Assembly (NCBI GenBank): GCA_014323545.1
Contig: CP058647.1
Location: 3,016,001 to 3,080,000 of the forward strand
DNA length: 64,000 nt
Direction: 5' to 3'
From: Hyphobacterium sp. CCMP332
GTDB taxonomy: Bacteria > Bacteroidota > Bacteroidia > Cytophagales > CCMP332
Shown piece by piece: positions 1 through 64,000 of the stretch. Numbering within the stretch: position 1 is the first letter of the stretch; each line of letters opens with the position of its first letter. Position numbers and translations under genes: made by a program. The notes beneath the pieces are model-generated. The model made no database searches. It was not told the origin of the DNA and saw only the letters and a program-made list of their open reading frames with translations.

Positions 1-316
1 TAGTTATATCTCCATTTTCCGCCAAAACGAAAAAATACCTCGTTAATTCTGATTCTGAAATACAATCAATTGATAATTGGATATTGCGATTAAGTTTTGA
101 TTTTCCGAGTCTCAGATCATCACATCCCATAATCACCGCATTTTCAGTATATAAGGCTGCATGCATGACTTTATTTAGATCCTTTTCATCAACTTTCATT
201 TCAGGAACCTCATTATAGTCTTTAATTTCAAGTCTGCCACCAAAACATTTTGAATAGAACCCCATCGCCTCTCGGGCATTTCCGTTAAACATGATGTAAG
301 GATTAAGTGTTTTCAT
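1..316 (-). CDS. VOC family protein, PhnB-like (partial, C-terminus off window)
   Basis: The reverse strand opens at an ATG (complement of 314-316) and reads without a stop to base 1, about 105 residues, so only the N-terminal part is present. It begins MKTLNPYIMFNGNAREAM and continues with FYSKCFGG, the typical start of PhnB-like VOC (glyoxalase/bleomycin-resistance fold) proteins. These are small soluble cytoplasmic proteins, usually dimeric; substrates are mostly unknown, so no reaction is assigned. It lies just downstream of the TfoX-N gene on the same strand (4-base gap), so the two are probably co-transcribed. Family call is good; function is unknown. Confidence 0.8.
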   Translation of the reverse strand, partial: MKTLNPYIMFNGNAREAMGFYSKCFGGRLEIKDYNEVPEMKVDEKDLNKVMHAALYTENAVIMGCDDLRLGKSKLNRNIQLSIDCISESELTRYFFVLAENGDIT

Positions 317-320
317 GCTT

Positions 321-659
321 TTATTTTTTTGATGATTTGGCTTTAGGATTATAAATAAGACATTGATTTATCCAATATTCCAAATCCTGGTCATTGTCAA
401 TACCTTTTGGCTCTACATAAATATAGCCTTTCATTGGCCTTTTGGTGAAGTCCATTGGTCTTGCCCCATTTTTTTTAACCAGTTTATCATTTTCTTCAGG
501 ATCAACTCTTGCCATCAGATCATTTTTAATAACACCAATGCACATTTTATCATTGACCATAAAGCAAATTCCACCAAACATCTTTTTTGTTTCGTATTTT
601 TGATTTTTGGAATCCAAAACTCTTTGGATTCTTTCTGACAAGTATTCGTCGAAAGGCAT
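321..659 (-). CDS. TfoX N-terminal domain family protein
   Basis: A 112-residue protein with the TfoX-N pattern: an MFGGICFMVNDKM block near residues 27-39 followed by GVIKNDLMARVDP. The family is named after the N-terminal half of the competence regulator TfoX/Sxy, but free-standing single-domain members are common in Bacteroidota and have no established link to competence. No DNA-binding motif or signal peptide is visible, so a cytoplasmic location is inferred. The lysine-rich tail (KAKSSKK) ends four bases before the VOC gene start. Start choice: the only in-frame ATG before the TfoX block. Confidence 0.8.
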   Translation of the reverse strand: MPFDEYLSERIQRVLDSKNQKYETKKMFGGICFMVNDKMCIGVIKNDLMARVDPEENDKLVKKNGARPMDFTKRPMKGYIYVEPKGIDNDQDLEYWINQCLIYNPKAKSSKK

Positions 660-694
660 TATTTAAATTATTAAATTAAAATAGCAATTAAATG

Positions 695-1945
695 TTAAAT
701 TTCCAGTGCCTGTGCAAGATCGTTTATAATATCCTCATGATGTTCAATGCCAATTGATATTCTTATAAGATTTGGTTTAATTCCAATTTCCAATTGATGT
801 TCTTTCTCAATTCCCGCATGAGTCATGGTTGCCGGGTGCTCGGCCAGGCTTTCTGTACCTCCTAAACTTACCGCTAATTTTATCATCTTTAATTTATTGA
901 GTAATTGAAAGGCCTCTTTTTCGCCTCCATATACTTCAAATGATATCATGGCGCCGGGTGCGCTGCATTGTTTTCTCGATAGCTCATAATCGCGGTGATT
1001 TTTATCGATTAAGCCAAGATAATGGACCGCATTTACTTTTTTGTGTTCCTTTAAAAAATGAGCAACTTTTTGGGCATTTTCGCATTGTTTGTCCATCCGT
1101 ATTTTTAGAGTTTCCAAACTTCTGAGTAGGAGCCAGCCTGTATACGGCCCGGCCATATTACCGAGGAATGTTCTCAAGGTTTTTACTCTGCTAATAATAT
1201 CTGCATTGCCAAGTACTGCACCTGCTATTAAATCACTATGTCCTCCAATATACTTAGTGGCTGAATATACAATAGCATCGGCACCCAAATCCAAGGGATG
1301 TTGCCAAATAGGGCCCATATAGGTATTGTCTACGACCACAAGCACTTTTTTATCCTCAGTGCTATATTTTTGAGCCAATTCCACACAAGCCTGAATATCA
1401 ATTATTTCATTGGTTGGATTGGCCGGTGTTTCAATATATACCATTGCCAGGTTTCCTGAATTGCCTGATTTATTCAGCATGTCTTCCAAATTGCTTCTTT
1501 CATCACCATGACGAAATCCCATAACATTGATTTTGTACTCCGGAAGAAAATGATTGATAAAATGATCTGTTCCTCCATAAACGGGATTGCTATGCAAGAG
1601 CAGATCACCGGGTTTTAGAAATTCAAGCATAACCGTTGTAATGGCGGACATACCACTTTCAAATACAGCACAGGATTCTGCTTTATCCCATAAACATAAC
1701 CTGTTTTCAAGAATCTCCAGGTCGGGATTGTTCAACCTGCTATATATTAATCCTAATTTCTCATTGGGCATTTGTTCTCTTAATCCATAGGAGATTTCAA
1801 AAAAGGCTTTACCCTCCTCGGCTGAATTAAATGCAAAAGTGGAAGTTAGAAAAATAGGACATTTGACTGCGCCTTCGGAGAGTTTTGGATCATAACCAAA
1901 ACTCATCATCAGACTCTCGGGATGCATGTTATCGACCTTTTTCAT
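695..1945 (-). CDS. Trans-sulfuration PLP enzyme (methionine gamma-lyase / cystathionine gamma-synthase family)
   Basis: A 416-residue Cys/Met-metabolism PLP-dependent enzyme. The Schiff-base lysine is K231 in YSATKYIGGHSD; other hallmarks are YSRLNNPD near residue 68, FESGMSA near 95, ETPANPT near 172 and VVDNTYMGP near 204. Such enzymes catalyse gamma-elimination or gamma-replacement on methionine, homocysteine or activated homoserine in the cytoplasm. Sequence alone does not separate methionine gamma-lyase from cystathionine gamma-synthase or O-acetylhomoserine sulfhydrylase. Length fits the family, and all main catalytic blocks are present. It stands alone, about 35 bases upstream of the TfoX gene on the same strand. 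Confidence 0.85.
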   Translation of the reverse strand: MKKVDNMHPESLMMSFGYDPKLSEGAVKCPIFLTSTFAFNSAEEGKAFFEISYGLREQMPNEKLGLIYSRLNNPDLEILENRLCLWDKAESCAVFESGMSAITTVMLEFLKPGDLLLHSNPVYGGTDHFINHFLPEYKINVMGFRHGDERSNLEDMLNKSGNSGNLAMVYIETPANPTNEIIDIQACVELAQKYSTEDKKVLVVVDNTYMGPIWQHPLDLGADAIVYSATKYIGGHSDLIAGAVLGNADIISRVKTLRTFLGNMAGPYTGWLLLRSLETLKIRMDKQCENAQKVAHFLKEHKKVNAVHYLGLIDKNHRDYELSRKQCSAPGAMISFEVYGGEKEAFQLLNKLKMIKLAVSLGGTESLAEHPATMTHAGIEKEHQLEIGIKPNLIRISIGIEHHEDIINDLAQALEI

Positions 1946-1999
1946 TTCGGTTTATTTTATAACCGAATCTAAGGGTTTAGACCACCTGAATCAATGATA

Positions 2000-2485
2000 T
2001 TAATCAGACTTCTTTTTTAAAAATGCCGCGACAATTGCTGATGTTATCACTCCCATTACCATTGCACCACCAACGCTTTGCCAAATGTAACTTCGTAGAT
2101 TAAAATAGCCTTCTGCATCTTCCTCACTCATTTTCCCATTTTCAATTGCATAGTTAATGGCATTCTCAAAATATTCCGGCGACAAGTACAAATGTATTAT
2201 TAGTTGGGCAAGTGGTGATAGTGCCGCTACGATTCCTGAAATAATAGTACCGGTAATCAAACCTTCCACCCAGGTCATTTTTCCATTAAGTGATCGATCT
2301 CTTTTTTCTTTTAATGCGAGTACATAAATGATGATCGCAGGTATTGCAAATAAATTGGTATAAATAGGATGTTCGGAAATTAGATCGCCGTGCAATCCGG
2401 AAACTTTTTCCAGCACCATCCAAAGTATTGTGACAGCGAAAAAGATAATTCCCCATTTTAACTCTATGGCATACTTTTTTAACAT
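2000..2485 (-). CDS. DUF4199 domain-containing membrane protein
   Basis: A 161-residue inner-membrane protein with hydrophobic segments at about residues 10-27, 42-58, 77-98 and 133-155, ending in a basic KKKSD tail. The arrangement (WGIIFF start, a central TWVEGLITGTIISG helix, a soluble helix with ENAINYAIENGKMSEEDAEGYF, then a last helix) matches the Bacteroidota DUF4199 family. Function is unknown; nothing in the context suggests one. It lies upstream of the PLP enzyme on the same strand with a 54-base gap. Confidence 0.75.
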   Translation of the reverse strand: MLKKYAIELKWGIIFFAVTILWMVLEKVSGLHGDLISEHPIYTNLFAIPAIIIYVLALKEKRDRSLNGKMTWVEGLITGTIISGIVAALSPLAQLIIHLYLSPEYFENAINYAIENGKMSEEDAEGYFNLRSYIWQSVGGAMVMGVITSAIVAAFLKKKSD

Positions 2486-2592
2486 GATTCAGATTTTAAT
2501 TCCAAATTAATGAATTTATAAGATTTATTCTGAACCAAAATCCAATGGCTGTTTGATTAGTAGATACACATGCTTAATTAAACCCGGGAGCA

Positions 2593-2607
2593 GATTCAAT
2601 ATGAATC
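2593..2607. repeat. Perfect inverted repeat GATTCA-ATA-TGAATC
   Basis: A 6-3-6 perfect dyad lies in the 195-base spacer upstream of the DUF4199 gene and downstream of the WG-like gene. It has no adjoining T-run, so it looks more like a possible operator than a terminator. Function is not known, and one short dyad can arise by chance. Confidence 0.35.
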
Positions 2608-2680
2608 AGGTGCCGTGGAGACTCTTTTAGATATTATGTAATACCCTGAATTGTTGACTTATTGTATTCCGGGACCCTAG

Positions 2681-3679
2681 CTACCTGGAATAATACTTTG
2701 ATTTCCAGTCTGGTGTAGGTAATTTATCAAATTCAGGAGAAATTGAATTCACCTTTATTTCACCTGTAAACCAATCCATCCAACCCCATCTTCCTTGTTT
2801 CTGTACAGCGAGATATTCAAAGTCATTTATCTCAACCCTTTTAAAAGCTTCGTATTCAGTTGCAGTTAATTTTTTTACTTCATTATCGACCATGGTATAA
2901 AAACCCACTTTGCCACCGAGATAAACCGGCGTAAATGTATTGTTTGAGGGGAAATATTCAAGACTATCAAATTCGTTGGGAATAAGCTGTGTTAGATTAT
3001 TTACATCTTTCCCTTTATACATTCCCCATTTTCTCAATCGACCCTGTCTCGCAATGAAAATATCATTGCCATTTACTCGGTCAAATTCAACAAAATCAAA
3101 GCCTTTTTTACGCCTGACTGCTTTTATAAATTCAAGTTCTTCACGACTTAACTCTTTGTAATCCATTTTGCGATAATCAAGATGGATGTATGGTGTATAA
3201 TTAACACCTGTATACCAGTCAATTTGGGCCCATTTTCTACCTCTTTTTCCAATAAGATATTTTTTACCGTCTTTCTCTACCGATTTAATATCGTTAAATA
3301 TAAAACGCACCTCAGATTCAGTGTTTTCATATTTGAAAGGTGATTTTAATATTCCATATTTATTGAGATTTTTTACAACAGTATAGGGTACATCAGGAGT
3401 TACAAATCCGAGGGAATCATAACCTCTTTGAGTCATTTTTTCCTGCAGATCCGAATACAAATGCCATTTGTCTTCTTTGTCTTTTAAAATATAGGTTTCA
3501 TCAAAAGGGCTAAATTCTATGGCTTCGGCTTTTACAGACTTAAGGAAATCCTCAATTAACTCAGGATCTGAATCGCGATAAATATAGTATTCGCGATTAT
3601 TTTTTTTATCGAGATAAATCGGTTGGGCAATAGCATTTGCCATTATCAATATGGCGGAAAGAAAAAATAATATTTTCAT
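2681..3679 (-). CDS. Secreted protein of unknown function with WG-like repeats
   Basis: A 332-residue protein with a clear signal peptide (MKILFFLSAILIMANAIAQP, cleavage probable after ANAIA or nearby). The body carries repeated segments of the type KRGRKWAQIDWYTG, RQGRLRKWGMYKG and KQGRWGWMDWFTGE, which resemble WG/KWG beta-repeats of exported Bacteroidota proteins. It is probably periplasmic or surface-associated; no enzymatic motif is visible. It follows the rhodopsin gene on the same strand but is separated from it by a terminator-like hairpin, so it is likely transcribed on its own. Only the signal peptide and repeat impression are certain. Confidence 0.65.
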   Translation of the reverse strand: MKILFFLSAILIMANAIAQPIYLDKKNNREYYIYRDSDPELIEDFLKSVKAEAIEFSPFDETYILKDKEDKWHLYSDLQEKMTQRGYDSLGFVTPDVPYTVVKNLNKYGILKSPFKYENTESEVRFIFNDIKSVEKDGKKYLIGKRGRKWAQIDWYTGVNYTPYIHLDYRKMDYKELSREELEFIKAVRRKKGFDFVEFDRVNGNDIFIARQGRLRKWGMYKGKDVNNLTQLIPNEFDSLEYFPSNNTFTPVYLGGKVGFYTMVDNEVKKLTATEYEAFKRVEINDFEYLAVQKQGRWGWMDWFTGEIKVNSISPEFDKLPTPDWKSKYYSR

Positions 3680-3738
3680 CTGACAAATTTAGAAAGCATG
3701 GCGATAAATACCACTTTCATTCAAAATTTCAAATAGAA

Positions 3739-3776
3739 AAAGCCCCGAATGTGATGCTATCTTTATCCGGGGCTTT
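3739..3776 (-). terminator. Rho-independent terminator of the rhodopsin gene
   Basis: AAAGCCCCG (3739-3747) pairs perfectly with CGGGGCTTT (3768-3776) around a 20-base loop. Read on the minus strand, the GC stem is followed by TTTTTC, the layout of an intrinsic terminator, about 50 bases after the rhodopsin stop codon. The loop is longer than usual. Confidence 0.65.
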
Positions 3777-3825
3777 GAATTTTACTGTCTTGATGCTATC
3801 GATGACAGAAAAAGTCTTAAAATAA

Positions 3826-4578
3826 TCAGGCAGTTGACGTACTTGGTTTGCTGTCGCTAATTGCTATGCTATATACAACAAGACCAAATCCTATTTTATT
3901 AATGGCATCTGCAATATTATAGAATAAATCAACATTGGTAGATTCCCAACCTAATCCAACATTTAACCATCCACCTGGCATACACATGTAACCGATAGGG
4001 TAGATCGCCCATCCTACAAGAACAAACCAGGCCAAAGTTCTAATTCCCTTAACAACCGTAGGATTTCCAGATTGATCAGCTAGTTTTTTAACTTCACCTG
4101 CCCAGGCGGTGTATAGAATGTATACATAACCTATTGTTGATAACACACCCCATGTAACAGAGTGGGATGTAGATCCGTCGGTAAATGCTTCGCCGATATA
4201 TCCTGTTACCAACATCCATGCTGAAGCCACGATTAATTTCCACAAAAGACTAATTTTCGCTCCTGCAGGTTTAGTTAGTAGGTAGAATTCCACGCACATT
4301 AAGGGCACAGTCAATGTCCAGTCTATATATCTAAGTGCCGTTGGGTTTTCTCCTGTCATTGCGTACACATCTCTCATGTAATAATAGTGTACGGCTGCGA
4401 TTCCGGTAATTAAACCGGATACCAAAAGTGATGTTTTCCACTTTCCGTCAACTCTTCCTCTTTCAAAAAAGAAAAACACAGATGCGGCGAACATCGCCAT
4501 GTAACCTGTGAAAAATGTAAATGCTACAGGATCGTCCTTTGGTATCGAAACGATTTCTGCCAAGAATAAATGTTCCAT
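3826..4578 (-). CDS. Light-driven proton-pumping rhodopsin (proteorhodopsin/xanthorhodopsin type)
   Basis: A 250-residue seven-helix retinal protein. The helix C motif RYIDWTLTVPLMCVEF carries the proton-pump triad D86 (counterion/acceptor), T90 and E97 (donor), i.e. the DTE motif of outward H+ pumps rather than the NDQ of sodium pumps. The retinal lysine is K228 in DAINKIGFG. H64 matches the histidine that pairs with the acceptor in proteorhodopsins. Methionine at residue 94, the spectral-tuning position, is typical of green-absorbing Bacteroidota forms. G144 in helix E (SVTWGVLST) aligns with bacteriorhodopsin W138 and xanthorhodopsin G156, the glycine that opens a fenestration for a carotenoid antenna. 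The protein generates proton-motive force in the inner membrane. No retinal-synthesis gene is in the window. It is monocistronic, with a terminator downstream and AT-rich DNA upstream. Confidence 0.96.
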   Translation of the reverse strand: MEHLFLAEIVSIPKDDPVAFTFFTGYMAMFAASVFFFFERGRVDGKWKTSLLVSGLITGIAAVHYYYMRDVYAMTGENPTALRYIDWTLTVPLMCVEFYLLTKPAGAKISLLWKLIVASAWMLVTGYIGEAFTDGSTSHSVTWGVLSTIGYVYILYTAWAGEVKKLADQSGNPTVVKGIRTLAWFVLVGWAIYPIGYMCMPGGWLNVGLGWESTNVDLFYNIADAINKIGFGLVVYSIAISDSKPSTSTA

Positions 4579-4582
4579 AGTA

Positions 4583-4607
4583 GTTTGTTTAATTTTTTAT
4601 AACAAAC
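4583..4607 (-). repeat. Inverted repeat in the rhodopsin leader
   Basis: GTTTGTT (4583-4589) and AACAAAC (4601-4607) form a 7-bp dyad with an 11-base AT loop, a few bases upstream of the rhodopsin start codon. It would form a weak hairpin in the leader or serve as an operator. I could not find a convincing -33/-7 promoter in the AT-rich stretch 4579-4845, which otherwise holds no gene. Confidence 0.35.
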
Positions 4608-4845
4608 ATTAAACACCACTTTTTTTTACTTGTTTGATCCGGTTTAAAAAAAAAAGCAAAAAATATTATATATGTATTGATTTATATTTATAAATACTTG
4701 ATTATCAATAATTTAATATTAATAATTTATATTATTTTTTTGATAATTGAAATGGTTATGAAAAATCCATTAAGCCAAGATTCATTTTAGCTATTATTTG
4801 AAAGGATATTGGGATTGTTGATTAGAGTGGTCCTGTAAAGTTTTG

Positions 4846-5280
4846 TTAATTATTTTGACCAACTTTCAAATATTTTTCTGCACAGGGCTCAATACAGAGA
4901 TAAGTGACAATAAGGGTGTCTATATTTAGCTGAAATGAGAGTTCAGTTGGATAAGTGCAGGAATCAGGATATAAAAATTTATTTTCAATGGAATAAGTAC
5001 CCTTTCCCATATCATGAGAAGAAGTGACCATGTAGCATAATTTTTCAGTCGATTCAAAAGTTAAATCAGCGTAAAAATTAATCATCTTATCGCTTTGCAC
5101 CGGGCTAAAGGTGCCACTTCCATCACCGGGGTCTGAAAGCATTTCGATTAGTTTCCATTGGCCGACTAAAAGATTATCACCACCTTGTATACCAGATTGA
5201 AAAGCATCGATTTTTGCACTTTCATCGGAATTGCAAGAACAAAAAAGAATTGAGGTCAATAAAAAAGCAGCGTACTTCAT
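4846..5280 (-). CDS. Lipocalin-like lipoprotein
   Basis: A 144-residue protein with a lipoprotein signal peptide (MKYAAFLLTSILFCSC, lipid attachment likely at C14 or C16). The mature part begins with LLVGQWKLIEMLSDPG and continues with INFYADLTFEST and GTYSIENKFLYP, the strand pattern of small lipocalin-like proteins of Bacteroidota. These are thought to bind small hydrophobic ligands, but no ligand can be named. Membrane anchoring is inferred from the lipobox. Four cysteines in the C-terminal part may form disulfides. It lies 9 bases downstream of the flavodoxin-family gene on the same strand and may be co-transcribed with it. Confidence 0.7.
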   Translation of the reverse strand: MKYAAFLLTSILFCSCNSDESAKIDAFQSGIQGGDNLLVGQWKLIEMLSDPGDGSGTFSPVQSDKMINFYADLTFESTEKLCYMVTSSHDMGKGTYSIENKFLYPDSCTYPTELSFQLNIDTLIVTYLCIEPCAEKYLKVGQNN

Positions 5281-5289
5281 ATTGTAAAT

Positions 5290-5991
5290 TTAACGATATT
5301 CGGGATTTTCAAAGGCCCATCGCTTGCCTTTATCCCAATCTTTTCTGCTATTTCCGATGGGAGGATAACCTCCGGTTGAATTTAAAATTTTAGCTAAATG
5401 CATAAGATTATAGGTCATAAAGGTCATATTTCGATTGGTAAAATCATTGTTTTGAGCATTTGATTCTTCATCCATATAACTAGGGCCCGGTCCGGCTTCC
5501 CCTATCCATCCACAATCTGCTTGAGGTGGAATGCTATAGCCAACATGTTGCATGGCATAAAGCAGACTCATAGCACAGTGTTTGATTCCGTCTTCATTGC
5601 CCGTAATTACACAGCCTCCTACTTTTCCATAAAATTTGTATTGGCCTTTTTCATTTTGCATTCCACTCATAGAATAGAGTCGCTCGACTAATTTGGTTGC
5701 AATAGAAGATTTTTCTCCCAACCATATCGGACTTCCAATAATTAGAATGTCAGCTTTGAACATACGATCGAACAATTCCGGCCATTCATCTTTTTCCCAG
5801 CCGTGTACTTTCATATCCGGATAAACTCCGTAGGCAATATGGTGATCCACAAACCTCAAATAATCTACATCAACTCCTTCCTTTTTCATTATGGCCATTG
5901 ATTTTTTCATCAGTCCTTCAGTATGGCTCATATCGGGGGTCTTTTTTAAAGTGCAGTTTATATAGCAGGCTTTTAATCCTTTAAAATCCAT
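5290..5991 (-). CDS. Flavodoxin-family / NADPH-dependent FMN reductase-like protein
   Basis: A 233-residue protein with the flavodoxin-like fold: an N-terminal strand KACYINCTLKKTPDMSHTEGL, then the FMN-site segment ADILIIGSPIWLGEKSSIATKLVERLY (near residues 88-114) and GKVGGCVITGNEDG near 136. Members use FMN and NAD(P)H to reduce quinones, azo compounds or metals in the cytoplasm; the real substrate is unknown. The C-terminus (AKILNSTGGYPPIGNSRKDWDKG) is typical of one iron-sulfur-free flavoprotein subgroup. It is divergent from the outer-membrane protein gene that begins at 6136. Confidence 0.8.
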   Translation of the reverse strand: MDFKGLKACYINCTLKKTPDMSHTEGLMKKSMAIMKKEGVDVDYLRFVDHHIAYGVYPDMKVHGWEKDEWPELFDRMFKADILIIGSPIWLGEKSSIATKLVERLYSMSGMQNEKGQYKFYGKVGGCVITGNEDGIKHCAMSLLYAMQHVGYSIPPQADCGWIGEAGPGPSYMDEESNAQNNDFTNRNMTFMTYNLMHLAKILNSTGGYPPIGNSRKDWDKGKRWAFENPEYR

Positions 5992-6135
5992 GTGTTATTG
6001 TATTAAAATAATATTCATTGTTTCATGAAAGTAAAAGTATTTGATTTTAAGCACAAGATTATCATAAATCAATTGTTAGAATGATTATTTACGGTAAGAT
6101 TTTTGTGGAACTGAATATTTGTAATTGAAACTTAA

Positions 6136-6930
6136 ATGGGTCTTATGTCACGATTTATAATCATTCTACCTTTCATTTTCTCTTTTACCTTAAATGCACA
6201 AAACAAATTTTCAATTAGAGATGTCAATGCAAAAGGGTATTTCCAAATAGAAAATGTAAGTAGTATTTCTATGGATGAGTGGTTGCGTTTACCAAAAGAC
6301 AACAATTTTGAATTTCAATACTTCGATAAAAATAGTGTGGACAGGAATAATTTTTACTATAACTACAGCGATGCCAATGCGAGCATAGCATTGAATATTT
6401 CAATATTCCCAAATAAGACATTTGAAGCCACTCCAAAGCTATTTGCTCATTGGCAATTATCTCTGATGTTTGTAAGGGAGCGATTGAGTAGTAATTCTTT
6501 TTCACAAACCAAAAATGATGGAACTGAAATTAGAGAGAATTCACTATACATGGATTACGTCAATAACATGGCCAGAATAGAAGTTATGAGGTTATGGAGA
6601 ACCGACGATACTAAAAAAGCTTTCGTGGCTTTTGGATTAGGAGGTCAATTTGGTATTGCCTATGATTCCGGACTGGAAATTTATGAAAGCAGCTCGTCTG
6701 CCAATGGATTTAATTTTAATGATTTCAATTCTTCTTTCACCACCATTGAATCAAAGAATGCCATGTCCAATTTGTTTTTCCTTCCTATTGATGTCAATGT
6801 AAAAGTTGTAGAAAATCTATTTATTCAGTTAGAATTAAGAACGGGAATAAAACATCTGCTGGTCTTTGACGGCCCTTCATTTATGTATCCGGTTTATGGT
6901 ATCGGTATTGGGACACGCTATGTATTATAA
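6136..6930 (+). CDS. Putative outer-membrane beta-barrel protein
   Basis: A 264-residue protein with a signal peptide (MGLMSRFIIILPFIFSFTLNAQ). The mature chain alternates polar and hydrophobic residues in short strands with many aromatic residues, ending in GIGIGTRYVL, consistent with a small outer-membrane barrel. I do not recognise a named family. The start could also be the second methionine at 6145, which gives the same signal peptide core. It is convergent with nothing; the next gene downstream on the same strand is the FtsX-type permease after a 109-base spacer. Confidence 0.55.
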   Translation: MGLMSRFIIILPFIFSFTLNAQNKFSIRDVNAKGYFQIENVSSISMDEWLRLPKDNNFEFQYFDKNSVDRNNFYYNYSDANASIALNISIFPNKTFEATPKLFAHWQLSLMFVRERLSSNSFSQTKNDGTEIRENSLYMDYVNNMARIEVMRLWRTDDTKKAFVAFGLGGQFGIAYDSGLEIYESSSSANGFNFNDFNSSFTTIESKNAMSNLFFLPIDVNVKVVENLFIQLELRTGIKHLLVFDGPSFMYPVYGIGIGTRYVL

Positions 6931-6949
6931 TTGAACATATCGTTCAATT
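6929..6949. repeat. Inverted repeat AATTGAAC-ATATC-GTTCAATT
   Basis: A perfect 8-bp dyad with a 5-base loop overlaps the stop codon of the barrel gene. There is no T-run after it, so it is either a weak terminator/3' stability hairpin or an operator for the downstream permease gene. Confidence 0.4.
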
Positions 6950-7039
6950 ATGTACAGATAAATCATATATAAATATCTGAAATTCAGTATTTTAATTAGT
7001 GGTATAAATCTTGGTCATATGGAAACATAAGTTTTGCAT

Positions 7040-9391
7040 ATGCTAATCCACAATTTGAAAATTACGCTGCGCTCTTTCCAAAAGAGCAAATCCTCATTTA
7101 TTATTAATATCCTCGGGCTAAGTGCCGGCTTGCTTTGTACCCTGCTGATTTTTTTATGGGTTCAAAATGAACTGAGCATTGATAGGTTTCACAAAGACGA
7201 AAAGCGGGTTTTCAGGGCAATGGAACACCAGCGCTACGCCAATGGCGATATCATGACAACATGGTCTACGCCGGGAGTCTTGGCGGCAGAGTTGAAAAAA
7301 GAAATTCCTGAGATTGAATATGCCAGCACGGGTTCCTGGTCATTTCAGCATTTAATTACATTCAATGAAAAATCTCTTCGGTTAAATGGACTTTATGCCG
7401 ATCAGGACTTTTTTGAAATTTTCACTTTTCCAATAAAAGAGGGTAATAAGGATATTTTGCTTAATGACTTAAATTCAATAGTAGTCAGTGAGCATTTTGC
7501 TGAAATGGTTTTTGGGCAGGAAAAGGCGCTTGGCAAGACAATACAATTGGATAAGGATAATACATACAAGGTGACCGGTGTATTTTACGATGTTCCTGCC
7601 AGTTCAAGTATGAAATTTGATTATGTTTTAAGCGCAGAGAAATGGAGGAAAGACAACGAATGGTTGAGACAATGGGATAGCAATGGCCCCAGAACTTATG
7701 TAAAGCTCAAGGAGAATACGGATTATCATTTTGTGAATGAAAAAATATCTGATTTTATAAAACAGCGAAATGAAGGATCTGTAGTAGAATTATTCCTCTA
7801 TCCATACGCCGATGCCTATTTATACGGCAGATTTGAAAATGCAGTGCAAAGCGGTGGGAGGATCGAATATGTACAACTCTTTTCAATAATTGCACTTTTT
7901 GTACTTCTCATTGCGTGTATCAATTTTATGAATTTGTCTACGGCAAAAGCGAGTCGAAAAGCCAAGGAAGTAGGAATTAGAAAAGCATTGGGAGCACATC
8001 GCAAATCCTTAATTCAGCAATACCTTTTTGAAAGCTTTTTTTTAACCGCCGCTTCAATTTTTGTTGCCGTTGCAATCATCCCATTGATTATTCCCTATTT
8101 TAATGAAATTACAGGTAAGGAATTGAGTCTTGTATTTAATACCAATCTTGTTTTTGGACTTCTTTTAATTTTAGTTGTTACCGGTTTATTTGCAGGGAGC
8201 TATCCCGCACTTTATTTGTCGGCGTTTCAACCTGTGAAAGTGCTTAAAAATGAAATTAAAAGTTCCTGGGGAGAGCTTTGGGCGAGAAGAGGTCTGGTTG
8301 TATTTCAATTTGGACTTTCGATATTTTTAATTATTGCCGTCACTGTAGTTTATTCACAAATTCAATTCGTACAAGACAAAAACCTTGGTTATAAAAAAGA
8401 AAACCTCATCATGTATTTGCTTGAGGGGAAATTATCCGGAGGTCAAAATGAATCCTTTACCAATGAGTTGAAAGCTTTACCGGGTGTGATCAATGCAAGT
8501 GTTTCTGGTCATGACTTTATAGGACGAAATAATAATACAGGAGGTTTAAGTTGGCCGGGAAAATTAAAGGATGAGGTGGTATTATTTGAAAACTTTAGAG
8601 GAAATCATTCGCTAATTGAAACCATGGGCATAGAAGTTAAGGAAGGTAGAAGCTTTTCCAAAGATTTTAGTACTGATAGCTCTGCAATTATCTTTAATGA
8701 AACCGCGATTCGCTTAATGCGACTTGAAAATCCTATTGGAACCAAAGTTAATCTTTGGGGAAAGGAAAGAAGAATTATAGGCGTAACCAGGGACTTCCAT
8801 TTTCAATCATTCCGTTCGGAAGTATCACCTGGGTTTTTTATCCTGGATGATAACGTTTGGTTTGGTCAGGCGAGAATAAAAGGTGATATGATTGCGGAGA
8901 CAATAGATGAAATTAAAAAGCTACATGAAGAATTTAATCCGGGATTTAGTTTTGAATATAGTTTTCAGGATGAGAATTACGATGAACTATATACTTCAGA
9001 AAGACGCGTTGCTTCCATTTCACAGTATTTTGCCGGTTTTGCGATTTTAATATCCTGTTTGGGTTTATTCGGTTTGGCTTCTTTTACTGCTGAGCGTCGT
9101 ATTAAAGAAATTGGCATCCGAAAAGTTCTTGGGGCAAGTGTAAGGAGTCTTGTTATCCTGCTCACTAATGAATTTACCCGTTTGGTATTGATCGCAATAT
9201 TTATTTCAATTCCGGTTGCCTGGTGGGTGAGCAAAAACTGGTTGGAAGAGTTCGCATATCATATTGAATTAAGCTGGGTTTTCTTTTTGCTTGCAGGGAT
9301 ATTGGCTTTATTGGTAGCTTTGATAACGGTAAGTTCACAAGCCTGGAATGCAGCCAATGTAAACCCGGTAGATACCCTTAAGGATGAATAA
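7040..9391 (+). CDS. ABC transporter permease, FtsX/MacB type
   Basis: About 783 residues from the ATG at 7040; an in-frame TTG six bases upstream is a less likely start. The N-terminus (LIHNLKITLRSFQKSKSSF, then a helix INILGLSAGLLCTLLIFLWV) is typical of Bacteroidota MacB-like permeases. A periplasmic MacB_PCD domain follows, then a first FtsX domain (about residues 280-400, with KEVGIRKALGAHR), a second periplasmic domain, and a second FtsX domain near the C-terminus (RIKEIGIRKVLGAS). Such proteins couple cytoplasmic ATP hydrolysis to extraction or expulsion of lipoproteins, peptides or drugs. No ATPase gene is adjacent, so the partner must be encoded elsewhere. The gene ends two bases from the convergent VOC gene. 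Confidence 0.9.
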   Translation: MLIHNLKITLRSFQKSKSSFIINILGLSAGLLCTLLIFLWVQNELSIDRFHKDEKRVFRAMEHQRYANGDIMTTWSTPGVLAAELKKEIPEIEYASTGSWSFQHLITFNEKSLRLNGLYADQDFFEIFTFPIKEGNKDILLNDLNSIVVSEHFAEMVFGQEKALGKTIQLDKDNTYKVTGVFYDVPASSSMKFDYVLSAEKWRKDNEWLRQWDSNGPRTYVKLKENTDYHFVNEKISDFIKQRNEGSVVELFLYPYADAYLYGRFENAVQSGGRIEYVQLFSIIALFVLLIACINFMNLSTAKASRKAKEVGIRKALGAHRKSLIQQYLFESFFLTAASIFVAVAIIPLIIPYFNEITGKELSLVFNTNLVFGLLLILVVTGLFAGSYPALYLSAFQPVKVLKNEIKSSWGELWARRGLVVFQFGLSIFLIIAVTVVYSQIQFVQDKNLGYKKENLIMYLLEGKLSGGQNESFTNELKALPGVINASVSGHDFIGRNNNTGGLSWPGKLKDEVVLFENFRGNHSLIETMGIEVKEGRSFSKDFSTDSSAIIFNETAIRLMRLENPIGTKVNLWGKERRIIGVTRDFHFQSFRSEVSPGFFILDDNVWFGQARIKGDMIAETIDEIKKLHEEFNPGFSFEYSFQDENYDELYTSERRVASISQYFAGFAILISCLGLFGLASFTAERRIKEIGIRKVLGASVRSLVILLTNEFTRLVLIAIFISIPVAWWVSKNWLEEFAYHIELSWVFFLLAGILALLVALITVSSQAWNAANVNPVDTLKDE

Positions 9392-9393
9392 TA

Positions 9394-9789
9394 TCAGGCC
9401 TGGCTTATTTCGAACAAATGGCCATCGGGATCCCTGAAAAAACAGCGTATTTCATAACCGTGATCGTAGGGTGGGCTAATAAATTCTGCACCCCTGTCTT
9501 TTAGTTCTTCGTATGATTTCTGACAGTCTTTCACGCGTATGGTAAAGGCATGACTCACCCGATTTGGATTGTCCGGTCTTGAAAAATAAACATCGGGCTT
9601 ATCTGCAGTTGGCTCACCCTCACTAACTATTAATAACCAATGTTCCAAAAATTGCAATACTACAGAGCTCCCTCCATATTCTCTATACAGAGAGGCTCCA
9701 AGTACCTTGGTGTACCAATTTTTTGATTTTTCTATATCCGCAACCACCAATATTGTAGTGATGGCCATCTCTTTTTCGGGAAAACTCAT
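9394..9789 (-). CDS. VOC (glyoxalase/bleomycin resistance) family protein
   Basis: A 131-residue protein with the paired beta-alpha-beta-beta-beta modules of the VOC fold: ITTILVVADIEKSKNWYTKVLGA at the N-terminus and AFTIRVKDCQKSYEELKDRGAEF in the second half, closing with CFFRDPDGHLFEISQ, where the terminal glutamate is the usual metal ligand. Likely a small metal-dependent or binding protein of the cytoplasm; substrate unknown. It is 3 bases downstream of the adenylate cyclase gene on the same strand and probably read from the same transcript. Confidence 0.85.
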   Translation of the reverse strand: MSFPEKEMAITTILVVADIEKSKNWYTKVLGASLYREYGGSSVVLQFLEHWLLIVSEGEPTADKPDVYFSRPDNPNRVSHAFTIRVKDCQKSYEELKDRGAEFISPPYDHGYEIRCFFRDPDGHLFEISQA

Positions 9790-9792
9790 ATT

Positions 9793-11769
9793 TTATTTTT
9801 CTGTAATGTTTTGTATAAAATCCCAACCTTCTGTTGTGCCTCTTTCTATTAATTGCGTGCATCTGTCGTAATATACCCTCGAAGGAACATCATTTGGATA
9901 CTTCTCTATTATCTTTTCAAAAATCTTTGAGGCAGCTTTAAAATCCCGATTGAAATAACAATTAACCCCTTCTTCATAAAAGTCTTTACTCTGAATTTTA
10001 TTCAGATCATCTTTTTGTAAAATTTCGTAAACGGAAATCGGATTTGAACGACCTTTCACTTTGACATAATCCAAAAAACGAAAATGAAACTGTTTTTTGT
10101 CCTTAATATACATTATGCTTTCATCGGTTATGATGCATTCAACTCCATAAACTTTGGTCAAGCCTTCTATCCTTGATGAGAGATTAACGGCATCTGAAAT
10201 AACTGTGGTGTCCAGCCTTTTTTCCGTACCCACGGTCCCAAGAATTAAATGTCCGGTATGAATTCCCGTTCCAATTCTAATGCCGTCCATTCCTTTTGCA
10301 TTAAGCGTCTGATTGAAGTGGATTATTGCTTCTTTAAATTCCAGCGCACTTTCAATGGCGGATTCGGGGTTTTCCGGGAAGAGCGCCATGATTGAGTCAC
10401 CAATATATTTATCGATAAATCCGCCATGGCTTTGAATAACTGGTACAATTTCTTTAAGATAAGCATTAATGAAATCCAGGTTTTCCTGCGGGCTTAAATT
10501 TTCCGATATTTTAGTAAATGAACGGATATCTGTAAACATTACCGTCATATCACTTTCAGTCTGGTCCCCAAGACCGATTTGCTCTATACTCTCTTTACCC
10601 AGTAGTTTCAAAAAATTGTCGGGAACAAAGCGCTTATTGGATTGATTGACAGCTCGAAGTTTTTCATTTGCATTTGCCAATTCCAATGTGCGCTCAGCAA
10701 CTTTCTCTTTAAAGAATTTTATACTGGAGATCACTTCATCTTTTAGAACTTTAAAGTTTTTACTCAAGATACCGACCTCATCGTGAGTTTTAGTCAGTGG
10801 ATATTCCTCTTCAAGGGTAAAATCGCTTTCCACAAATTTGCCTATATAAAGGGTCAATTTTTTAAGTGGATTCGTTATTTGCTGGGAAATAAAATAGCTC
10901 GTAAGCAGACTGATTATTATAAGTGCCGTTACAATGACTCCGAAATATAAATTTAATTCATAAAAAAGAGCTTTTTTTCTATTTTCTGTTTCGCGGACAA
11001 TCTGGTTTATATGATTCTCCATATCATCAATTTGAGTATCAAGACTGTATTTGATTCCACTGTTAGTATTTATTCCTATAGTGTTGTCAAGGTCAACCAG
11101 TTCATTAAAATGTCGCTCATAACTTTTGATTTTAATTAAGAGTGAATCTTTTCTTATATCTGGAATATTTCGATTATTAATATCTAATATCAATTCATCA
11201 ATGAGATAATTAAATCTTTGAACATAAATATTTTCATTTCGGATTATATAGTCCTTTTCGTGTTTTCTAAATAATAAAACTGTGGCATCGCTTAATTCCT
11301 GACTGTTTTCCAACCAATGAGCATCCTCACGTATTTCACCAATTACATTGAAATCCTTATAACCTCTTATATAAATCAGTCCAACCAAATGGTTGAATAA
11401 GGAATCCACAAATCGTGTTTCTTTTTTAAATTCTTTTAATTCTTCGGTGAACTCAAATTGCCCTTCACTGCGCGTCAAGGCTGAGTCGATGAAAATATTT
11501 GTGCTGTCTAGAAATATCTCGCATTTCTGAAGATTGAAACTCAGATTGGATTGAAAGAACTCCTCTTGCTTGGTATCAAAAGTTAGAAAGTCCTCTTGAG
11601 ATTTTGTGTATTTTAACCATTGAATATGCGCGAGCTGTATTATTTCGGAGGTGTCTTCTATCACCTGTCTTCTATCTAGGTAAACAAAAACTAATAGTAT
11701 GATTATCAGGTTGGAACTGATAAATACCATAAACCAAAAAAGTAATCTCTGTCTAAAGGTCCTGAACAT
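9793..11769 (-). CDS. Membrane-bound class III adenylate cyclase with HAMP and TPR-like tail
   Basis: A 658-residue receptor-type cyclase. Transmembrane helices at about 9-31 and 273-295 enclose a helical periplasmic sensor region of some 240 residues. A HAMP-like segment (about 294-350) and coiled coil (350-380) lead to the cyclase domain (about 405-575). Metal-binding aspartates are D414 (FTDIRSF) and D458 (YIGDSIM); K517 and D526 are the adenine-selecting pair, and N529 and R533 are the transition-state residues, so ATP is the expected substrate and cAMP the product. A TPR-like helical pair (about 595-640, YEEGVNCYFNRDFKAASKIFEK) closes the protein. All catalytic residues are present; it should act as a homodimer responding to an unknown external signal. 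Divergent from the DUF3307 gene. Confidence 0.9.
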   Translation of the reverse strand: MFRTFRQRLLFWFMVFISSNLIIILLVFVYLDRRQVIEDTSEIIQLAHIQWLKYTKSQEDFLTFDTKQEEFFQSNLSFNLQKCEIFLDSTNIFIDSALTRSEGQFEFTEELKEFKKETRFVDSLFNHLVGLIYIRGYKDFNVIGEIREDAHWLENSQELSDATVLLFRKHEKDYIIRNENIYVQRFNYLIDELILDINNRNIPDIRKDSLLIKIKSYERHFNELVDLDNTIGINTNSGIKYSLDTQIDDMENHINQIVRETENRKKALFYELNLYFGVIVTALIIISLLTSYFISQQITNPLKKLTLYIGKFVESDFTLEEEYPLTKTHDEVGILSKNFKVLKDEVISSIKFFKEKVAERTLELANANEKLRAVNQSNKRFVPDNFLKLLGKESIEQIGLGDQTESDMTVMFTDIRSFTKISENLSPQENLDFINAYLKEIVPVIQSHGGFIDKYIGDSIMALFPENPESAIESALEFKEAIIHFNQTLNAKGMDGIRIGTGIHTGHLILGTVGTEKRLDTTVISDAVNLSSRIEGLTKVYGVECIITDESIMYIKDKKQFHFRFLDYVKVKGRSNPISVYEILQKDDLNKIQSKDFYEEGVNCYFNRDFKAASKIFEKIIEKYPNDVPSRVYYDRCTQLIERGTTEGWDFIQNITEK

Positions 11770-11876
11770 GGGCCGCTGCTACATATTTAGGTATAAAATT
11801 GGCAATTAAATTTTGGAAGGATCAAATTTGATTAAATTAGCTCAGTATTTGAGAAATTATCTGACCAAATCCAGAC

Positions 11877-12236
11877 GTGAATTTAAGCTTAATTTTTTTA
11901 GCTCATTGGATGGGCGACTTTTTATTTCAGACCACAAAAATGGCCACTTCAAAGGCTCATAGCTTAAAATGGCTAAGCCTGCATGCATTGGTCTATGGAA
12001 GTATTATGACTGTATTTGCTATCCTTATAATAGACATTGAGAAAGGCTTAATTTTTGGTTTAGTCAATATGCTATTACATTTTATTACCGATTTTTTCAC
12101 AAGCAAGGTGATGGTCAAATATTTAAAAAGGCCCAGAATATTTTTTCCTTTGCTTGGAATAGATCAAATGATTCATATGATCACGCTGCATTTGACTTTG
12201 GAAAATATTTCTAAAATTCAGGATTTAATAGTTTAA
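11877..12236 (+). CDS. DUF3307 domain-containing membrane protein
   Basis: A 119-residue protein starting at GTG (11877). It has the DUF3307 signature LAHWMGDFLFQTTKMATSK near the N-terminus, a middle hydrophobic segment and the HFITDFFTSKVMVKY motif, followed by GIDQMIHMITL. The conserved histidines and aspartates (HWMGD, HFITD, DQMIH) lie at membrane boundaries. Function is unknown, though members are often found near regulators of the SatD type in other genomes; that partner is not seen here. An ATG start is not available in a better position. Confidence 0.8.
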   Translation: MNLSLIFLAHWMGDFLFQTTKMATSKAHSLKWLSLHALVYGSIMTVFAILIIDIEKGLIFGLVNMLLHFITDFFTSKVMVKYLKRPRIFFPLLGIDQMIHMITLHLTLENISKIQDLIV

Positions 12237-12256
12237 GGTTTTTTTGATTGTAATAA

Positions 12257-13405
12257 TTATAAATCCAATTTGTAACCTAATGAAACTTGATTGCCCCAAG
12301 TTGCGATCATGGGTTGAATTCCGCTGTAACCAATTCCATAGCAAAATAAAGATTGAAAAATGAAACCTTTGTAAACCAAAGCAATACCCATATTTGTCCT
12401 AAGATGATAGCCTGGCTCAGGAAATTCTACGTCATTTTCGATATTCAGTTTGGGAATGAAGACCTTAAATGATTGATTGACTAAATTGTTATATTCAAAT
12501 ACGCCAGAAATTAAAATTTTCATTTCTTTATTTAAGACATAATAATTTAACTGAAGAGGTAGACCTATATATGTAAATTTAGCATCGTAATTTTTCTTTA
12601 AGTAGTCATCTTGCGCACCAATGTTTATGAGTTCACCTTTAAATTGGATGTAGTTTATTCCTATTTGAGTTCCGAAGTTTTGTCCAAATTTTCTTTCTAT
12701 AAAGAGGCCAGCAAACCCACTTGTACTTAATCCTGAAATTCTCCCATCAATTGTGGATTTGAATAGAAAGTAAATTCTGTTTTGATGCAAACCAGTATGA
12801 AAGCCTAAACTGTTTTGTTTTTTTCTTTTCAAGGATTTGCCTGGAAGGTTTCTTGATAAATTGTATGCATTTAGGAGCTGTATTAGTTGATTCTCATTGT
12901 ATCTGGTCGAGTATAATTTTAATTCCAAATCCTTCCAATCACTTAAAAGAATTGTTAGAACTCCTCTGTAATATGTCCCGATATCATATGCTTTTCTAAC
13001 TTTATCTGAAATCGGATAATAAATATTGTCTTTTTTTAATAGAAATCGAATTTTCCCATTATTTATGAATTTATAAAGTGAAACTTCACCATCAAACATT
13101 TTTAAGAGTAGAAAAGCTTTATTACTTTTTTTGTCTATGTATTTTTCAAAATAAGTATTGCCATTAAGTTGAATTTTTTCAATGCTGTCTAATGGAATAA
13201 GTATATATTCCTCATTCAAATTTTCTTTAAAGTAAATTCCTGCAGAGAGTAAAGCCAGATCTGTGTCCAGAATATATCCTTGTTTTACTATTCCGGATTT
13301 ATAGGTAACTGAGCTTTTTGCGTAGTTATAGGTTTGTGAGAATCCACAGGAAAGACCCAATAAGATCAGGATTAATGTTGCTATGCATTTAATTGAACTG
13401 TACAT
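12257..13405 (-). CDS. Putative outer-membrane beta-barrel (PorT-like) protein
   Basis: A 382-residue protein with a signal peptide (MYSSIKCIATLILILLGLSCGFSQ). The N-terminal half is a soluble region without recognisable motif; from about residue 195 the chain turns into barrel-like strands (GFHTGLHQNRIYF, FAGLFIERKFGQNFGTQIGINYIQF, YIGLPLQLNYYV) and ends GNQVSLGYKLDL, which fits the outer-membrane beta-barrel domain common in Bacteroidota. Whether it is a transport or structural protein cannot be told. It ends 20 bases from the convergent DUF3307 gene. Confidence 0.6.
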   Translation of the reverse strand: MYSSIKCIATLILILLGLSCGFSQTYNYAKSSVTYKSGIVKQGYILDTDLALLSAGIYFKENLNEEYILIPLDSIEKIQLNGNTYFEKYIDKKSNKAFLLLKMFDGEVSLYKFINNGKIRFLLKKDNIYYPISDKVRKAYDIGTYYRGVLTILLSDWKDLELKLYSTRYNENQLIQLLNAYNLSRNLPGKSLKRKKQNSLGFHTGLHQNRIYFLFKSTIDGRISGLSTSGFAGLFIERKFGQNFGTQIGINYIQFKGELINIGAQDDYLKKNYDAKFTYIGLPLQLNYYVLNKEMKILISGVFEYNNLVNQSFKVFIPKLNIENDVEFPEPGYHLRTNMGIALVYKGFIFQSLFCYGIGYSGIQPMIATWGNQVSLGYKLDL

Positions 13406-13437
13406 AGCTCAAATTAAATCATTTATTAGAAAAGCAT

Positions 13438-14397
13438 TTAATTAACCTTTGATGGATCACCCATCGCTCCTGAATTATAATTGATAATGCATTTCTTTAT
13501 TTCTTCTCTGGAATTCATCACAAATGGACCATAGGAATAAACGGGTTCATTAAGTGGTTGGCCGCCAAGTAGGATTATTTCTGAACCATTTATACTGTAA
13601 AGTTTAATATGATCACCTCCTCTTTCGAATAGAACGAGTTGATTAGCTCTGATTTCTTTTCTTTCTTCCAATTCAATATGGCCATTTAACACATAAATAA
13701 ATGCATTATAATTAGATTCGACAGGAATATTTAACCTGCCATTGGCATCGAGTTCAATATGATAATAAAAGGCCGGACTGTAGGTTTCCACATTGGATTT
13801 CAATCCAAATAATTCTCCAAGTACAACTTTTCCGGAATACCCCTTTCCTTTAAATTGAGGGATCGTATTTTTTTTAAACACTTCAGTTGATGGATCTGAC
13901 CATTTGTATTTCATTGGCATATTTAGCCAAATCTGAAAACCGTGATAATCTCCACCTTCATCATATAATTGCTGTCCGGTTTCCTCCATATGAATTGCAC
14001 CTCTACCGGAATTGAAAATCATAAACTCACCTTTGCCCACTTGTATATCATAATTTAAACTATCCTTATGATGCCCGCTGCCTGATAAAAAATAGGTAGT
14101 TGGTGTTACTCCGGCATGAGGATGAGCATTTACACGAAGGGGTTGAGACCGGGGACTTAATGTAACAGGCCCAAATTCATCAAGTAAAACGAAAGGCGAT
14201 ACATAATCGGTATGATTTCCGGCAAAAGCCCTTAATATAGGCAGTGTCCCTACATTCGTTTTATTCGCATTGATTACTCTTTTAATTTTCCTGCTATTTG
14301 AAGATTCAAACATTCCCGATCTTCCAAATAATAATGTAGGTGCTGAAAGACCAAAGCCTAAGATTGCAGATCCTTTGATGAATTCTCGTCTATTCAT
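13438..14397 (-). CDS. Pirin family protein with twin-arginine signal
   Basis: A 319-residue bicupin of the pirin family. The N-terminus MNRREFIKGSAILGFGLS is a Tat signal, so the protein should be exported folded to the periplasm, unlike cytoplasmic pirins. The pirin block VNAHPHAGVTPTTYFLSGSGHHKDSL contributes the metal-site histidines; GEFMIFNSGRGAIHMEE supplies the second pair. The C-terminal cupin ends with LLGGQPLNEPVYSYGPFVMNS, the usual family ending. Pirins include quercetinase-like dioxygenases and redox-sensing proteins; activity here is not known. It is upstream of the barrel gene on the same strand. Confidence 0.88.
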   Translation of the reverse strand: MNRREFIKGSAILGFGLSAPTLLFGRSGMFESSNSRKIKRVINANKTNVGTLPILRAFAGNHTDYVSPFVLLDEFGPVTLSPRSQPLRVNAHPHAGVTPTTYFLSGSGHHKDSLNYDIQVGKGEFMIFNSGRGAIHMEETGQQLYDEGGDYHGFQIWLNMPMKYKWSDPSTEVFKKNTIPQFKGKGYSGKVVLGELFGLKSNVETYSPAFYYHIELDANGRLNIPVESNYNAFIYVLNGHIELEERKEIRANQLVLFERGGDHIKLYSINGSEIILLGGQPLNEPVYSYGPFVMNSREEIKKCIINYNSGAMGDPSKVN

Positions 14398-14451
14398 GAA
14401 TAATCAATTTGTATTTTATACAATATAATTAAAAATAAAGTTTGAGATCTT

Positions 14452-15273
14452 CTAAAACTGATAGCTTAAACTGGTGCGAAAGCCACCTTGAAAAGGAAGC
14501 ATACTGATATTGGTCTTTTGATAAAATTTAGATTTGTGAAATTGCGGAATGAGAATACCTACGGAAGCACCCACCAAATAACCTACTATGAGGTCGCTTG
14601 GAAAATGTTTACCGGCTTTATATCGAAAATAAGCTGTATAAAAAGAAGGAAGAGAAGCCAAACCATACAACAGAAATTTTTTATTTCTCAATTCGGGGTG
14701 ATAATCCAGAAATACCTTGCACATAAAAAATGAAGAACTGGTAACTACAGATACATGGCCACTGTAAAATGAATCACGGCTCTTGGGCCCTGATTTTCTT
14801 TCTTCTATTTCGTCGGGATTATATACAAAAGGACGATTTCTTTTAATATTCTGAGCGGAAGCCAAATAAATCAGGGTGTTCACAGCATGCGTTTCAAGAT
14901 ACATCAAAGTGAGATTCAGCGCATCATTGCGGATTTCCTTGTCAAATCCAAGAAAAAAGGGAAGGGCAGGTACAGTTCTCAAAGCGATATCGGATAATCC
15001 ATGGGCCTCATTGGCAAAGGACGGGTCCTGCTTAGCAGCGGAACGGTCAAATGCATTGACATTTTGAGGGCTTAAATTTGAATATTGTTCCGGACTTAAA
15101 CGTGGAGCTTGACGCAGTTTTTCCTGGCCGTAAAAATTATAGCCAAAGCCAATTACCGTCACCGGTATATCGACCCAATAGTTAAAGCGGTAAATTGAAC
15201 TGTCATTTTTTTGCCCTGAGACTTCAATTCGGAGCATTAACAGTACGATCACCAATAGAAGATATTTATTCAA
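14452..15273 (-). CDS. PAP2 family phosphatase
   Basis: About 273 residues from the TTG at 15273, which gives the signal peptide/anchor MNKYLLLVIVLLMLRIEVSGQ; a longer reading would overlap the divergent TetR gene and its promoter. The PAP2 triad motifs are visible: KRNRPFVY, SFYSGHVS and RYKAGKHFPSDLIVG, giving the catalytic histidines and conserved arginines. Such enzymes dephosphorylate undecaprenyl-, phosphatidyl- or other lipid phosphates on the periplasmic side. The FYSGH form replaces the common PSGH but keeps the catalytic HV. A -33/-7 promoter lies at 15309-15340. The gene is divergent from the TetR gene and shares its control region. Confidence 0.85.
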   Translation of the reverse strand: MNKYLLLVIVLLMLRIEVSGQKNDSSIYRFNYWVDIPVTVIGFGYNFYGQEKLRQAPRLSPEQYSNLSPQNVNAFDRSAAKQDPSFANEAHGLSDIALRTVPALPFFLGFDKEIRNDALNLTLMYLETHAVNTLIYLASAQNIKRNRPFVYNPDEIEERKSGPKSRDSFYSGHVSVVTSSSFFMCKVFLDYHPELRNKKFLLYGLASLPSFYTAYFRYKAGKHFPSDLIVGYLVGASVGILIPQFHKSKFYQKTNISMLPFQGGFRTSLSYQF

Positions 15274-15308
15274 GCGGTTTAGAATTAAATTGCTAAGATA
15301 AGGGCATT

Positions 15309-15340
15309 CAAAAATAAAATTTAAAAATGTAATATTACAA
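15309..15340 (-). promoter_or_regulatory. Bacteroidota-type promoter of the PAP2 gene
   Basis: On the minus strand a TTG (complement of 15338-15340) is followed after 21 bases by TATTTTTG (complement of 15309-15316), fitting -33 TTTG / -7 TAnnTTTG. The predicted transcript start falls about 30 bases before the TTG start codon, supporting the short form of the protein. It abuts the divergent TetR promoter. Confidence 0.6.
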
Positions 15341-15373
15341 TTTGCAAAATTAATAGTAATACTATTATATTTG
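15341..15373 (+). promoter_or_regulatory. Promoter with overlapping dyad operator for the TetR gene
   Basis: TTTG (15341-15344), 21-base spacer, TATATTTG (15366-15373) match the -33/-7 consensus. A perfect dyad AATAGT-AAT-ACTATT (15352-15366) fills the spacer and touches the -7 box. Nearly the same 24 bases recur at 17148-17171 in front of the exporter operon (22 of 24 identical). The position between -33 and -7 is ideal for repression, so autoregulation by the TetR protein is inferred. Confidence 0.65.
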
Positions 15374-15388
15374 CATCGATTATATAAT

Positions 15389-16072
15389 ATGATGGAATTT
15401 TTATCTAAAGTCAACATTCAGGTAAATGAGAACATCTACCTAAAAAATCCCGACTCCAGTAATTTGGGAAAAAACATAATTTCCGGGAGTATTGACCTAA
15501 TTGAGAAAATGGGTTTTGAAGCCTTTACTTTCAGAAAGTTGGGAAATGAAATTAATTCAACTGAAGCGTCAATCTACCGTTACTTTGAAAGCAAGCACAA
15601 ATTGCTTCTTTACCTAATCAATTGGTATTGGGCCTGGATGGAATACAGATTGGTTTTTTCAATGGCCAACATCAATTCCCCTGAAGAACGGCTTCAAAGA
15701 GCTATAACCTTATTAACCGAAGAATACAACTCTGAAAAAAAATTCAATCATATTGATACTCAGAAGTTATTCAACATAGTTATACAGGAATCGTCCAAAT
15801 CATATTTAATTAAAGAAGTTGATAAGGTCAACCAGGAAGGAGCATTTTTAGCTTATAAGCAATTGGTAGGCCGGGTTGGGGATATAATTCTGGAAATTAA
15901 TCCCAAATACAAATACCCACACATGCTTATTTCAACTGTGATTGAAGGAGCGCATCATCAACGTTTTTTTGCTGAACACCTTCCGCGACTAACCGATGTT
16001 GCCGACGGAGAAGCGACCATTCCTAATTTTTATAATAACATGGTTTTGAAGACCATTAAAAATGAAAAATAA
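15389..16072 (+). CDS. TetR/AcrR family transcriptional regulator
   Basis: About 227 residues. The N-terminal helix-turn-helix (about residues 30-65) contains NIISGSIDLIEKMGFEAFTFRKLG and STEASIYRYFESKHKLL, the standard TetR recognition pattern; the C-terminal ligand domain is not assignable. The start is taken at ATG 15389 (or the next codon, 15392) because the more upstream TTG at 15371 lies inside the -7 box. It probably represses its own promoter and the exporter operon through the shared dyad operator. SbtA follows on the same strand, after a terminator-like hairpin. The inducing ligand is unknown. Confidence 0.88.
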   Translation: MMEFLSKVNIQVNENIYLKNPDSSNLGKNIISGSIDLIEKMGFEAFTFRKLGNEINSTEASIYRYFESKHKLLLYLINWYWAWMEYRLVFSMANINSPEERLQRAITLLTEEYNSEKKFNHIDTQKLFNIVIQESSKSYLIKEVDKVNQEGAFLAYKQLVGRVGDIILEINPKYKYPHMLISTVIEGAHHQRFFAEHLPRLTDVADGEATIPNFYNNMVLKTIKNEK

Positions 16073-16113
16073 AACATTGTTTAGAGATTTATTCAATAGA
16101 CAAAAAGCACTTT

Positions 16114-16142
16114 ACCTGTCAATTAAAATGTCAGGTTTTTTT
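16114..16142 (+). terminator. Rho-independent terminator after the TetR gene
   Basis: ACCTG (16114-16118) pairs with CAGGT (16132-16136), extended past one T-T mismatch by two further pairs, and is followed by seven Ts. It would end or attenuate the TetR transcript 42 bases past the stop codon and before the SbtA gene. Confidence 0.55.
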
Positions 16143-16164
16143 ATGAATTATAAAATACAGAAAA

Positions 16165-17127
16165 ATGACCTTTGATCTTTTACTTGAAAATCTAACAAAT
16201 CCGGCTTTATTATTCTTTTTTCTTGGAATATTAGCTGTACAGCTCAAAAGTGATCTTGAGATTCCACCAACCTCATCCAAGTTTATCTCGCTTTATCTTT
16301 TGTTTTCAATTGGTTTTAAGGGAGGACAGGAACTCGCTCATAGTAACATGGATCTTGAAATTCTATGGTCTCTGGTGTTCGGAATAATTTTAGCTCTGGT
16401 GATTCCGATTTACTCATTTTTTATCCTGAAAAAGAAATTTGGTGTATTTAATGCCGGGGCAATTGCAGCAGCTTATGGTTCAGTAAGTGCTGTAACCTTT
16501 GTTACGGCAGTTTCATTTCTCGAAATTCAAAAAATTGAATTTGGTGGACATATGGTGGCAGTTATGGCCCTTATGGAAGCCCCTTCAATAATAATTGGTG
16601 TTTTGCTTATGTCGTATTTTAACAAAAAGGACAATTCTGAAATTAATATTCCTGAGGTTATACGTCATTCATTTACAAATGGAAGCGTACTTATGGTTAT
16701 GGGAAGTTTGGTCATCGGATTTCTGGCCAGTGATCAGCAGGCAGAGGGAATCAGGCCTTTTACCACCGATATATTCAAGGGCTTTTTGGCAGTATTTTTA
16801 TTGGATATGGGCATCATTAGTGGAAAACGGCTTTCTTCTTTTCTCGAAAACGGTTGGTTTGCCTTAATTTTTGCCATTGTGGTTCCTTTCTTTAACGGAA
16901 TCCTAACTGCCTATCTTTCCTCATTTTTTACTCAATCTGAAGGCAACCAATTGTTGTTTTCGATTTTGGCAGCCAGTGCATCGTATATTGCTGTACCTGC
17001 AGCCATGCGATTGGCAGCGCCCGAAGCCAATCAAAGTTTGTACATTCCAATGGCTTTAGCTATTACCTTTCCATTTAATATCACTCTGGGAATGCCCATT
17101 TATCTTTATATTATTCAAAGTATTTAA
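16165..17127 (+). CDS. Sodium-dependent bicarbonate transporter, SbtA type
   Basis: A 320-residue polytopic membrane protein of the SbtA/DUF897 family. Diagnostic blocks are LKSDLEIPPTSSKF near residues 27-40, then SIGFKGGQEL, AIAAAYGSVSAVTFVTA near 96-112 and AVMALMEAPSIIIG near 130. Characterised SbtA proteins of cyanobacteria import HCO3- with Na+ across the inner membrane; transport of bicarbonate here is inferred from family membership. The usual cyanobacterial partner SbtB (PII-like) is not adjacent. The gene sits between the TetR gene and the exporter operon, with a terminator-like hairpin upstream, and has no clear promoter of its own. Confidence 0.87.
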   Translation: MTFDLLLENLTNPALLFFFLGILAVQLKSDLEIPPTSSKFISLYLLFSIGFKGGQELAHSNMDLEILWSLVFGIILALVIPIYSFFILKKKFGVFNAGAIAAAYGSVSAVTFVTAVSFLEIQKIEFGGHMVAVMALMEAPSIIIGVLLMSYFNKKDNSEINIPEVIRHSFTNGSVLMVMGSLVIGFLASDQQAEGIRPFTTDIFKGFLAVFLLDMGIISGKRLSSFLENGWFALIFAIVVPFFNGILTAYLSSFFTQSEGNQLLFSILAASASYIAVPAAMRLAAPEANQSLYIPMALAITFPFNITLGMPIYLYIIQSI

Positions 17128-17137
17128 ATAATAATAC

Positions 17138-17169
17138 TTTGATAAATGATAGTAAAACTATTATATTTG
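17138..17169 (+). promoter_or_regulatory. Promoter with dyad operator for the ABC-HlyD-TolC operon
   Basis: TTTG (17138-17141), 20-base spacer, TATATTTG (17162-17169). The dyad ATAGT-AAA-ACTAT (17149-17161) sits in the same register as in the TetR promoter, and the bases ACTATTATATTTGCA are identical in both. This supports control by the neighbouring TetR protein. The leader to the ATG at 17335 is about 160 bases and contains no gene. Confidence 0.65.
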
Positions 17170-17334
17170 CAAATAAATTAACAATTGATATAATTCTTTT
17201 TGTAAATAATTAATGTGGTCAAATAGATTTATATATCGAGGGTAATTTATAAGGATTGAACAATTTGGTTAATTTCGACTTAATCTATTTATCAGAAAGA
17301 TTTAGATAAGATTTTACAATTCATATTGTCATAA

Positions 17335-19068
17335 ATGAGTGATTACTCAAATACATCTTTAACGCCATTAGAAAGATTTTGGAGGCTTCTGAAACCAGAC
17401 AGCCCGGAAATCAGAAATGTTTATATCTATTCAATTTTTATTGGATTGATAAATCTTTCCTTGCCTCTTGGAATTCAGGCCATTATCAATTTGATCCAGG
17501 GGGGGCAGGTGAGTACCTCATGGATTGTGTTGCTGGTATTTGTTGTTGGCGGCGTCGCTGTTGCAGGGGTATTACAGATATACCAGATGCGAATTACGGA
17601 GAACTTGCAACAAAAAATATTCACCAGAGCTTCTTTTGAATTTGCATACCGAATACCCAGGGTAAGGTTGGAAGCCTTGTATCGCTATTACGCGCCCGAA
17701 TTAATGAATCGCTTTTTTGATACCATGTCGGTACAAAAAGGATTGCCAAAAATTCTCATTGATTTTTCAGGAGCATCTTTACAGGTGATTTTTGGATTGA
17801 TATTACTGTCATTTTATCATCCATTCTTTATCATTTTCAGTTTAATTTTAGTCTTGCTGGTTTATGCGATATTTTGGTTAACAGCCAAAAGAGGCCTGGA
17901 AACAAGTTTGGAAGAATCAAAATACAAATACCAAACAGCACACTGGTTAGAGGAAATGGCAAGAACCAGTGTCACCTTTAAGCTTGCTGGCAAAACCGAT
18001 TTACCACTTCAGGTAACTGATAAATTGACAGGCGATTACCTTAAATCAAGGGAAGGGCATTTCTCTGTATTAGTTCAACAGTATTCTTTGATGGTGGTTT
18101 TCAAATCGATCGTTGCACTCGGATTGTTGGCACTTGGTGGAATTCTAGTGATGGAACAGCTCATGAATATTGGACAATTCGTAGCTGCGGAAATCATTAT
18201 CCTACTTATTATGAATTCTGTTGAAAAACTCATCATGAGTTTTGAAACCATATATGATGTATTAACTGCTCTCGAAAAGATGGGGCAGGTGACGGACATG
18301 GAACTCGAACAATCGGAAGGAATAGACTTGATAGAACAATGCGATAAAAATGGTCTTACTGTCGATCTGGATAATGTATCTTTTTATTACCCCGGACAGA
18401 AAAAAGCGGCATTAAGGGATATCTCATTGCATTTGGCGTGTAGCGATAAGGTCATGATTACCGGAGAAAACGGATCGGGAAAAAGCACTCTGGTTCAGGT
18501 TTTGGCAGGACTTTATGATGTCCAGGATGGGGGGATTTCCTATAACGGTTTTCCCATAGGCAATGTAAACCTGGAGTCGCTCAGGTCAGTAATAGGCGAT
18601 TACATGTCGCAGGAGCAACTTTTTGAAGGAACAATAATTCAAAACATCGCTATGGGCAGAGAAGTAGCCACTTTTGACAATGTGAAATGGGCCGTTAAAA
18701 ATCTGGGATTGGAAGAATTTGTCAGAAAATTGCCTTACGGATACGACACCATGATCGCGCCAGAGGGTAAAAGACTGCCTAAAAGTATTGTGGAAAAAAT
18801 TCTAATAGCAAGGGCCATTGCGGATAAACCTAAACTCCTTTTAATTGAAGATGCATTTGAACATCTGGACGAAATTGACAGAAGAAAAATTATAGATTTT
18901 CTGACAGATAAAGAGAATGAATGGACCATGGTGACAGTTTCTGCGGATCCATATGTTGCAAAGAGATCGGATAAAATATTTGAGGTAAAAGACGGGGAAA
19001 TAATTCACAGAGGAACCTATAAGGAAATGGAATCATTGGCAAAACTCAAAAAGAACAGGGATGCTTAA
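17335..19068 (+). CDS. ABC transporter (fused permease-ATPase) with non-canonical ATPase motifs
   Basis: A 577-residue half-transporter: six-helix ABC membrane domain (about 20-310) and nucleotide-binding domain (about 340-570). Walker A is intact (GENGSGKST, K383) and a Q-loop is present at Q426. The signature loop reads LPKSI (481-485) instead of LSGGQ, the Walker B end reads LLLIED (E505-D506, acidic pair inverted relative to DE), and the switch-histidine position falls in VSADP with no histidine. No C39 peptidase domain precedes the membrane part. With HlyD and TolC genes following, it should be the inner-membrane motor of a type I secretion or efflux complex. ATPase capacity is uncertain. 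The HlyD gene overlaps its end by 8 bases. Confidence 0.88.
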   Translation: MSDYSNTSLTPLERFWRLLKPDSPEIRNVYIYSIFIGLINLSLPLGIQAIINLIQGGQVSTSWIVLLVFVVGGVAVAGVLQIYQMRITENLQQKIFTRASFEFAYRIPRVRLEALYRYYAPELMNRFFDTMSVQKGLPKILIDFSGASLQVIFGLILLSFYHPFFIIFSLILVLLVYAIFWLTAKRGLETSLEESKYKYQTAHWLEEMARTSVTFKLAGKTDLPLQVTDKLTGDYLKSREGHFSVLVQQYSLMVVFKSIVALGLLALGGILVMEQLMNIGQFVAAEIIILLIMNSVEKLIMSFETIYDVLTALEKMGQVTDMELEQSEGIDLIEQCDKNGLTVDLDNVSFYYPGQKKAALRDISLHLACSDKVMITGENGSGKSTLVQVLAGLYDVQDGGISYNGFPIGNVNLESLRSVIGDYMSQEQLFEGTIIQNIAMGREVATFDNVKWAVKNLGLEEFVRKLPYGYDTMIAPEGKRLPKSIVEKILIARAIADKPKLLLIEDAFEHLDEIDRRKIIDFLTDKENEWTMVTVSADPYVAKRSDKIFEVKDGEIIHRGTYKEMESLAKLKKNRDA

Positions 19069-20425
19069 TATTTCCAGAAATAGTGTGAGCCAATTTATCA
19101 AGAAAGAAGATTTTATCTCTCTTAGATATGTTGAAAGGTTACATTCAGGTAGGGTATTACTCAAAATATTGATGTATATCTCGATAGTATCAATAATCGT
19201 GATGTTCATCCCATGGACACAGAATATAAGAGCAAGAGGAAGTGTGACAACCATACGACCGGATCAAAGGCCTCAAACTATTCATTCCATAATTGCAGGT
19301 AGAATTGAAAAGTGGTTTGTAAAAGAAGGGGACTTTGTATACAGAGGAGACACCATTTTATTTATTTCTGAAATCAAGGATGATTATTTTGATCCACAAT
19401 TACTTTCGAGAACCAGGGCACAGGTTGTTGCAAAAGAAATGTCGGTGCAATCTTATATTGAAAAAGTGAATGCATTGGAAAATCAAATTGAAGCGCTGGT
19501 ACAAACCCGAAAATTGAAGCTTCAGCAAGCGGAAAACAAACTAAAACAGGCCCATTTGAAAGTAACTAGTGATTCCATTGATTTTCAGGCCGCTATTATC
19601 AATTTTGAGATCGCCAGTGAGCAGTTTCAACGTTATGAAAAACTCTATAAAGATGGTTTACAATCACTTACTGATCTTGAAAACCGGAAGAATAAATTGC
19701 AGGAAGCGCAGGCCAAAATGATCTCTGCAGAAAATAAATTACTGACAAGTCAAAATGAAGTAATAAATGCCAAAGTTGAGCTCACATCGATTGATGCACA
19801 ATACCGCGATGATATTGCTAAAGCCAAATCAGAAAAGTTTACGGCTTTATCGGGTAAATACGATGCTGAGGCTGCAGTGACTAAACTCGAAAACCAATTC
19901 ATGAATTATTCGGTAAGAACAGGCATGTATTATATCACTGCTCCACAGGATGGATATGTGACAAAGGCGATTCAATCCGGATTGGGAGAAACAATTAAGG
20001 AAGGTGCTTCAATTGTCAGTATTATGCCTTCGCAATACGACCTCGCAGTGGAAATGTATGTAAATCCATTGGATTTACCTCTGATCGAAAAGAAACAGGA
20101 AGTGCGAATACAATTTGACGGTTGGCCTGCAATTGTATTTTCCGGTTGGCCAAATACCAGCTATGGAACCTACGGAGGTAGAGTTTTCGCTATAGATAAT
20201 TTTATAAGTGACAATGGCAAATACAGATTAATGGTTGCTCCCGATCCAAACGATCATCCCTGGCCGGATGCTTTACGGGTAGGCGCAGGCACATTCAATA
20301 TGCTATTGCTAAAAGATGTGCCAATTTGGTATGAATTGTGGCGACAAATCAATGGTTTTCCTCCGGATTACTATAAGAACGACTGGAATACAGAAGTCAA
20401 TAATAAGTCCAAAAACTCCAAATAG
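19061..20425 (+). CDS. HlyD family periplasmic adaptor (membrane fusion protein)
   Basis: A 454-residue adaptor: a short cytoplasmic N-terminus, one membrane helix (about 25-46, ILMYISIVSIIVMFIPW), a lipoyl half (SIIAGRIEKWFVKEGDFV), a long coiled-coil hairpin (about 115-270) and the return lipoyl strand with ITAPQDGYVTKAIQSGLGETIKEG near residue 300. It bridges the inner-membrane ABC protein and the outer-membrane TolC channel. Translational coupling to the ABC gene is suggested by the 8-base overlap. The C-terminal region (PDALRVGAGTFNMLLLKDVP) is the usual beta-barrel part of HlyD proteins. No cargo gene is adjacent. Confidence 0.9.
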   Translation: MLNISRNSVSQFIKKEDFISLRYVERLHSGRVLLKILMYISIVSIIVMFIPWTQNIRARGSVTTIRPDQRPQTIHSIIAGRIEKWFVKEGDFVYRGDTILFISEIKDDYFDPQLLSRTRAQVVAKEMSVQSYIEKVNALENQIEALVQTRKLKLQQAENKLKQAHLKVTSDSIDFQAAIINFEIASEQFQRYEKLYKDGLQSLTDLENRKNKLQEAQAKMISAENKLLTSQNEVINAKVELTSIDAQYRDDIAKAKSEKFTALSGKYDAEAAVTKLENQFMNYSVRTGMYYITAPQDGYVTKAIQSGLGETIKEGASIVSIMPSQYDLAVEMYVNPLDLPLIEKKQEVRIQFDGWPAIVFSGWPNTSYGTYGGRVFAIDNFISDNGKYRLMVAPDPNDHPWPDALRVGAGTFNMLLLKDVPIWYELWRQINGFPPDYYKNDWNTEVNNKSKNSK

Positions 20426-20430
20426 ACAAG

Positions 20431-21852
20431 ATGAAGATACGCTTCATATATATCTTATCCGTTCTTTTTGGACTGAGCATTATAAATACATTCGCTCAAA
20501 ATGATACCACTTTGGTCATGGATTTTGATGCGTATATGAAGATTGTAAAAGAGCATCATCCTATTGGTCAACAAGCGGAATTACAACTGGACAGGGGTAA
20601 GGCCGTGCTTCGAGAAGCAAGGGGAGGATTCGATCCAAAGATAAATCTGGAATCTTCACAGAAGGACTTTGAAGATAAAAACTATTATGATCTTCTGGAT
20701 GCCGGTTTGAAGGTACCAACATGGTTTGGTCTTGAGTTTAATGGTGGTTATGAACAAACCAGGGGAGTTTTTTTAAATCCTGAGAATAATACACCAGGAG
20801 CGGGTCTTGTATATGCAGGAGTCGGCATTCCCATTGGAGAGGGTTTATTCATTGATAAACGCAGGGCAGAATTGAGAAAAGCCAAAATTTTCAGAGAAAG
20901 CACCGAAGCGATGAGAAAGTCAATTTACAATGAACTCTTGTTCGATGCTGGAAAGGCCTATTGGGAATGGTTTATGGCTTACCATGTGCTTCTGGTTTAT
21001 GAAAATGCCTTAAATGTTGCCATTCAAAGATTTGAAGCTGTAAAACAGTCTGCATTATTTGGAGATAAACCCAGCATCGATACTTTGGAGTCAGGGATAC
21101 AGGTGCAAAACAGACGTCTTGCACTTCAGCAATCCAGACTTGACTTTAAAAATACGTCTGCGCTACTTTCCATTTATTTGTGGAGAGACGGTGAAATCCC
21201 TTTGGAATTAGATTCCATAGTCGTTCCACAGGAAAAAGATCGCGTAGAAACAGATGCCCGTTCTGGTTTTTCAGAATTGGAAATCGATAGCTTGCTTCTC
21301 AATCATCCTGATCTGTTACAATACGATTTTAAAATTGAACAATTGGACATTGAGCGAAGATGGAAAATAGAACAGCTCAAACCCGATTTAAATTTGAAAT
21401 ACAATTTTTTAGCCGAACCTTTGACAAATAACATCTTTTCTGAATTTACACCAAATAATTACAAATGGGGTTTGCAATTTGAAATGCCCGTTTTATTAAG
21501 AAAAGAAAGAGGAGCCTTGCTTCAAACCAAAGTCAAAGTACAAGAAGCGCAATTTGATTATAGCCTTAAACAGGCGGAATTGGGTTTTAAATTTCAGGCG
21601 GCGAGAAACGAGTTATTTACTACCAATAGTCAGGTAAATTTATATCGTCAAACAGTACAAGATTATCGGGGACTTTTGACGGGGGAAAGAACAAAATTTA
21701 ACGGCGGGGAAAGCTCGCTCTTTTTAGTGAACTCAAGGGAGTTGGGCTATATTAATGCTCAAATTAAACTGATAGAATTGCTATCCAAAAATCAAAAAGC
21801 AAAGCTCAAACGCGACTATGCTTTGGGAATTCTTTCAGAAATCAATTATTGA
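20431..21852 (+). CDS. TolC family outer-membrane channel
   Basis: A 473-residue protein with a signal peptide (MKIRFIYILSVLFGLSIINTFAQ) and the two TolC-type halves, each with a pair of long helices: an N-terminal half with EHHPIGQQAELQLDRGKAVLREARGGFDP and GVGIPIGEGLFIDKRRAELRKA, and a C-terminal half with NHPDLLQYDFKIEQLDIERRW and the FEMPVLLRKERG strand. It forms the trimeric channel through the outer membrane for the preceding ABC-HlyD pair; the gap to the HlyD gene is 5 bases, so one transcript is likely. The three-gene set is complete. Confidence 0.9.
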   Translation: MKIRFIYILSVLFGLSIINTFAQNDTTLVMDFDAYMKIVKEHHPIGQQAELQLDRGKAVLREARGGFDPKINLESSQKDFEDKNYYDLLDAGLKVPTWFGLEFNGGYEQTRGVFLNPENNTPGAGLVYAGVGIPIGEGLFIDKRRAELRKAKIFRESTEAMRKSIYNELLFDAGKAYWEWFMAYHVLLVYENALNVAIQRFEAVKQSALFGDKPSIDTLESGIQVQNRRLALQQSRLDFKNTSALLSIYLWRDGEIPLELDSIVVPQEKDRVETDARSGFSELEIDSLLLNHPDLLQYDFKIEQLDIERRWKIEQLKPDLNLKYNFLAEPLTNNIFSEFTPNNYKWGLQFEMPVLLRKERGALLQTKVKVQEAQFDYSLKQAELGFKFQAARNELFTTNSQVNLYRQTVQDYRGLLTGERTKFNGGESSLFLVNSRELGYINAQIKLIELLSKNQKAKLKRDYALGILSEINY

Positions 21853-22003
21853 TTGATCATTGTAATTCTCAATAATTTTTAATCATTTTCTAAGGGTTTT
21901 CCGCTAGTATATGTTCGTGGAATTCCGCCATTTTACAATTTTTTAAAACATATATCGCTGAAAATCAGTAAAATTCATTGATCTCAAATCAAATTTTACG
22001 AAA

Positions 22004-22786
22004 ATGAAAGTTAGGCTGATTTCAAATCCAATTATAATCATTATTTCTCTTTTTGCATTCTTTTTTAATGGATGCAAAGAAGAAAGCGATGTGCCAGGTA
22101 CTGCGTCAATTAAAATCTCAATGGTAGATGCGCCAGGAGATTTTGATTCGGTTATAATTGATGTGGAAGATGTGTTAATCAATTTAAGTGGATCGGGATC
22201 AGATTGGGAAAGTATGGATGGTGTTAAACCGGGAAGTTATGATCTGCTCAAATTAACCAATGGGAATGAGTGGATTTTAGGTGAAACTGAATTGCCCTCA
22301 GGTAATTTAAGTCAAATTAGACTTTTACTTGGATCGGGAAATCGATTGTATATCGAGGATTCCGCAATATATCTTCCTGTACCTTCAGCTAATCGAAGTG
22401 GATTAAAAATTAACATACAGGAGTCTTTAGAAGGTGACAAATCCTACAAACTCATACTAGATTTTGACGTTGACAAATCCATTGTAAGACTTGGAAATGG
22501 AGATTTTCAACTCAAACCTGTGATTAGAGGAAAATTGGAATCTAAAAGTGGAGCAATAAAAGGTAGAATTTTGCCTGAATCTAATTTATACAGGATCTAT
22601 GCCATAAGGGGAATTGATACATTAAATACACATTCGAATGTCAATGGAGAATTTTTACTCAGGGCTCTCGATCCTGGTATTTATGACTTAATTATACCTA
22701 ATGATTCAGGTATTGATCTTAGCATTGAGGAAATAAGCATCAGGGCAGGAGAGGTTAAAGATTTGGGCGATTTAAGGATGCTCTAA
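22004..22786 (+). CDS. DUF4382 domain-containing lipoprotein
   Basis: A 260-residue protein with a lipoprotein-type signal ending at FFFNGC (C23 or so). The DUF4382 domain follows directly: TASIKISMVDAPGDFDSVIIDVEDVLINLS, then SYDLLKLTNGNEWILGE and LPSGNLSQIRLLLG. A short C-terminal beta-sandwich-like segment (AIKGRILPESNLYRI to the end, with SNVNGEFLLRALDPGIYDL) resembles a carboxypeptidase-regulatory-like fold. DUF4382 proteins are exported and their function is not known. It is 151 bases downstream of the exporter operon but has a signal peptide, so it is not an obvious type I cargo. Confidence 0.82.
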   Translation: MKVRLISNPIIIIISLFAFFFNGCKEESDVPGTASIKISMVDAPGDFDSVIIDVEDVLINLSGSGSDWESMDGVKPGSYDLLKLTNGNEWILGETELPSGNLSQIRLLLGSGNRLYIEDSAIYLPVPSANRSGLKINIQESLEGDKSYKLILDFDVDKSIVRLGNGDFQLKPVIRGKLESKSGAIKGRILPESNLYRIYAIRGIDTLNTHSNVNGEFLLRALDPGIYDLIIPNDSGIDLSIEEISIRAGEVKDLGDLRML

Positions 22787-22792
22787 TTTTTT

Positions 22793-22807
22793 ATTTCAAA
22801 GTGAAAT
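22793..22807. terminator. Small hairpin between convergent genes
   Basis: ATTTCA-AAG-TGAAAT, a 6-bp AT-rich dyad, lies between the DUF4382 stop and the response-regulator stop, flanked by T and A runs on the two sides. It could act as a weak bidirectional terminator. Confidence 0.35.
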
Positions 22808-22813
22808 TTTATG

Positions 22814-23611
22814 TTATACAGTCAGTTGATGTATGTAGTCGATTAATTTAGATTCCCAATTTTCATTTTTGATAATATAGCCATCACATTTTTTATTTTT
22901 GAGTGACATGGCAATATGCGCATCCTCCTGAGAACTTATAAATATAATTTTAGTGTTTGCACGTTTTTCTTTAATTTTTTCTAACAGATTCATACTATTT
23001 CCATCAGGCAAAAAGTAGTCCATAAATACGATATCAGGGATATTCTTGTCAATCCCTTTTAAAAAAGATTTTTTACTTGAATAGGAAACAATATCATTTT
23101 CATTTATTTGATGGTTTTGAATTGTCTTTTTGAGTTTTAATTGAAACAACTCATCGTCTTCAAGAATAGCAATATTATATTTAGACTGATCTTTTAACTG
23201 ATTTAGTTTAACTAAAATTCTATCTAAAAAAGAATTCTTCCCTTCAGAGAACTTATTATCATTTAAGATTTGAGTCACCGTATTATTGTCGATAGACCCT
23301 TTTTCTAGTATAAAATCTGTTTGATTTTGTATAGCGCTGGACACCTCATTCATATCAAATCGTCCGGAAAAGAGTATTATCTTCATCCCGGGATGAAACT
23401 CTTTGAACTGTTTAATAACATCATTTCCTTTTAGTTTAGGAAGAATATTATCTATAAAGAGATAGTCAGGTTTGAAAGTACTTATGTAATACAGTGCATT
23501 TTCTGCACTCCTGCTTTTATAAATTTCATTTGACAAAGGTTCTAAAATGACAGATAATTTTTGAATAAATAAATCATCATCATCTACGATAAGAACGCGT
23601 GGCTTTTTCAT
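22814..23611 (-). CDS. Tandem-receiver response regulator without output domain
   Basis: A 265-residue protein made of two receiver domains. REC1 (about 4-120) has the acidic pocket VDDDD, phospho-acceptor D54 (LFIDN), S82 (LFSGR) and K104. REC2 (about 145-262) has LEDDE, D198 (VFMDYF), S226/S227 (FISSQ) and K248. All phosphorylation residues are kept in both. There is no DNA-binding or enzymatic output, so it should act by protein contact or as a phosphate shuttle. Its ATG follows the stop codon of the hybrid kinase gene with no gap, so the two are co-transcribed and probably form one phosphorelay. Confidence 0.88.
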   Translation of the reverse strand: MKKPRVLIVDDDDLFIQKLSVILEPLSNEIYKSRSAENALYYISTFKPDYLFIDNILPKLKGNDVIKQFKEFHPGMKIILFSGRFDMNEVSSAIQNQTDFILEKGSIDNNTVTQILNDNKFSEGKNSFLDRILVKLNQLKDQSKYNIAILEDDELFQLKLKKTIQNHQINENDIVSYSSKKSFLKGIDKNIPDIVFMDYFLPDGNSMNLLEKIKEKRANTKIIFISSQEDAHIAMSLKNKKCDGYIIKNENWESKLIDYIHQLTV

Positions 23612-25636
23612 TTAAGATTCGAATTGTTTGATACTATTTAAATACTCCTGTAGGTACTCTTTAACCATTATGAAATACTTATTCGTACTTTTTTTATTTT
23701 TCTTTTTAGCAGCCTCCTCCAATTGTGATGCTGCTTTACTTTCATTTAACAAATCAAGACTAACTAAAGATCCATGAATCATGTGAGCTTTCTTAGATAT
23801 TGTATTGTAATCTTCCTTTGCAAATGCTAAGTCAAGTTCTTCAATATCTTTTGGGAATCTTTTTTTTGCAATATTGAGCATACTCAATAAAAATTCTTTT
23901 CCATCATTCTCTTCTATTTTGTTAAAAGTTTTGAGGTGATTGTTTGTATTTTTGGAATTATTGTACTGACCATTTTTATCTTTTTTGTGAGATGGCTCCT
24001 GGCTTTTTGTAAATGTTAAAATACAATTCACAAGATCTTCCTCTCTGTATGGTTTTACGATATAATCATTCATTCCAATTTCAAGACACTTCTCTTTTTC
24101 TTTAACCACCGAATATGCGGAGCAGGCAATTATAGGCAATTTCATTTTCAATTTTTTCCTTATGTGTTCTGTCGCTTCCAAACCGTCCATTACAGGCATT
24201 TGTAAATCCATGATTATTATGTCATAGTTCCTATTTTCAAGCAATTCGATGGCTTCTTTCCCATTACTGGCCACATCGTAGCTTGCTGAATTTTTATCAA
24301 GATAATTCCCGGCAAGAAGTTGATTATGTTCGTTGTCATCTACAAGAAGTACATTTAGTCCCAAAAGTTTATCTATCTCCTCAGAAGAATTTTGGAATTT
24401 TTCCTGCATTCCTATTTCTTGAGAATCCGAGATTTCAAAAGGCATTTCTATTGAAAATGTTGCGCCTTCACCCTTTACGCTAGAAACCATTATTGTGCCG
24501 CCTAATAATTCTGTAAGCTCTTTTACTATATTTAGCCCCAGTCCGGTACCGCCATATTTTTTACTTGTGCTGGCTTCCTCTTGACTAAATCGATTAAAGA
24601 TTTTGCTTATATTTTTTTGAGAAATTCCTATTCCTGTATCCTTTACTTCGAACCGAATTATGACACGCTCATCTGTAATTGATTTACTTTCCGCACTTAA
24701 GTGAATTGATCCACTATCGGTAAATTTGATAGCATTTGAAATTAAATTTCCGAATATTTGATAAAGCCTTGTTTCATCGGATTTCACATACTTTGGAATA
24801 TCAAAATCATAACTTAACAAAAGCTTTAATCCTTTTTCTTTTACTTTATTATGATGAAGTTCTGTTATTTGTTTTATCACTTTTTCAAGATTAAGTGATC
24901 GAATATCCAATTCCAGCCGCCCGCTTTCTATTTTCGAGAGGTCGAGAATGTTGTTCAGGATGTGAAGAAGGTTTCTGGATGCTGTAGAAATTATTTCAAC
25001 ATTTTTTCTTTGTTCCGGATTAAGATCAGTTTTTCTTAAAAGGTCATTAAAACCAATTATGGCATTCATTGGCGTTCTGATTTCATGACTCATATTGGCA
25101 AGAAACTCATCTTTTACTTTAGAGAGCTTTTCAACACGCTGCTGTTCTTTTCGAAATTGAATTAACCTTATTACCGTTCTGCTGATTGCTTCTAAGGATT
25201 CTTTATCTTGTTTAGATAATTTTCGAGGCTTTCGATCTATTGCGCAAAGTGTGCCTAAATTATATCCTTCGTCATCTGTTAAAGGTGCTCCTGCGTAAAA
25301 ACGAATATTTGGATTACCCAAAACCAAAGGGTTTTCGTTAAATCGATCATCTTCCATGGCATCATTCACCTCAAAAACTTTTTTATCCATTATTGCATAT
25401 TGACAAAAAGATATATCTCTGCTGGTTTCATTCGCATCAATTCCAAACTTTGATTTAAACCATTGGCGATTATTGTCAATAAGACTTACTAATACAATTG
25501 GCACATCCAGAATGTTTGCTGCAAGCTTAGTGAGATCATCAAAGACATCTTCTGGAATGGTATCGAGAATATTGTAATAATTAAGTTTTTTTATTCTGTC
25601 TTGTTCATTTTCCGGAACCGGTAAGTGATGTTTCAT
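23612..25636 (-). CDS. Hybrid sensor histidine kinase (GAF-HisKA-HATPase-REC-HPt)
   Basis: A 674-residue cytoplasmic kinase without membrane helices. Domains in order: GAF (about 20-160), HisKA with H184 ([13 protein letters not shown]), HATPase with N301 box and DTGIGI (333-338) and GGTGLGL (362-368), receiver with D477 ([13 protein letters not shown]) and K528 in the VKP motif, and a C-terminal HPt domain with H618 ([10 protein letters not shown]). Each residue for a complete H-D-H relay is present, so phosphate can leave through HPt to the receiver protein encoded next. The GAF domain is of the type found after short bacteriophytochrome-like N-termini, but no chromophore cysteine is evident; the signal is unknown. 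Confidence 0.93.
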
Positions 25637-25813
25637 TAATTAAAAAAATTAAAATCTTAGATTAAATACTATTAAAATAAATATTGGAGCTGTGCGTATA
25701 ATTTGGTTTTAATGTAAACAATTTTCATTCATATAATTATTTCATGTAATAAAATATTGGCTTTTACAGTTTTAAGGTGATTAAATTTATTTTCTTGTTT
25801 TGATTTAAACTTT

Positions 25814-26548
25814 TTAATCATCTGTTCTAGATTTTGCATTTAAATGCAAAAAAACTGTAAAGCGTATAATATTGCGGTTATAGAAATTTTCGGGTATTGA
25901 TTGCTGCTGATACCAATTTATATAAGCCAGTTCAAAGCCAAAATTGGTCATTGGGTAAAACTGGATGGCAAATCCAATTCTATTTTGATCAAAAATTGAA
26001 ATAGTTGACTTTCCACCTGCATTAAAATGAAGTTCGTCCAAAACACGGATAATGAATAAGTCACTTAGCTGATATCTCATCTCGAGCCTATATCTGAATC
26101 GTAAGTTTCGAAAAGAATAAGAACGATCATCTTTTTCAAAAAAACGAAACTCTGTCCAATACCGATGATCAATTATTATTTTACTGGAGAGAATTTGCCG
26201 GTTTCCAAACTCGAAAATCGGACGAAGCTCTGTCTGGGTGATGTATTTTTCAATACCAGGATCCTCAGGTGAAGCTTGCAAAAAGTAGGCGAAGCCCAAG
26301 GCAGAATTCCATCCTTTGCCAATTGAGCGGTCAATAAAGGCACGGGTCATGAATTGATGTTGTCTCAAATTTTTAAAAAAGACTCGTTCTTCTATTTCAT
26401 GCCGGAAAATATACCTCTTGTCAATCTGAATTTTTAGGTAATGCCTTGCCCAAAGCAAATCCTGATGCATCACTTTTTTTTGTGCTTCAGAATGTTGAGC
26501 ACCAATAAAAATAAGGAGAATTGCCACGGTCAGCCCAGAGATTTTCAC
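25814..26548 (-). CDS. DUF2490 domain-containing outer-membrane protein
   Basis: A 244-residue protein with a signal peptide (MKISGLTVAILLIFIGAQHSEAQ) and the DUF2490 pattern of barrel strands: YIFRHEIEERVFF, QHQFMTRAFIDRSIGKGWNSALGFAYFLQ, LRPIFEFGNRQIL, YRLEMRYQLSDLFIIRVLDELHFNAG and GFAIQFYPMTNFGFELAYINWYQQQ. It is predicted to form a small beta-barrel in the outer membrane. Role unknown. It is on the same strand as the two-component pair but 177 bases upstream, so co-transcription is doubtful. Confidence 0.8.
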   Translation of the reverse strand: MKISGLTVAILLIFIGAQHSEAQKKVMHQDLLWARHYLKIQIDKRYIFRHEIEERVFFKNLRQHQFMTRAFIDRSIGKGWNSALGFAYFLQASPEDPGIEKYITQTELRPIFEFGNRQILSSKIIIDHRYWTEFRFFEKDDRSYSFRNLRFRYRLEMRYQLSDLFIIRVLDELHFNAGGKSTISIFDQNRIGFAIQFYPMTNFGFELAYINWYQQQSIPENFYNRNIIRFTVFLHLNAKSRTDD

Positions 26549-27207
26549 ATCCTAAATATCGCAGAAAAATGAAAAATGCAATGTAATAAAGGTTACCAAT
26601 GAATTAATCTGGATTTTTAATACTCATATATTCGAAAATGTGAAGCCTTCGTTTGCATGTATTTTCTCAAAGATTTTTGATAATGCAGTTATAATCAATT
26701 TCCGAAAGTGTCCACATTTTTTCATTGAGATGTTTTATCAACATTCTCTGGGTAATTGTATGAGAGCTCCAATCCAATCCTTTATTTCAGGCAGATATTA
26801 GCAAGAGATTTGTTCAAAAGCAGATATTATTCTGTAAATAATTTAACACAGATGGACGCATTATATAATTTATTTAAAATGAGTACCTTAAATAGCTCAT
26901 CGACTTTGACGGGATTTTTATTTTCCTTGTTAATTTATCCTACAGTATAAATGATAGTGCCTCCCCTTTTTGTAATACAGATAGACTTATAATCTATCCA
27001 TACTCATGCCTACAGCCTCTTCAACTTGCCCCTGAATGGTTTTCGGGAAAGGGCTAATCCGGGCTATTGCAAATGGCCTTAACGGGAAATTCCCCCGACA
27101 GATTATTAAAACAAATAGAATGATTAATAAAAGAAAGCTTATAATGATTTCACTTGGTCTTTTCTGGAAAAAAATTTACATACTCGAAATAAAATATTCT
27201 ATTGAAT
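26549..27207. other. Gene-free stretch of about 660 bases
   Basis: No convincing gene on either strand; the two short plus-strand reading frames (26756-26950 and 27036-27218) have no recognisable domain, no signal sequence and poor coding character. The stretch holds a 19-base near-palindrome at 26980-26998 (GATAGA-CTTATAA-TCTATC). A more GC-rich island at 27000-27100 differs from the surrounding AT-rich spacer and could be an eroded remnant of something, but I cannot identify it. Confidence 0.5.
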
Positions 27208-27522
27208 TCAAACTTTAATCATGATCAACATCATTTTAAAAGCTTCGGTGGCTTCCAGTGCATGTGGAACATTGGCGGGCATTATGATAATCTGACCAGC
27301 GCTTAAAACATTGACCACGCCGTCGATTTTAATTTCACATTTCCCTTCGAGAATTTGGGCAATTGCGTCAAAAGGCGCTGTATGTTCGCTTAAATTCTGA
27401 CTTTTGTCAAATGCGAATAGGGTACAAGATCCATTTTTATTTTTGCTAACGATTTTACTGACTGTTGCATCGCGCGAATAATCGATACTGTCTTTCAAAT
27501 TATAAACTTTAGCATTTTCCAT
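27208..27522 (-). CDS. Small cupin domain-containing protein
   Basis: A 104-residue single-domain cupin. The core HTAPFDAIAQILEGKCEIKIDG and GQIIIMPANVPHALEATE give the two cupin motifs with metal-site histidine, glutamine/glutamate and the PHA histidine. Such proteins bind a metal and often act as sensors or small-molecule binding proteins; no substrate can be given. It is the last gene of a same-strand run GH97, CopD-like, cupin with gaps of 10 and 11 bases, hence probably one operon. Confidence 0.82.
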   Translation of the reverse strand: MENAKVYNLKDSIDYSRDATVSKIVSKNKNGSCTLFAFDKSQNLSEHTAPFDAIAQILEGKCEIKIDGVVNVLSAGQIIIMPANVPHALEATEAFKMMLIMIKV

Positions 27523-27533
27523 AATTGTTAATT

Positions 27534-28013
27534 TTATTCAATCCAAAACCAGGAATGACTTCCCGCTATTGCTCCTGCTGCTGTGATCAGACTTAATATT
27601 AATAAAAGCCAATGCAATCGATGCATTATTTTAAAAGTCTTTTCAGGATTTTTTGATGCATATTTTTTAAAGGCTTTGTGTAGAAAAAGGGGTTCAAAAA
27701 CAAAAAGAATCAGTGTAAATAATAACCAAATCAAAGTCATGGCATGAATCCACCAATATTTTAATTCCAGATATCTGTGCCAGGCATTGAGTTCGTATAG
27801 CATATAAAATCCTGAAATTGCAGTCAACAAAGTGGTGATTTTGGCCTGAAAAGCAAATTTTCCCTCAATCATTTTAAACGTTTTGATTTGTTCCTCAGAA
27901 GATTTTAACTTTTTAATCGCAGGGATTAAAACAGTAGTCACCATGGATACTCCACCAATCCAAAGGATGATGGCAATCACATGAATGACCCGGGCTAAAC
28001 TGTAGTATTCCAT
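27534..28013 (-). CDS. CopD-like integral membrane protein
   Basis: A 159-residue protein with four hydrophobic helices (about 8-28, 54-72, 88-108 and 135-155). The start RVIHVIAIILWIGGVSMVTTVLIPAI is the characteristic helix of CopD/DUF2269-type membrane proteins, with a conserved histidine and WIGG turn. Members have been linked to copper handling or haem-binding electron transfer, but evidence for this subgroup is thin. Further histidines (H78, H89, H112) face helix ends. It sits between the GH97 and cupin genes. Confidence 0.65.
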   Translation of the reverse strand: MEYYSLARVIHVIAIILWIGGVSMVTTVLIPAIKKLKSSEEQIKTFKMIEGKFAFQAKITTLLTAISGFYMLYELNAWHRYLELKYWWIHAMTLIWLLFTLILFVFEPLFLHKAFKKYASKNPEKTFKIMHRLHWLLLILSLITAAGAIAGSHSWFWIE

Positions 28014-28023
28014 GAAAGCAGCT

Positions 28024-30147
28024 TTATAATTTTTCCATTATAAGACTTATGGCAAATCCGCCCCCTTCTTTCATGGTTATTTCTTTTGCGTCTTGATTGT
28101 TTACATCAAAAGAATCAATTGCAATATCCTCGGGTTTGTTTCTGTAATGGCTTTGTTCGGAATCACGATAAATGATACCCTTATAATTTTTATCATTTTC
28201 CAAAAAGCCAAAATCCAGACGATAATTTCTTTCTTTTTCGTTGGTAATTCCTCCCACAAACCAATTACCTGTTCCTTTTTCTTCTCTTGCAATAACCACA
28301 AATTCGCCGACATCACCATCCAATACTTCTGTTTGCTCCCAATCAACACCCACATCTTTGATAAATTGAAATGCAGGTCTATTGGAATAATTTTCGGGCA
28401 GATCGCAAGCCATTTGAATGGGACTGTAAATGACCACATAAATGGCCAATTGATGCGCTAAAGTGGTATTGATCTGATTATTTTCCTTTGTGGGCAATGA
28501 CATATCAAATACTCCGGGTGTAAAATCGATAGGGCCCGAAAGCATTCTTGTAAAAGCCACTATAGGCAAATGCTCAGGAGGATTTCCGCCATCGCCCGAC
28601 CATGCATTGAATTCCTGGCCTCTCAAACCCTCTCGTGATATGGCATTGGGATAGGTTCTTCTCAATCCTGTTGCTTTGATGGGTTCATGAGGATTTACTG
28701 CCACCTGGTATTTGGCGGCTTTCTCTAATGGTTTTTGGTAATGATTAACCATCCACTGTCCGTGATGGTATTCACCTTTGGGTATAATTTTTCCGACATA
28801 GCCCGATTTTACAACATGCATCCCCAGGGACTTCATTAATTTATAAGCGCTGTCCATTTGCTGTTCGTAGGTTTTGATTGCAGCTGATGTTTCGTGATGC
28901 ATGATAATTTCTACCCCTTTTTCCTTGCCGTAGTGTACAACTTCCCTGATGTCGTAATCGGGATAAGGTGTTACAAAATCAAATACACCTTCGCGATCTT
29001 CAAACCCGATCCATCTTTCCCATCCGGTATTCCAACCTTCAATTAAAAGGCCTGTAATATTGTTTTCCGAGGCAAAATCGATATAACGTTTGGCGTTTTC
29101 CGTGGTAGCTGAATGCCTGCCATGCGCATTGCCCGAATCCACCCATTTGCCAGTGTTTTTATCCATAGTCATACCGTAATCAAAGGAACCAACAGCAATG
29201 TGCATTTCCCACCATATGCCCATGTATTTTTTTGGTTTAAACCAGCTTATATCCCCCAATTTATTGGCGTCATTTAAATTGACAATGAGTTTTGAATTAA
29301 TCAAATCTTTAGCTTCGTCGGAGATCTGTATGCTTCGCCAGGGTGTTTTAAAAGGCAAGGCTCTTTTGACTTTATAAGCCAATCGATCAGAACCTACCAA
29401 TTGACTTGTCATTTTTAAATTGACAGTATCTACCTTCAGTGTCATGCCTGCATAATCGAGCAAAGCGGCTTCGTGAATGCTCAAATGCAAGCCATTTTTT
29501 GCTCTGAAAGTAACAGGTGTGTTGACTGCGTTGTCCTTGATTGAGGTAAATCCCAGTCCTGCAGCATCCCTGTACTTAAAAGCATTGATCTTCGAAATTT
29601 TGGTTTTGGAATAAAGATGCTCATAGCTGTCCCAATCAGCGGGGATCCACCAGGCGATGAGGTCCTCAGTAAAATTGAATTCTGTATGTTCTTCCATGAT
29701 GAATAATGAATCTGTGTCATTTTGCATTGGGAATTCATAACGCAGTGCAATACCATCATCATAGGCTCGGAGAAAAAGATTTAGTTTTCGCCCGGGGCTT
29801 TGACTTTCCTGCAATTCTATCACTATTTCATTGTAATGATTGATAACCTTCCTTTGCTCGCCCCAAGGCATTTCCCAGGTTTCGTTCAAGGTAGAAAAAC
29901 TTGTTTTCAAGATTTCAAAACCGCCTTTAAGTGATGTCTGATCTTTGAAATCAAAACTCATAAATGAGCTGTCAATAATTATTTCCCCATTGTGTGATAC
30001 AATATAAAAGGGTTCGCCTTTTTCTGTGAGATAGAATTCAATGCGATTGTTCTTGGTAGGCGATTCGACCATTTGTTGACTTGCCTTTTTTTGACAACTC
30101 AGCATTACTAGCAGGGAGAAAGTAAGCAGGAATAGCGTATTCTTCAT
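28024..30147 (-). CDS. Glycoside hydrolase family 97 lipoprotein (SusB-type alpha-glucosidase-like)
   Basis: About 707 residues from the ATG at 30147, chosen because it yields a lipoprotein signal (MKNTLFLLTFSLLVMLSCQ). An N-terminal GH97 beta-sandwich is followed by the TIM barrel with IEGWNTGWERW, DFVTPYPDYD, MHHETSAA, VKSGYVGKIIPKGE, NPHEPIKATG and REGLRGQEF. The glutamates in HHETS, PHEP and RGQEF match those of the inverting SusB branch rather than the retaining branch with a nucleophilic Asp. It should release glucose or a related sugar from alpha-glycosides at the periplasmic or outer-membrane face. No SusC/SusD pair is adjacent, so it is not in a full utilisation locus. Confidence 0.9.
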   Translation of the reverse strand: MKNTLFLLTFSLLVMLSCQKKASQQMVESPTKNNRIEFYLTEKGEPFYIVSHNGEIIIDSSFMSFDFKDQTSLKGGFEILKTSFSTLNETWEMPWGEQRKVINHYNEIVIELQESQSPGRKLNLFLRAYDDGIALRYEFPMQNDTDSLFIMEEHTEFNFTEDLIAWWIPADWDSYEHLYSKTKISKINAFKYRDAAGLGFTSIKDNAVNTPVTFRAKNGLHLSIHEAALLDYAGMTLKVDTVNLKMTSQLVGSDRLAYKVKRALPFKTPWRSIQISDEAKDLINSKLIVNLNDANKLGDISWFKPKKYMGIWWEMHIAVGSFDYGMTMDKNTGKWVDSGNAHGRHSATTENAKRYIDFASENNITGLLIEGWNTGWERWIGFEDREGVFDFVTPYPDYDIREVVHYGKEKGVEIIMHHETSAAIKTYEQQMDSAYKLMKSLGMHVVKSGYVGKIIPKGEYHHGQWMVNHYQKPLEKAAKYQVAVNPHEPIKATGLRRTYPNAISREGLRGQEFNAWSGDGGNPPEHLPIVAFTRMLSGPIDFTPGVFDMSLPTKENNQINTTLAHQLAIYVVIYSPIQMACDLPENYSNRPAFQFIKDVGVDWEQTEVLDGDVGEFVVIAREEKGTGNWFVGGITNEKERNYRLDFGFLENDKNYKGIIYRDSEQSHYRNKPEDIAIDSFDVNNQDAKEITMKEGGGFAISLIMEKL

Positions 30148-30243
30148 GGTTTTTAAATTTTGAAACCAATTTTCAATGTATTCAATTTTCCTCAAAGCTT
30201 GTATTCCCTTAGTAATTTTACAGCAATTTCAGCTTTGGCTAAT

Positions 30244-30825
30244 TTAGACAAAGTGTTTTGGTTTTTTGTGTTTGGCCGCATTCTCTGCGATTTCCAGAAT
30301 TCGTTTTTCTCTTGTTTCTGTTCTTTTTGCCATTTTAACCCAAGCCAGCATTCCTTTTTGTATTGATTGGCTCAATGAATTATAATATTCTTTTGAACCC
30401 TTGTGTTTAGCAAATTCATTCTCCAAATCGATGGGAACTTCAAGCGCTTCGACAGAATCGAGAAAAGACCAAGTACCATTATTCTTTGCTATTTCGATTG
30501 ATTTTAAACCGGCTTCAGTCATTAATTTTGAAGCGATCAGTTTTTTGACTTTATCTTTATTGACTTTAGACCAAATGCTTTTTGCTTTGCGGGGGCCGTA
30601 ATAGTGTTTGTACTTCTCCTCATCTATTGGTTTTTTGATACTATCGATCCATCCAAAGCACAACGCTTCATCCACAGCCTCCGACCATGTAATATTTTGT
30701 TTTGAGGAGCCTATTTTATAAATGATCAGCCAAACGCCTTTCTTATTTTTGTGATTTTCGAATAACCAATTCCTCCAGTCGGATGAATTTTTGGGACAGA
30801 ATTCGGTGGATACGGATTGTAGCAT
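30244..30825 (-). CDS. YdeI/OmpD-associated family protein
   Basis: A 193-residue cytoplasmic protein with the family pattern SSDWRNWLFENHKNKKGVWL, then ITWSEAVDEALCFGWIDSIKKP, KYKHYYGPRKAKSIWSKVNK and the C-terminal block LSQSIQKGMLAWVKMAKRTETREKRI. The family is named after a Salmonella gene reported near ompD, and the biochemical role is unknown. It is the promoter-distal member of a same-strand run of accessory genes (GNAT, VOC, amidohydrolase, this one) with spacer hairpins. The 96-base gap to GH97 suggests separate transcription. Confidence 0.85.
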   Translation of the reverse strand: MLQSVSTEFCPKNSSDWRNWLFENHKNKKGVWLIIYKIGSSKQNITWSEAVDEALCFGWIDSIKKPIDEEKYKHYYGPRKAKSIWSKVNKDKVKKLIASKLMTEAGLKSIEIAKNNGTWSFLDSVEALEVPIDLENEFAKHKGSKEYYNSLSQSIQKGMLAWVKMAKRTETREKRILEIAENAAKHKKPKHFV

Positions 30826-30853
30826 TGAGTAATCTTAAGGATCAAGAACAAGT

Positions 30854-30945
30854 GCAATAGCGGATTTCAAGGTAAATCCCTGACCGCCATCACAAAAGTT
30901 TATAAAATGCTGATATTTTGCCATTATTACTTCACCCTCTATTGC
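30854..30945 (-). repeat. Spacer hairpin between amidohydrolase and YdeI genes
   Basis: GCAATAG (30854-30860) and CTATTGC (30939-30945) form a 7-bp inverted pair that extends imperfectly to a GG/CC pair on the inner side. The amidohydrolase stop is followed on the minus strand by AACGCCGTATAA, similar in style to the cassette-end of attC sites but without a clean RYYYAAC box. Confidence 0.35.
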
Positions 30946-30970
30946 TTAGATACAATATTATACGGCGTTT

Positions 30971-31972
30971 TCATTTTATCTTCAAAAGTTCAGTTATCTC
31001 TTGTTCAGTCAGGTTTAATTTCCTTTTCAAGAGGTCAAAATATTCCACACTCTTGTACAACGGATAATCTGTTCCAAATACAATTTTTTCAAAACCAAGT
31101 TTCCTGCAATAATCACTTAACTCCCGAAATTGATTTTCTGTTAGTTTAGATACGCCATCTGCCTCCTTATCAAGTCCTACTCCAGAAATATCGAATACTA
31201 TTCTATGTTTGCTAATTGGGTGGTTTTTTTCAAACAGGTCAATAAAGCTATCCAATATGATTTTTGTCTTTTTATTGAAACCACCAGAAGTTCCAAAATG
31301 AGCAATTTGCAGGTTGACATAGTTTAGTTGGCTTAAAACCGAATTTGCAAGAATTTCTACATCTGTTTTTCCGAATTTTGGATGACTATTATCAAAATGC
31401 AAGAGAATAGGAATTTGGTTGAAAGATGCATATACAAATACTTCTTTAATTTTTGCAAGATGTTCAGGTTCTGTCAGATAGACTTGAGATGCATTGAAAT
31501 GAAGTTTAATTCCGTCCAATTTTAGTTTCTTGTGGCATCTTTCAATTTCCTCTATAGCACTTTCGTGCAAAGGGTCAACTCCATAGAAGGCCTTTATGCT
31601 TTCAGGGAACCTGGATTTTGCTTTAGCTAAAAAATCATTCTCCAATCGTATATTTTCGGTAATGTTATCTGTACCGCCACCAAACTCCGTAGAAGCATAA
31701 ACATATGCCATTGAAATCAATGAAATGTAGTTTGCCCCATTTGTGGCAATTATTGTGTCAACATTTGAATAATAATTATCATTTTTTGAAAACGGAATCC
31801 CCATTTTCTTCCACAATGCAATAAGATTGGGGCTCATTATATGAACGTGGTGGTCATTAACAACCAAAATGCTGTCTTCCCAATCTTTGTCAATTTCTAA
31901 ATTATTACCTTGCCTGTTTGCACAAGCGGTTAAAAGAAGAAAAGCGATAAATATTAATAGCAGGTTTTTCAT
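30971..31972 (-). CDS. Amidohydrolase-family lipoprotein
   Basis: About 333 residues from the ATG at 31972; the TTG three codons upstream is less likely. The signal MKNLLLIFIAFLLLTACAN is a lipoprotein type with the cysteine at 17. The mature part is a metal-dependent TIM-barrel of the amidohydrolase-2 kind: VNDHHVHIMSP supplies the first metal-site histidines, DGIKLHFNAS and PILLHFDNSHP the later ones, and FGTDYPLY the catalytic aspartate. Amidohydrolase-2 members include decarboxylases and lactonases; substrate unknown. A membrane-anchored member is unusual. Spacer elements with inverted repeats flank the gene on both sides. Confidence 0.82.
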   Translation of the reverse strand: MKNLLLIFIAFLLLTACANRQGNNLEIDKDWEDSILVVNDHHVHIMSPNLIALWKKMGIPFSKNDNYYSNVDTIIATNGANYISLISMAYVYASTEFGGGTDNITENIRLENDFLAKAKSRFPESIKAFYGVDPLHESAIEEIERCHKKLKLDGIKLHFNASQVYLTEPEHLAKIKEVFVYASFNQIPILLHFDNSHPKFGKTDVEILANSVLSQLNYVNLQIAHFGTSGGFNKKTKIILDSFIDLFEKNHPISKHRIVFDISGVGLDKEADGVSKLTENQFRELSDYCRKLGFEKIVFGTDYPLYKSVEYFDLLKRKLNLTEQEITELLKIK

Positions 31973-31991
31973 TTCTGTCAATTCAAATGCT

Positions 31992-32122
31992 CTTTAACGG
32001 CCCTGGCTAAGAAATGTACGGGTTTTAGAACACATTTTTATAGCCGTTTACTCAGTACTATTGGATGTTATAATTTTCATTTTACTGTCTTAGTCCGCAT
32101 GTTTTCTTAGCCTATGTTGGCG
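31992..32122 (-). repeat. attC-like spacer element
   Basis: On the minus strand, after the VOC gene stop: GCCAAC (R''-like, complement of 32116-32121), then GGCTAAGAAA (32103-32112), about 90 bases, TTTCTTAGCC (32005-32014) and GTTAAAG (R'-like, 31992-31998). The inner arms pair perfectly over 10 bp; the outer AAC/GTT boxes are in the positions expected for R''/R' of integron attC sites, with short unpaired spacers. The R' box ends 20 bases before the amidohydrolase ATG. The last R' base and the first R'' base deviate from RYYYAAC/GTTRRRY. Confidence 0.45.
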
Positions 32123-32137
32123 ACTGGCTTTTGTTCT

Positions 32138-32527
32138 TTATCCTTCATATTTATGAAATTCGGTAATTGTCCAATAATAACCGTCCTTGTCACGAAGTGA
32201 AAATTCCATTTTCTTTGAATTTGAGCTTAAGTGAATTTCTTCTTCAATAGGATAATTCATATTCTCAATATTCTGACGGATTGCCTCTAAATTGTCTGTT
32301 TTATAATAAAGAATTAATCCATTCCCTGGTATTACGTTTGGATTCATCATTGTCGGATGGCCATGCTCTCCCCACTTATGAAGGCAAACTAAGATTTCTT
32401 CATTTTCATCTTCAAGCACAGCAAAGTCATTACCTCCATGTGTTCTTTTACAATTGAATACTGATTGATACCATTCCGCACTAATATTTATGTCTTTTAC
32501 TGCAATTATTGGGTCAATTTTTGTCAT
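32138..32527 (-). CDS. VOC family protein
   Basis: A 129-residue protein with the VOC start KIDPIIAVKDINISAEWYQSVFNCKRTHGG and end REKDGYYWTITEF-like block (SLRDKDGYYWTITEFHKYEG), i.e. paired beta-alpha-beta modules. The HKWGEHGHPTMMNPNVIPGNGLILYYK middle segment is typical of bleomycin-resistance-like members. Substrate unknown; a binding role against a small toxic compound would be consistent with family precedents. Lies between two spacer hairpins in the accessory run. Confidence 0.82.
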   Translation of the reverse strand: MTKIDPIIAVKDINISAEWYQSVFNCKRTHGGNDFAVLEDENEEILVCLHKWGEHGHPTMMNPNVIPGNGLILYYKTDNLEAIRQNIENMNYPIEEEIHLSSNSKKMEFSLRDKDGYYWTITEFHKYEG

Positions 32528-32565
32528 TTTCTTAGTTCTCCATTATCAGCTTGTCGCAATCGGTC

Positions 32566-32680
32566 CTGGCTATGGCCCTGAGCCCCGTTGCCCAGACCAA
32601 CCCGGGAATAATTTATAATCTCTAATTTAGGGAAATTTACCCAAGCTCAGGGATGCAATAGGATATAGCAGTTGTTAGGC
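32566..32680 (-). repeat. Second spacer hairpin, cassette-like
   Basis: After the GNAT stop, minus strand: GCCTAAC (complement of 32674-32680), an exact RYYYAAC box, then CCCTGAGC (32645-32652) and GCTCAGGG (32576-32583), an exact 8-bp pair. A matching GTTRRRY box on the far side is not found, so attC identity is incomplete. Confidence 0.4.
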
Positions 32681-32687
32681 ACTTTTA

Positions 32688-33182
32688 TTATTTGTATCTA
32701 TAAACTTCATGAGCACCAAAACTCAACAAATCAATCGTTTTGTCATATCTCGCCCCAAGTCTAAGAGCTAGTTTCTTTGATACTTCATTTTCAGGATCAA
32801 TATAACTTACCAAAGAAGTTAAGTTGAGCTCATTAATCGCAAAGTTCTTTACAATTGTTCCAGCTTCGACTCCATAACCTTTTCCTTGAAATTCAGGCAG
32901 AAGCCAATAACCCATTTCTGGCTCAGGCCAGGGCAAAGATTTCCAAAGTCCAATGGTGCCAATTAAATTTCCAGTAGCTTTTTCCGCCACCGCCATATAC
33001 GAGAATCCTTTGAGTATGTAATGTCCAATATAAGTTGCCATCAACCTCCAGGACTCTTCCGGGCTCTTTATACCTCCAACAAATTGAGCATTCTTTTCGT
33101 CCAAAAAGAATTTAGCAAAGACAGCATAGTCTGATTGTAACCATTGCCTAAAGATTAATCTCTCCGATTCTAAACCAATCAT
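32688..33182 (-). CDS. GNAT family N-acetyltransferase (RimJ/RimL-like)
   Basis: A 164-residue acetyltransferase of the RimJ/RimL type: SERLIFRQWLQSDYAVFAKF at the start, AVAEKATGNLIGTIGLWKS, then EMGYWLLPEFQGKGYGVEAGTIVKNFA, where QGKGYG is the acetyl-CoA pyrophosphate loop, and VSYIDPENEVSKKLALRLGAR near the end. It should transfer acetyl from acetyl-CoA to an amine of a protein or small molecule; the acceptor is unknown. First gene of the accessory run; its upstream spacer (33183-33405) has no gene. Confidence 0.88.
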   Translation of the reverse strand: MIGLESERLIFRQWLQSDYAVFAKFFLDEKNAQFVGGIKSPEESWRLMATYIGHYILKGFSYMAVAEKATGNLIGTIGLWKSLPWPEPEMGYWLLPEFQGKGYGVEAGTIVKNFAINELNLTSLVSYIDPENEVSKKLALRLGARYDKTIDLLSFGAHEVYRYK

Positions 33183-33314
33183 TAATTTACTACTTTAATT
33201 TTTTACTAGTATAAACAAAAGCTGGTATTCATATATTGTGCTTAAAGATTGGCTAAAGTTATTGACTTTGTGTTTACTATAGCAAAACCCTCATAATAAA
33301 AAGTATGCGCATAT

Positions 33315-33336
33315 TTAAACGTTTGAAACCGTTTAA
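33315..33336. repeat. Inverted repeat TTAAACG / CGTTTAA
   Basis: A 7-bp perfect dyad with an 8-base loop in the 223-base spacer between the divergent GNAT and SLC13-type transporter genes. It could be an operator for the transporter gene; no promoter could be placed with confidence. Confidence 0.35.
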
Positions 33337-33405
33337 TGCCCTTTTAAAAACTGAACGGCTTATAAATTTCATTGATATAAATTACATTTTTATATCTTCA
33401 AAATT

Positions 33406-34842
33406 GTGAACACAACACGAATTGTTACACTCCTTCTGGGGCCGACGGTCTTTATCCTTTCTTTTTTTATACAAGATCCGGGTATGGAAATTCAAATGTT
33501 CCGTGTTTTATCCATGGCACTTTGGATGGTCATTTGGTGGATAGGGGAGGTAGTTCCGGTACCGGTTACGGCACTATTACCAATGGTGCTTTTGCCTTAT
33601 CTGGGAGTATTTTCCATTACACAATCTACCGCACCCTATGCCAATCCGATCATTTTTCTTTTTATGGGTGGATTTATGATAGCATTAGCCCTGGAAAAGC
33701 ATAAACTTCATCTTCGTATTGCTTTAAATATTCTCAAACTTACTGGTACTTCCGGGGATGGAATTATCATGGGATTTATGATCTCTACAGCACTTTTAAG
33801 TATGTGGATAAGCAATACCGCTACGGCGGTGATGATGCTTCCGGTGGCATTATCGGTCATAGAACTTTTAAGCGACAATAAAAATAGCGGAAAGGATAAA
33901 AAACGTGAACGATTTGCCCTGGCCTTGATGCTTTGTATTGCCTATGCGGCAAATATCGGTGGAACCATGACCCTAATCGGTACGCCTCCCAATATTGTTA
34001 TGGCGGGTTATTTAAAAGAAATCCTTGACTATGAAATTCAATTTGTGCAATGGTTGGGTATAGGTATGTCAGTGGGCATTACGCTTTTAATCCTGACCTA
34101 TTTTTTACTAATCAAAGTGCTTTTTCCAAATAAACTGGAACACATCCCCAATTCAGAAGAGCTTATAAGAAAAGAAATTGATGATTTGGGTCCAATAAGC
34201 AATGCTGAATGGAAAGTCATTTCTATCTTCTCACTAACGGCTTTGGCCTGGATATTTAAGTTACAGATAAATAGTCTTATCGGAGCGGACCTGCTTTCGG
34301 ATTCTGCAACGGCCATGAGTGGCGGACTACTGATGTTTATTGTACCACAGAGTTTTAAACATTCCCGTTTTTTACTCTCATGGGAAGACATGAAAAAGCT
34401 GCCTTGGGGTATATTGATCCTTTTTGGTGGTGGCATGTGTCTGGCCAGGTCATTGGAAGAAGTTGGTCTGATACAAAAAGTAGGTCAATTGGTCATGGAA
34501 ATGCAAGGCGTTCATATATTCATTATGGTCCTGTTGGTTACAGTTTTAGTATTATTTCTAACAGAAATAATGAGCAATGTAGCCCTGGTCACCATTTTTA
34601 TTCCGGTTGCTATTGGAATAGCGGGTGGACTAAATATTGATCCGCTGCTTCTTGTAGTACCAGCTACATTGGCTTCTAGTTGTGCCTTTATGATGCCGAT
34701 AAGCACACCTCCCAATGCGGTAGTCTTTGCTAGCGGTCATATCCGAATGCGCGACATGATGAAAACAGGCTGGCTGCTAAATCTTGCAGCATCACTGGTA
34801 ATAGCGCTTATGGCTTATTTTTTGGTGGAAATTTTTAGCTGA
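33406..34842 (+). CDS. DASS/SLC13-family sodium-coupled anion symporter
   Basis: A 478-residue polytopic transporter starting at GTG. Family hallmarks: WIGEVVPVPVTALLPMVLLP near residue 45, the first SNT motif in SMWISNTATAVMMLPVAL near 130 and the IGGTMTLIGTPPN hairpin near 190, plus the second repeat TEIMSNVALVTIFIPVA and MMPISTPPNAVVFASGH near the end. Members import di- and tricarboxylates or sulfate with Na+; a dicarboxylate substrate is likely but unproven. It is a single gene; its TGA stop directly abuts the stop of the convergent outer-membrane protein gene. Confidence 0.9.
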   Translation: MNTTRIVTLLLGPTVFILSFFIQDPGMEIQMFRVLSMALWMVIWWIGEVVPVPVTALLPMVLLPYLGVFSITQSTAPYANPIIFLFMGGFMIALALEKHKLHLRIALNILKLTGTSGDGIIMGFMISTALLSMWISNTATAVMMLPVALSVIELLSDNKNSGKDKKRERFALALMLCIAYAANIGGTMTLIGTPPNIVMAGYLKEILDYEIQFVQWLGIGMSVGITLLILTYFLLIKVLFPNKLEHIPNSEELIRKEIDDLGPISNAEWKVISIFSLTALAWIFKLQINSLIGADLLSDSATAMSGGLLMFIVPQSFKHSRFLLSWEDMKKLPWGILILFGGGMCLARSLEEVGLIQKVGQLVMEMQGVHIFIMVLLVTVLVLFLTEIMSNVALVTIFIPVAIGIAGGLNIDPLLLVVPATLASSCAFMMPISTPPNAVVFASGHIRMRDMMKTGWLLNLAASLVIALMAYFLVEIFS

Positions 34843-36258
34843 TCAGAATGCTGCCTGAAGATTAAGGAAAAGGTTAGTTTCCCCTTCCTGGCTAATGGCA
34901 TATTCGGTTCTGAACACAAGATCGTAAAAAGTGGCAACATCAATACCAATTCCATAGCCACTCAAAAATGTATTAGAGAAACGGGCATTCAAATCTCTGG
35001 TATTGCGGTTATCGACATAACCCAGATCGGCAAAGACTTTTATAAAGACTTTTACAGGTAAAACCTTAAACTGGTCAAGTGGAATAAAATTGAAGGTTTT
35101 TTTGAAGGAAAAGAGCTCGTATTTTAATTCATTTTTATTGATCACATAATGATTGCCATTGATAACATAAAGGTCAAAACCCCTAAGTATATCATCGCCA
35201 TAACCCAAACCCTGATACAGGAAAAAGGGTTGAGAATTTGGAGCTGAAATTTTTGTACTGGCATAATGCGAGGAATAAAATTTCTTTCCCAATTCAAAAT
35301 ATTTCGCACCCTGCAGACGCATTTCCCAAACATCGATATCATCGAGAAGGCCTAGTCCGGCTTTTCCTATGCCCACGCCAATGATATATCCCTTTGTGGC
35401 ATAATAAGCAATATTTCTCCGATCCCAGGAATAGGCATAACTCAAATTAAAATATTCTACTTTCGATGCCGAATCCCCAAAATAATTGGGATTTAATGCA
35501 CTGATGGTATCACCTACCCATTGCTGATGATAATTGAGCTCCACACTTTGTTGACCATAAAACTCACTTCTCCTCACCAAATAAAAGGTTGAATAAAAGC
35601 GCCTTCTCTGGAGCTCATCGCTATCTACAAATTCCAGTTTATGGTCATTGACCTGAAAAGCAACTGTATTGTTATCCGAATAGGAGACCTTGAATCCCAT
35701 GCCGGTTTTCCTGTTTTTATTAACATAGGGTATGTCATAAAAAGCTTCAAATTTCCTGGTAAAACCCAGTTGGAATTTCAATTTGATATTTTCCCGTCTT
35801 CCTCTAAAATTCTTATCGCGAAAGGTAAGACCGTAGACCAGCCTTTCTGCTCCGGCTCCTCTTTGTAGCAACCATTCGTTAAAGTTACGATCACCAAGAT
35901 CAAGGTGAAATGAAGGCCATATATACCAGCGCTCAATGACGGTATACCAAATGTCTATGTATTCACCATCAAGCACATAGTCTACCTCTACAATATTGAA
36001 AAGTTGCGTATTAAAGATTTTATTGACCTCTTTCTCTAATAAAAGCGAAAGGTTTTCCCGTGGAATGGTATCGCCACTTTCTAAGGCCAATTCCCTGTAA
36101 ATAATTTGTGGTCTTGTGCGTTTGTTTCCTTCAATTCTAATGTCCCTGACGATCAAAATATCATTCGGAACAGAATCTTTTGCAAGCGTAGAACCAAACC
36201 CTTTTGCAGCCATGAAAATGCCTACACATAGAAAGAATATCTGATGTGGTTTTAACAA
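34843..36258 (-). CDS. BamA/TamA-like outer-membrane protein with single POTRA domain
   Basis: A 471-residue Omp85-type protein: signal peptide (IFFLCVGIFMAAKGFGS), one POTRA domain (about 32-110, with IVRDIRIEGNKRTRPQIIYREL), then a 16-strand-type surface antigen barrel with the typical RGFDLYVINGNHYVINKNELKYEL motif and a terminal aromatic F. BamA has five POTRAs, so this short form is not BamA; it could be a TamA-like or patatin-free insertion/secretion factor. It lies 24 bases after lgt on the same strand and probably belongs to that transcript. Confidence 0.82.
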   Translation of the reverse strand: MLKPHQIFFLCVGIFMAAKGFGSTLAKDSVPNDILIVRDIRIEGNKRTRPQIIYRELALESGDTIPRENLSLLLEKEVNKIFNTQLFNIVEVDYVLDGEYIDIWYTVIERWYIWPSFHLDLGDRNFNEWLLQRGAGAERLVYGLTFRDKNFRGRRENIKLKFQLGFTRKFEAFYDIPYVNKNRKTGMGFKVSYSDNNTVAFQVNDHKLEFVDSDELQRRRFYSTFYLVRRSEFYGQQSVELNYHQQWVGDTISALNPNYFGDSASKVEYFNLSYAYSWDRRNIAYYATKGYIIGVGIGKAGLGLLDDIDVWEMRLQGAKYFELGKKFYSSHYASTKISAPNSQPFFLYQGLGYGDDILRGFDLYVINGNHYVINKNELKYELFSFKKTFNFIPLDQFKVLPVKVFIKVFADLGYVDNRNTRDLNARFSNTFLSGYGIGIDVATFYDLVFRTEYAISQEGETNLFLNLQAAF

Positions 36259-36282
36259 TATCTCTGAAGTTTTGGGAAATCC

Positions 36283-37356
36283 TTATTCGGTCTTTCTCTT
36301 ATCCTTTCTAATTACATATATGTAAAGAATTACCCCAGCTAGAACGAGTGGAATACTCAATGATTGTCCAAGATTAAGTTGCAATCCTTCTTCAAAATCA
36401 ACTTGATTCTCTTTAAAAAATTCATGGACAATTCTAATTCCAAAAAGGAGTATTAAGAACATGGAAAAAATTTTCCCCTCAACCGGTTTCCCTTCTGCCG
36501 GTTTGTAAAATGCAAAGAATAGAAAGGCGGCGATCAGGAAATAAGATAAACTCTCATAAACCTGAGTAGGATGTCTTGGAATAGCTTTAACAGCAAAAAC
36601 AATAGTGCGATTATTGCCGGCCAGTAGGGGAGGATTGGCATCGGAATCGAGTGCAATAAATTTGGCGAGCGCTTCGTACCTATTGAGCGCCTCTTCCATC
36701 TCGGATGTCGCAAAATAAGTGGCGTATTCCTGATTAATGGTATCCTTAAAATCCAAGCGCAATTGTAATAAGCCATTTTCTCTGGCAATTTCACTGTCGA
36801 TACGATCTAATTCGGCATTGTTGATAAAATTTTCAAAATAGTTTTCAAGTTTGTATTCAGCACTATGAGAATATACCAAAGCCCATGGAACATCCGATTG
36901 TTTTCCTATAATTTCTGAATTCATAAGATTGCCCATTCGGATAAATCCACCACCAAGAGCAACAAGGATAACAACCCTGTCGAGAACGTATAAATAAGTT
37001 TGGTCGGCACGACTTTTGGCATACAGATACAATCCAATTAAAATTCCTATGGCTGCACCATGGCTGGCGAGACCACCTTTCCATACTTTAAGTATTTCCA
37101 AAGGATTGGAAAGATAAAATTCAGGTTCGTAAAAAAGACAATGCCCCAATCGTGCGCCAATCACCGTAGCCACTACCGTGTAAATGGTAATAGCCTCAAC
37201 ATCCTTTACATTTTTACCTTCTTTTTTATACCACTTGCTGAGTATTTGCTGACCAATCAGAAAACCTGTTGCAAAAAGAAGTCCATACCAACGCAGTTCG
37301 AATCCCCCTGCCTGAAATATTTGCGGACTGACGTCCCAAAGAATAAATTGAAGCAT
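36283..37356 (-). CDS. lgt: Prolipoprotein diacylglyceryl transferase
   Basis: A 357-residue integral membrane enzyme that transfers diacylglycerol from phosphatidylglycerol to the lipobox cysteine of prolipoproteins, the first step of lipoprotein maturation. The Lgt signature GGGFIRMGNLMNSEIIGK (about residues 134-151) and the HPTQVYES motif are present, as are the YGLLFATGF and HGAAIGIL helices. Length exceeds the usual 260-300 residues because of a soluble insertion of about 70 residues between PWALVY and RHPTQ. The start is the ATG at 37354-37356. A -7 box lies at 37372-37379. Confidence 0.95.
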   Translation of the reverse strand: MLQFILWDVSPQIFQAGGFELRWYGLLFATGFLIGQQILSKWYKKEGKNVKDVEAITIYTVVATVIGARLGHCLFYEPEFYLSNPLEILKVWKGGLASHGAAIGILIGLYLYAKSRADQTYLYVLDRVVILVALGGGFIRMGNLMNSEIIGKQSDVPWALVYSHSAEYKLENYFENFINNAELDRIDSEIARENGLLQLRLDFKDTINQEYATYFATSEMEEALNRYEALAKFIALDSDANPPLLAGNNRTIVFAVKAIPRHPTQVYESLSYFLIAAFLFFAFYKPAEGKPVEGKIFSMFLILLFGIRIVHEFFKENQVDFEEGLQLNLGQSLSIPLVLAGVILYIYVIRKDKRKTE

Positions 37357-37371
37357 TAATTAAAATTTGCG

Positions 37372-37379
37372 CAAAGATA
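37372..37379 (-). promoter_or_regulatory. -7 promoter element for lgt
   Basis: TATCTTTG on the minus strand is an exact TAnnTTTG -7 box about 15 bases before the lgt start codon. No TTTG was found at the usual -33 spacing, so the promoter is only half supported. Confidence 0.45.
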
Positions 37380-37465
37380 AGCTTAGGAATTAAGAATTTA
37401 GAATTAAGGTTTGCGAATTGTCTTTCCCGGATTGGTTTAATCGAAATTGCGATTAATTTTCAGGT

Positions 37466-39322
37466 TTAACTGATATTTTCCAGATCTTTCAACTCTTCTT
37501 CAAAGCCACCCGATAGAATTGGAAAACGACACCAGGTTTTGGGATCAACATTAAAGTCATCAATATGAAAAGTCGGCGCAATTCTTTCCCTTTTCCATTG
37601 ATTTCTGGACCAGAGTTTAAAAAATTTAATGACCCAGTCTTTCATTTCTTTATTAGAATACGACGTTTTCCCTTGCATTTTGGTATAAACTTCTATCGGC
37701 TTAAGTCGGTCTCTGATTGCCAAAATTTCAATTTGATGTAAAATCGAATAGGGCATAAGATCGCTTTCATCGGTTTGTTCATGATGCGAAGGACGCAATT
37801 CGGCAGTTGGTTTTAATTGGTTGATTTTTGAAAGTCCGGGGAAATTCAGATTGGGCTCTGCCCAAATAAGCCATTGAAGTAAAAATGATTTGGCCACACC
37901 TGCGATTGGTGCTATACTTCCTGAAGTATCCCCATCCATTGTGGTGTAACCCACATCACCTTCGCTTCTATTAGATGTGGTCAATAAAAGTGCATTTTTT
38001 AAATTGGCCAGCATCCAAATGATGGGTGAACGCGAACGCGCCTGAATATTTTGTAAGCTCAAATCATCATCCTCCCAGTTTAAAGTTCTACCTATCGTCT
38101 TTTCAATTTTTTTGGTATATGAATCCACCTCTTCCTGAATACTCCAATGGTAAAACTTCGCTCCAAGGCTATCAGCGAGGTATTTTGCAGCTTCAAATGT
38201 TTTTTCCGATGAATTCACAGAAGACTGAAATACCACTGTCAATAAGTTATGGATAATTATTTTTTCAATTTTTTCTTTAGGCAGCTCGTAAAAATCATTG
38301 GGCAATTGCCATGATATATTTGGGAGTTGATCAATGAATTCTTTTTCACCTATATCTTGCATGGCTCTTCTCACCATGTGCGCTACCAATAATGCACAAG
38401 AAGAGGAATCGGCACCTCCACTTAAACTTAGTACAAAACCATTGGCATTGCTTTTTCGCAGATAATCGTATAGGGCGAGGGCTACTGATTTTGGGAACAA
38501 ATAATTATTATCGCTTTCCGAAGGTGGAAGTTCTTCTTTTTGTCCCGTGTAGACCAGGAGATTTACATCTGAAAAAGGAAGCAATTTATTTCTCACTTTG
38601 ATATCGCCTTTTTCCGCGATAATTACTTCTCCGTCAAATACAAGTCGACCCGAATCATTTCCAAGTAAATTTGCATACACGTATATGCAATTAAAATTGC
38701 TTGAGCTCGTTTGAACGAGCTTTTGCCGATCCAAGGTTTTATTCAATGCGAAATGGCTGGCACTTGGATTTAGTATTATATCCACTTTTTGTTCGGCATA
38801 GCGATGTCCGGGACGATGTTCTTCCTGCCAGGCATCTTCACAAATTTCCATGGCAATCTTTTTGCCTTTAAAATCAAATGAATATTCACCAATAGGGTAT
38901 GTACGGCCCTCCCATTCAATTTGATCCAAATGACTTGCCGGCCAGGATTCAAACCATCTCGGTTCATAATAAACACCACCATTGGCGAGTAATTGTTTGG
39001 CCACAAAACCTTTGAGTTTGGCATCTTCAAGGATGGCATTGCAATTGTACAATTTGTTATTAAAACGAATCGGAAGACCAATATTAAGCAGTAGGCCTTT
39101 AGATAAGGGAATGCATATTTTTAATTTCTCAAGCGCTTCCTTTGACAACCAGTCGCTGAAAAACATATCCTCACAACTATATCCTGTCAAACATAATTCG
39201 GGAAGGCAAAGAATATCTGCGCCTTGATTTCTGGCTTCGTCGCAGGCTTTGCTTATGTTGTCGATGTTTTTAGTCCAGGCAATTGGTGTCTGGCTTAAAG
39301 ATGCAGCTGCTATTTTTAGCAT
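37466..39322 (-). CDS. nadE: Glutamine-dependent NAD+ synthetase
   Basis: A 618-residue two-domain enzyme: an N-terminal nitrilase-like glutaminase (about 1-270, with LCLPELCLTGYSCED around the catalytic Glu, the Lys-containing stretch near 113, and the MEICEDAW cysteine) and a C-terminal synthetase with the PP-loop FVLSLSGGADSSSCAL and the RSPIIWMLANLKNALLLTTSNRSEGDVGYTTMDGD segment. It amidates deamido-NAD with glutamine-derived ammonia, the last step of NAD synthesis, in the cytoplasm. It follows rnc by 5 bases and is the last gene of the acpP-fabF-rnc-nadE run. Confidence 0.93.
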   Translation of the reverse strand: MLKIAAASLSQTPIAWTKNIDNISKACDEARNQGADILCLPELCLTGYSCEDMFFSDWLSKEALEKLKICIPLSKGLLLNIGLPIRFNNKLYNCNAILEDAKLKGFVAKQLLANGGVYYEPRWFESWPASHLDQIEWEGRTYPIGEYSFDFKGKKIAMEICEDAWQEEHRPGHRYAEQKVDIILNPSASHFALNKTLDRQKLVQTSSSNFNCIYVYANLLGNDSGRLVFDGEVIIAEKGDIKVRNKLLPFSDVNLLVYTGQKEELPPSESDNNYLFPKSVALALYDYLRKSNANGFVLSLSGGADSSSCALLVAHMVRRAMQDIGEKEFIDQLPNISWQLPNDFYELPKEKIEKIIIHNLLTVVFQSSVNSSEKTFEAAKYLADSLGAKFYHWSIQEEVDSYTKKIEKTIGRTLNWEDDDLSLQNIQARSRSPIIWMLANLKNALLLTTSNRSEGDVGYTTMDGDTSGSIAPIAGVAKSFLLQWLIWAEPNLNFPGLSKINQLKPTAELRPSHHEQTDESDLMPYSILHQIEILAIRDRLKPIEVYTKMQGKTSYSNKEMKDWVIKFFKLWSRNQWKRERIAPTFHIDDFNVDPKTWCRFPILSGGFEEELKDLENIS

Positions 39323-39327
39323 TGTGT

Positions 39328-40050
39328 TTAATTAATAAAGCCCTTCAATTTACAAACTTCCAGTGCGGCTGCTTGTTCTGCTTTCTTTTTGGTTTTTCCG
39401 CTTCCTTCACCAACTTTTTCGCCATCCAAAAATATGGCAGATGTAAATTCCTTATTATGGCTGTTGCCGGTCTCCTCAATTATTTCAAAGTTAATTTCAA
39501 TATTTTCTTTTTGAGACCATTCTATCAAAGTAGATTTATAATTCTTGCCTTCTTTAACAATCTTATCTACATTGATTTGATGATTCAATAGTTTATTTTC
39601 AATGAATTTTTTACACTTTCTGTAGCCTTTGTCGAGATAATATGCACCAATAATCGCTTCCATGGCATCGCCCATTAAAGCTTTTTTACTTTTATGTCTT
39701 TTCAATCGTTTATCAACTTCAATCAGATTTTGTAAACCTATATTAAATGCGACACTTTTAAGCATTTCACGATTTACAATTCGGGCTCTGATTTCGGTGA
39801 GAAAGCCCTCGTCTTTGAAAGGATATTTTTTAAATAGAAAATCAGCAACAACTGCCCCAAGAATTGCATCACCCAGATATTCCAGCCGTTCATTACTTTC
39901 TTTAAATCCTTCACTATTGGTTGGAGCAATAGAAGAATGTCGCAATGCGAGCTCATAGAGGCTTAAATTACCGGGTTTGTCACCCGTAATGCTCTTAATA
40001 CTTTGTTTGATTAATTTTTCCCTTCGACTGAGTTTTTTGAAGAGTGCCAA
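39328..40050 (-). CDS. rnc: Ribonuclease III
   Basis: A 240-residue enzyme with the RNase III catalytic domain (about 1-155; signature NERLEYLGDAILGAVV near 67-82, and the acidic DAMEAIIGAYYLDKG around 127-141) and a C-terminal double-stranded RNA-binding domain (YKSTLIEWSQKENIEINFEIIEETG to the GSGKTKKKAEQAAAL end). It processes rRNA precursors and regulatory dsRNA as a dimer. It is 12 bases downstream of fabF in a run that is conserved in Bacteroidota. Confidence 0.94.
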   Translation of the reverse strand: MALFKKLSRREKLIKQSIKSITGDKPGNLSLYELALRHSSIAPTNSEGFKESNERLEYLGDAILGAVVADFLFKKYPFKDEGFLTEIRARIVNREMLKSVAFNIGLQNLIEVDKRLKRHKSKKALMGDAMEAIIGAYYLDKGYRKCKKFIENKLLNHQINVDKIVKEGKNYKSTLIEWSQKENIEINFEIIEETGNSHNKEFTSAIFLDGEKVGEGSGKTKKKAEQAAALEVCKLKGFIN

Positions 40051-40062
40051 TTTCTTTGGCAG

Positions 40063-41310
40063 TTAAATTTTTCTGAAAATAAGCGAGGTGTTGTGTCCGC
40101 CAAATCCAAATGTATTACTCAATGCTACATCCACTTTTCTTTTTTGAGCTTTATTAAAAGTGAAATTTAGTTTTGGATCAAGCCCCTCATCATCGGTAAA
40201 ATGATTGATGGTTGGGGGGACCGTTTGGTGTTTAATTGCCAAAACACTGGCAATTGCCTCGATTGCTCCGGCTGCACCTAATAAATGGCCGGTCATGGAT
40301 TTTGTTGAACTGATATTGAGATTGTAGGCATGCTCACCAAATATGGCCTGTATGGCCTTGGTCTCGCTAATATCTCCAAGAGGAGTGGATGTGCCGTGCA
40401 CATTGATATAATCTACTTCTTCCGGTTTGATCTTGGCATCTTTAATGGCATTTTTCATCACATTGGTTGCACCAATGCCATCGGGATGTGGTGCTGTAAT
40501 ATGATAAGCATCTGCCGACATGCCACCACCGATCAATTCGGCATAAATGTTTGCACCACGTGCTTTGGCATGTTCGTATTCTTCCAAAATCAATGCACCT
40601 GCACCTTCTCCCAAAACAAAGCCATCCCTGTCCTTATCAAAAGGTCGTGATGCGGTTTCAGGCGAATCATTGCGTTCGGAAAGAGCTTTCATGGCATTAA
40701 ACCCACCAACGCCGGCTTCAGTAACAGCAGCTTCTGAGCCACCGCTAACAAAGACATCGGCCATTCCGAGACGGATATAATTAAAAGCATCTACGAGAGC
40801 ATTGGTTGAGGATGCGCATGCTGAAACGGTTGCAAAATTGGGACCGCGAAAGCCATATTTAATGGAAATCTGTCCTGCACCAATGTCTGCAATCATTTTT
40901 GGAATAAAGAAAGGGTTAAATCTCGGAGTACCATCTCCCTGAGAAAAGCTCATGACTTCCTCCTGGAATGTAAGTAAACCACCGATGCCCGAAGCCCAAA
41001 TCACACCTACTCTGTCCTGATCAAAACTCGAACCCAGCAAGCCGGAATCCTCTACAGCCTGATCGGCACAAGTCATTGCATATTGAGCATATGGATCTAA
41101 TTTTCGCGCTTCCTTTCTATCGAAATAATCAAGCGAATTATAATCTTTCAACTCACAAGCAAAACGGGTTTTGAATTTTTCGGCATCGAACCTGGTAATC
41201 GGGGCTGCTCCACTGACACCATTGGATAAACCTTTCCAATAATTGTCTACACCTATCCCAATAGGTGTCAAAGCACCAAGTCCCGTTACTACAACTCTCC
41301 TCAACTCCAT
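40063..41310 (-). CDS. fabF: 3-oxoacyl-[acyl-carrier-protein] synthase II
   Basis: A 415-residue KAS II with the catalytic cysteine C165 (ATVSACASSTNALV), the two active histidines in VHGTSTPLGD and STKSMTGHLLGAAGA, and the NTFGFGGHN C-terminal loop. It extends acyl-ACP chains with malonyl-ACP in fatty acid synthesis in the cytoplasm. Its gene follows acpP by 11 bases, so enzyme and carrier are co-expressed. Length is typical for FabF. Confidence 0.95.
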   Translation of the reverse strand: MELRRVVVTGLGALTPIGIGVDNYWKGLSNGVSGAAPITRFDAEKFKTRFACELKDYNSLDYFDRKEARKLDPYAQYAMTCADQAVEDSGLLGSSFDQDRVGVIWASGIGGLLTFQEEVMSFSQGDGTPRFNPFFIPKMIADIGAGQISIKYGFRGPNFATVSACASSTNALVDAFNYIRLGMADVFVSGGSEAAVTEAGVGGFNAMKALSERNDSPETASRPFDKDRDGFVLGEGAGALILEEYEHAKARGANIYAELIGGGMSADAYHITAPHPDGIGATNVMKNAIKDAKIKPEEVDYINVHGTSTPLGDISETKAIQAIFGEHAYNLNISSTKSMTGHLLGAAGAIEAIASVLAIKHQTVPPTINHFTDDEGLDPKLNFTFNKAQKRKVDVALSNTFGFGGHNTSLIFRKI

Positions 41311-41321
41311 AAAATGGACTA

Positions 41322-41558
41322 TTATTTTACATGCTCCTCAAGATAGGAGATAGCCTGTCCGACAGTAGCTATATTTTCAGCCTGGTCGTCTGGGATTGAA
41401 ATGTTGAATTCTTTCTCGAATTCCATGATAAGCTCTACCGTATCTAATGAGTCTGCTCCTAAATCATTTGTGAAGCTAGCTTCCGGAGTCACCTCTGACT
41501 CTTCCACTCCTAACTTATCAACAATAATGCTTTTTACCTTTTGTGCGATTTCTGACAT
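41322..41558 (-). CDS. acpP: Acyl carrier protein
   Basis: A 78-residue acidic protein with the 4'-phosphopantetheine serine S37 in [16 protein letters not shown]. It carries growing acyl chains for fatty acid synthesis. It heads the acpP-fabF-rnc-nadE run and has a good promoter upstream; the divergent IPExxxVDY-pyk pair shares the same 109-base control region. Confidence 0.97.
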
Positions 41559-41584
41559 TTTACAAAGTTTTAAAAAGTACTGTG

Positions 41585-41615
41585 CAAAGAAATGGATTAA
41601 AATATATTTGTCAAA
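41585..41615 (-). promoter_or_regulatory. Promoter of the acpP operon
   Basis: Minus strand: TTTG (complement of 41612-41615), 19-base spacer, TTTCTTTG (complement of 41585-41592), one mismatch from TAnnTTTG. It lies 27 bases before the acpP start codon. Confidence 0.55.
41603..41610 (+). promoter_or_regulatory. -7 element for the IPExxxVDY-pyk genes
   Basis: TATATTTG, an exact TAnnTTTG box, 57 bases before the ATG at 41668. The -33 region has only a TGTG at a slightly short distance. It overlaps the acpP promoter on the opposite strand, so the two directions may compete. Confidence 0.45.
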
Positions 41616-41667
41616 TAGTTATTAGAATAAAAGATTCCCATTTAAAATTTGCAATTGAAAATCAGAT

Positions 41668-42096
41668 ATGGCGAAAAAGTATAAATTGGACATCGCTTAT
41701 GAATGGAATGGGGTTTTGCTCGCAATGGTATGCCCCTGGCCCGATTATAAATTAGCTTGGAAATTATCAAAAGAGCTTGGAATAGAACTAGCCAGAAAGA
41801 AAGATTGGCAAATTCTTTTTAAAGAAGATAAAAAAAACTCCTATCCGCTTTATCAATTCAATAATGAATACACTACTTTTAGGCTTTTAAAAAACAGGGC
41901 ATATCAAATAGAGTACAGTGAACAAGCTTTGCTTTTGCCCGAACTAAAGGATTTTGATTATCTATTTTTAATTGAAACTGAGGCAGAAATTAATTTTGAT
42001 GCCATAAATCAACGAATAAGGAATATAGACAGCATTCAATTGCTCAAATCATTCAATCCTGAAACGCTAAAATCAAAACACAATATAGCTTTTTGA
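41668..42096 (+). CDS. IPExxxVDY family protein
   Basis: A 142-residue cytoplasmic protein of a family restricted to Bacteroidota, named after a conserved motif that here reads LPELKDFDYLFLI near residue 92. Function is unknown. The gene typically lies between acpP and the pyruvate kinase gene in this phylum, as here, and ends 3 bases before pyk, so the two are translationally close and surely co-transcribed. No membrane segment or signal peptide is present. Confidence 0.85.
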   Translation: MAKKYKLDIAYEWNGVLLAMVCPWPDYKLAWKLSKELGIELARKKDWQILFKEDKKNSYPLYQFNNEYTTFRLLKNRAYQIEYSEQALLLPELKDFDYLFLIETEAEINFDAINQRIRNIDSIQLLKSFNPETLKSKHNIAF

Positions 42097-42099
42097 AAT

Positions 42100-43533
42100 A
42101 TGGAAACTTCATATAATCGGACCAAGATTATTGCAACCGTTGGCCCAGCGAGTAGCAGTAAAGAAAAATTAGTTGAACTTGTAAAGGCCGGTGTCGATGT
42201 ATTTCGATTAAACTTTTCTCATGGTTCACATAAAGATCACATGGTCGTAATTAAAAATATCAATGAAATTAACAGGGAATACGGTACACATATAAGTATT
42301 CTTCAGGACTTACAGGGGCCAAAGATCAGGATTGGGGAGGTAGAAAACGGAGAAGTCATTATAAACCCTGGTGATAAACTCACCATTTCCACTGAAAAAA
42401 TAATCGGTAATGCTAAAAAAGTATTTACTACATACACCCAAATTTATAAGGATGTACAACCCGGAGAGGGTATTTTAGTAGACGATGGAAAAATTGAACT
42501 CAAAGTTTTAGAAGTTGATAAAAAGAAAAAAGAAATACACACGGAGGTGATTTACGGTGGCCCTTTGCGATCCAAAAAAGGGATTAATCTTCCAAGTACA
42601 AAGATATCTCTTCCCTCACTGACTGAAAAAGATTTGGAAGATCTAGAATTTGGACTTAAAAATAATATTGACTGGATTGCGCTTTCATTTGTACGACATG
42701 CAGATGATGTAAAAGATCTTAGAAAAAAAATAAAAGCTAAGGACAGCAATGCCAAGATCATCTCCAAAGTTGAGAAACCTGAGGCGATTGAGAACATTGA
42801 TGAGATCATTGATGTATCGGATGCCATAATGGTAGCCAGGGGAGATTTGGGTGTGGAAATATATATGGAAGAAGTTCCCATCGTTCAAAAAATGATTGCC
42901 AAAAAATGCAAATACGCAGCAAAGCCGGTGATTATTGCCACTCAAATGATGGAAAGCATGATCGAGAACCCTAGACCCACGCGTGCGGAAACCAATGACG
43001 TGGCCAATGCGGTATTGGATGGTGCCGATGTTTTAATGTTAAGCGGAGAAACCTCAGTTGGAAAGTATCCTATTCAAACTGTCATTAGTATGAGCCGTAC
43101 CATTCAGTCGGTTGAAGAAAATGCCGATATATATTATAAGCATTATGCCTTAAATGAGGAGTCCGACACTTTTGTTCACGATTCGGTAATCTCCATGTCG
43201 GTTCGTTTGGCTGAAATTACCGATGCCAAAGCCATTACCGGAATGACTTTTTCCGGATATACGGGATTTAGACTTTCAGGCCACAGACCCAAATCTCATA
43301 TATTTATTTTCACGGCCAATAAATCAATATTGAGTACTCTTAACTTACTTTGGGGCGTTCGCGGCATCTATTACGATAAATTTGAATCAACTGATGATAC
43401 CATTGAGGATCTTGAAAAGATATTGGTAGAACAAGGCTATTTGAGCAAAGGTGATGTATATATCAATACTGCAAGTATGCCGATGTACAAAAAATTGCGT
43501 ACCAATATGGTAAAACTGAGTATTGTCGAGTAA
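42100..43533 (+). CDS. pyk: Pyruvate kinase
   Basis: A 477-residue glycolytic enzyme converting phosphoenolpyruvate and ADP to pyruvate and ATP. Conserved blocks: TKIIATVGPAS at the N-terminus, FRLNFSHGSH near 32-41, the B-domain, KVEKPEAIENIDEII with the catalytic lysine, MVARGDLGVEI, and TQMMESMIENPRPTRAE near 282. The C-terminal domain is full length but I cannot tell the allosteric effector. Complete and intact. Confidence 0.96.
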   Translation: METSYNRTKIIATVGPASSSKEKLVELVKAGVDVFRLNFSHGSHKDHMVVIKNINEINREYGTHISILQDLQGPKIRIGEVENGEVIINPGDKLTISTEKIIGNAKKVFTTYTQIYKDVQPGEGILVDDGKIELKVLEVDKKKKEIHTEVIYGGPLRSKKGINLPSTKISLPSLTEKDLEDLEFGLKNNIDWIALSFVRHADDVKDLRKKIKAKDSNAKIISKVEKPEAIENIDEIIDVSDAIMVARGDLGVEIYMEEVPIVQKMIAKKCKYAAKPVIIATQMMESMIENPRPTRAETNDVANAVLDGADVLMLSGETSVGKYPIQTVISMSRTIQSVEENADIYYKHYALNEESDTFVHDSVISMSVRLAEITDAKAITGMTFSGYTGFRLSGHRPKSHIFIFTANKSILSTLNLLWGVRGIYYDKFESTDDTIEDLEKILVEQGYLSKGDVYINTASMPMYKKLRTNMVKLSIVE

Positions 43534-43614
43534 AAATTAATTGAAAAAAGACTTTTTAGAAATTGGCCATAAATTATATTCGTATTTTCGGAGCTAATAA
43601 TTTATAGTGGGTTT

Positions 43615-44895
43615 TTGAAAGAAGCATTTCTTCAATTTATATGGCAATTTCAGCTTTTTAATAAGCAGGGTTTAAGTCTCATTAGTGGAGAGGCATTAAA
43701 TGTCATTAAGCCCGGCAGCATTAATTCTCATGCCGGACCTGATTTTTCACAGGCTCATATACACTTTGATGATCTCGATTTCTACGGGCATGTTGAGATA
43801 CATTTAAAAAGCAGTGAATGGGATAGCCATAAGCATCAGGAAGATCCGGCCTATAACAATGTCATTTTACACGTCGTTTTGGAAAATGATAAAGAAGTTA
43901 AAAATGCAGCGGGCAAATTAATCCCTACGATAGAATTACGCGGGCGCATTCCTTTAAATTTTTATCAGAATTACGAAAAACTGATCAACAGTACTCAGGA
44001 AGTACCCTGTCAGTCTCATATAGAAAAGACTAATCGCGTAATTCTCATTTCAATGATGGATAGGGTACTGATTGAAAGACTTGAACAAAAGTCGCTTTTA
44101 TTCAAACATGTTCTCGACAAATTAAAAGGGGATTGGGAGGAAGCTTGCTTCAAATTTATACTCAAAAGTTTTGGATTTAAAAGGAATAAAGAAGGTTTTA
44201 ACGAGCTGGCATCAAAAATTTCATTTAAGGAAATAAAACGCTTTACCAACAATAAGAAAGAAATTGAAGCCATATTATTTGGAACATCGGGGTTTTTAAA
44301 AGGTGAACGTAAAAACGATTCTTATTTTAATGAGATTAAGGAAGTTTACAAGAGGCTAAAATTGAAATTTGAAAATCAAAGTGAATTGAATCCGGTAATC
44401 TGGAAATTTTTCAGATTGAGGCCGGGGAATTTTCCAACGCTTAGACTTGCTCAATTTGCCGCATTCATACATGAAAAAGAACATTTACTCAGCAATATTC
44501 TCAATATGGAAACACTCGCCGATGTAAAATCTTTTTTTAACGATGAGCCTAGTACTTATTGGCAAAAGCATTACAAATTTTCAAATGAAACTGAAAAAGG
44601 CATATCAAAAATTGGAGATTCAAGCATAGAAAGCCTTATTATCAATGCTATTATTCCCATCTGGGTCAGCTATTCCAGGATAAGATCAAATGATTCCTAT
44701 ATGGACAGGGCACTGAAAATTCTAGAGGAAATCTCACCTGAAAACAACAAAATCACGCGTTTCTGGAAAAATTATACCTTTCCCAATAATAACGCATTTG
44801 ACTCTCAGGCATTGATACATTTATATAATAATTACTGTGCCGAGCGCAAATGTTTGAAATGCAATATTGGAGTTAGCATCGTAAGAGAATTTTAA
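43615..44895 (+). CDS. DUF2851 family protein
   Basis: A 426-residue cytoplasmic protein of the Bacteroidota DUF2851 family: KEAFLQFIWQFQLFNKQGLS, then NSHAGPDFSQAHIHFDDLDFYGHVEIHLKSSEW and PAYNNVILHVVLEND. The HVEIH/SEWDSH part resembles a nuclease-like core of acidic and histidine residues, but activity has not been shown to my knowledge. Start is TTG at 43615; no ATG or GTG gives the conserved N-terminus. The C-terminal CXXC (AERKCLKCNIG) could bind zinc. The stop overlaps the ATG of the next gene by one base. Confidence 0.82.
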   Translation: MKEAFLQFIWQFQLFNKQGLSLISGEALNVIKPGSINSHAGPDFSQAHIHFDDLDFYGHVEIHLKSSEWDSHKHQEDPAYNNVILHVVLENDKEVKNAAGKLIPTIELRGRIPLNFYQNYEKLINSTQEVPCQSHIEKTNRVILISMMDRVLIERLEQKSLLFKHVLDKLKGDWEEACFKFILKSFGFKRNKEGFNELASKISFKEIKRFTNNKKEIEAILFGTSGFLKGERKNDSYFNEIKEVYKRLKLKFENQSELNPVIWKFFRLRPGNFPTLRLAQFAAFIHEKEHLLSNILNMETLADVKSFFNDEPSTYWQKHYKFSNETEKGISKIGDSSIESLIINAIIPIWVSYSRIRSNDSYMDRALKILEEISPENNKITRFWKNYTFPNNNAFDSQALIHLYNNYCAERKCLKCNIGVSIVREF

Positions 44896-46076
44896 TGTGG
44901 GCATTTATTATTTGGATAGTTCTTATAGCATTCACCTTATTCTATATATGGAGAAATAAGAATAAACTTTCTATTAAAATTTCTATTCCTCTATACCTGA
45001 TAAAAATAAGTTCAGGCCTTGCAATTGGAATGTATTATTATCATTTCAAGGAGCAATCGGGCGATAGTTTTTATTTTTTTAATACGGCATCTGAAATTCT
45101 CCAAAAGCCCATTGCGGAAATTTTTGAATTTGTTTTTTACTCTCAGATTAATCTGGATATAGATACACCCAGGTCTGCTCTTTTTCTCAAATTTCTTATC
45201 CCAATATGCTGGGTATCTCTATGCAATTACTGGCTGGCGAGCATTCTAATTGGAAGTATGAGTTATTTAATCTTGCTTATCCTTTTCATTCGCTATTTTC
45301 AGTTCTTTTCTAAGGACTTTATTATACTAATATTTTCATTTTTTGTTTTTCCTTCAGTGTTGATTTGGACATCGGGAATCTTTAAAGAGAGTTTTGTTTT
45401 TATTAGCTTGCTCGTTTCTCTAATAGCATTATTGGATTATATATTTAAAAAGAAAGTAAACTTTTGGGTGCTGATAATGAGCCTGTTTGCTTTTCTTATC
45501 TTTTTTAAACTGAGGTACTTTTATTCAATATTTCTTCTATTGATTGTGGGCCTTTATCTTTATCGCACATTAAGCCCAAAATTCTCGATACCAATTTCCC
45601 TTTTACTATTGGCATCGGTAATAGGTATTCTTATTTTTCATCCTGTTTTAAATCCAATTGAATTACCTTTTTTCATTTATAATTCCCATCATAGAATTTT
45701 AAGTTTTGGTAATAATGGAATTGATCTTTATTACAGTTTTTCTCAAGCTGATTGGTTTAGTATAATTGTTAATCTTCCTTTCGCATTCGTAAATGCTTTT
45801 TTGCGGCCATTTCCATGGGAGTGGCAAAACATACAATTGTTTATTTATTCAATTGAAAATTACATCCTTTTAGCAGCCTTTTTGCTTTTTAGTTTCAAAT
45901 CAAATAGAATAGCAAAACATCAATATGTTATCATCCTACTCTTACTTATTGCCCTGACCTTTGTAAGCCTGGCCACCCCAAATTTTGGTTCTTTGTATCG
46001 ATACAAGTCTATTTGCCTTCCTTTTTTAATGTATTTATTAATTCATCCTTTAAAATTATCATTTGCCAAGAGCTGA
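44895..46076 (+). CDS. Polytopic membrane protein of unknown function
   Basis: A 393-residue protein with about 11 hydrophobic segments across its length and few charged residues. Large loops contain KEQSGDSFYFFNTASE and SFSQADWFSIIVN, features that recall glycosyltransferase- or O-antigen-polymerase-like membrane proteins, but I see no firm motif. It is coupled to the DUF2851 gene (TAATG overlap) and followed 49 bases later by a NeuD-like acyltransferase, so a role in surface glycan assembly is possible; this is inference from context only. Confidence 0.6.
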   Translation: MWAFIIWIVLIAFTLFYIWRNKNKLSIKISIPLYLIKISSGLAIGMYYYHFKEQSGDSFYFFNTASEILQKPIAEIFEFVFYSQINLDIDTPRSALFLKFLIPICWVSLCNYWLASILIGSMSYLILLILFIRYFQFFSKDFIILIFSFFVFPSVLIWTSGIFKESFVFISLLVSLIALLDYIFKKKVNFWVLIMSLFAFLIFFKLRYFYSIFLLLIVGLYLYRTLSPKFSIPISLLLLASVIGILIFHPVLNPIELPFFIYNSHHRILSFGNNGIDLYYSFSQADWFSIIVNLPFAFVNAFLRPFPWEWQNIQLFIYSIENYILLAAFLLFSFKSNRIAKHQYVIILLLLIALTFVSLATPNFGSLYRYKSICLPFLMYLLIHPLKLSFAKS

Positions 46077-46125
46077 GCTTTCATCGATTGCACAATGATT
46101 CTCAAAGCCTTAAATTTGCGGGCCA

Positions 46126-46767
46126 ATGAAAAAACCTGTAATAATATTTGGTTCGGGCACAATGGCCATGCATGCTTTAGATATTTTCAAGAGCCATGAT
46201 ATCGTGGTTTATGGATTTCTTGATGATGATGAAGAGCGACACGGAAAATTGATCGATGATATATCTGTATTGGGGAATACCGATGATCATGGATTTCTAA
46301 AACTTATCAGTAAAAAAGCCGAAGCTTTTATTGCATTGGAAGAACTGGAAGAACGCGAGAAGGTCATCACAATGCTAACTGAAGATCGTAAAACGATGCC
46401 AATGAATGCCATTCATAATTCGGCAATTATTTCAGAATCAGCTTCTCTGGGTTATGGAAACTTTATTGCTGCCGGAGTGGTAATTCAAGCATTTGCCAAA
46501 ATCGATCAGCATGTTCAGATTTTTGCCAATAGCAGTATTGGTGCAAAGACTAAAATATCAAATTTTGCACAAATTGGACAGAACGTATCGATCGGCGACG
46601 AGGTGGAAATAGGAGAGGGGGCATATATCGGAGCGAATGCAACAATAATTTCTGGTGTTAAAATTGGGAAAAATGCCAAAATAGGACCCGGATCGGTTGT
46701 TATTCATAAAGTTGAAAAAGAGGCGCGTTTATTTGGTAATCCGGCTCAGAACTGGAAAAAAAATTAG
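46126..46767 (+). CDS. NeuD/PglD-like sugar O-acyltransferase
   Basis: A 213-residue protein: an N-terminal Rossmann-like part (KKPVIIFGSGTMAMHALDIF, then YGFLDDDEERHG) and a C-terminal left-handed beta-helix with hexapeptide repeats (IGAKTKISNFAQIGQNVSIGDEV, IGANATIISGVKIGKNAKIGPGSVV). Such enzymes acetylate sialic acids or amino sugar nucleotides, forming trimers. The catalytic histidine expected near the hexapeptide start is likely H118 in NAIHNSA or close by. Sugar substrate unknown. Confidence 0.85.
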   Translation: MKKPVIIFGSGTMAMHALDIFKSHDIVVYGFLDDDEERHGKLIDDISVLGNTDDHGFLKLISKKAEAFIALEELEEREKVITMLTEDRKTMPMNAIHNSAIISESASLGYGNFIAAGVVIQAFAKIDQHVQIFANSSIGAKTKISNFAQIGQNVSIGDEVEIGEGAYIGANATIISGVKIGKNAKIGPGSVVIHKVEKEARLFGNPAQNWKKN

Positions 46768-46804
46768 TATATAAATCTTTCACTTAGCAGAAACTAAGAA
46801 GAAA

Positions 46805-47761
46805 ATGAAGACACATCAAATCCTACTTTACTATTGTTATTCAAATATTAAAGACCCCGCAGAATTCAGGTTAAAACATCACGAATTTTGCATTGATCTC
46901 GATTTGCGAGGTAGAATTATCGTAGCTGCGGAAGGCATTAACGGTACAGTTTCCGGAACAATTGAAAATTGCTCTAAATACATGGAGCATTTAAATGCAG
47001 ATCCGAGATTTGCAGATATTGAGTTTAAAATTGACAGCAGCAATGGACACGCCTTTCAAAAATTAAATGTGAGGTTAAAAAAAGAAATCGTGCATTCCGG
47101 CTTGGAGCATATTAATCCCAAGAAACGCACAGGTAAATATGTGGAGCCTGAAGAGTTTATAAAACTCAGTAAAAATCCGGATTTTGTAGTGCTTGATGTA
47201 AGGTCAAATTACGAACATGAACTTGGACGCTTCAAAAATGCCATCACTCTGGACATTGATCATTTCAGAGAATTTCCTGATAAAATTAAGGATTTAGAAA
47301 ATCTTAAGAATAAGAAAATTGTCACTTATTGTACCGGGGGTGTAAAATGTGAAAAAGCAAGTGCTTATTTACTTGAAAATGGTTTTCACGATGTTTATCA
47401 ATTACACGGTGGGATTATAAAATACGGAATGGAAGCCGGCGGTGAAGATTTTGAAGGTAAATGTTATGTTTTTGACAATCGGGTTGCTGTAGATGTCAAT
47501 AAGGTCAATCCTAAAATTATTTCGAAGTGTTACATTTGTGCAAAACCATCAGATCGAATGGTCAATTGTGCAAACCCTGAATGCAATATTCACGTAGCTA
47601 TTTGTGATACTTGCGGGGATGAATATCAGGGGGCGTGTTCTGAAGAGTGTATGAATCATCCTGAGAAAAGGGATTACGATGGAACAGGTTATTATGCAAA
47701 AACCCTTAATGGGTATAACCCAAAAAAAGATTTGAAACGAAAAGAGGTATTCAATCCATAA
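46805..47761 (+). CDS. trhO: tRNA uridine(34) hydroxylase (rhodanese-related, YceA type)
   Basis: A 318-residue protein with the N-terminal ferredoxin-like domain of TrhO (HQILLYYCYSNIKDPAEFRLKHHEFCIDLDLRGRIIVAAEGINGTVSG), a rhodanese domain with the catalytic cysteine in VTYCTGGVKCEKASAYL, and a C-terminal cysteine-rich segment (CYICAKPSDRMVNCANPECN ... CDTCGDEY). TrhO hydroxylates uridine 34 of tRNAs using oxygen or prephenate-linked chemistry. It is directly followed by the phosphorylase gene, whose ATG abuts its stop codon. Confidence 0.88.
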   Translation: MKTHQILLYYCYSNIKDPAEFRLKHHEFCIDLDLRGRIIVAAEGINGTVSGTIENCSKYMEHLNADPRFADIEFKIDSSNGHAFQKLNVRLKKEIVHSGLEHINPKKRTGKYVEPEEFIKLSKNPDFVVLDVRSNYEHELGRFKNAITLDIDHFREFPDKIKDLENLKNKKIVTYCTGGVKCEKASAYLLENGFHDVYQLHGGIIKYGMEAGGEDFEGKCYVFDNRVAVDVNKVNPKIISKCYICAKPSDRMVNCANPECNIHVAICDTCGDEYQGACSEECMNHPEKRDYDGTGYYAKTLNGYNPKKDLKRKEVFNP

Positions 47762-48622
47762 ATGGGAGTGTCAAACGCTTCTGATTTGATCCTGAACAAA
47801 GATGGTAGTGTCTATCATCTGAGTTTGAAACCAAAAGATATTTCTGATATAATTTTTACGGTAGGGGATCCGGGTAGAGTTCATCGTGTAAGCAGTCATT
47901 TTGATAGCATTGACTTCGAGATGAATAAGCGCGAATTCATTACACATACCGGAACGATAAATGGTAAGAAAATAACGGTAATGTCTACGGGTATGGGAAC
48001 TGCCAATATTGAGATCTTAATGCTCGAACTCGATCTGCTCGCTAATTATGATTTCAGCAAGAAGAAATTTAAAGCCAAAAAGAAGAGTTTGAACATTATC
48101 CGGCTCGGAACTTCGGGATCCATGCAGTCGGGACTTTCGGTCGGCTCCATATTGCTTTCTGAATCCGCTGTAGGACTGGATAATTTGATGTCCTATTATT
48201 TTTACGAAGAAAACAAAGCTCAGAAGGAATTTTCCGAAGAAGTAAAAAATCACCTGGATGTGGATGTGACGCCGTATACAGCCGATGCAGATGAAGAATT
48301 GTTAGAGCAATTCTCCAACGATTCCTTTGTCAAAGGCGTTACCGTCACCTGCCCGGGGTTTTACGGACCTCAGGGAAGAGAAATTAATCTGGAAATCAAG
48401 GATAATAAGATTCTTGAAAAACTCAGTTACTTCCACTGCCAGGGCAAATGGCTCACCAATTTTGAGATGGAAACCTCTGCTTACTATGCTTTTGCCAAAA
48501 TGTTGGGTCACAAGGCACTGTCGGTAAATGCGATTTTAGCCAACAGAATTACAGGTAGATTTTCATCCAATCCAAACAGAATTGTTGATAGAATGATCAG
48601 AAATGTAATTGAAAAGCTTTAA
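47762..48622 (+). CDS. Nucleoside phosphorylase (PNP/UDP family)
   Basis: A 286-residue enzyme with the PNP/uridine phosphorylase pattern: IIFTVGDPGRVHRVSSHFD near residue 28 (phosphate-binding loop), STGMGTANIEILMLEL, IRLGTSGSMQSGLSVGSILLSE and FEMETSAYYAFAKMLGHKAL around the catalytic ME-type pocket. It splits a nucleoside with phosphate into base and ribose-1-phosphate. Uridine phosphorylase activity is the most likely, but the base is not certain. It abuts trhO and overlaps the convergent bestrophin gene by 4 bases at the stops. Confidence 0.87.
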   Translation: MGVSNASDLILNKDGSVYHLSLKPKDISDIIFTVGDPGRVHRVSSHFDSIDFEMNKREFITHTGTINGKKITVMSTGMGTANIEILMLELDLLANYDFSKKKFKAKKKSLNIIRLGTSGSMQSGLSVGSILLSESAVGLDNLMSYYFYEENKAQKEFSEEVKNHLDVDVTPYTADADEELLEQFSNDSFVKGVTVTCPGFYGPQGREINLEIKDNKILEKLSYFHCQGKWLTNFEMETSAYYAFAKMLGHKALSVNAILANRITGRFSSNPNRIVDRMIRNVIEKL

Positions 48623-49518
48623 TTGAGTATTGATTCCTTTTCTTTCGTTTCTTTTTGAGGTATAATTTCCCTTAGATTTCTCAGTATTTTTTCGGACAGT
48701 TCATCCGTTGGAAGATCATTCTGATCACGGCCAAATGGATCTTCAATTTCTTCACCAATTACTTCGATACTAATAAGAATATAAGAAACCACCATGGTGA
48801 TTGGTACCGATGCATAAAGAAAATCAGACATAAAAGCGAAAGGTAAAGTCACCACATACACCAGGATAAACATTTTGATGTAAACAGAGTAGGAAAATGG
48901 GATTGGTGTATTTTTAATCCTTTCACAAGCGCCAATGATATCCGTGAAGGCTTTAATCTCTTTATCCAGTAAAAACAGCTGTTCACCACTGATTTCACCT
49001 TTTTTATAAGAGTTGTTTACTTCTTCGTAAATTCTTCCACTCAGGTAATTTGGTTTATGATCGACATCTTCAATTCTGTCGAGGTCAGATTTTGGCAGGT
49101 AGTGAAGCTCTTCATAAAGAACTCCAAAACGGAGATGTTCTTTCATTGCAAAAACATATGCCGTAATCAGATCTCTCAAATAGACTTTTTTAACCTGATC
49201 ATCAAAAATTGCATTGATTTTTAAAGCGAGATTTCTTGTTTCATTTACAAGTGCGCCCCAAAGTTTCCTGCCTTCCCACCAGCGGTCATATGCAGTGTTC
49301 GTCCTGAATACTAAAAACAAACCCAAAACAATACCTAAAAGAGAGTGAGCAACGCTTGTACTTTCTATTCTGTAATGATGCAAATCGAGAAAATACCAGG
49401 TTAATAGAAAGTTAAATATTCCTATACCTAATATAATCTTAATGATCTGGCGAAAACCGCTCCATTTAATGACATAGTAGAAGACATTCAACCACTGTTT
49501 CGGATCGTAGTGTACCAT
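48619..49518 (-). CDS. Bestrophin-family ion channel
   Basis: A 299-residue membrane protein of the bestrophin/YneE family: SLLGIVLGLFLVFRTNTAYDRWWEGRKLWGALVNETRNL (residues 62-100) is the signature, with membrane helices around 25-45, 60-78, 210-235 and 240-258. Bacterial members are pentameric, cation- or anion-conducting channels of the inner membrane; selectivity is not predictable here. Single gene with its own upstream spacer. Confidence 0.9.
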   Translation of the reverse strand: MVHYDPKQWLNVFYYVIKWSGFRQIIKIILGIGIFNFLLTWYFLDLHHYRIESTSVAHSLLGIVLGLFLVFRTNTAYDRWWEGRKLWGALVNETRNLALKINAIFDDQVKKVYLRDLITAYVFAMKEHLRFGVLYEELHYLPKSDLDRIEDVDHKPNYLSGRIYEEVNNSYKKGEISGEQLFLLDKEIKAFTDIIGACERIKNTPIPFSYSVYIKMFILVYVVTLPFAFMSDFLYASVPITMVVSYILISIEVIGEEIEDPFGRDQNDLPTDELSEKILRNLREIIPQKETKEKESILN

Positions 49519-49785
49519 AAGGCTAAATTACAAATTAAGACTTAACATTGAATAAGTAATGAGCAAATTGTCCTATTCATATGTCAAATTTAAATGATCA
49601 TACCAAAGTCAATAAATTTAAGTGAATTGGGATTCACCAAAGTCTCAATAGACAATTCATAATTTTTAATTGAAGAAAATGGGCTACCGAAATTCGTTTC
49701 ACTCATTCGGGACAAGCTTCTCGCCCCACCTTAAAAAATTTAAAATCGAGTGGATGTGTATAACCTTATTTTAGATTGAAACAAA
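49519..49785. other. Intergenic stretch with no gene found
   Basis: No coding frame, RNA gene or convincing promoter could be supported between the bestrophin start and the first 184-base repeat. It is AT-rich apart from a short GC-rich patch near 49715-49735. Confidence 0.5.
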
Positions 49786-50153
49786 GTGGGCCCTGCCCAT
49801 GAAGGTCATTTCATGCCTTCAGGGCATGCTGGGCTTCTTGGCTCAATCAAAAGTTTTTTTAAATATGGAATTGAATTTAACCCTTGAAAATGATTCTGAA
49901 TTGAGTGTCAACCGATTTCGGCGCAAAGAATAAAAAAATCCGCCATATCAAAGGTTATGGCGGAAGGAGGTGGGCCCTGCCCATGAAGGTCATTTCATGC
50001 CTTCAGGGCACGCTGGGCTTCTTGGCTCAATCAAAAGTTTTTTTAAATATGGAATTGAATTTAACCCTTGAAAATGATTCTGAATTGAGTGTCAACCGAT
50101 TTCGGCGCAAAGAATAAAAAAATCCGCCATATCAAAGGTTATGGCGGAAGGAG
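49786..50153. repeat. Two tandem 184-base direct repeats next to a tRNA gene
   Basis: Copy 1 (49786-49969) and copy 2 (49970-50153) differ by one base (T at 49827, C at 50011). Each copy starts with GTGGGCCCTGC, which is also the first 11 bases of the tRNA-side junction at 50154-50164, i.e. the tRNA 3' end read from the plus strand. Each copy contains two hairpins: a GCCC-TGAAGG / CCTTCA-GGGC stem near its start and CCGCCATA-TATGGCGG with a minus-strand T-run near its end. There is no coding gene. The repeat unit thus carries a partial tRNA end plus a terminator. Confidence 0.9.
50116..50147 (-). terminator. Rho-independent terminator downstream of the tRNA
   Basis: CCGCCATA (50124-50131) pairs with TATGGCGG (50140-50147) around an 8-base loop; on the minus strand the stem is followed by seven Ts (50116-50122). 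It lies just past the tRNA 3' end. An identical copy is at 49932-49963 in the first repeat unit. Confidence 0.75.
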
Positions 50154-50154
50154 G

Positions 50155-50228
50155 TGGGCCCTGCTGGGCTCGAACCAGCGACCACCTGATTATGAGTCAG
50201 GTGCTCTAACCAACTGAGCTAAGGGCCC
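50155..50228 (-). tRNA. tRNA with CAT anticodon (Met or Ile2)
   Basis: Read on the minus strand: acceptor GGGCCCT paired with AGGGCCC, D-arm GCTCAGTTGGTTAGAGC, anticodon arm with loop CTCATAA giving anticodon CAT, and T-arm GCTGG-TTCGAGC-CCAGC, with an A discriminator. All stems pair. The CCA end is not fully encoded (ACCT). Elongator tRNA-Met or the tRNA-Ile that is lysidinylated at C34 cannot be told apart from sequence alone; the D-arm lacks the initiator features. Confidence 0.92.
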
Positions 50229-50237
50229 CGAAACAGG

Positions 50238-50268
50238 CAAATTTGCCTTATTTCTAATTGGACTGCAA
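50238..50268 (-). promoter_or_regulatory. Promoter of the tRNA gene
   Basis: Minus strand: TTG (complement of 50266-50268), 20-base spacer, CAAATTTG (50238-50245), one mismatch from TAnnTTTG. The tRNA 5' end is about 10 bases downstream, as expected. Confidence 0.55.
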
Positions 50269-50329
50269 TATTAGCTAAATCACATTTATTAACAATGCCA
50301 TGTACCATAAAAAATACTTTTGCCCGGGA

Positions 50330-51325
50330 TTAACTAAAATTAAAGTAATCGACATTTTCTTTTTTGTTAAAATCTGAAAACAGACTTTTTAATTGCATTT
50401 TGGCATCCTTACTTTCGATGGCAACTATATATTTTGAATTTGTTCTGTCTTTCAAAAGTTCATCAATCTCCTTTTTTATATCCAATTTCGATTTCTCCTT
50501 GTTTTGGCTAATTATTTCAAACTGAACTTTATGCTCTAATAAAATTTGGCCCAATATTTTGGCTTTTAGACCACTTGCAAACACTATTAGGTTTTCGTTT
50601 CGAATCTCATTTTTTAAAAAATGATGGACTTTCAAATTAAAAAAAGCTTTTTGCTGGTAATGCTTATTGTTTCGGCTTGTTCTTGCTTTATGTTCTCTCC
50701 AGAGATGAATAGTCTCTGGGCTTGAGATAACTTTTAATGCGGATTTATGCATGCGGAACACAAGATCGTAATCTTCAGGAAACAATTCTGACCGAAAGGC
50801 TCCGCAATTTTCAAAATCATTGCGATATATCATCCAGGCCGGAGAAGCAATCACACACTCCTTATATATATTTTCCCATTGAATGCCTTTTAGATTGATA
50901 TCGTTGAGCCATGATTGATATTTTTTGTATCCATCGGAAATGTCATCTTCCGAAAAATATTTTACCATTCCTGTACTTACATATCCTTTTCCTTTTTTGT
51001 GCAAAAGATTTTTTAATACTTCCAACTTTCTTTTTGGCATAATGTCATCAGAATCCATTCGATGGATAAATTCTCCTTGCGAATTTGAGTAAGCTGTATT
51101 TAAGGCGTCAATGATTCCCTTTCCCGTATTTTCTAGAAGTTTTATTCGCCCGTCCCTATAAGAGTAATCCTGAACTATTGCCATCGATTTATCTTCGGAA
51201 TGATCGTTTATGGCAATTAATTCCCACTGATCTTCAGATTGGTCAATTATGCTGTCAAGGCAGTCTTTAAAATAAAGTTCTGAATTTTTGAAAGGGAGAA
51301 GAATACTGATTAAGCCTTTCTTCAT
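50330..51325 (-). CDS. Glycosyltransferase family 2
   Basis: A 331-residue GT-A glycosyltransferase: ISILLPFKNSELYFKDCLDSI at the N-terminus, LIAINDHSEDKSMAI for nucleotide binding and the DxD metal site in FIHRMDSDDIMPKRKLEVL near residue 95. The WREHKARTSRN part near 210 resembles the acceptor side of GT2 enzymes. It transfers sugar from a nucleotide-sugar onto a surface glycan; specificity unknown. The C-terminal 100 residues do not match any motif I know. It follows the DinB gene by 3 bases. Confidence 0.88.
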   Translation of the reverse strand: MKKGLISILLPFKNSELYFKDCLDSIIDQSEDQWELIAINDHSEDKSMAIVQDYSYRDGRIKLLENTGKGIIDALNTAYSNSQGEFIHRMDSDDIMPKRKLEVLKNLLHKKGKGYVSTGMVKYFSEDDISDGYKKYQSWLNDINLKGIQWENIYKECVIASPAWMIYRNDFENCGAFRSELFPEDYDLVFRMHKSALKVISSPETIHLWREHKARTSRNNKHYQQKAFFNLKVHHFLKNEIRNENLIVFASGLKAKILGQILLEHKVQFEIISQNKEKSKLDIKKEIDELLKDRTNSKYIVAIESKDAKMQLKSLFSDFNKKENVDYFNFS

Positions 51326-51328
51326 TGC

Positions 51329-51838
51329 TTACCAGTTACCAGCATAATTTAAATCGGGGTGGTAATTATTCTCTATATATTGATATTTATACCTTATGAT
51401 CTGTCGAGTATGTAAGTAATCATGAGCGAGCCAGTTATTTAATACATACCAGGCACTCATATCTCCAAGTTTAGGGTGTTTATAGGTATTTGTCCATTTC
51501 GGATTTTTAATGGCTCTTAGCCAATCGATTGATTGTTTTCTTTCGGATAAAAATTCCTTTGCTTTTAATTTAAAATCCTGTTTATCATAATTTCTTTCTT
51601 TAACCCAGTTTTGAGGATCTATCGGAGTAAATGGATTGTTTGGATTCTCAAGTATGCTTTCTAATCTCGCACGAAAATCTTCTCTTTCTTCATCGCATAA
51701 ATGACAGACTATTTCAACCAGGTTCCATTTTTCCGGAGATGGTCGCCAATGCACCAAATCACCGGAAATAGAAGCGAAAAGGCTTTTAAATAATCCTTGA
51801 TTTTTATCCAATTGCTCAATGATATGTAATGCGTCCAT
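51329..51838 (-). CDS. DinB-family protein
   Basis: A 169-residue four-helix-bundle protein of the DinB/YfiT superfamily: WRPSPEKWNLVEIVCHLCDEEREDFRARL near residue 30, and NWLAHDYLHTRQIIRYKYQY near 135. The three histidines (in CHLCDE, AHDY and LHTR) form the usual metal site. Some relatives are bacillithiol-dependent transferases; the substrate here is not known. It shares the transcript with the glycosyltransferase gene (3-base gap). Confidence 0.85.
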   Translation of the reverse strand: MDALHIIEQLDKNQGLFKSLFASISGDLVHWRPSPEKWNLVEIVCHLCDEEREDFRARLESILENPNNPFTPIDPQNWVKERNYDKQDFKLKAKEFLSERKQSIDWLRAIKNPKWTNTYKHPKLGDMSAWYVLNNWLAHDYLHTRQIIRYKYQYIENNYHPDLNYAGNW

Positions 51839-51991
51839 TTAGAATTTTTATTTAAACTAAAATTACTTATTAATATAACATCAGAAAGTAGTTAGAACAT
51901 TCCTTTTCAGCTGGACACACTTAAAATTTAATCCGGGTTCAACATTTATATTTTTAAAATCTTTAAACTAAAAGATTGATATTCGCAATTA

Positions 51992-52026
51992 AAAAATGCA
52001 ACAATGCCTAATTAGAAAGCATTTTT
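51992..52026. repeat. Inverted repeat upstream of the HAD gene
   Basis: AAAAATGC (51992-51999) and GCATTTTT (52019-52026) form an 8-bp dyad with a 19-base loop, ending 7 bases before the HAD gene start. It would make a hairpin in the leader, or act as a terminator for transcripts from the left. Confidence 0.35.
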
Positions 52027-52033
52027 AATAATT

Positions 52034-52666
52034 ATGAATATATCAAAAAACATAAGGCTTATCTTATTTGACTTAGGTGGTGTAATTATCGATATAGATT
52101 GGAAGAAATCAGTAAAGGCTTTTGCAGAATTAACCGGCAGAAGTTTTGAGGAACTAAACCATTTGATGAGAAAGGAAGAGCTTGTACAACGTATTGAAAC
52201 CGGAAAGATGGACTCCGAAGGGTTTAGGAATTGGTTTTGTCGAGTTTTTAATAATGATTTCGAAAATGCTGAAATTGACAATGCCTGGAATGCTATGTTA
52301 CTTGATATTCCTTTGAAGAGAATTGAATTGATCAAAACACTAAAAGAAAATTATAGCGTTATGTGTCTTTCAAATACAAATGAAATCCACATCAATGAAT
52401 TAAATTCAAAATTATCATTGATCTCCGAATTTGATAGTTTAGAAAATTTGATGGATAAAACCTATTACAGCCATCTTCTTAAAACAAGAAAACCTGAACC
52501 GAGAGCCTGGGAAATAATCCTCAACGAAAATCAATTAACAGCGGAATCTGTTCTATATTTTGACGATAATGAAAGAAACCACCAGGTGGCAAAAGAATTG
52601 GGTTTTAATTCAGTTTTAATTGACTCTGACAATACAATTGAACAGTATTTTAATGGAAGAATTTAG
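52034..52666 (+). CDS. HAD-family phosphatase
   Basis: A 210-residue HAD hydrolase. Motif I appears as ILFDLGGVIIDID near residue 11, where the usual DxDGT is DLGGV; motif II as MCLSNTNEIH, motif III lysine in KTRKPEPRAWE and motif IV as LYFDDNERNHQVAKELGF. The DLGGV form is common in the subgroup related to alpha-D-glucose-1-phosphate or flavin-type phosphatases. Substrate unknown. The end overlaps the start of the M50 protease gene by 14 bases. Confidence 0.85.
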   Translation: MNISKNIRLILFDLGGVIIDIDWKKSVKAFAELTGRSFEELNHLMRKEELVQRIETGKMDSEGFRNWFCRVFNNDFENAEIDNAWNAMLLDIPLKRIELIKTLKENYSVMCLSNTNEIHINELNSKLSLISEFDSLENLMDKTYYSHLLKTRKPEPRAWEIILNENQLTAESVLYFDDNERNHQVAKELGFNSVLIDSDNTIEQYFNGRI

Positions 52667-53807
52667 TCCAAAGACCATTGCAATTCATGTAGGTCTTTTT
52701 ATAATATCATTTATTACAGCTACTATCGCAGGAATGGAATGGGTCAACGGTTCATTGCTACTTTTAAGTGATTCAGAGAGGGAAATAAACTGGTGGTCAA
52801 AAGAGAATATCTATCAGGGACTTAGGTATTCAGTAGTATTTTTGGGTGTTTTATCATTCCATGAATTCGGTCATTATTTTACCGCACGCTATCATAACAT
52901 CCGAACGACTCTTCCATATTATATACCTCTTTGGTTGGGTTTTGGCCTTTCTTTTGGTTCCATGGGCGCGTTGATACGAATTAAGCAAACTATTTTATCT
53001 CGAAAAAAGTATTTTGATGTGGGAATCGCAGGACCACTGGCAGGTTTTGTTGTGGCACTTGTAGTGCTGGTTTACGGATTTACCCATTTACCGGAGCTTG
53101 AATACTTATTTAAATACAATCCTGAATATGCCAAGTACGGAAGGGATTATGCACAATATGTATACAAAGACATGGACTTTGGTGTTTTCAGGGTTGGTAA
53201 AAATCTAATGTTTATAATTCTTGAAAATTTGCTGGTAGATGATCCAAGCAAAATTCCAAACGGTTATGAAATGATTCATTACCCAATCATATTTGCCGGT
53301 TATTTAACATTGTTTTTTACTGCATTGAATCTTTTGCCCATTGGCCAATTGGATGGCGGGCATATCACTTTCGGATTATTTGGCACAAAAAACAGTCGAA
53401 TTATTTCTGCAATCTTGTTTATCATTTTTGTCTTTTATGCAGGATTGGGTTGGACAACACCATTTTTACCAACACAGGAATTATTAATAACTATCCCATT
53501 ACAGCTCGGACTATATTATTTCATCTTTGCCAAAGTGTCCCCAAAACGAATGGATGTTATACTTCTTGCCGTCGGGACTTTTTCAATCCAGTTTTTATTG
53601 AGTTTTTTGATTCCGGGTATTGAAGGTTATCAGGGCTGGTTGTTCTTTGCTTTTATATTGGGAAGATTTTTGGGTGTCTACCACCCCGGAGCATTGGATC
53701 AGAGGCCTTTGTCACCAGCGAGAAAATTATTAGGATGGATTTGCCTGATCATCTTTATTCTTTGCTTTACTCCCAAACCATTTGTGTTTGAAATACCTGT
53801 TTACTAA
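52653..53807 (+). CDS. Site-2 protease family (M50) membrane metalloprotease
   Basis: About 384 residues from the ATG at 52653, preferred over the TTG 11 codons upstream. The zinc motif HEFGH (H70-H74) lies in LSFHEFGHYFTARYH and the third ligand in ALNLLPIGQLDGGHITFG. Several membrane helices surround both, as in site-2 proteases, which cut transmembrane anchors of regulatory proteins. The 20-residue insertion before the second motif and extra C-terminal helices put it in the broad non-RseP group. No PDZ domain is seen. It ends convergently with the rhodanese gene (4-base overlap). Confidence 0.88.
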   Translation: MEEFSPKTIAIHVGLFIISFITATIAGMEWVNGSLLLLSDSEREINWWSKENIYQGLRYSVVFLGVLSFHEFGHYFTARYHNIRTTLPYYIPLWLGFGLSFGSMGALIRIKQTILSRKKYFDVGIAGPLAGFVVALVVLVYGFTHLPELEYLFKYNPEYAKYGRDYAQYVYKDMDFGVFRVGKNLMFIILENLLVDDPSKIPNGYEMIHYPIIFAGYLTLFFTALNLLPIGQLDGGHITFGLFGTKNSRIISAILFIIFVFYAGLGWTTPFLPTQELLITIPLQLGLYYFIFAKVSPKRMDVILLAVGTFSIQFLLSFLIPGIEGYQGWLFFAFILGRFLGVYHPGALDQRPLSPARKLLGWICLIIFILCFTPKPFVFEIPVY

Positions 53808-54118
53808 GAAGGATTAATCTTTACCACTTTATAAAAATTGTCAAGCCCACCGGTAAGATTGTAAACATTTACAATTCCTTGTGATCTCAAGAATTTTTGT
53901 GCCTGAACACTTCTTTTGCCTGAATTACAATGAACGATGATTTTTTTATTTTTCCATTGTTTAAATTCATTCAGACGCTTAGGGATAGAGTAGAGGGGAA
54001 TATTATAAGGGGCGATATGATTTTCTTCGTACTCCCAATCTTCGCGTACATCGATAATGACAATTTCAGAATCTTTAAGATTAATTTTCTTGTTGAGTTC
54101 TTCCGGATTGATATCCAT
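53804..54118 (-). CDS. Single-domain rhodanese
   Basis: A 104-residue sulfurtransferase fold: VIIDVREDWEYEENHIAPYNIPLYSIPKRLNEF and the active loop IIVHCNSGKRSVQAQKFL with the catalytic cysteine, closing with YNLTGGLDNFYK. It should carry persulfide sulfur in the cytoplasm; partner unknown. The gene is read directly after the T9SS cargo gene (1-base gap). Confidence 0.88.
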   Translation of the reverse strand: MDINPEELNKKINLKDSEIVIIDVREDWEYEENHIAPYNIPLYSIPKRLNEFKQWKNKKIIVHCNSGKRSVQAQKFLRSQGIVNVYNLTGGLDNFYKVVKINPS

Positions 54119-54119
54119 T

Positions 54120-56009
54120 TTACTTGAATATTTGTAATCGTTTGTTTTTCAACATTCCATCATTCACAAACTTAACAATATAGCTTCCATTTGGCAATTT
54201 TGAAAGATCGATTTTATCACCACTATTTAATCTGTTTCCATTAACAGCAATCCTGCCATTCAAATCATATATAAAATATTCATCACATTCTCCAACAATA
54301 CTTATAAAACCCTGAGCCGGATTGGGAGCAATAGAAACTTCGTACTGATTTTCCACCGTTTCTTCATCTTGTTTTTTCTCTAACTGGCTGCCTTTAGCAA
54401 TAGGAGCATTGACCGTATCAAATATTGGCCGAATCATTAATGCCCCCGGAAATTCAAAATCCGCTTCATTAACCCAGCCATCATCGGGATCTACTTTGGT
54501 GTAAATTTTCTCATTGAATCTATTGTTCATATCATAGCCAACATTTAAGAAAGTTTTGTCAAATTGAACCCAGCCAATATATATAGTATCACTAACGATA
54601 ACAGCGCTATCAAAATTGACTCTGAAAAACGAGTACTTTCCCTGTCCGTAGCCGCCTACTATATCTTGTCCATAGATAATCGGGTCAACATCTTTTTGTA
54701 AATCCGACCATATTCTTATTCCGATTTGTGTACTGGTAATGCTACTTTCACCGGGAATAAACATTATATCCAGGCCTGTCATAGTATCTTGAGCGTAAAG
54801 GCCATATTCTATTGCGACTTTACCAAAGGGGGTTCGAATACCCGCACCTAATTCGGGAGTGGCATCATCATAGGCGTAGTATTCTGCCAAATGTCCTACA
54901 AACTCTGTTGAATCATTCACTCTTCTGTCTATGCCTTCATAAATAGTATCGCTGTGATCAATAAGAATATAGGATTTTTTGAAAATATATTTTTGACTTT
55001 TATCAATAGGGAATGCATCAATCTCAGCCTTATCTGTGAAGCTTATTCCGGTTTTGATTTCACCCTGATTTATTAAACCACCGATAATTGTATCGTCTTG
55101 AATTAGGGCATTTGTATTTTCTTCAGTAATGAATCCTTGTACAGCAAAAACACTTTGAGCATTCAACAATGTTCGAACATAAAATTCACTGCTATCCATA
55201 AAATAATCAGATAACGAATCCGTATTTATTTGTTCAACAGGAATGGAAGTATAGTCTTTAAACACCCTTTGTTCATCGGTTTGAATGGTTCGATCTTGTG
55301 GAAATCTAGGCCCATTGACTCCATTTCTATTTAAAACAACATAATCAATAATCCAATTGTCATAATTACCTGAAAGTGTACCTCTGTTGCGAATTCTGAA
55401 TTGAAATGAATTGTAAAAATATGCAACATCTTCCAGGTTAATTTGAGCAAAGAGTAATGTATCATTTGGCAAGGAATCCGAAGCTTCTACACCCCAAACC
55501 ACTTTCCATTTGAAAGTACTGTCTGTGTCTGCAATTTTAAATTCAACGATTAAGGAATCACCCTGTCTCTGGTCCGGAGCTTCTCCCAATCCGGTCTGCT
55601 GCCAAAAAAAACTTAAAGAAATATCTTCATTGGGACCCCAAGGGGAAAGGTCTATGGGCGCTGAGTTTAATACATCAGCTGTACCTTTTGGAAAGTTGGA
55701 TCTGAAATCATACGGGTTTCCAAATTCATTCAAACCATCAAAACTCAATACGCCCTTACTTGGCGGAAATATTCCCAAACCAATGCTTACAAAAGCCCCA
55801 CTTCCGGGTTCCCAACGTAATGTATCGGGATTGCCGGTATATTGTGAAAAATCATCAAAAAAAGGAATAGCCAGTGTATCCGCGCTTTGATTGATTCTTT
55901 TGGCATTCTGAACTTCACTTAATCTTTGTTGATGAAGGCCTGAAATTTCTAATTGGGCAAAGAGAAGTGTTGAGCAAAAAAGGAATATGAGGCTTATATG
56001 GTATTTCAT
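54120..56009 (-). CDS. T9SS type A sorting-domain secreted protein
   Basis: A 629-residue protein with signal peptide (MKYHISLIFLFCSTLLFAQ) and a C-terminal type A sorting domain (about 545-629): VSIAPNPAQGFISI, YDLNGRIAVNG and LSKLPNGSYIVKFVND, ending KNKRLQIFK. It should leave the cell through the type IX system and be lipid-anchored on the surface. The body has no catalytic motif; DSxFxWKVVWG-type strands suggest beta-sandwich carbohydrate or protein binding. It overlaps the PASTA gene by 4 bases. Confidence 0.85.
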   Translation of the reverse strand: MKYHISLIFLFCSTLLFAQLEISGLHQQRLSEVQNAKRINQSADTLAIPFFDDFSQYTGNPDTLRWEPGSGAFVSIGLGIFPPSKGVLSFDGLNEFGNPYDFRSNFPKGTADVLNSAPIDLSPWGPNEDISLSFFWQQTGLGEAPDQRQGDSLIVEFKIADTDSTFKWKVVWGVEASDSLPNDTLLFAQINLEDVAYFYNSFQFRIRNRGTLSGNYDNWIIDYVVLNRNGVNGPRFPQDRTIQTDEQRVFKDYTSIPVEQINTDSLSDYFMDSSEFYVRTLLNAQSVFAVQGFITEENTNALIQDDTIIGGLINQGEIKTGISFTDKAEIDAFPIDKSQKYIFKKSYILIDHSDTIYEGIDRRVNDSTEFVGHLAEYYAYDDATPELGAGIRTPFGKVAIEYGLYAQDTMTGLDIMFIPGESSITSTQIGIRIWSDLQKDVDPIIYGQDIVGGYGQGKYSFFRVNFDSAVIVSDTIYIGWVQFDKTFLNVGYDMNNRFNEKIYTKVDPDDGWVNEADFEFPGALMIRPIFDTVNAPIAKGSQLEKKQDEETVENQYEVSIAPNPAQGFISIVGECDEYFIYDLNGRIAVNGNRLNSGDKIDLSKLPNGSYIVKFVNDGMLKNKRLQIFK

Positions 56010-56818
56010 TCTATCTCCGGATCCATCAACAAGCTATCTCCTTCAAACGTTTCATTATCTACGTTATTACCCGAAACCCACAAATTTATCTCATCACCTA
56101 ATCGCACAATTTGTCTGTTTTCATGACTTGGCCTACTTCTAATGACATAGCCCAAATCTACAGTGTCTGTTTCAACGTACTCAATTATTCCAAGTTTCAA
56201 ACCGGAACCCAGAATGGTATATTCTGCTTCTTCAAGACTTAAACCGGCCAATTTTGGTACAATAAAACGATCGGTTCCTTTTCCATCTCCAACAATTATA
56301 TCAATTGTGCTTCCTTTGTATATGGAATCTCCGGCTTCTACTTTAACACCATTTAGTTGTGCTTCCAAAACTGCATTGGCGGCCAAATCGGGCCGATATC
56401 TGATCTTACCCAAATTTAATCCATTGTTTTTCAATATTTTTTCCACCATTTCGGCGGAAACGTCAATAACATCTGGAAACTTAATTTTTGGGGCGTATTT
56501 TGGGGTGACTGTTATATATATTTTACGATTTTCTTTAACATTCACCATAGGCGCGGGATTTTGAGAAATAATTGTTCCTGGTTCAATATCTACTATAAAA
56601 GTGGAATCAAATATTTCCAATCTCAAATTGCGCTTCTCCAGAAACTCTTCTGCATCCGAATATTGCATTCCCTGAAGATCGGGGACAGTAATACTTTCAC
56701 CGTGCTTTGTAGTTACAGGCAGGTATATGTAAAAAAAACCAACTAAAAATACAGCACATATCAACAGGACAATTCCCAAGTGAATTAAAATACGTATCAA
56801 AGGATTATTACTTGTCAT
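56006..56818 (-). CDS. PASTA domain-containing membrane protein
   Basis: A 270-residue protein: one N-terminal membrane helix (about 10-32) and three PASTA-type repeats: ESITVPDLQGMQYSDAEEFLEKRNLRLEI, then KIKFPDVIDVSAEMVEKILKNNGLNLGKI, then RFIVPKLAGLSLEEAEYTILGSGLKLGII. PASTA repeats bind peptidoglycan stems or beta-lactams, so the protein probably senses or binds cell wall in the periplasm. There is no kinase domain, unlike the Ser/Thr kinases that carry PASTA in Gram-positives. It is 4 bases downstream of the double Ddl gene. Confidence 0.87.
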   Translation of the reverse strand: MTSNNPLIRILIHLGIVLLICAVFLVGFFYIYLPVTTKHGESITVPDLQGMQYSDAEEFLEKRNLRLEIFDSTFIVDIEPGTIISQNPAPMVNVKENRKIYITVTPKYAPKIKFPDVIDVSAEMVEKILKNNGLNLGKIRYRPDLAANAVLEAQLNGVKVEAGDSIYKGSTIDIIVGDGKGTDRFIVPKLAGLSLEEAEYTILGSGLKLGIIEYVETDTVDLGYVIRSRPSHENRQIVRLGDEINLWVSGNNVDNETFEGDSLLMDPEIE

Positions 56819-56822
56819 GCTA

Positions 56823-59483
56823 TTAAGATAAATTTTTATTCCTGTTCTTACCGTATTTTAAAATTTCACTTATAAACGCAAGCGGAGTGTATTTACTTAT
56901 TGCACTTTGATGGAAAATACAAGTGGCAGGGGTCATTCCGGGCAATGAATTAATTTCAATGATATATACTTTGACTTTATCTGGTTTGTAAATTTTCACA
57001 AAAGCATCTATTCTGGCATAGCCCTGGATGTCAAGAGTTTCAGCCACTTGCTTTAAAACTTCTTTTACTTTATCTGAAATACTTTTATTTAATTTAGGAT
57101 TTCTATCGAAACGCGCAGGAGTAATGTTTTGTCCTTCCCCTGCCAGAAATTTTTCTTCCAGACTTAAAACATCCCCGGTGGCCAATGCTTCTGATGGTTC
57201 AAACATCTCGATGATGGTATTGCCATTTTGATCATGATGAGTAAGAAGTCCTCCTGTAATTTCGAGAAAATGGTCAGCATCTCCCATTGTAATCAGCGTT
57301 TCAATCACAAATCCCTGTTTTGCAGGAAATTCTTCTTTTACACTTATCCCCAAAACCTCACATGCCTTATGATCCAGGATATCAGAATCCCTAAAGATCA
57401 ATAAGGAATAAGCATTCAGCATTGATCGGTTCTTTATTTTAGTAACTGCCGAGCTACAACCGTCATCTGCAGGCTTGGCAATAAATGGGTATTCAAATTC
57501 TTTTTCAACGGATAATATGAAATCCTCCTGATTTTTTTGCCAATCATTTTTTAATACAAATCGATGTTCCGCAACGTAAAAACCTTTATCCTTTAAAATT
57601 TCATTGGTTTGAAATTTATTAATAGTTATTTCTGAACTATCAGGTTGTGAACCATTATAAGGGACATTTCTTTTTGCAAGTTCTCTTTGAACTGTGCCGT
57701 CTTCACCCGGGCGTCCGTGCAAGGCTATGAAAACGGAATTAAATTTTAAAGCCAATTCATCGTAATTAATTTTTATTGGCTCGCTAATTAAGTTACCGGT
57801 GTATTTATCCGTAATGGCTTTGCATTCTTTTTTTATTTCATCAAGTATGGGGTGAATCTTGAAATTCAATATTTTATCCCTGATATCATCAGCATTATCC
57901 TTGAGCATAATGTTAATCGGGATTTCATAAAGTTCGTGATTGTCCAAATTACCTGTCAGGAATAGAGGAGAAGGCAAATGCTCCTTTGACGATGATAGCT
58001 TTTCGTAAATATTCCTTCCACTTTCCACAGAAATATGTCGTTCAGATGAAAAACCACCCATTATAACTGCAACCTTTTCCTTTTTTTGTTCTTCGCGATT
58101 GAATTTGGCAATTTTATCATCCAGGTTTTGCAAAAGATTATAATAGTGGATGGGAAGTTTTCCTGTTTTTAATCTGGATCTAAGGGAAGTTCGTATAATA
58201 AATGTAAGGAATTGAGATGGGTTAAGTCCTATTTCTGCCGCCTGATGAAAAAAGAATGAGGAAGGAAGCATTCCCGAAGTAGTATTGGGGTCATTCAGAT
58301 AAATACCTTTCTCGGAGATGAAGCCATCCAATCGTGCATAGACATCACAATTTAAGTTGGTGTACAACTTTTCACAGGCTTTCCTAATAGCTTGAATTTG
58401 ATTGACAGGAAGATCAATTGGGGTAATCTTCCGACTTATTCCCGGTAGATATTTTGCCCGATAATCATATATATCGCTCGGTTTTAAAATCTGAGTAGGA
58501 GGTAAGGCAATTGCCCTACTGTTTTCATCTTCAATTACAATGCAACTGAACTCCTCTCCGTCGATAAAGGATTCAACAAGAATGCTATCTTCAGAAATTA
58601 GACTTTCAAGAAGAAGTTCAGTTTCAGGACTCGAATTCAGATATTCAAATAACTCTTCCGGGTGAATAATTATTTTATCAACTATTTTTAATGGAAATCC
58701 TATTCCCGTTCGGATGTCAGCTATCGCATTGATAGTTCTTACTTTTTCCTCTTCGCTAAGGCTTTTATATTTCCCGAGAATAAATTTTTCTCTGAATAAG
58801 GCTTTTTCAACTGCAATTTCAAATTGAGAAAATTCTGCATTTTTTAATATTGAAACTCCAATGCTAGATCCCTGATGTGGTGCCTTTACCACAATGTCCT
58901 TTCCTATTTCCCGGGTAATTTTTTTAAATAGTTCTTTTCGTTTTGTCTTATCCCAATTCGCTTTATCAATTATGGCATGTCTTGGATGTAATTCCTGAGA
59001 ATCCTGAAAAATTCGTTTCTGAACAATTTTATTGATGCCAATGGATGAGGGCAGAAGCCCTGAACCCGAATATGGTATTTGATACCATTCAAGCAATCCC
59101 TGGATCGCACCGGTCCTCCCCTGAGGCCCATGCAATGCTAGAAAAGCAAATTCGAATAATGATTTAAAATCCTCAGGTTGTATTTTCTTTCCAACTGATC
59201 CTATGACTTCTTCAATTGAGGATTCATTAAAATCAAGAGACTCTATATAAATCTGAAAAGGATGCTTGCTTTTATAATCAAATTGTGATGGCGGGTAAAA
59301 ATCCCGAATGGTGCCTTTATAAATGTGTTGCCAATCAAGCAATATAAAATTACCAAGGCTGTCCACAAATATCGGAACGACCTCAAATAAATTCTTATCG
59401 AGATTATCGAATACCGTTCTCCCGCCAGCAAAAGATACTTCTCTCTCACGGGATTGTCCTCCGAAGAAAATTCCAATTTTCAT
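56823..59483 (-). CDS. Tandem D-alanine--D-alanine ligase (two fused Ddl modules)
   Basis: 886 residues from the ATG at 59483 (the upstream methionine would extend into the -7 box). Two complete Ddl-like modules in one chain. Module 1 (about 1-445): MKIGIFFGGQSREREVSFAG, HGPQGRTGAIQ (118-128), KAPHQGSSIGV (200-210), YDYRAKYLPG near 339 and a NDPNTTSGM metal/ATP segment in which the usual Glu is Asp (D398). Module 2 (about 470-886): VAVIMGGFSSERHISVESG, HGRPGEDGTVQ (589-599), KPADDGCSSAV (670-680) and the standard EINSLPGMT (843-851). Typical Ddl is 300-360 residues. It makes the D-Ala-D-Ala dipeptide for peptidoglycan; whether both halves are active is unknown. Confidence 0.92.
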   Translation of the reverse strand: MKIGIFFGGQSREREVSFAGGRTVFDNLDKNLFEVVPIFVDSLGNFILLDWQHIYKGTIRDFYPPSQFDYKSKHPFQIYIESLDFNESSIEEVIGSVGKKIQPEDFKSLFEFAFLALHGPQGRTGAIQGLLEWYQIPYSGSGLLPSSIGINKIVQKRIFQDSQELHPRHAIIDKANWDKTKRKELFKKITREIGKDIVVKAPHQGSSIGVSILKNAEFSQFEIAVEKALFREKFILGKYKSLSEEEKVRTINAIADIRTGIGFPLKIVDKIIIHPEELFEYLNSSPETELLLESLISEDSILVESFIDGEEFSCIVIEDENSRAIALPPTQILKPSDIYDYRAKYLPGISRKITPIDLPVNQIQAIRKACEKLYTNLNCDVYARLDGFISEKGIYLNDPNTTSGMLPSSFFFHQAAEIGLNPSQFLTFIIRTSLRSRLKTGKLPIHYYNLLQNLDDKIAKFNREEQKKEKVAVIMGGFSSERHISVESGRNIYEKLSSSKEHLPSPLFLTGNLDNHELYEIPINIMLKDNADDIRDKILNFKIHPILDEIKKECKAITDKYTGNLISEPIKINYDELALKFNSVFIALHGRPGEDGTVQRELAKRNVPYNGSQPDSSEITINKFQTNEILKDKGFYVAEHRFVLKNDWQKNQEDFILSVEKEFEYPFIAKPADDGCSSAVTKIKNRSMLNAYSLLIFRDSDILDHKACEVLGISVKEEFPAKQGFVIETLITMGDADHFLEITGGLLTHHDQNGNTIIEMFEPSEALATGDVLSLEEKFLAGEGQNITPARFDRNPKLNKSISDKVKEVLKQVAETLDIQGYARIDAFVKIYKPDKVKVYIIEINSLPGMTPATCIFHQSAISKYTPLAFISEILKYGKNRNKNLS

Positions 59484-59488
59484 TGCGG

Positions 59489-59496
59489 CAAAGATA
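59489..59496 (-). promoter_or_regulatory. -7 element just upstream of the double Ddl gene
   Basis: TATCTTTG on the minus strand, an exact TAnnTTTG box, five bases before the start codon. If real, the mRNA would be almost leaderless and the longer reading frame excluded. No good -33 element was found. Confidence 0.35.
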
Positions 59497-59520
59497 GTAA
59501 AGCCAAGATACTGTAAATAA

Positions 59521-59544
59521 AAAAACCGGCACAATGACCGGTTT
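59521..59544 (-). terminator. Rho-independent terminator after the second choice-of-anchor B gene
   Basis: AAAACCGG (59521-59528) and CCGGTTTT (59537-59544), 8-base loop; on the minus strand the stem runs into seven Ts. Located 12 bases after the stop codon at 59556. It separates this gene from the ddl operon. Confidence 0.75.
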
Positions 59545-59555
59545 TTATTAATGCC

Positions 59556-60989
59556 TTATTTTTTAAAGAGCTTGAGTCTTTTTTGCCCCCCATTTGAATG
59601 GACATTGACAAAGTAGACGCCAGACTCCTCATTGGTCAAGTCCAGAATTATATCACGTTCAAAACTGACTAAATTCCTCCTAAGAATAGCTTTACCTCGG
59701 ACATCGTAAACTACAACTTCAGTAATAATATTTTGATCTGATATAAGATGAAAAACACCCTCCGTAGGGTTAGGAAAAATACTGATACTTTCGGCTGTTA
59801 ATTCCCTCAATGACACAGGGCTAGTAGTGGTGTCTTCGCAATATTTACTTGTATCTACTTCATAAACATCATCGTAGATTCCAGGTGCACATGGAAAAGT
59901 ACTGTCATAACTCAAAACATATAGCCCCTTCTTTTGATCGGAAGCAATAATATTTCCCGATGGCAAATATGGATATACTCCCCAACATCCGTCAAATCCA
60001 CCGCTGGTAGTCGTGTCGGTATCAAAATAGGCAACTTGAGTTGGACTCGCCGGAACAGAAATATCATAAACCTGGACACCAAGGTGATAATACGAAACAA
60101 AAGCAATGCAATTTTTCACAAATGGATTATGAGGAATGAGATTGCTTGGCGGGTTGGCCGGGAAAGTGCTTACGGTTTGAATATTGCTGAGATCACTGAT
60201 ATCAATAATTTTCAAAGGACTGCCTCCGGTTTCGTCGGCCATTACCATGTGCATGCCGTCCGTACTCATCCATGATGAATGATTATATCCTTTTCCCGGA
60301 TAATTTTCTATAGAACCTATAAATACTGGGTTTTCAGCATCTGCAAAATCAAAGACCTGCAAACCATCGCCTGCTGCTGATAAATAAACTGTATCGCCTC
60401 TTACAAAAGCATCGTGAGAACTCAAAGGAGAAGGCACATTGACGCCGTTTCTAATTCCTCCAATTAAATAGGGATTTTCAGGGTCTTCAATACACAGAAT
60501 GTCCAATGGAAAAGAAGAACCACCTCTATTATTGCTTACTAAATACAAGCGATCATCATTTACGAAAATATTGTGCACATTTGAGGAAAATGCTGTGGAA
60601 TTGTAAACCTCAACTATTGAATCGGGAAGATATTGAAGATCCCAAATTTGAAGAGAGCCCCCTCCAAAACCATCGGAAACTCCAAAGGCATAATGTTTAT
60701 AGGTTTTGTAATCTCTCCAAATGGTAGAGTTACCGCCTGGAAAATAATCAATTTCCACCGGATTGGCTGGATCTGTAATATCTGCGAAATAAGTTCCTGC
60801 AGCATGGCCCAAAATTCCATATTCGCGACCATCAGGTGCTGCGTATCCCCAACAATCATTAAACTGACTGTTTCCGGGTGTTAAATTTGATGGAAAGAAC
60901 ACGGATAACTCCGTCATGTTCATACCCTGTTGAGCAAAACTACTCACTGAGAATCCTACTAGAAATATTAAGCTTATTAATCTTGTCAT
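59556..60989 (-). CDS. Choice-of-anchor B family protein with T9SS sorting domain (paralog 2)
   Basis: A 477-residue protein: signal peptide (MTRLISLIFLVGFSVSSFAQ), a repeat domain of choice-of-anchor B type with several LQIWDLQYLPDS, CIEDPENPYLIGG, FDFADAENPVFIG and IIDISDLSNIQ blades, typical of beta-propeller LVIVD-like proteins, and a C-terminal T9SS type A sorting domain (about 398-477, SISIFPNPTEGVFHLIS, ending KRLKLFKK). It is probably exported and surface-anchored; ligand unknown. A close paralog lies upstream at 61085-62545. Confidence 0.86.
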   Translation of the reverse strand: MTRLISLIFLVGFSVSSFAQQGMNMTELSVFFPSNLTPGNSQFNDCWGYAAPDGREYGILGHAAGTYFADITDPANPVEIDYFPGGNSTIWRDYKTYKHYAFGVSDGFGGGSLQIWDLQYLPDSIVEVYNSTAFSSNVHNIFVNDDRLYLVSNNRGGSSFPLDILCIEDPENPYLIGGIRNGVNVPSPLSSHDAFVRGDTVYLSAAGDGLQVFDFADAENPVFIGSIENYPGKGYNHSSWMSTDGMHMVMADETGGSPLKIIDISDLSNIQTVSTFPANPPSNLIPHNPFVKNCIAFVSYYHLGVQVYDISVPASPTQVAYFDTDTTTSGGFDGCWGVYPYLPSGNIIASDQKKGLYVLSYDSTFPCAPGIYDDVYEVDTSKYCEDTTTSPVSLRELTAESISIFPNPTEGVFHLISDQNIITEVVVYDVRGKAILRRNLVSFERDIILDLTNEESGVYFVNVHSNGGQKRLKLFKK

Positions 60990-61056
60990 GTTAATTTTAT
61001 TGAATTAATTCTGCGTGTCATTTAATTATTGTATTGAAATTTTGACGAAAATAGAA

Positions 61057-61077
61057 AAACCGGAGCAATTCCGGTTT
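61057..61077 (-). terminator. Rho-independent terminator after choice-of-anchor B gene 1
   Basis: AAACCGGA (61057-61064) and TCCGGTTT (61070-61077) with a 5-base loop; T-run on the minus strand. It resembles the terminator at 59521, consistent with duplication of the whole gene unit. Confidence 0.7.
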
Positions 61078-61084
61078 ATCCTTT

Positions 61085-62545
61085 TTATTCCTTAAATATT
61101 TTCATCCTTTTTTCACCTTCGTTAAAAAATAAGTGAACAAAATAAATACCACTTTCCTCAGAACTGAGATCCAGTTGTATGTCTCTTCTGTAGATATTTG
61201 ATTTTACCCTTGCAATTTCCAGTCCACGAATATCGTATACAACAATTTCATTAATGACATTTTGATCGCTTATTACATGAAAAATACCTTTGGACGGGTT
61301 AGGATAAATTTCAATATTATTTGCGCTGAAATTATTTAGGGCAACTGTAGTCACGGTATCCTCACAATATTTAGATGTATCCACTTCAACAACTTTGTCG
61401 AAATCTCCGCTACAGTTAGGGTAAGTACCATCATAGGTTAAAACAAACAATCCGTTTTTTCTGTCAGCCGCAATTATATTTCCAGATGGTAGATAAGGAT
61501 ATACGCCCCAGCAACCGCGATAATTGGGACTGTAATTTCCATTGCCTATAGTTGTATCTGTGTCAAAATAGCCAACCCTCGTGGGAGATGAAGGATTGGA
61601 CACATCGTAAATCTGTACACCTTCATGATAGTATGAAATAATGGCAAGGCAATCTTTGATAAATGGATTATGTGCAATTGCACCGGGGTTTGGAGCAAAA
61701 GTACTTATGGCCTGCATATTGGTTAAATCAGTAATATCGACCATTTTTATAGGACTTGTCAGAGTTTCATCTGCCATAATGAGATGCGTTCCGTCTGAAC
61801 TCATCCATGATGCATGATTAATTCCCGCAACAGGGTAATTCTGAATTGAACCGATTAAATCAGGATTTTCCGGATCGGTCATGTCAAATACATGTAGGCC
61901 ATCATTACCTGTATTATTGAAATAAACAGAAAGATAAACAGTATCGTCATGAACAAATGCATCATGAGAAGTCGAATAATTTCCACTTACATTTATTCCA
62001 TTTCGAATCCCTCCAATAAGGTATGGGTTCTCCGGGTCCTCAATACATAAAACATCCAAAGGATAATACGAACCACCTCTTGTGTTGCTTATAAGATATA
62101 AGCGATCATTGTTCACGTGAATATTATGACAATTTGAACTAAAAGTATTGTCATCATAGACTTTCACCACAGAATCGGGCAGGTATTGCAGGTCAAAAAT
62201 TTGCAAAGTATTACCCGATGTCACATCGGCCACACCGAATGCATAATGCTTATAGGTTTTAAAATCCCTCCATATTCCGGTGCCTCCACCTGGAAAATAA
62301 TCAATTTCCATTGGACTTGCCGCATTAGTAACATCAATAAAATAAGTACCGGAAACGCTACCGAAAATGGCATATTCTCTACCATCTGGTGCCACATAGC
62401 CCCAAATATCATTGAATTGTTCAGGATTGCCGGGTGTGACATTACTCGGATAAAAATTAGAGACCTCCGTCATATTCATACTCTGCTGGGCAATTGAAGT
62501 AAGTACGATTAGCGAAAGGATTATTGTAAGTATATTTTTGATCAT
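61085..62545 (-). CDS. Choice-of-anchor B family protein with T9SS sorting domain (paralog 1)
   Basis: A 486-residue protein with the same layout as its neighbour: signal peptide (MIKNILTIILSLIVLTSIAQ), propeller-like blades with LQIFDLQYLPDSVVKVYDD, CIEDPENPYLIGGIRNGINV and MVDITDLTNMQ, and a T9SS sorting domain ending MKIFKE (EIYPNPSKGIFHVIS). Residue-by-residue reading shows extensive identity with the downstream copy, including the EVDTSKYCEDT linker. It is likely a product of tandem duplication. Stop at 61085, followed by its own terminator. Confidence 0.86.
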   Translation of the reverse strand: MIKNILTIILSLIVLTSIAQQSMNMTEVSNFYPSNVTPGNPEQFNDIWGYVAPDGREYAIFGSVSGTYFIDVTNAASPMEIDYFPGGGTGIWRDFKTYKHYAFGVADVTSGNTLQIFDLQYLPDSVVKVYDDNTFSSNCHNIHVNNDRLYLISNTRGGSYYPLDVLCIEDPENPYLIGGIRNGINVSGNYSTSHDAFVHDDTVYLSVYFNNTGNDGLHVFDMTDPENPDLIGSIQNYPVAGINHASWMSSDGTHLIMADETLTSPIKMVDITDLTNMQAISTFAPNPGAIAHNPFIKDCLAIISYYHEGVQIYDVSNPSSPTRVGYFDTDTTIGNGNYSPNYRGCWGVYPYLPSGNIIAADRKNGLFVLTYDGTYPNCSGDFDKVVEVDTSKYCEDTVTTVALNNFSANNIEIYPNPSKGIFHVISDQNVINEIVVYDIRGLEIARVKSNIYRRDIQLDLSSEESGIYFVHLFFNEGEKRMKIFKE

Positions 62546-62603
62546 AGTTTTAATTATATAATTATTCTAAATAAGGAGAAAAAGGGTAATTTGTATAAGT
62601 ATT

Positions 62604-62846
62604 TTATTTAACGGGTAAATTAAGGGCTTTGACGTACTTAATTTCAGGTACAGCCTTTATAACAGATTCTTCTATTCCCGCTTTGAGAGTCATATTGGAC
62701 ATTGTACAGGAACTGCAATTTCCCTCAAATTCGATTACAAGCACGTTGTGTTTGATTTCTACTACTTTAACATCTCCACCGTCTTTGTTTAAATAGGGTC
62801 GTACCGTATCAAGTGCCTTTTCAATTCTTTCAAGCATATCCACCAT
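62604..62846 (-). CDS. NifU-type iron-sulfur scaffold (Nfu C-terminal domain)
   Basis: An 80-residue protein with the NifU domain: LDTVRPYLNKDGGDVKVVEIKHNVL, FEGNCSSCTMSNMTLKAGIEESV (CSSC is the cluster-binding pair, CxxC) and VPEIKYVKAL. It transfers [4Fe-4S] clusters to apoproteins. The gene is 6 bases downstream of mrp, a typical pairing with the cluster-carrier ATPase. Confidence 0.9.
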   Translation of the reverse strand: MVDMLERIEKALDTVRPYLNKDGGDVKVVEIKHNVLVIEFEGNCSSCTMSNMTLKAGIEESVIKAVPEIKYVKALNLPVK

Positions 62847-62852
62847 TCTTCA

Positions 62853-63953
62853 TCACATTTTCATTTCTACTATTTTTGTTTTTTCGTGATTTGCATTTCG
62901 TATGGCCACCTGTCGAGCCAAGTTACTGGATATTTCTAAAAATGAATCTTTAGTTGCACCATCTACTTGCTCCATCACAGGTTTTCCACTATCACCACTT
63001 TCACGAATGCTTTGCACAAGTGGAATTTGACCCAGGAAAGGAACATTATTTTTTTCAGATAAATTCACTCCTCCGTTTTTACCAAATATAAAATACTTAT
63101 TTTCAGGCAATTCCTCAGGAGTAAAATAAGCCATATTCTCAACGATCCCTAGTACAGGCACATTAATTTGTTCCTGCTGAAACATAGCGAGACCTTTTTG
63201 TGCATCAGCTAAGGCAACCTTTTGCGGGGTAGTCACTATAAGAGCGCCTGTAACAGGTATACTTTGCACTAATGTGAGATGAATATCACTTGTTCCAGGA
63301 GGCAGGTCAATTATTAAATAATCCAAAGGACCCCAGTCGCAATCACTAAAAAATTGTTTTAAGGCTGAGCTCGCCATAGGTCCTCTCCAGACGATGGCAG
63401 AATCAGCAGGTGTAAGAAAACCAATTGAAATGAGTTTAACCCCGTATCTGGAAATAGGGATAATTTTATTTTTTCCATCTTCTTCAACAATGCCCGGTTT
63501 TTGATCTTCACATCCAAACATGGTGGGTTGAGAGGGCCCGAAGATATCAGCATCGATCAATCCTACTTTTGCACCTTGCTGAGCAAGCGCAACTGCCAGA
63601 TTTGCACTTACCGTAGACTTGCCAACCCCCCCCTTACCACTGGCAACAGCGATTATATTTTTTACATTGGGAAGTAATGGAGCATCGTTTAATCGCGTAC
63701 TTGTTACATTAGAACTCATAGTAATATTGAGTTCTATCTCGCTTCCAAAATCTTTTTGAAGTTCCTCAACGCAGCTTTTTCGGATCATTTCCTTTAATGG
63801 ACAGGCCGGAGTTGTAAGCATAACGGTAAAGGAAATTTCATTAGTACTGAAATTAACATCCTGAATCATATTTAAGGAAACCAGATCTTTCTTTAAGTCC
63901 GGATCAATTACTCTTGAGAGGGCTTTGAGAATTTTTTCTTTTGATACGTTCAT
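62853..63953 (-). CDS. Mrp/NBP35-type Fe-S carrier ATPase (with DUF59 domain)
   Basis: A 366-residue protein: N-terminal MIP18/DUF59 domain (about 1-85, with the conserved cysteines TPACPLKEMIRKSC) and a ParA-like P-loop ATPase (ASGKGGVGKSTVSANLA near 105-121, VGLIDADIFGPSQP, DLPPGTSDIHL). It binds and delivers Fe-S clusters. The C-terminal CPxC pair of many Mrp proteins is not seen; the equivalent stretch reads ENMAYFTPEELPENKYFIFGK. It heads the operon with Nfu. Start ATG at 63953. Confidence 0.92.
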   Translation of the reverse strand: MNVSKEKILKALSRVIDPDLKKDLVSLNMIQDVNFSTNEISFTVMLTTPACPLKEMIRKSCVEELQKDFGSEIELNITMSSNVTSTRLNDAPLLPNVKNIIAVASGKGGVGKSTVSANLAVALAQQGAKVGLIDADIFGPSQPTMFGCEDQKPGIVEEDGKNKIIPISRYGVKLISIGFLTPADSAIVWRGPMASSALKQFFSDCDWGPLDYLIIDLPPGTSDIHLTLVQSIPVTGALIVTTPQKVALADAQKGLAMFQQEQINVPVLGIVENMAYFTPEELPENKYFIFGKNGGVNLSEKNNVPFLGQIPLVQSIRESGDSGKPVMEQVDGATKDSFLEISSNLARQVAIRNANHEKTKIVEMKM

Positions 63954-63986
63954 ATGCTTCTAAGCAATTAAGCATTCAATTGGTTT

Positions 63987-63994
63987 CAAAAATA
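63987..63994 (-). promoter_or_regulatory. -7 element for the mrp-nfu genes
   Basis: TATTTTTG on the minus strand, exact TAnnTTTG match, about 35 bases before the mrp start codon. The -33 element would lie outside the window and cannot be seen. Confidence 0.4.
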
Positions 63995-64000
63995 TTGATT

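Follow-up and report, generated by a model that had tools for sequence, protein, structure and literature searches.

Introduction

QacR-qacA, AcrR-acrAB and MtrR-mtrCDE are efflux systems repressed by TetR proteins, and cyanobacterial SbtA and BicA stand under the LysR-type regulators CcmR and CmpR. In marine Flavobacteriia, sbtA has been discussed along with anaplerotic fixation (PMC5932025); the word TetR is absent from the main text of that paper. The openly licensed literature, covered by titles and abstract starts, yielded neither TetR-controlled bicarbonate uptake in heterotrophic Bacteroidota nor a description of the operator dyad considered here.

Here, we describe a locus in a window of 64,000 nt (the whole stretch of DNA analysed) in which sbtA lies between a tetR gene and an ABC-HlyD-TolC exporter operon. 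From its sequence and that of its relatives, we consider it highly probable that an autoregulating TetR protein represses tetR, with or without sbtA, as well as the exporter through one dyad, and that an inducer would turn on the pump together with bicarbonate uptake.

Results

Proteins encoded at the locus

The tetR gene (15389..16072, plus strand) encodes a 227-aa regulator of the TetR/AcrR family. The protein carries the TetR_N DNA-binding domain (PF00440, 35.5 bits; cut-off 24), its model is an all-helical TetR fold with a TetR C-terminal domain (mean pLDDT 86.2), and a putative operator dyad lies over its own promoter, as is typical of the family. The listed structural matches of the model, beginning with the first (Z 15.8, r.m.s.d. 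4.5 over 182 residues), are TetR proteins. The fatty-acyl regulators FadR, BkaR and KstR2 are among the top matches, tied with many other TetR proteins; because the matches are so many and tied, we rejected naming a ligand from the structure. To two decimals, the HTH residues E59, Y63, R64 and Y65 are invariant across the 106 TetR proteins. Further into the protein, K137 is present in 106/106 and H197 in 97%.

The downstream gene, sbtA (16165..17127, plus strand), encodes a 320-aa protein whose Sbt_1 domain (PF05982, 382.5 bits; cut-off 27) spans residues 13–318. This places it in the SbtA family of Na+-dependent bicarbonate transporters and predicts uptake of HCO3-. It is followed on the same strand by an ABC exporter of 577 aa with membrane and ATPase domains (17335..19068; PF00664 and PF00005, both above cut-off), a HlyD-type periplasmic adaptor of 454 aa (19061..20425; PF13437, 42.6 bits; cut-off 22.2) and a TolC-type outer-membrane channel of 473 aa (20431..21852; PF02321 (OEP), 116.3 bits; cut-off 22). 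Encoded together and each above its Pfam cut-off, the three make up a tripartite (type I) exporter. Its scores against the NCBIfam type I subfamilies LssB (185.7; cut-off 693.1), PrtD (168.9; cut-off 510.15) and HlyB (158.2; cut-off 725.55) are all below cut-off, so we call it a tripartite ABC exporter and assign no substrate.

In the gap between tetR and sbtA, a weak hairpin precedes a T run (16114..16142, plus strand; RNA fold -6.7 kcal/mol, z -0.9); this structure is absent from the list of a terminator scan. We rejected it as a terminator because it is not significant and was missed by the scan. It could possibly act as a partial terminator that reduces read-through into sbtA, and such read-through is thus not certain.

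Two operators in promoter spacers

A sequence-only reading of the window had proposed a dyad in the spacer of the tetR promoter and again in front of the exporter operon, and both are found where it had placed them. Operator 1 is a perfect dyad, AATAGT-AAT-ACTATT (15352..15366), whose core ATAGTAATACTAT (15353-15365) is flush with the -7 box TATATTTG. Operator 2, ATAGT-AAA-ACTAT (17149..17161, ATAGTAAAACTAT), likewise adjoins a TATATTTG box. The tetR promoter (15341..15373, plus strand) consists of TTTG at 15341-15344, a 21-nt spacer and the -7 box at 15366-15373; that of the exporter (17138..17169, plus strand) has TTTG at 17138-17141, a 20-nt spacer and the box at 17162-17169. Both therefore fit what we take to be the Bacteroidota -33/-7 promoter consensus, and both dyads lie inside the promoter spacer, touching the -7 box. 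Compared in register, 15353-15376 and 17149-17172 agree in 22 of 24 bases, 15 of them uninterrupted and including the -7 box and the following GCA, exactly as claimed. When the exporter upstream region was resampled 20,000 times from a Markov model, the top 24-mer match was 20 (reached twice) and never higher.

The bare dyad ATAGTNNNACTAT occurs at four places in the genome, with 4+4 strand hits on the pattern and 8+8 on a reversed-pattern control. Dyad and -7 box together, with up to two mismatches, gave three strand hits, all at the two window sites, against six for the control. We rejected these genome-wide counts as proof, since they do not exceed the control; rarity is no argument here, and position, register and conservation carry the case. 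The search also bears on one worry raised with the original proposal, that the same bases might stand before many unrelated genes: within its own genome, the combined pattern marks two places only.

On the minus strand, the window encodes a PAP2 phosphatase ORF upstream of tetR (14452..15417; PF01569, 51.9 bits; cut-off 27.2), with its true start probably near 15297. Read on that strand, operator 1 matches in 20 of 24 bases and has a TAATTTTG box in the same register, facing PAP2. The geometry behind the earlier suggestion of PAP2 co-repression is thus present, but a PAP2 query among 297 loci matched only the window's own gene. Judged by promoter geometry, PAP2 is a possible further target of TetR.

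Operator conservation upstream of tetR

The TetR protein has relatives in at least 200 of the 390 order genomes (E <= 1e-20) and in 126 of the 395 class genomes (E <= 1e-30), two sets that overlap in some genomes. Loci were sampled across genera among the higher-ranking matches and blind to gene context, with g77 and g71 contributing several each. A recognised tetR was present in 67 of the first 69; L091 and L096, which have no recognised tetR ORF, were excluded from the 67 and from the full set of 106. The latter comprises distinct TetR proteins, L254 repeating the protein of L035 and being counted once.

A site with at most one mismatch lies upstream of tetR or its operon in 50/67 loci, compared with 3/469 other gene starts in the same loci. 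The remaining 17 of the 67 have no such site in the scanned stretch, and L097, L099 and L101 not even one with two mismatches. Across all 106 distinct loci, 75 have a site with at most one mismatch within -250..+130 of the tetR ORF start, a count that misses operons beginning with a gene other than tetR. A TAnnTTTG box accompanies 36 of these 75 sites and always starts at the base after the 13-mer; in the other 39, the dyad is present and the box was not found. Some loci (L073, L095, L102) have a divergent layout, with the dyad between tetR and the ABC gene. As expected from the sequence-only reading, the dyad is kept in relatives of the same gene order. Unlike a TetR-exporter unit, which is ordinary, an exact operator kept across the class is not.

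Exporters away from tetR

Twenty genomes, hand-picked and mostly with tetR not adjoining the exporter, were searched for the exporter (E <= 1e-60), which was matched in 17 and not in G243, G152 and G335. After dropping L208 and L215, where another tetR adjoins, and counting the broken gene of G160 (L220/L223) once, we obtained 16 unlinked exporters. Within 400 bp upstream, 8/16 have a site with at most one mismatch and three more have one with two mismatches; the other five have none with up to two. Two of the eight (G385, G015) were known beforehand as site carriers, and without them the count is 6/14. Our own arithmetic from the site density in L043-L102 (53 in 819,855 bases, real sites included) gives about 0.4 expected among the 16. 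In G160 (L220, L223) and G207 (L221), the exporter ABC gene was matched in part only; the G160 gene, matched as two overlapping pieces of which one contains a stop, appears to have decayed.

The exact 13-mer is present in at least 150 of the 390 order genomes. Among the matches listed, we hand-picked and fetched 40 places away from the tetR genes on the TetR match list. Three proved to have a tetR after all (L169, L172, L173), and two were tetR-less exporter operons (L165, L171). The remaining 35 adjoin neither a tetR or exporter gene nor one for SulP, carbonic anhydrase or SbtA, and 13 of them fall within called ORFs, one of these being just 70 aa in length. With 35/40 places beside no expected gene, the 13-mer alone is a poor finder, and we rejected the idea of deriving an unbiased regulon from it. 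An exact operator-like 13-mer also precedes a peroxiredoxin gene in two genomes of one genus (L136 3329-3967, PF00578; L141 2164-2751), which may be a further target or chance.

Inorganic-carbon genes beside tetR

We grouped SulP (PF00916), beta-carbonic anhydrase (PF00484) and SbtA as inorganic-carbon genes, with examples identified by Pfam and the rest by blastp. Same-strand runs containing tetR include at least one of them in 23 of the 106 loci, seven of which also have the exporter. The whole set divides into 62 loci with the exporter, 16 with inorganic-carbon genes, the seven with both and 21 with neither; five of these 21 have a divergent exporter, and a few have contig ends or a split ABC gene. 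In three more loci (L035, L256, L290), carbonic anhydrase or SulP is encoded divergently from tetR.

In SulP-carbonic anhydrase-tetR operons, the operator lies before SulP (L049, L051, L053, L055, L057). For L056, L060 and L258, the 300 bp in front of SulP and of tetR contain no site with up to two mismatches. The run tetR-small ORF-SulP-ABC-HlyD-TolC of L264 has its operator before tetR. In G243, tetR accompanies SulP and carbonic anhydrase, and in G335, it lies behind carbonic anhydrase. No exporter was matched in either genome (E <= 1e-60), so tetR can have carbon genes as its sole partner. Against the NCBIfam BicA model, the relatives' SulP scores 140.8 (L044) and 128.7 (L264), far below the cut-off of 880; the DauA (C4-dicarboxylate transporter) model scores higher (189.1 and 181.9), yet below its own cut-off of 614. 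We therefore assign these proteins to the SulP family only, the adjoining carbonic anhydrase suggesting a role in bicarbonate transport.

The window's own genome has a second inorganic-carbon locus, SulP then carbonic anhydrase (G000 C1:2619193-2621276; L293, L294), with no site of fewer than three mismatches; as the operator is absent, we rejected this pair as a regulon member. Between tetR and SulP or ABC, several loci have a small ORF of about 90-110 aa where complete (L036, L038, L043, L044, L260, L261, L264, L268). Its product begins hydrophobic, is acidic in the middle and ends in a PPPE- or PPPK-like sequence; three that were tested gave no NCBIfam match near a cut-off. Isocitrate dehydrogenase recurs near tetR (L067, L085, L086, L281, L287; L085 above the NCBIfam NADP-dependent cut-off, the others by blastp); the L067 gene has a perfect operator 36 bases upstream.

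SbtA is in the tetR run of 7/106 loci. The operator lies directly before sbtA in L067 (sbtA-tetR) and L075 (sbtA-tetR-ABC-HlyD-TolC). L087 has the run tetR-usp-sbtA-PII-ABC-HlyD, with an operator of two mismatches before tetR; here, a universal stress protein and a P-II-family protein (PF00543, 44.0 bits; cut-off 25), a candidate of the SbtB type, are encoded beside SbtA. In L085, L270 and L287, the operator is placed between sbtA and tetR, so these loci show neighbourhood more than shared control. The best 30 sbtA loci include the window's own; of the other 29, none (0/29) has a site with up to two mismatches within 300 bp upstream. We therefore rejected SbtA as a general member of the regulon. 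The sbtA genes of G022, G051, G079, G120 and G145, all of one genus, gave a two-piece match in a longer frame, which suggests an insertion within SbtA.

History of the locus

On a tree of the 106 TetR proteins, the SbtA label requires seven changes for seven rows, all forced by well-supported branches (bootstrap not fully settled). Shuffled labels need a mean of 6.9 changes, so that the real rows are equally scattered. The tree thus holds no inheritance of the SbtA link, which points to repeated recruitment or chance neighbourhood. The SulP/carbonic anhydrase label requires ten changes for 16 rows, at least three of them forced, and is clustered (0/500 shuffles as low).

The two genomes of the same family, G001 and G002, have the order operator-tetR-small ORF-ABC-HlyD with no sbtA there, and neither genome has an sbtA match at E <= 1e-30. 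At the family's loci L043 and L045, where tetR, ABC and HlyD occur and sbtA does not, the one operator stands in front of tetR and no second copy precedes ABC. In the window, where sbtA separates tetR from the exporter, a copy of the operator precedes the exporter itself. L074 repeats this solution, with a second, perfect operator after tetR and before a CutA1-like gene and the exporter. We read the second copies as selection keeping the exporter under the repressor.

Discussion

The conserved, precisely placed operator and the unlinked exporters that carry the site give good support to a putative single TetR regulon, made up of tetR, with or without sbtA, and of the ABC-HlyD-TolC exporter. 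From the observed sites, their register, their conservation and their gene contexts, we infer binding, repression, induction and read-through into sbtA as follows. The 15389-16072 protein would be an autoregulating TetR-family repressor that, as a dimer on the dyad ATAGTAWTACTAT in the promoter spacer, against the -7 box, would block RNA polymerase. The exporter genes would be under the same repressor through their own copy of the dyad, and sbtA would be expressed by read-through from tetR, past the weak hairpin. Binding of an inducer would release TetR and switch on the export pump and bicarbonate uptake together. Repression of both units, as first proposed from the letters of the window, is thus the best reading, with the dyad kept in relatives and present before half of the unlinked exporters. 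The accompanying proposal that sbtA and the exporter answer to one inducer is weaker, as is that on PAP2; it has parallels in L067, L075 and L087, but the 29 best sbtA genes outside the window lack the site.

More tentatively, and with somewhat less than even confidence, one TetR and one operator could form a regulator of inorganic carbon or cytoplasmic pH across the Bacteroidia, with SbtA, SulP, carbonic anhydrase and the exporter recruited repeatedly and independently. If this is true, expulsion of a compound and import of bicarbonate would be one stress response in heterotrophs.

As to why export and bicarbonate uptake should be paired, acid stress is our favoured guess. In an explicit form of the proposed mechanism, which we regard as rather unlikely, the inducer of TetR would be a membrane-permeant acid, which the pump would expel while bicarbonate uptake and carbonic anhydrase rebuild the cytoplasmic pH. 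This would explain SbtA, SulP and carbonic anhydrase alongside an efflux pump. Fatty-acyl regulators among the top structural matches, and the conserved K137 and H197, which would suit an anion, are compatible with it; however, many other TetR proteins match the model equally well, and G243 and G335 pair tetR with carbon genes in the absence of an exporter match.

We consider it improbable that the dyad is a TetR site while sbtA is a passenger caught between tetR and the exporter by chance. Such a passenger would fit the lack of sites at the 29 sbtA genes elsewhere, the possible weak terminator in front of sbtA, the operator between sbtA and tetR in L085, L270 and L287, and the tree, where the seven sbtA rows are scattered like shuffled labels. 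On the other hand, if roughly one genome in three, each with some 4000 genes, has a single sbtA, our rough arithmetic predicts well under one sbtA by chance, against the 7/106 loci observed. The operator immediately before sbtA in L067 and L075, the single run of L087 and the same tetR link of SulP and carbonic anhydrase likewise speak against a passenger.

Equally improbable, in our estimate, is a variant of the shared-repressor mechanism in which bicarbonate serves as a carboxylation substrate, for example for malonyl-CoA, in making the exported compound. It would link export to bicarbonate uptake, and isocitrate dehydrogenase does recur near tetR, but recurrent biosynthetic genes are missing from the clusters of at least five members in the first 69 loci, which comprise tetR, ABC, HlyD, TolC, SulP, carbonic anhydrase, SbtA, a helicase-like cluster and one single-locus cluster. 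That the shared 24 bases instead represent a variant promoter or are bound by a different regulator, with TetR binding elsewhere, is very improbable: the match is partly promoter, as it includes the -7 box and GCA, but the dyad follows the tetR family into SulP-carbonic anhydrase-tetR (L053, L055, L057) and sbtA-tetR (L067) operons, into divergent tetR/ABC gaps (L073, L095, L102) and in front of distant exporters, and in 39/75 loci it is present with no TAnnTTTG found behind it.

Under the regulon proposed here, a short, exactly placed operator lets membership be read from many genomes. Its recurrent pairing with the pump offers a route to the pump substrate and the inducer. Judged from sequence, the pairing of a pump with bicarbonate uptake under one predicted repressor site, in many Bacteroidia, appears unobvious. 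What is new is the recurrence of bicarbonate-uptake genes under the conserved putative TetR operator, a regulon that is not ordinary and is testable.

The locus resembles QacR-qacA, AcrR-acrAB and MtrR-mtrCDE in that a TetR gene controls efflux, with a dyad operator over the promoter, both predicted here. It differs from them in having its operator within the -33/-7 spacer of a Bacteroidota promoter, a pump of the ABC-HlyD-TolC type and, by prediction, bicarbonate-uptake genes on the same switch. With cyanobacterial SbtA and BicA, it shares a predicted regulated bicarbonate uptake, the SbtA and SulP families and, in L087, a P-II-family protein beside SbtA; in contrast to control by CcmR and CmpR, the predicted regulator is of the TetR instead of the LysR type, and a tripartite exporter would belong to the same regulon. 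The MpsAB/DAB inorganic-carbon pumps are comparable as a supply of inorganic carbon in a non-autotroph, although the passages considered mention no TetR regulon and the transporters here differ (PMC6689103).
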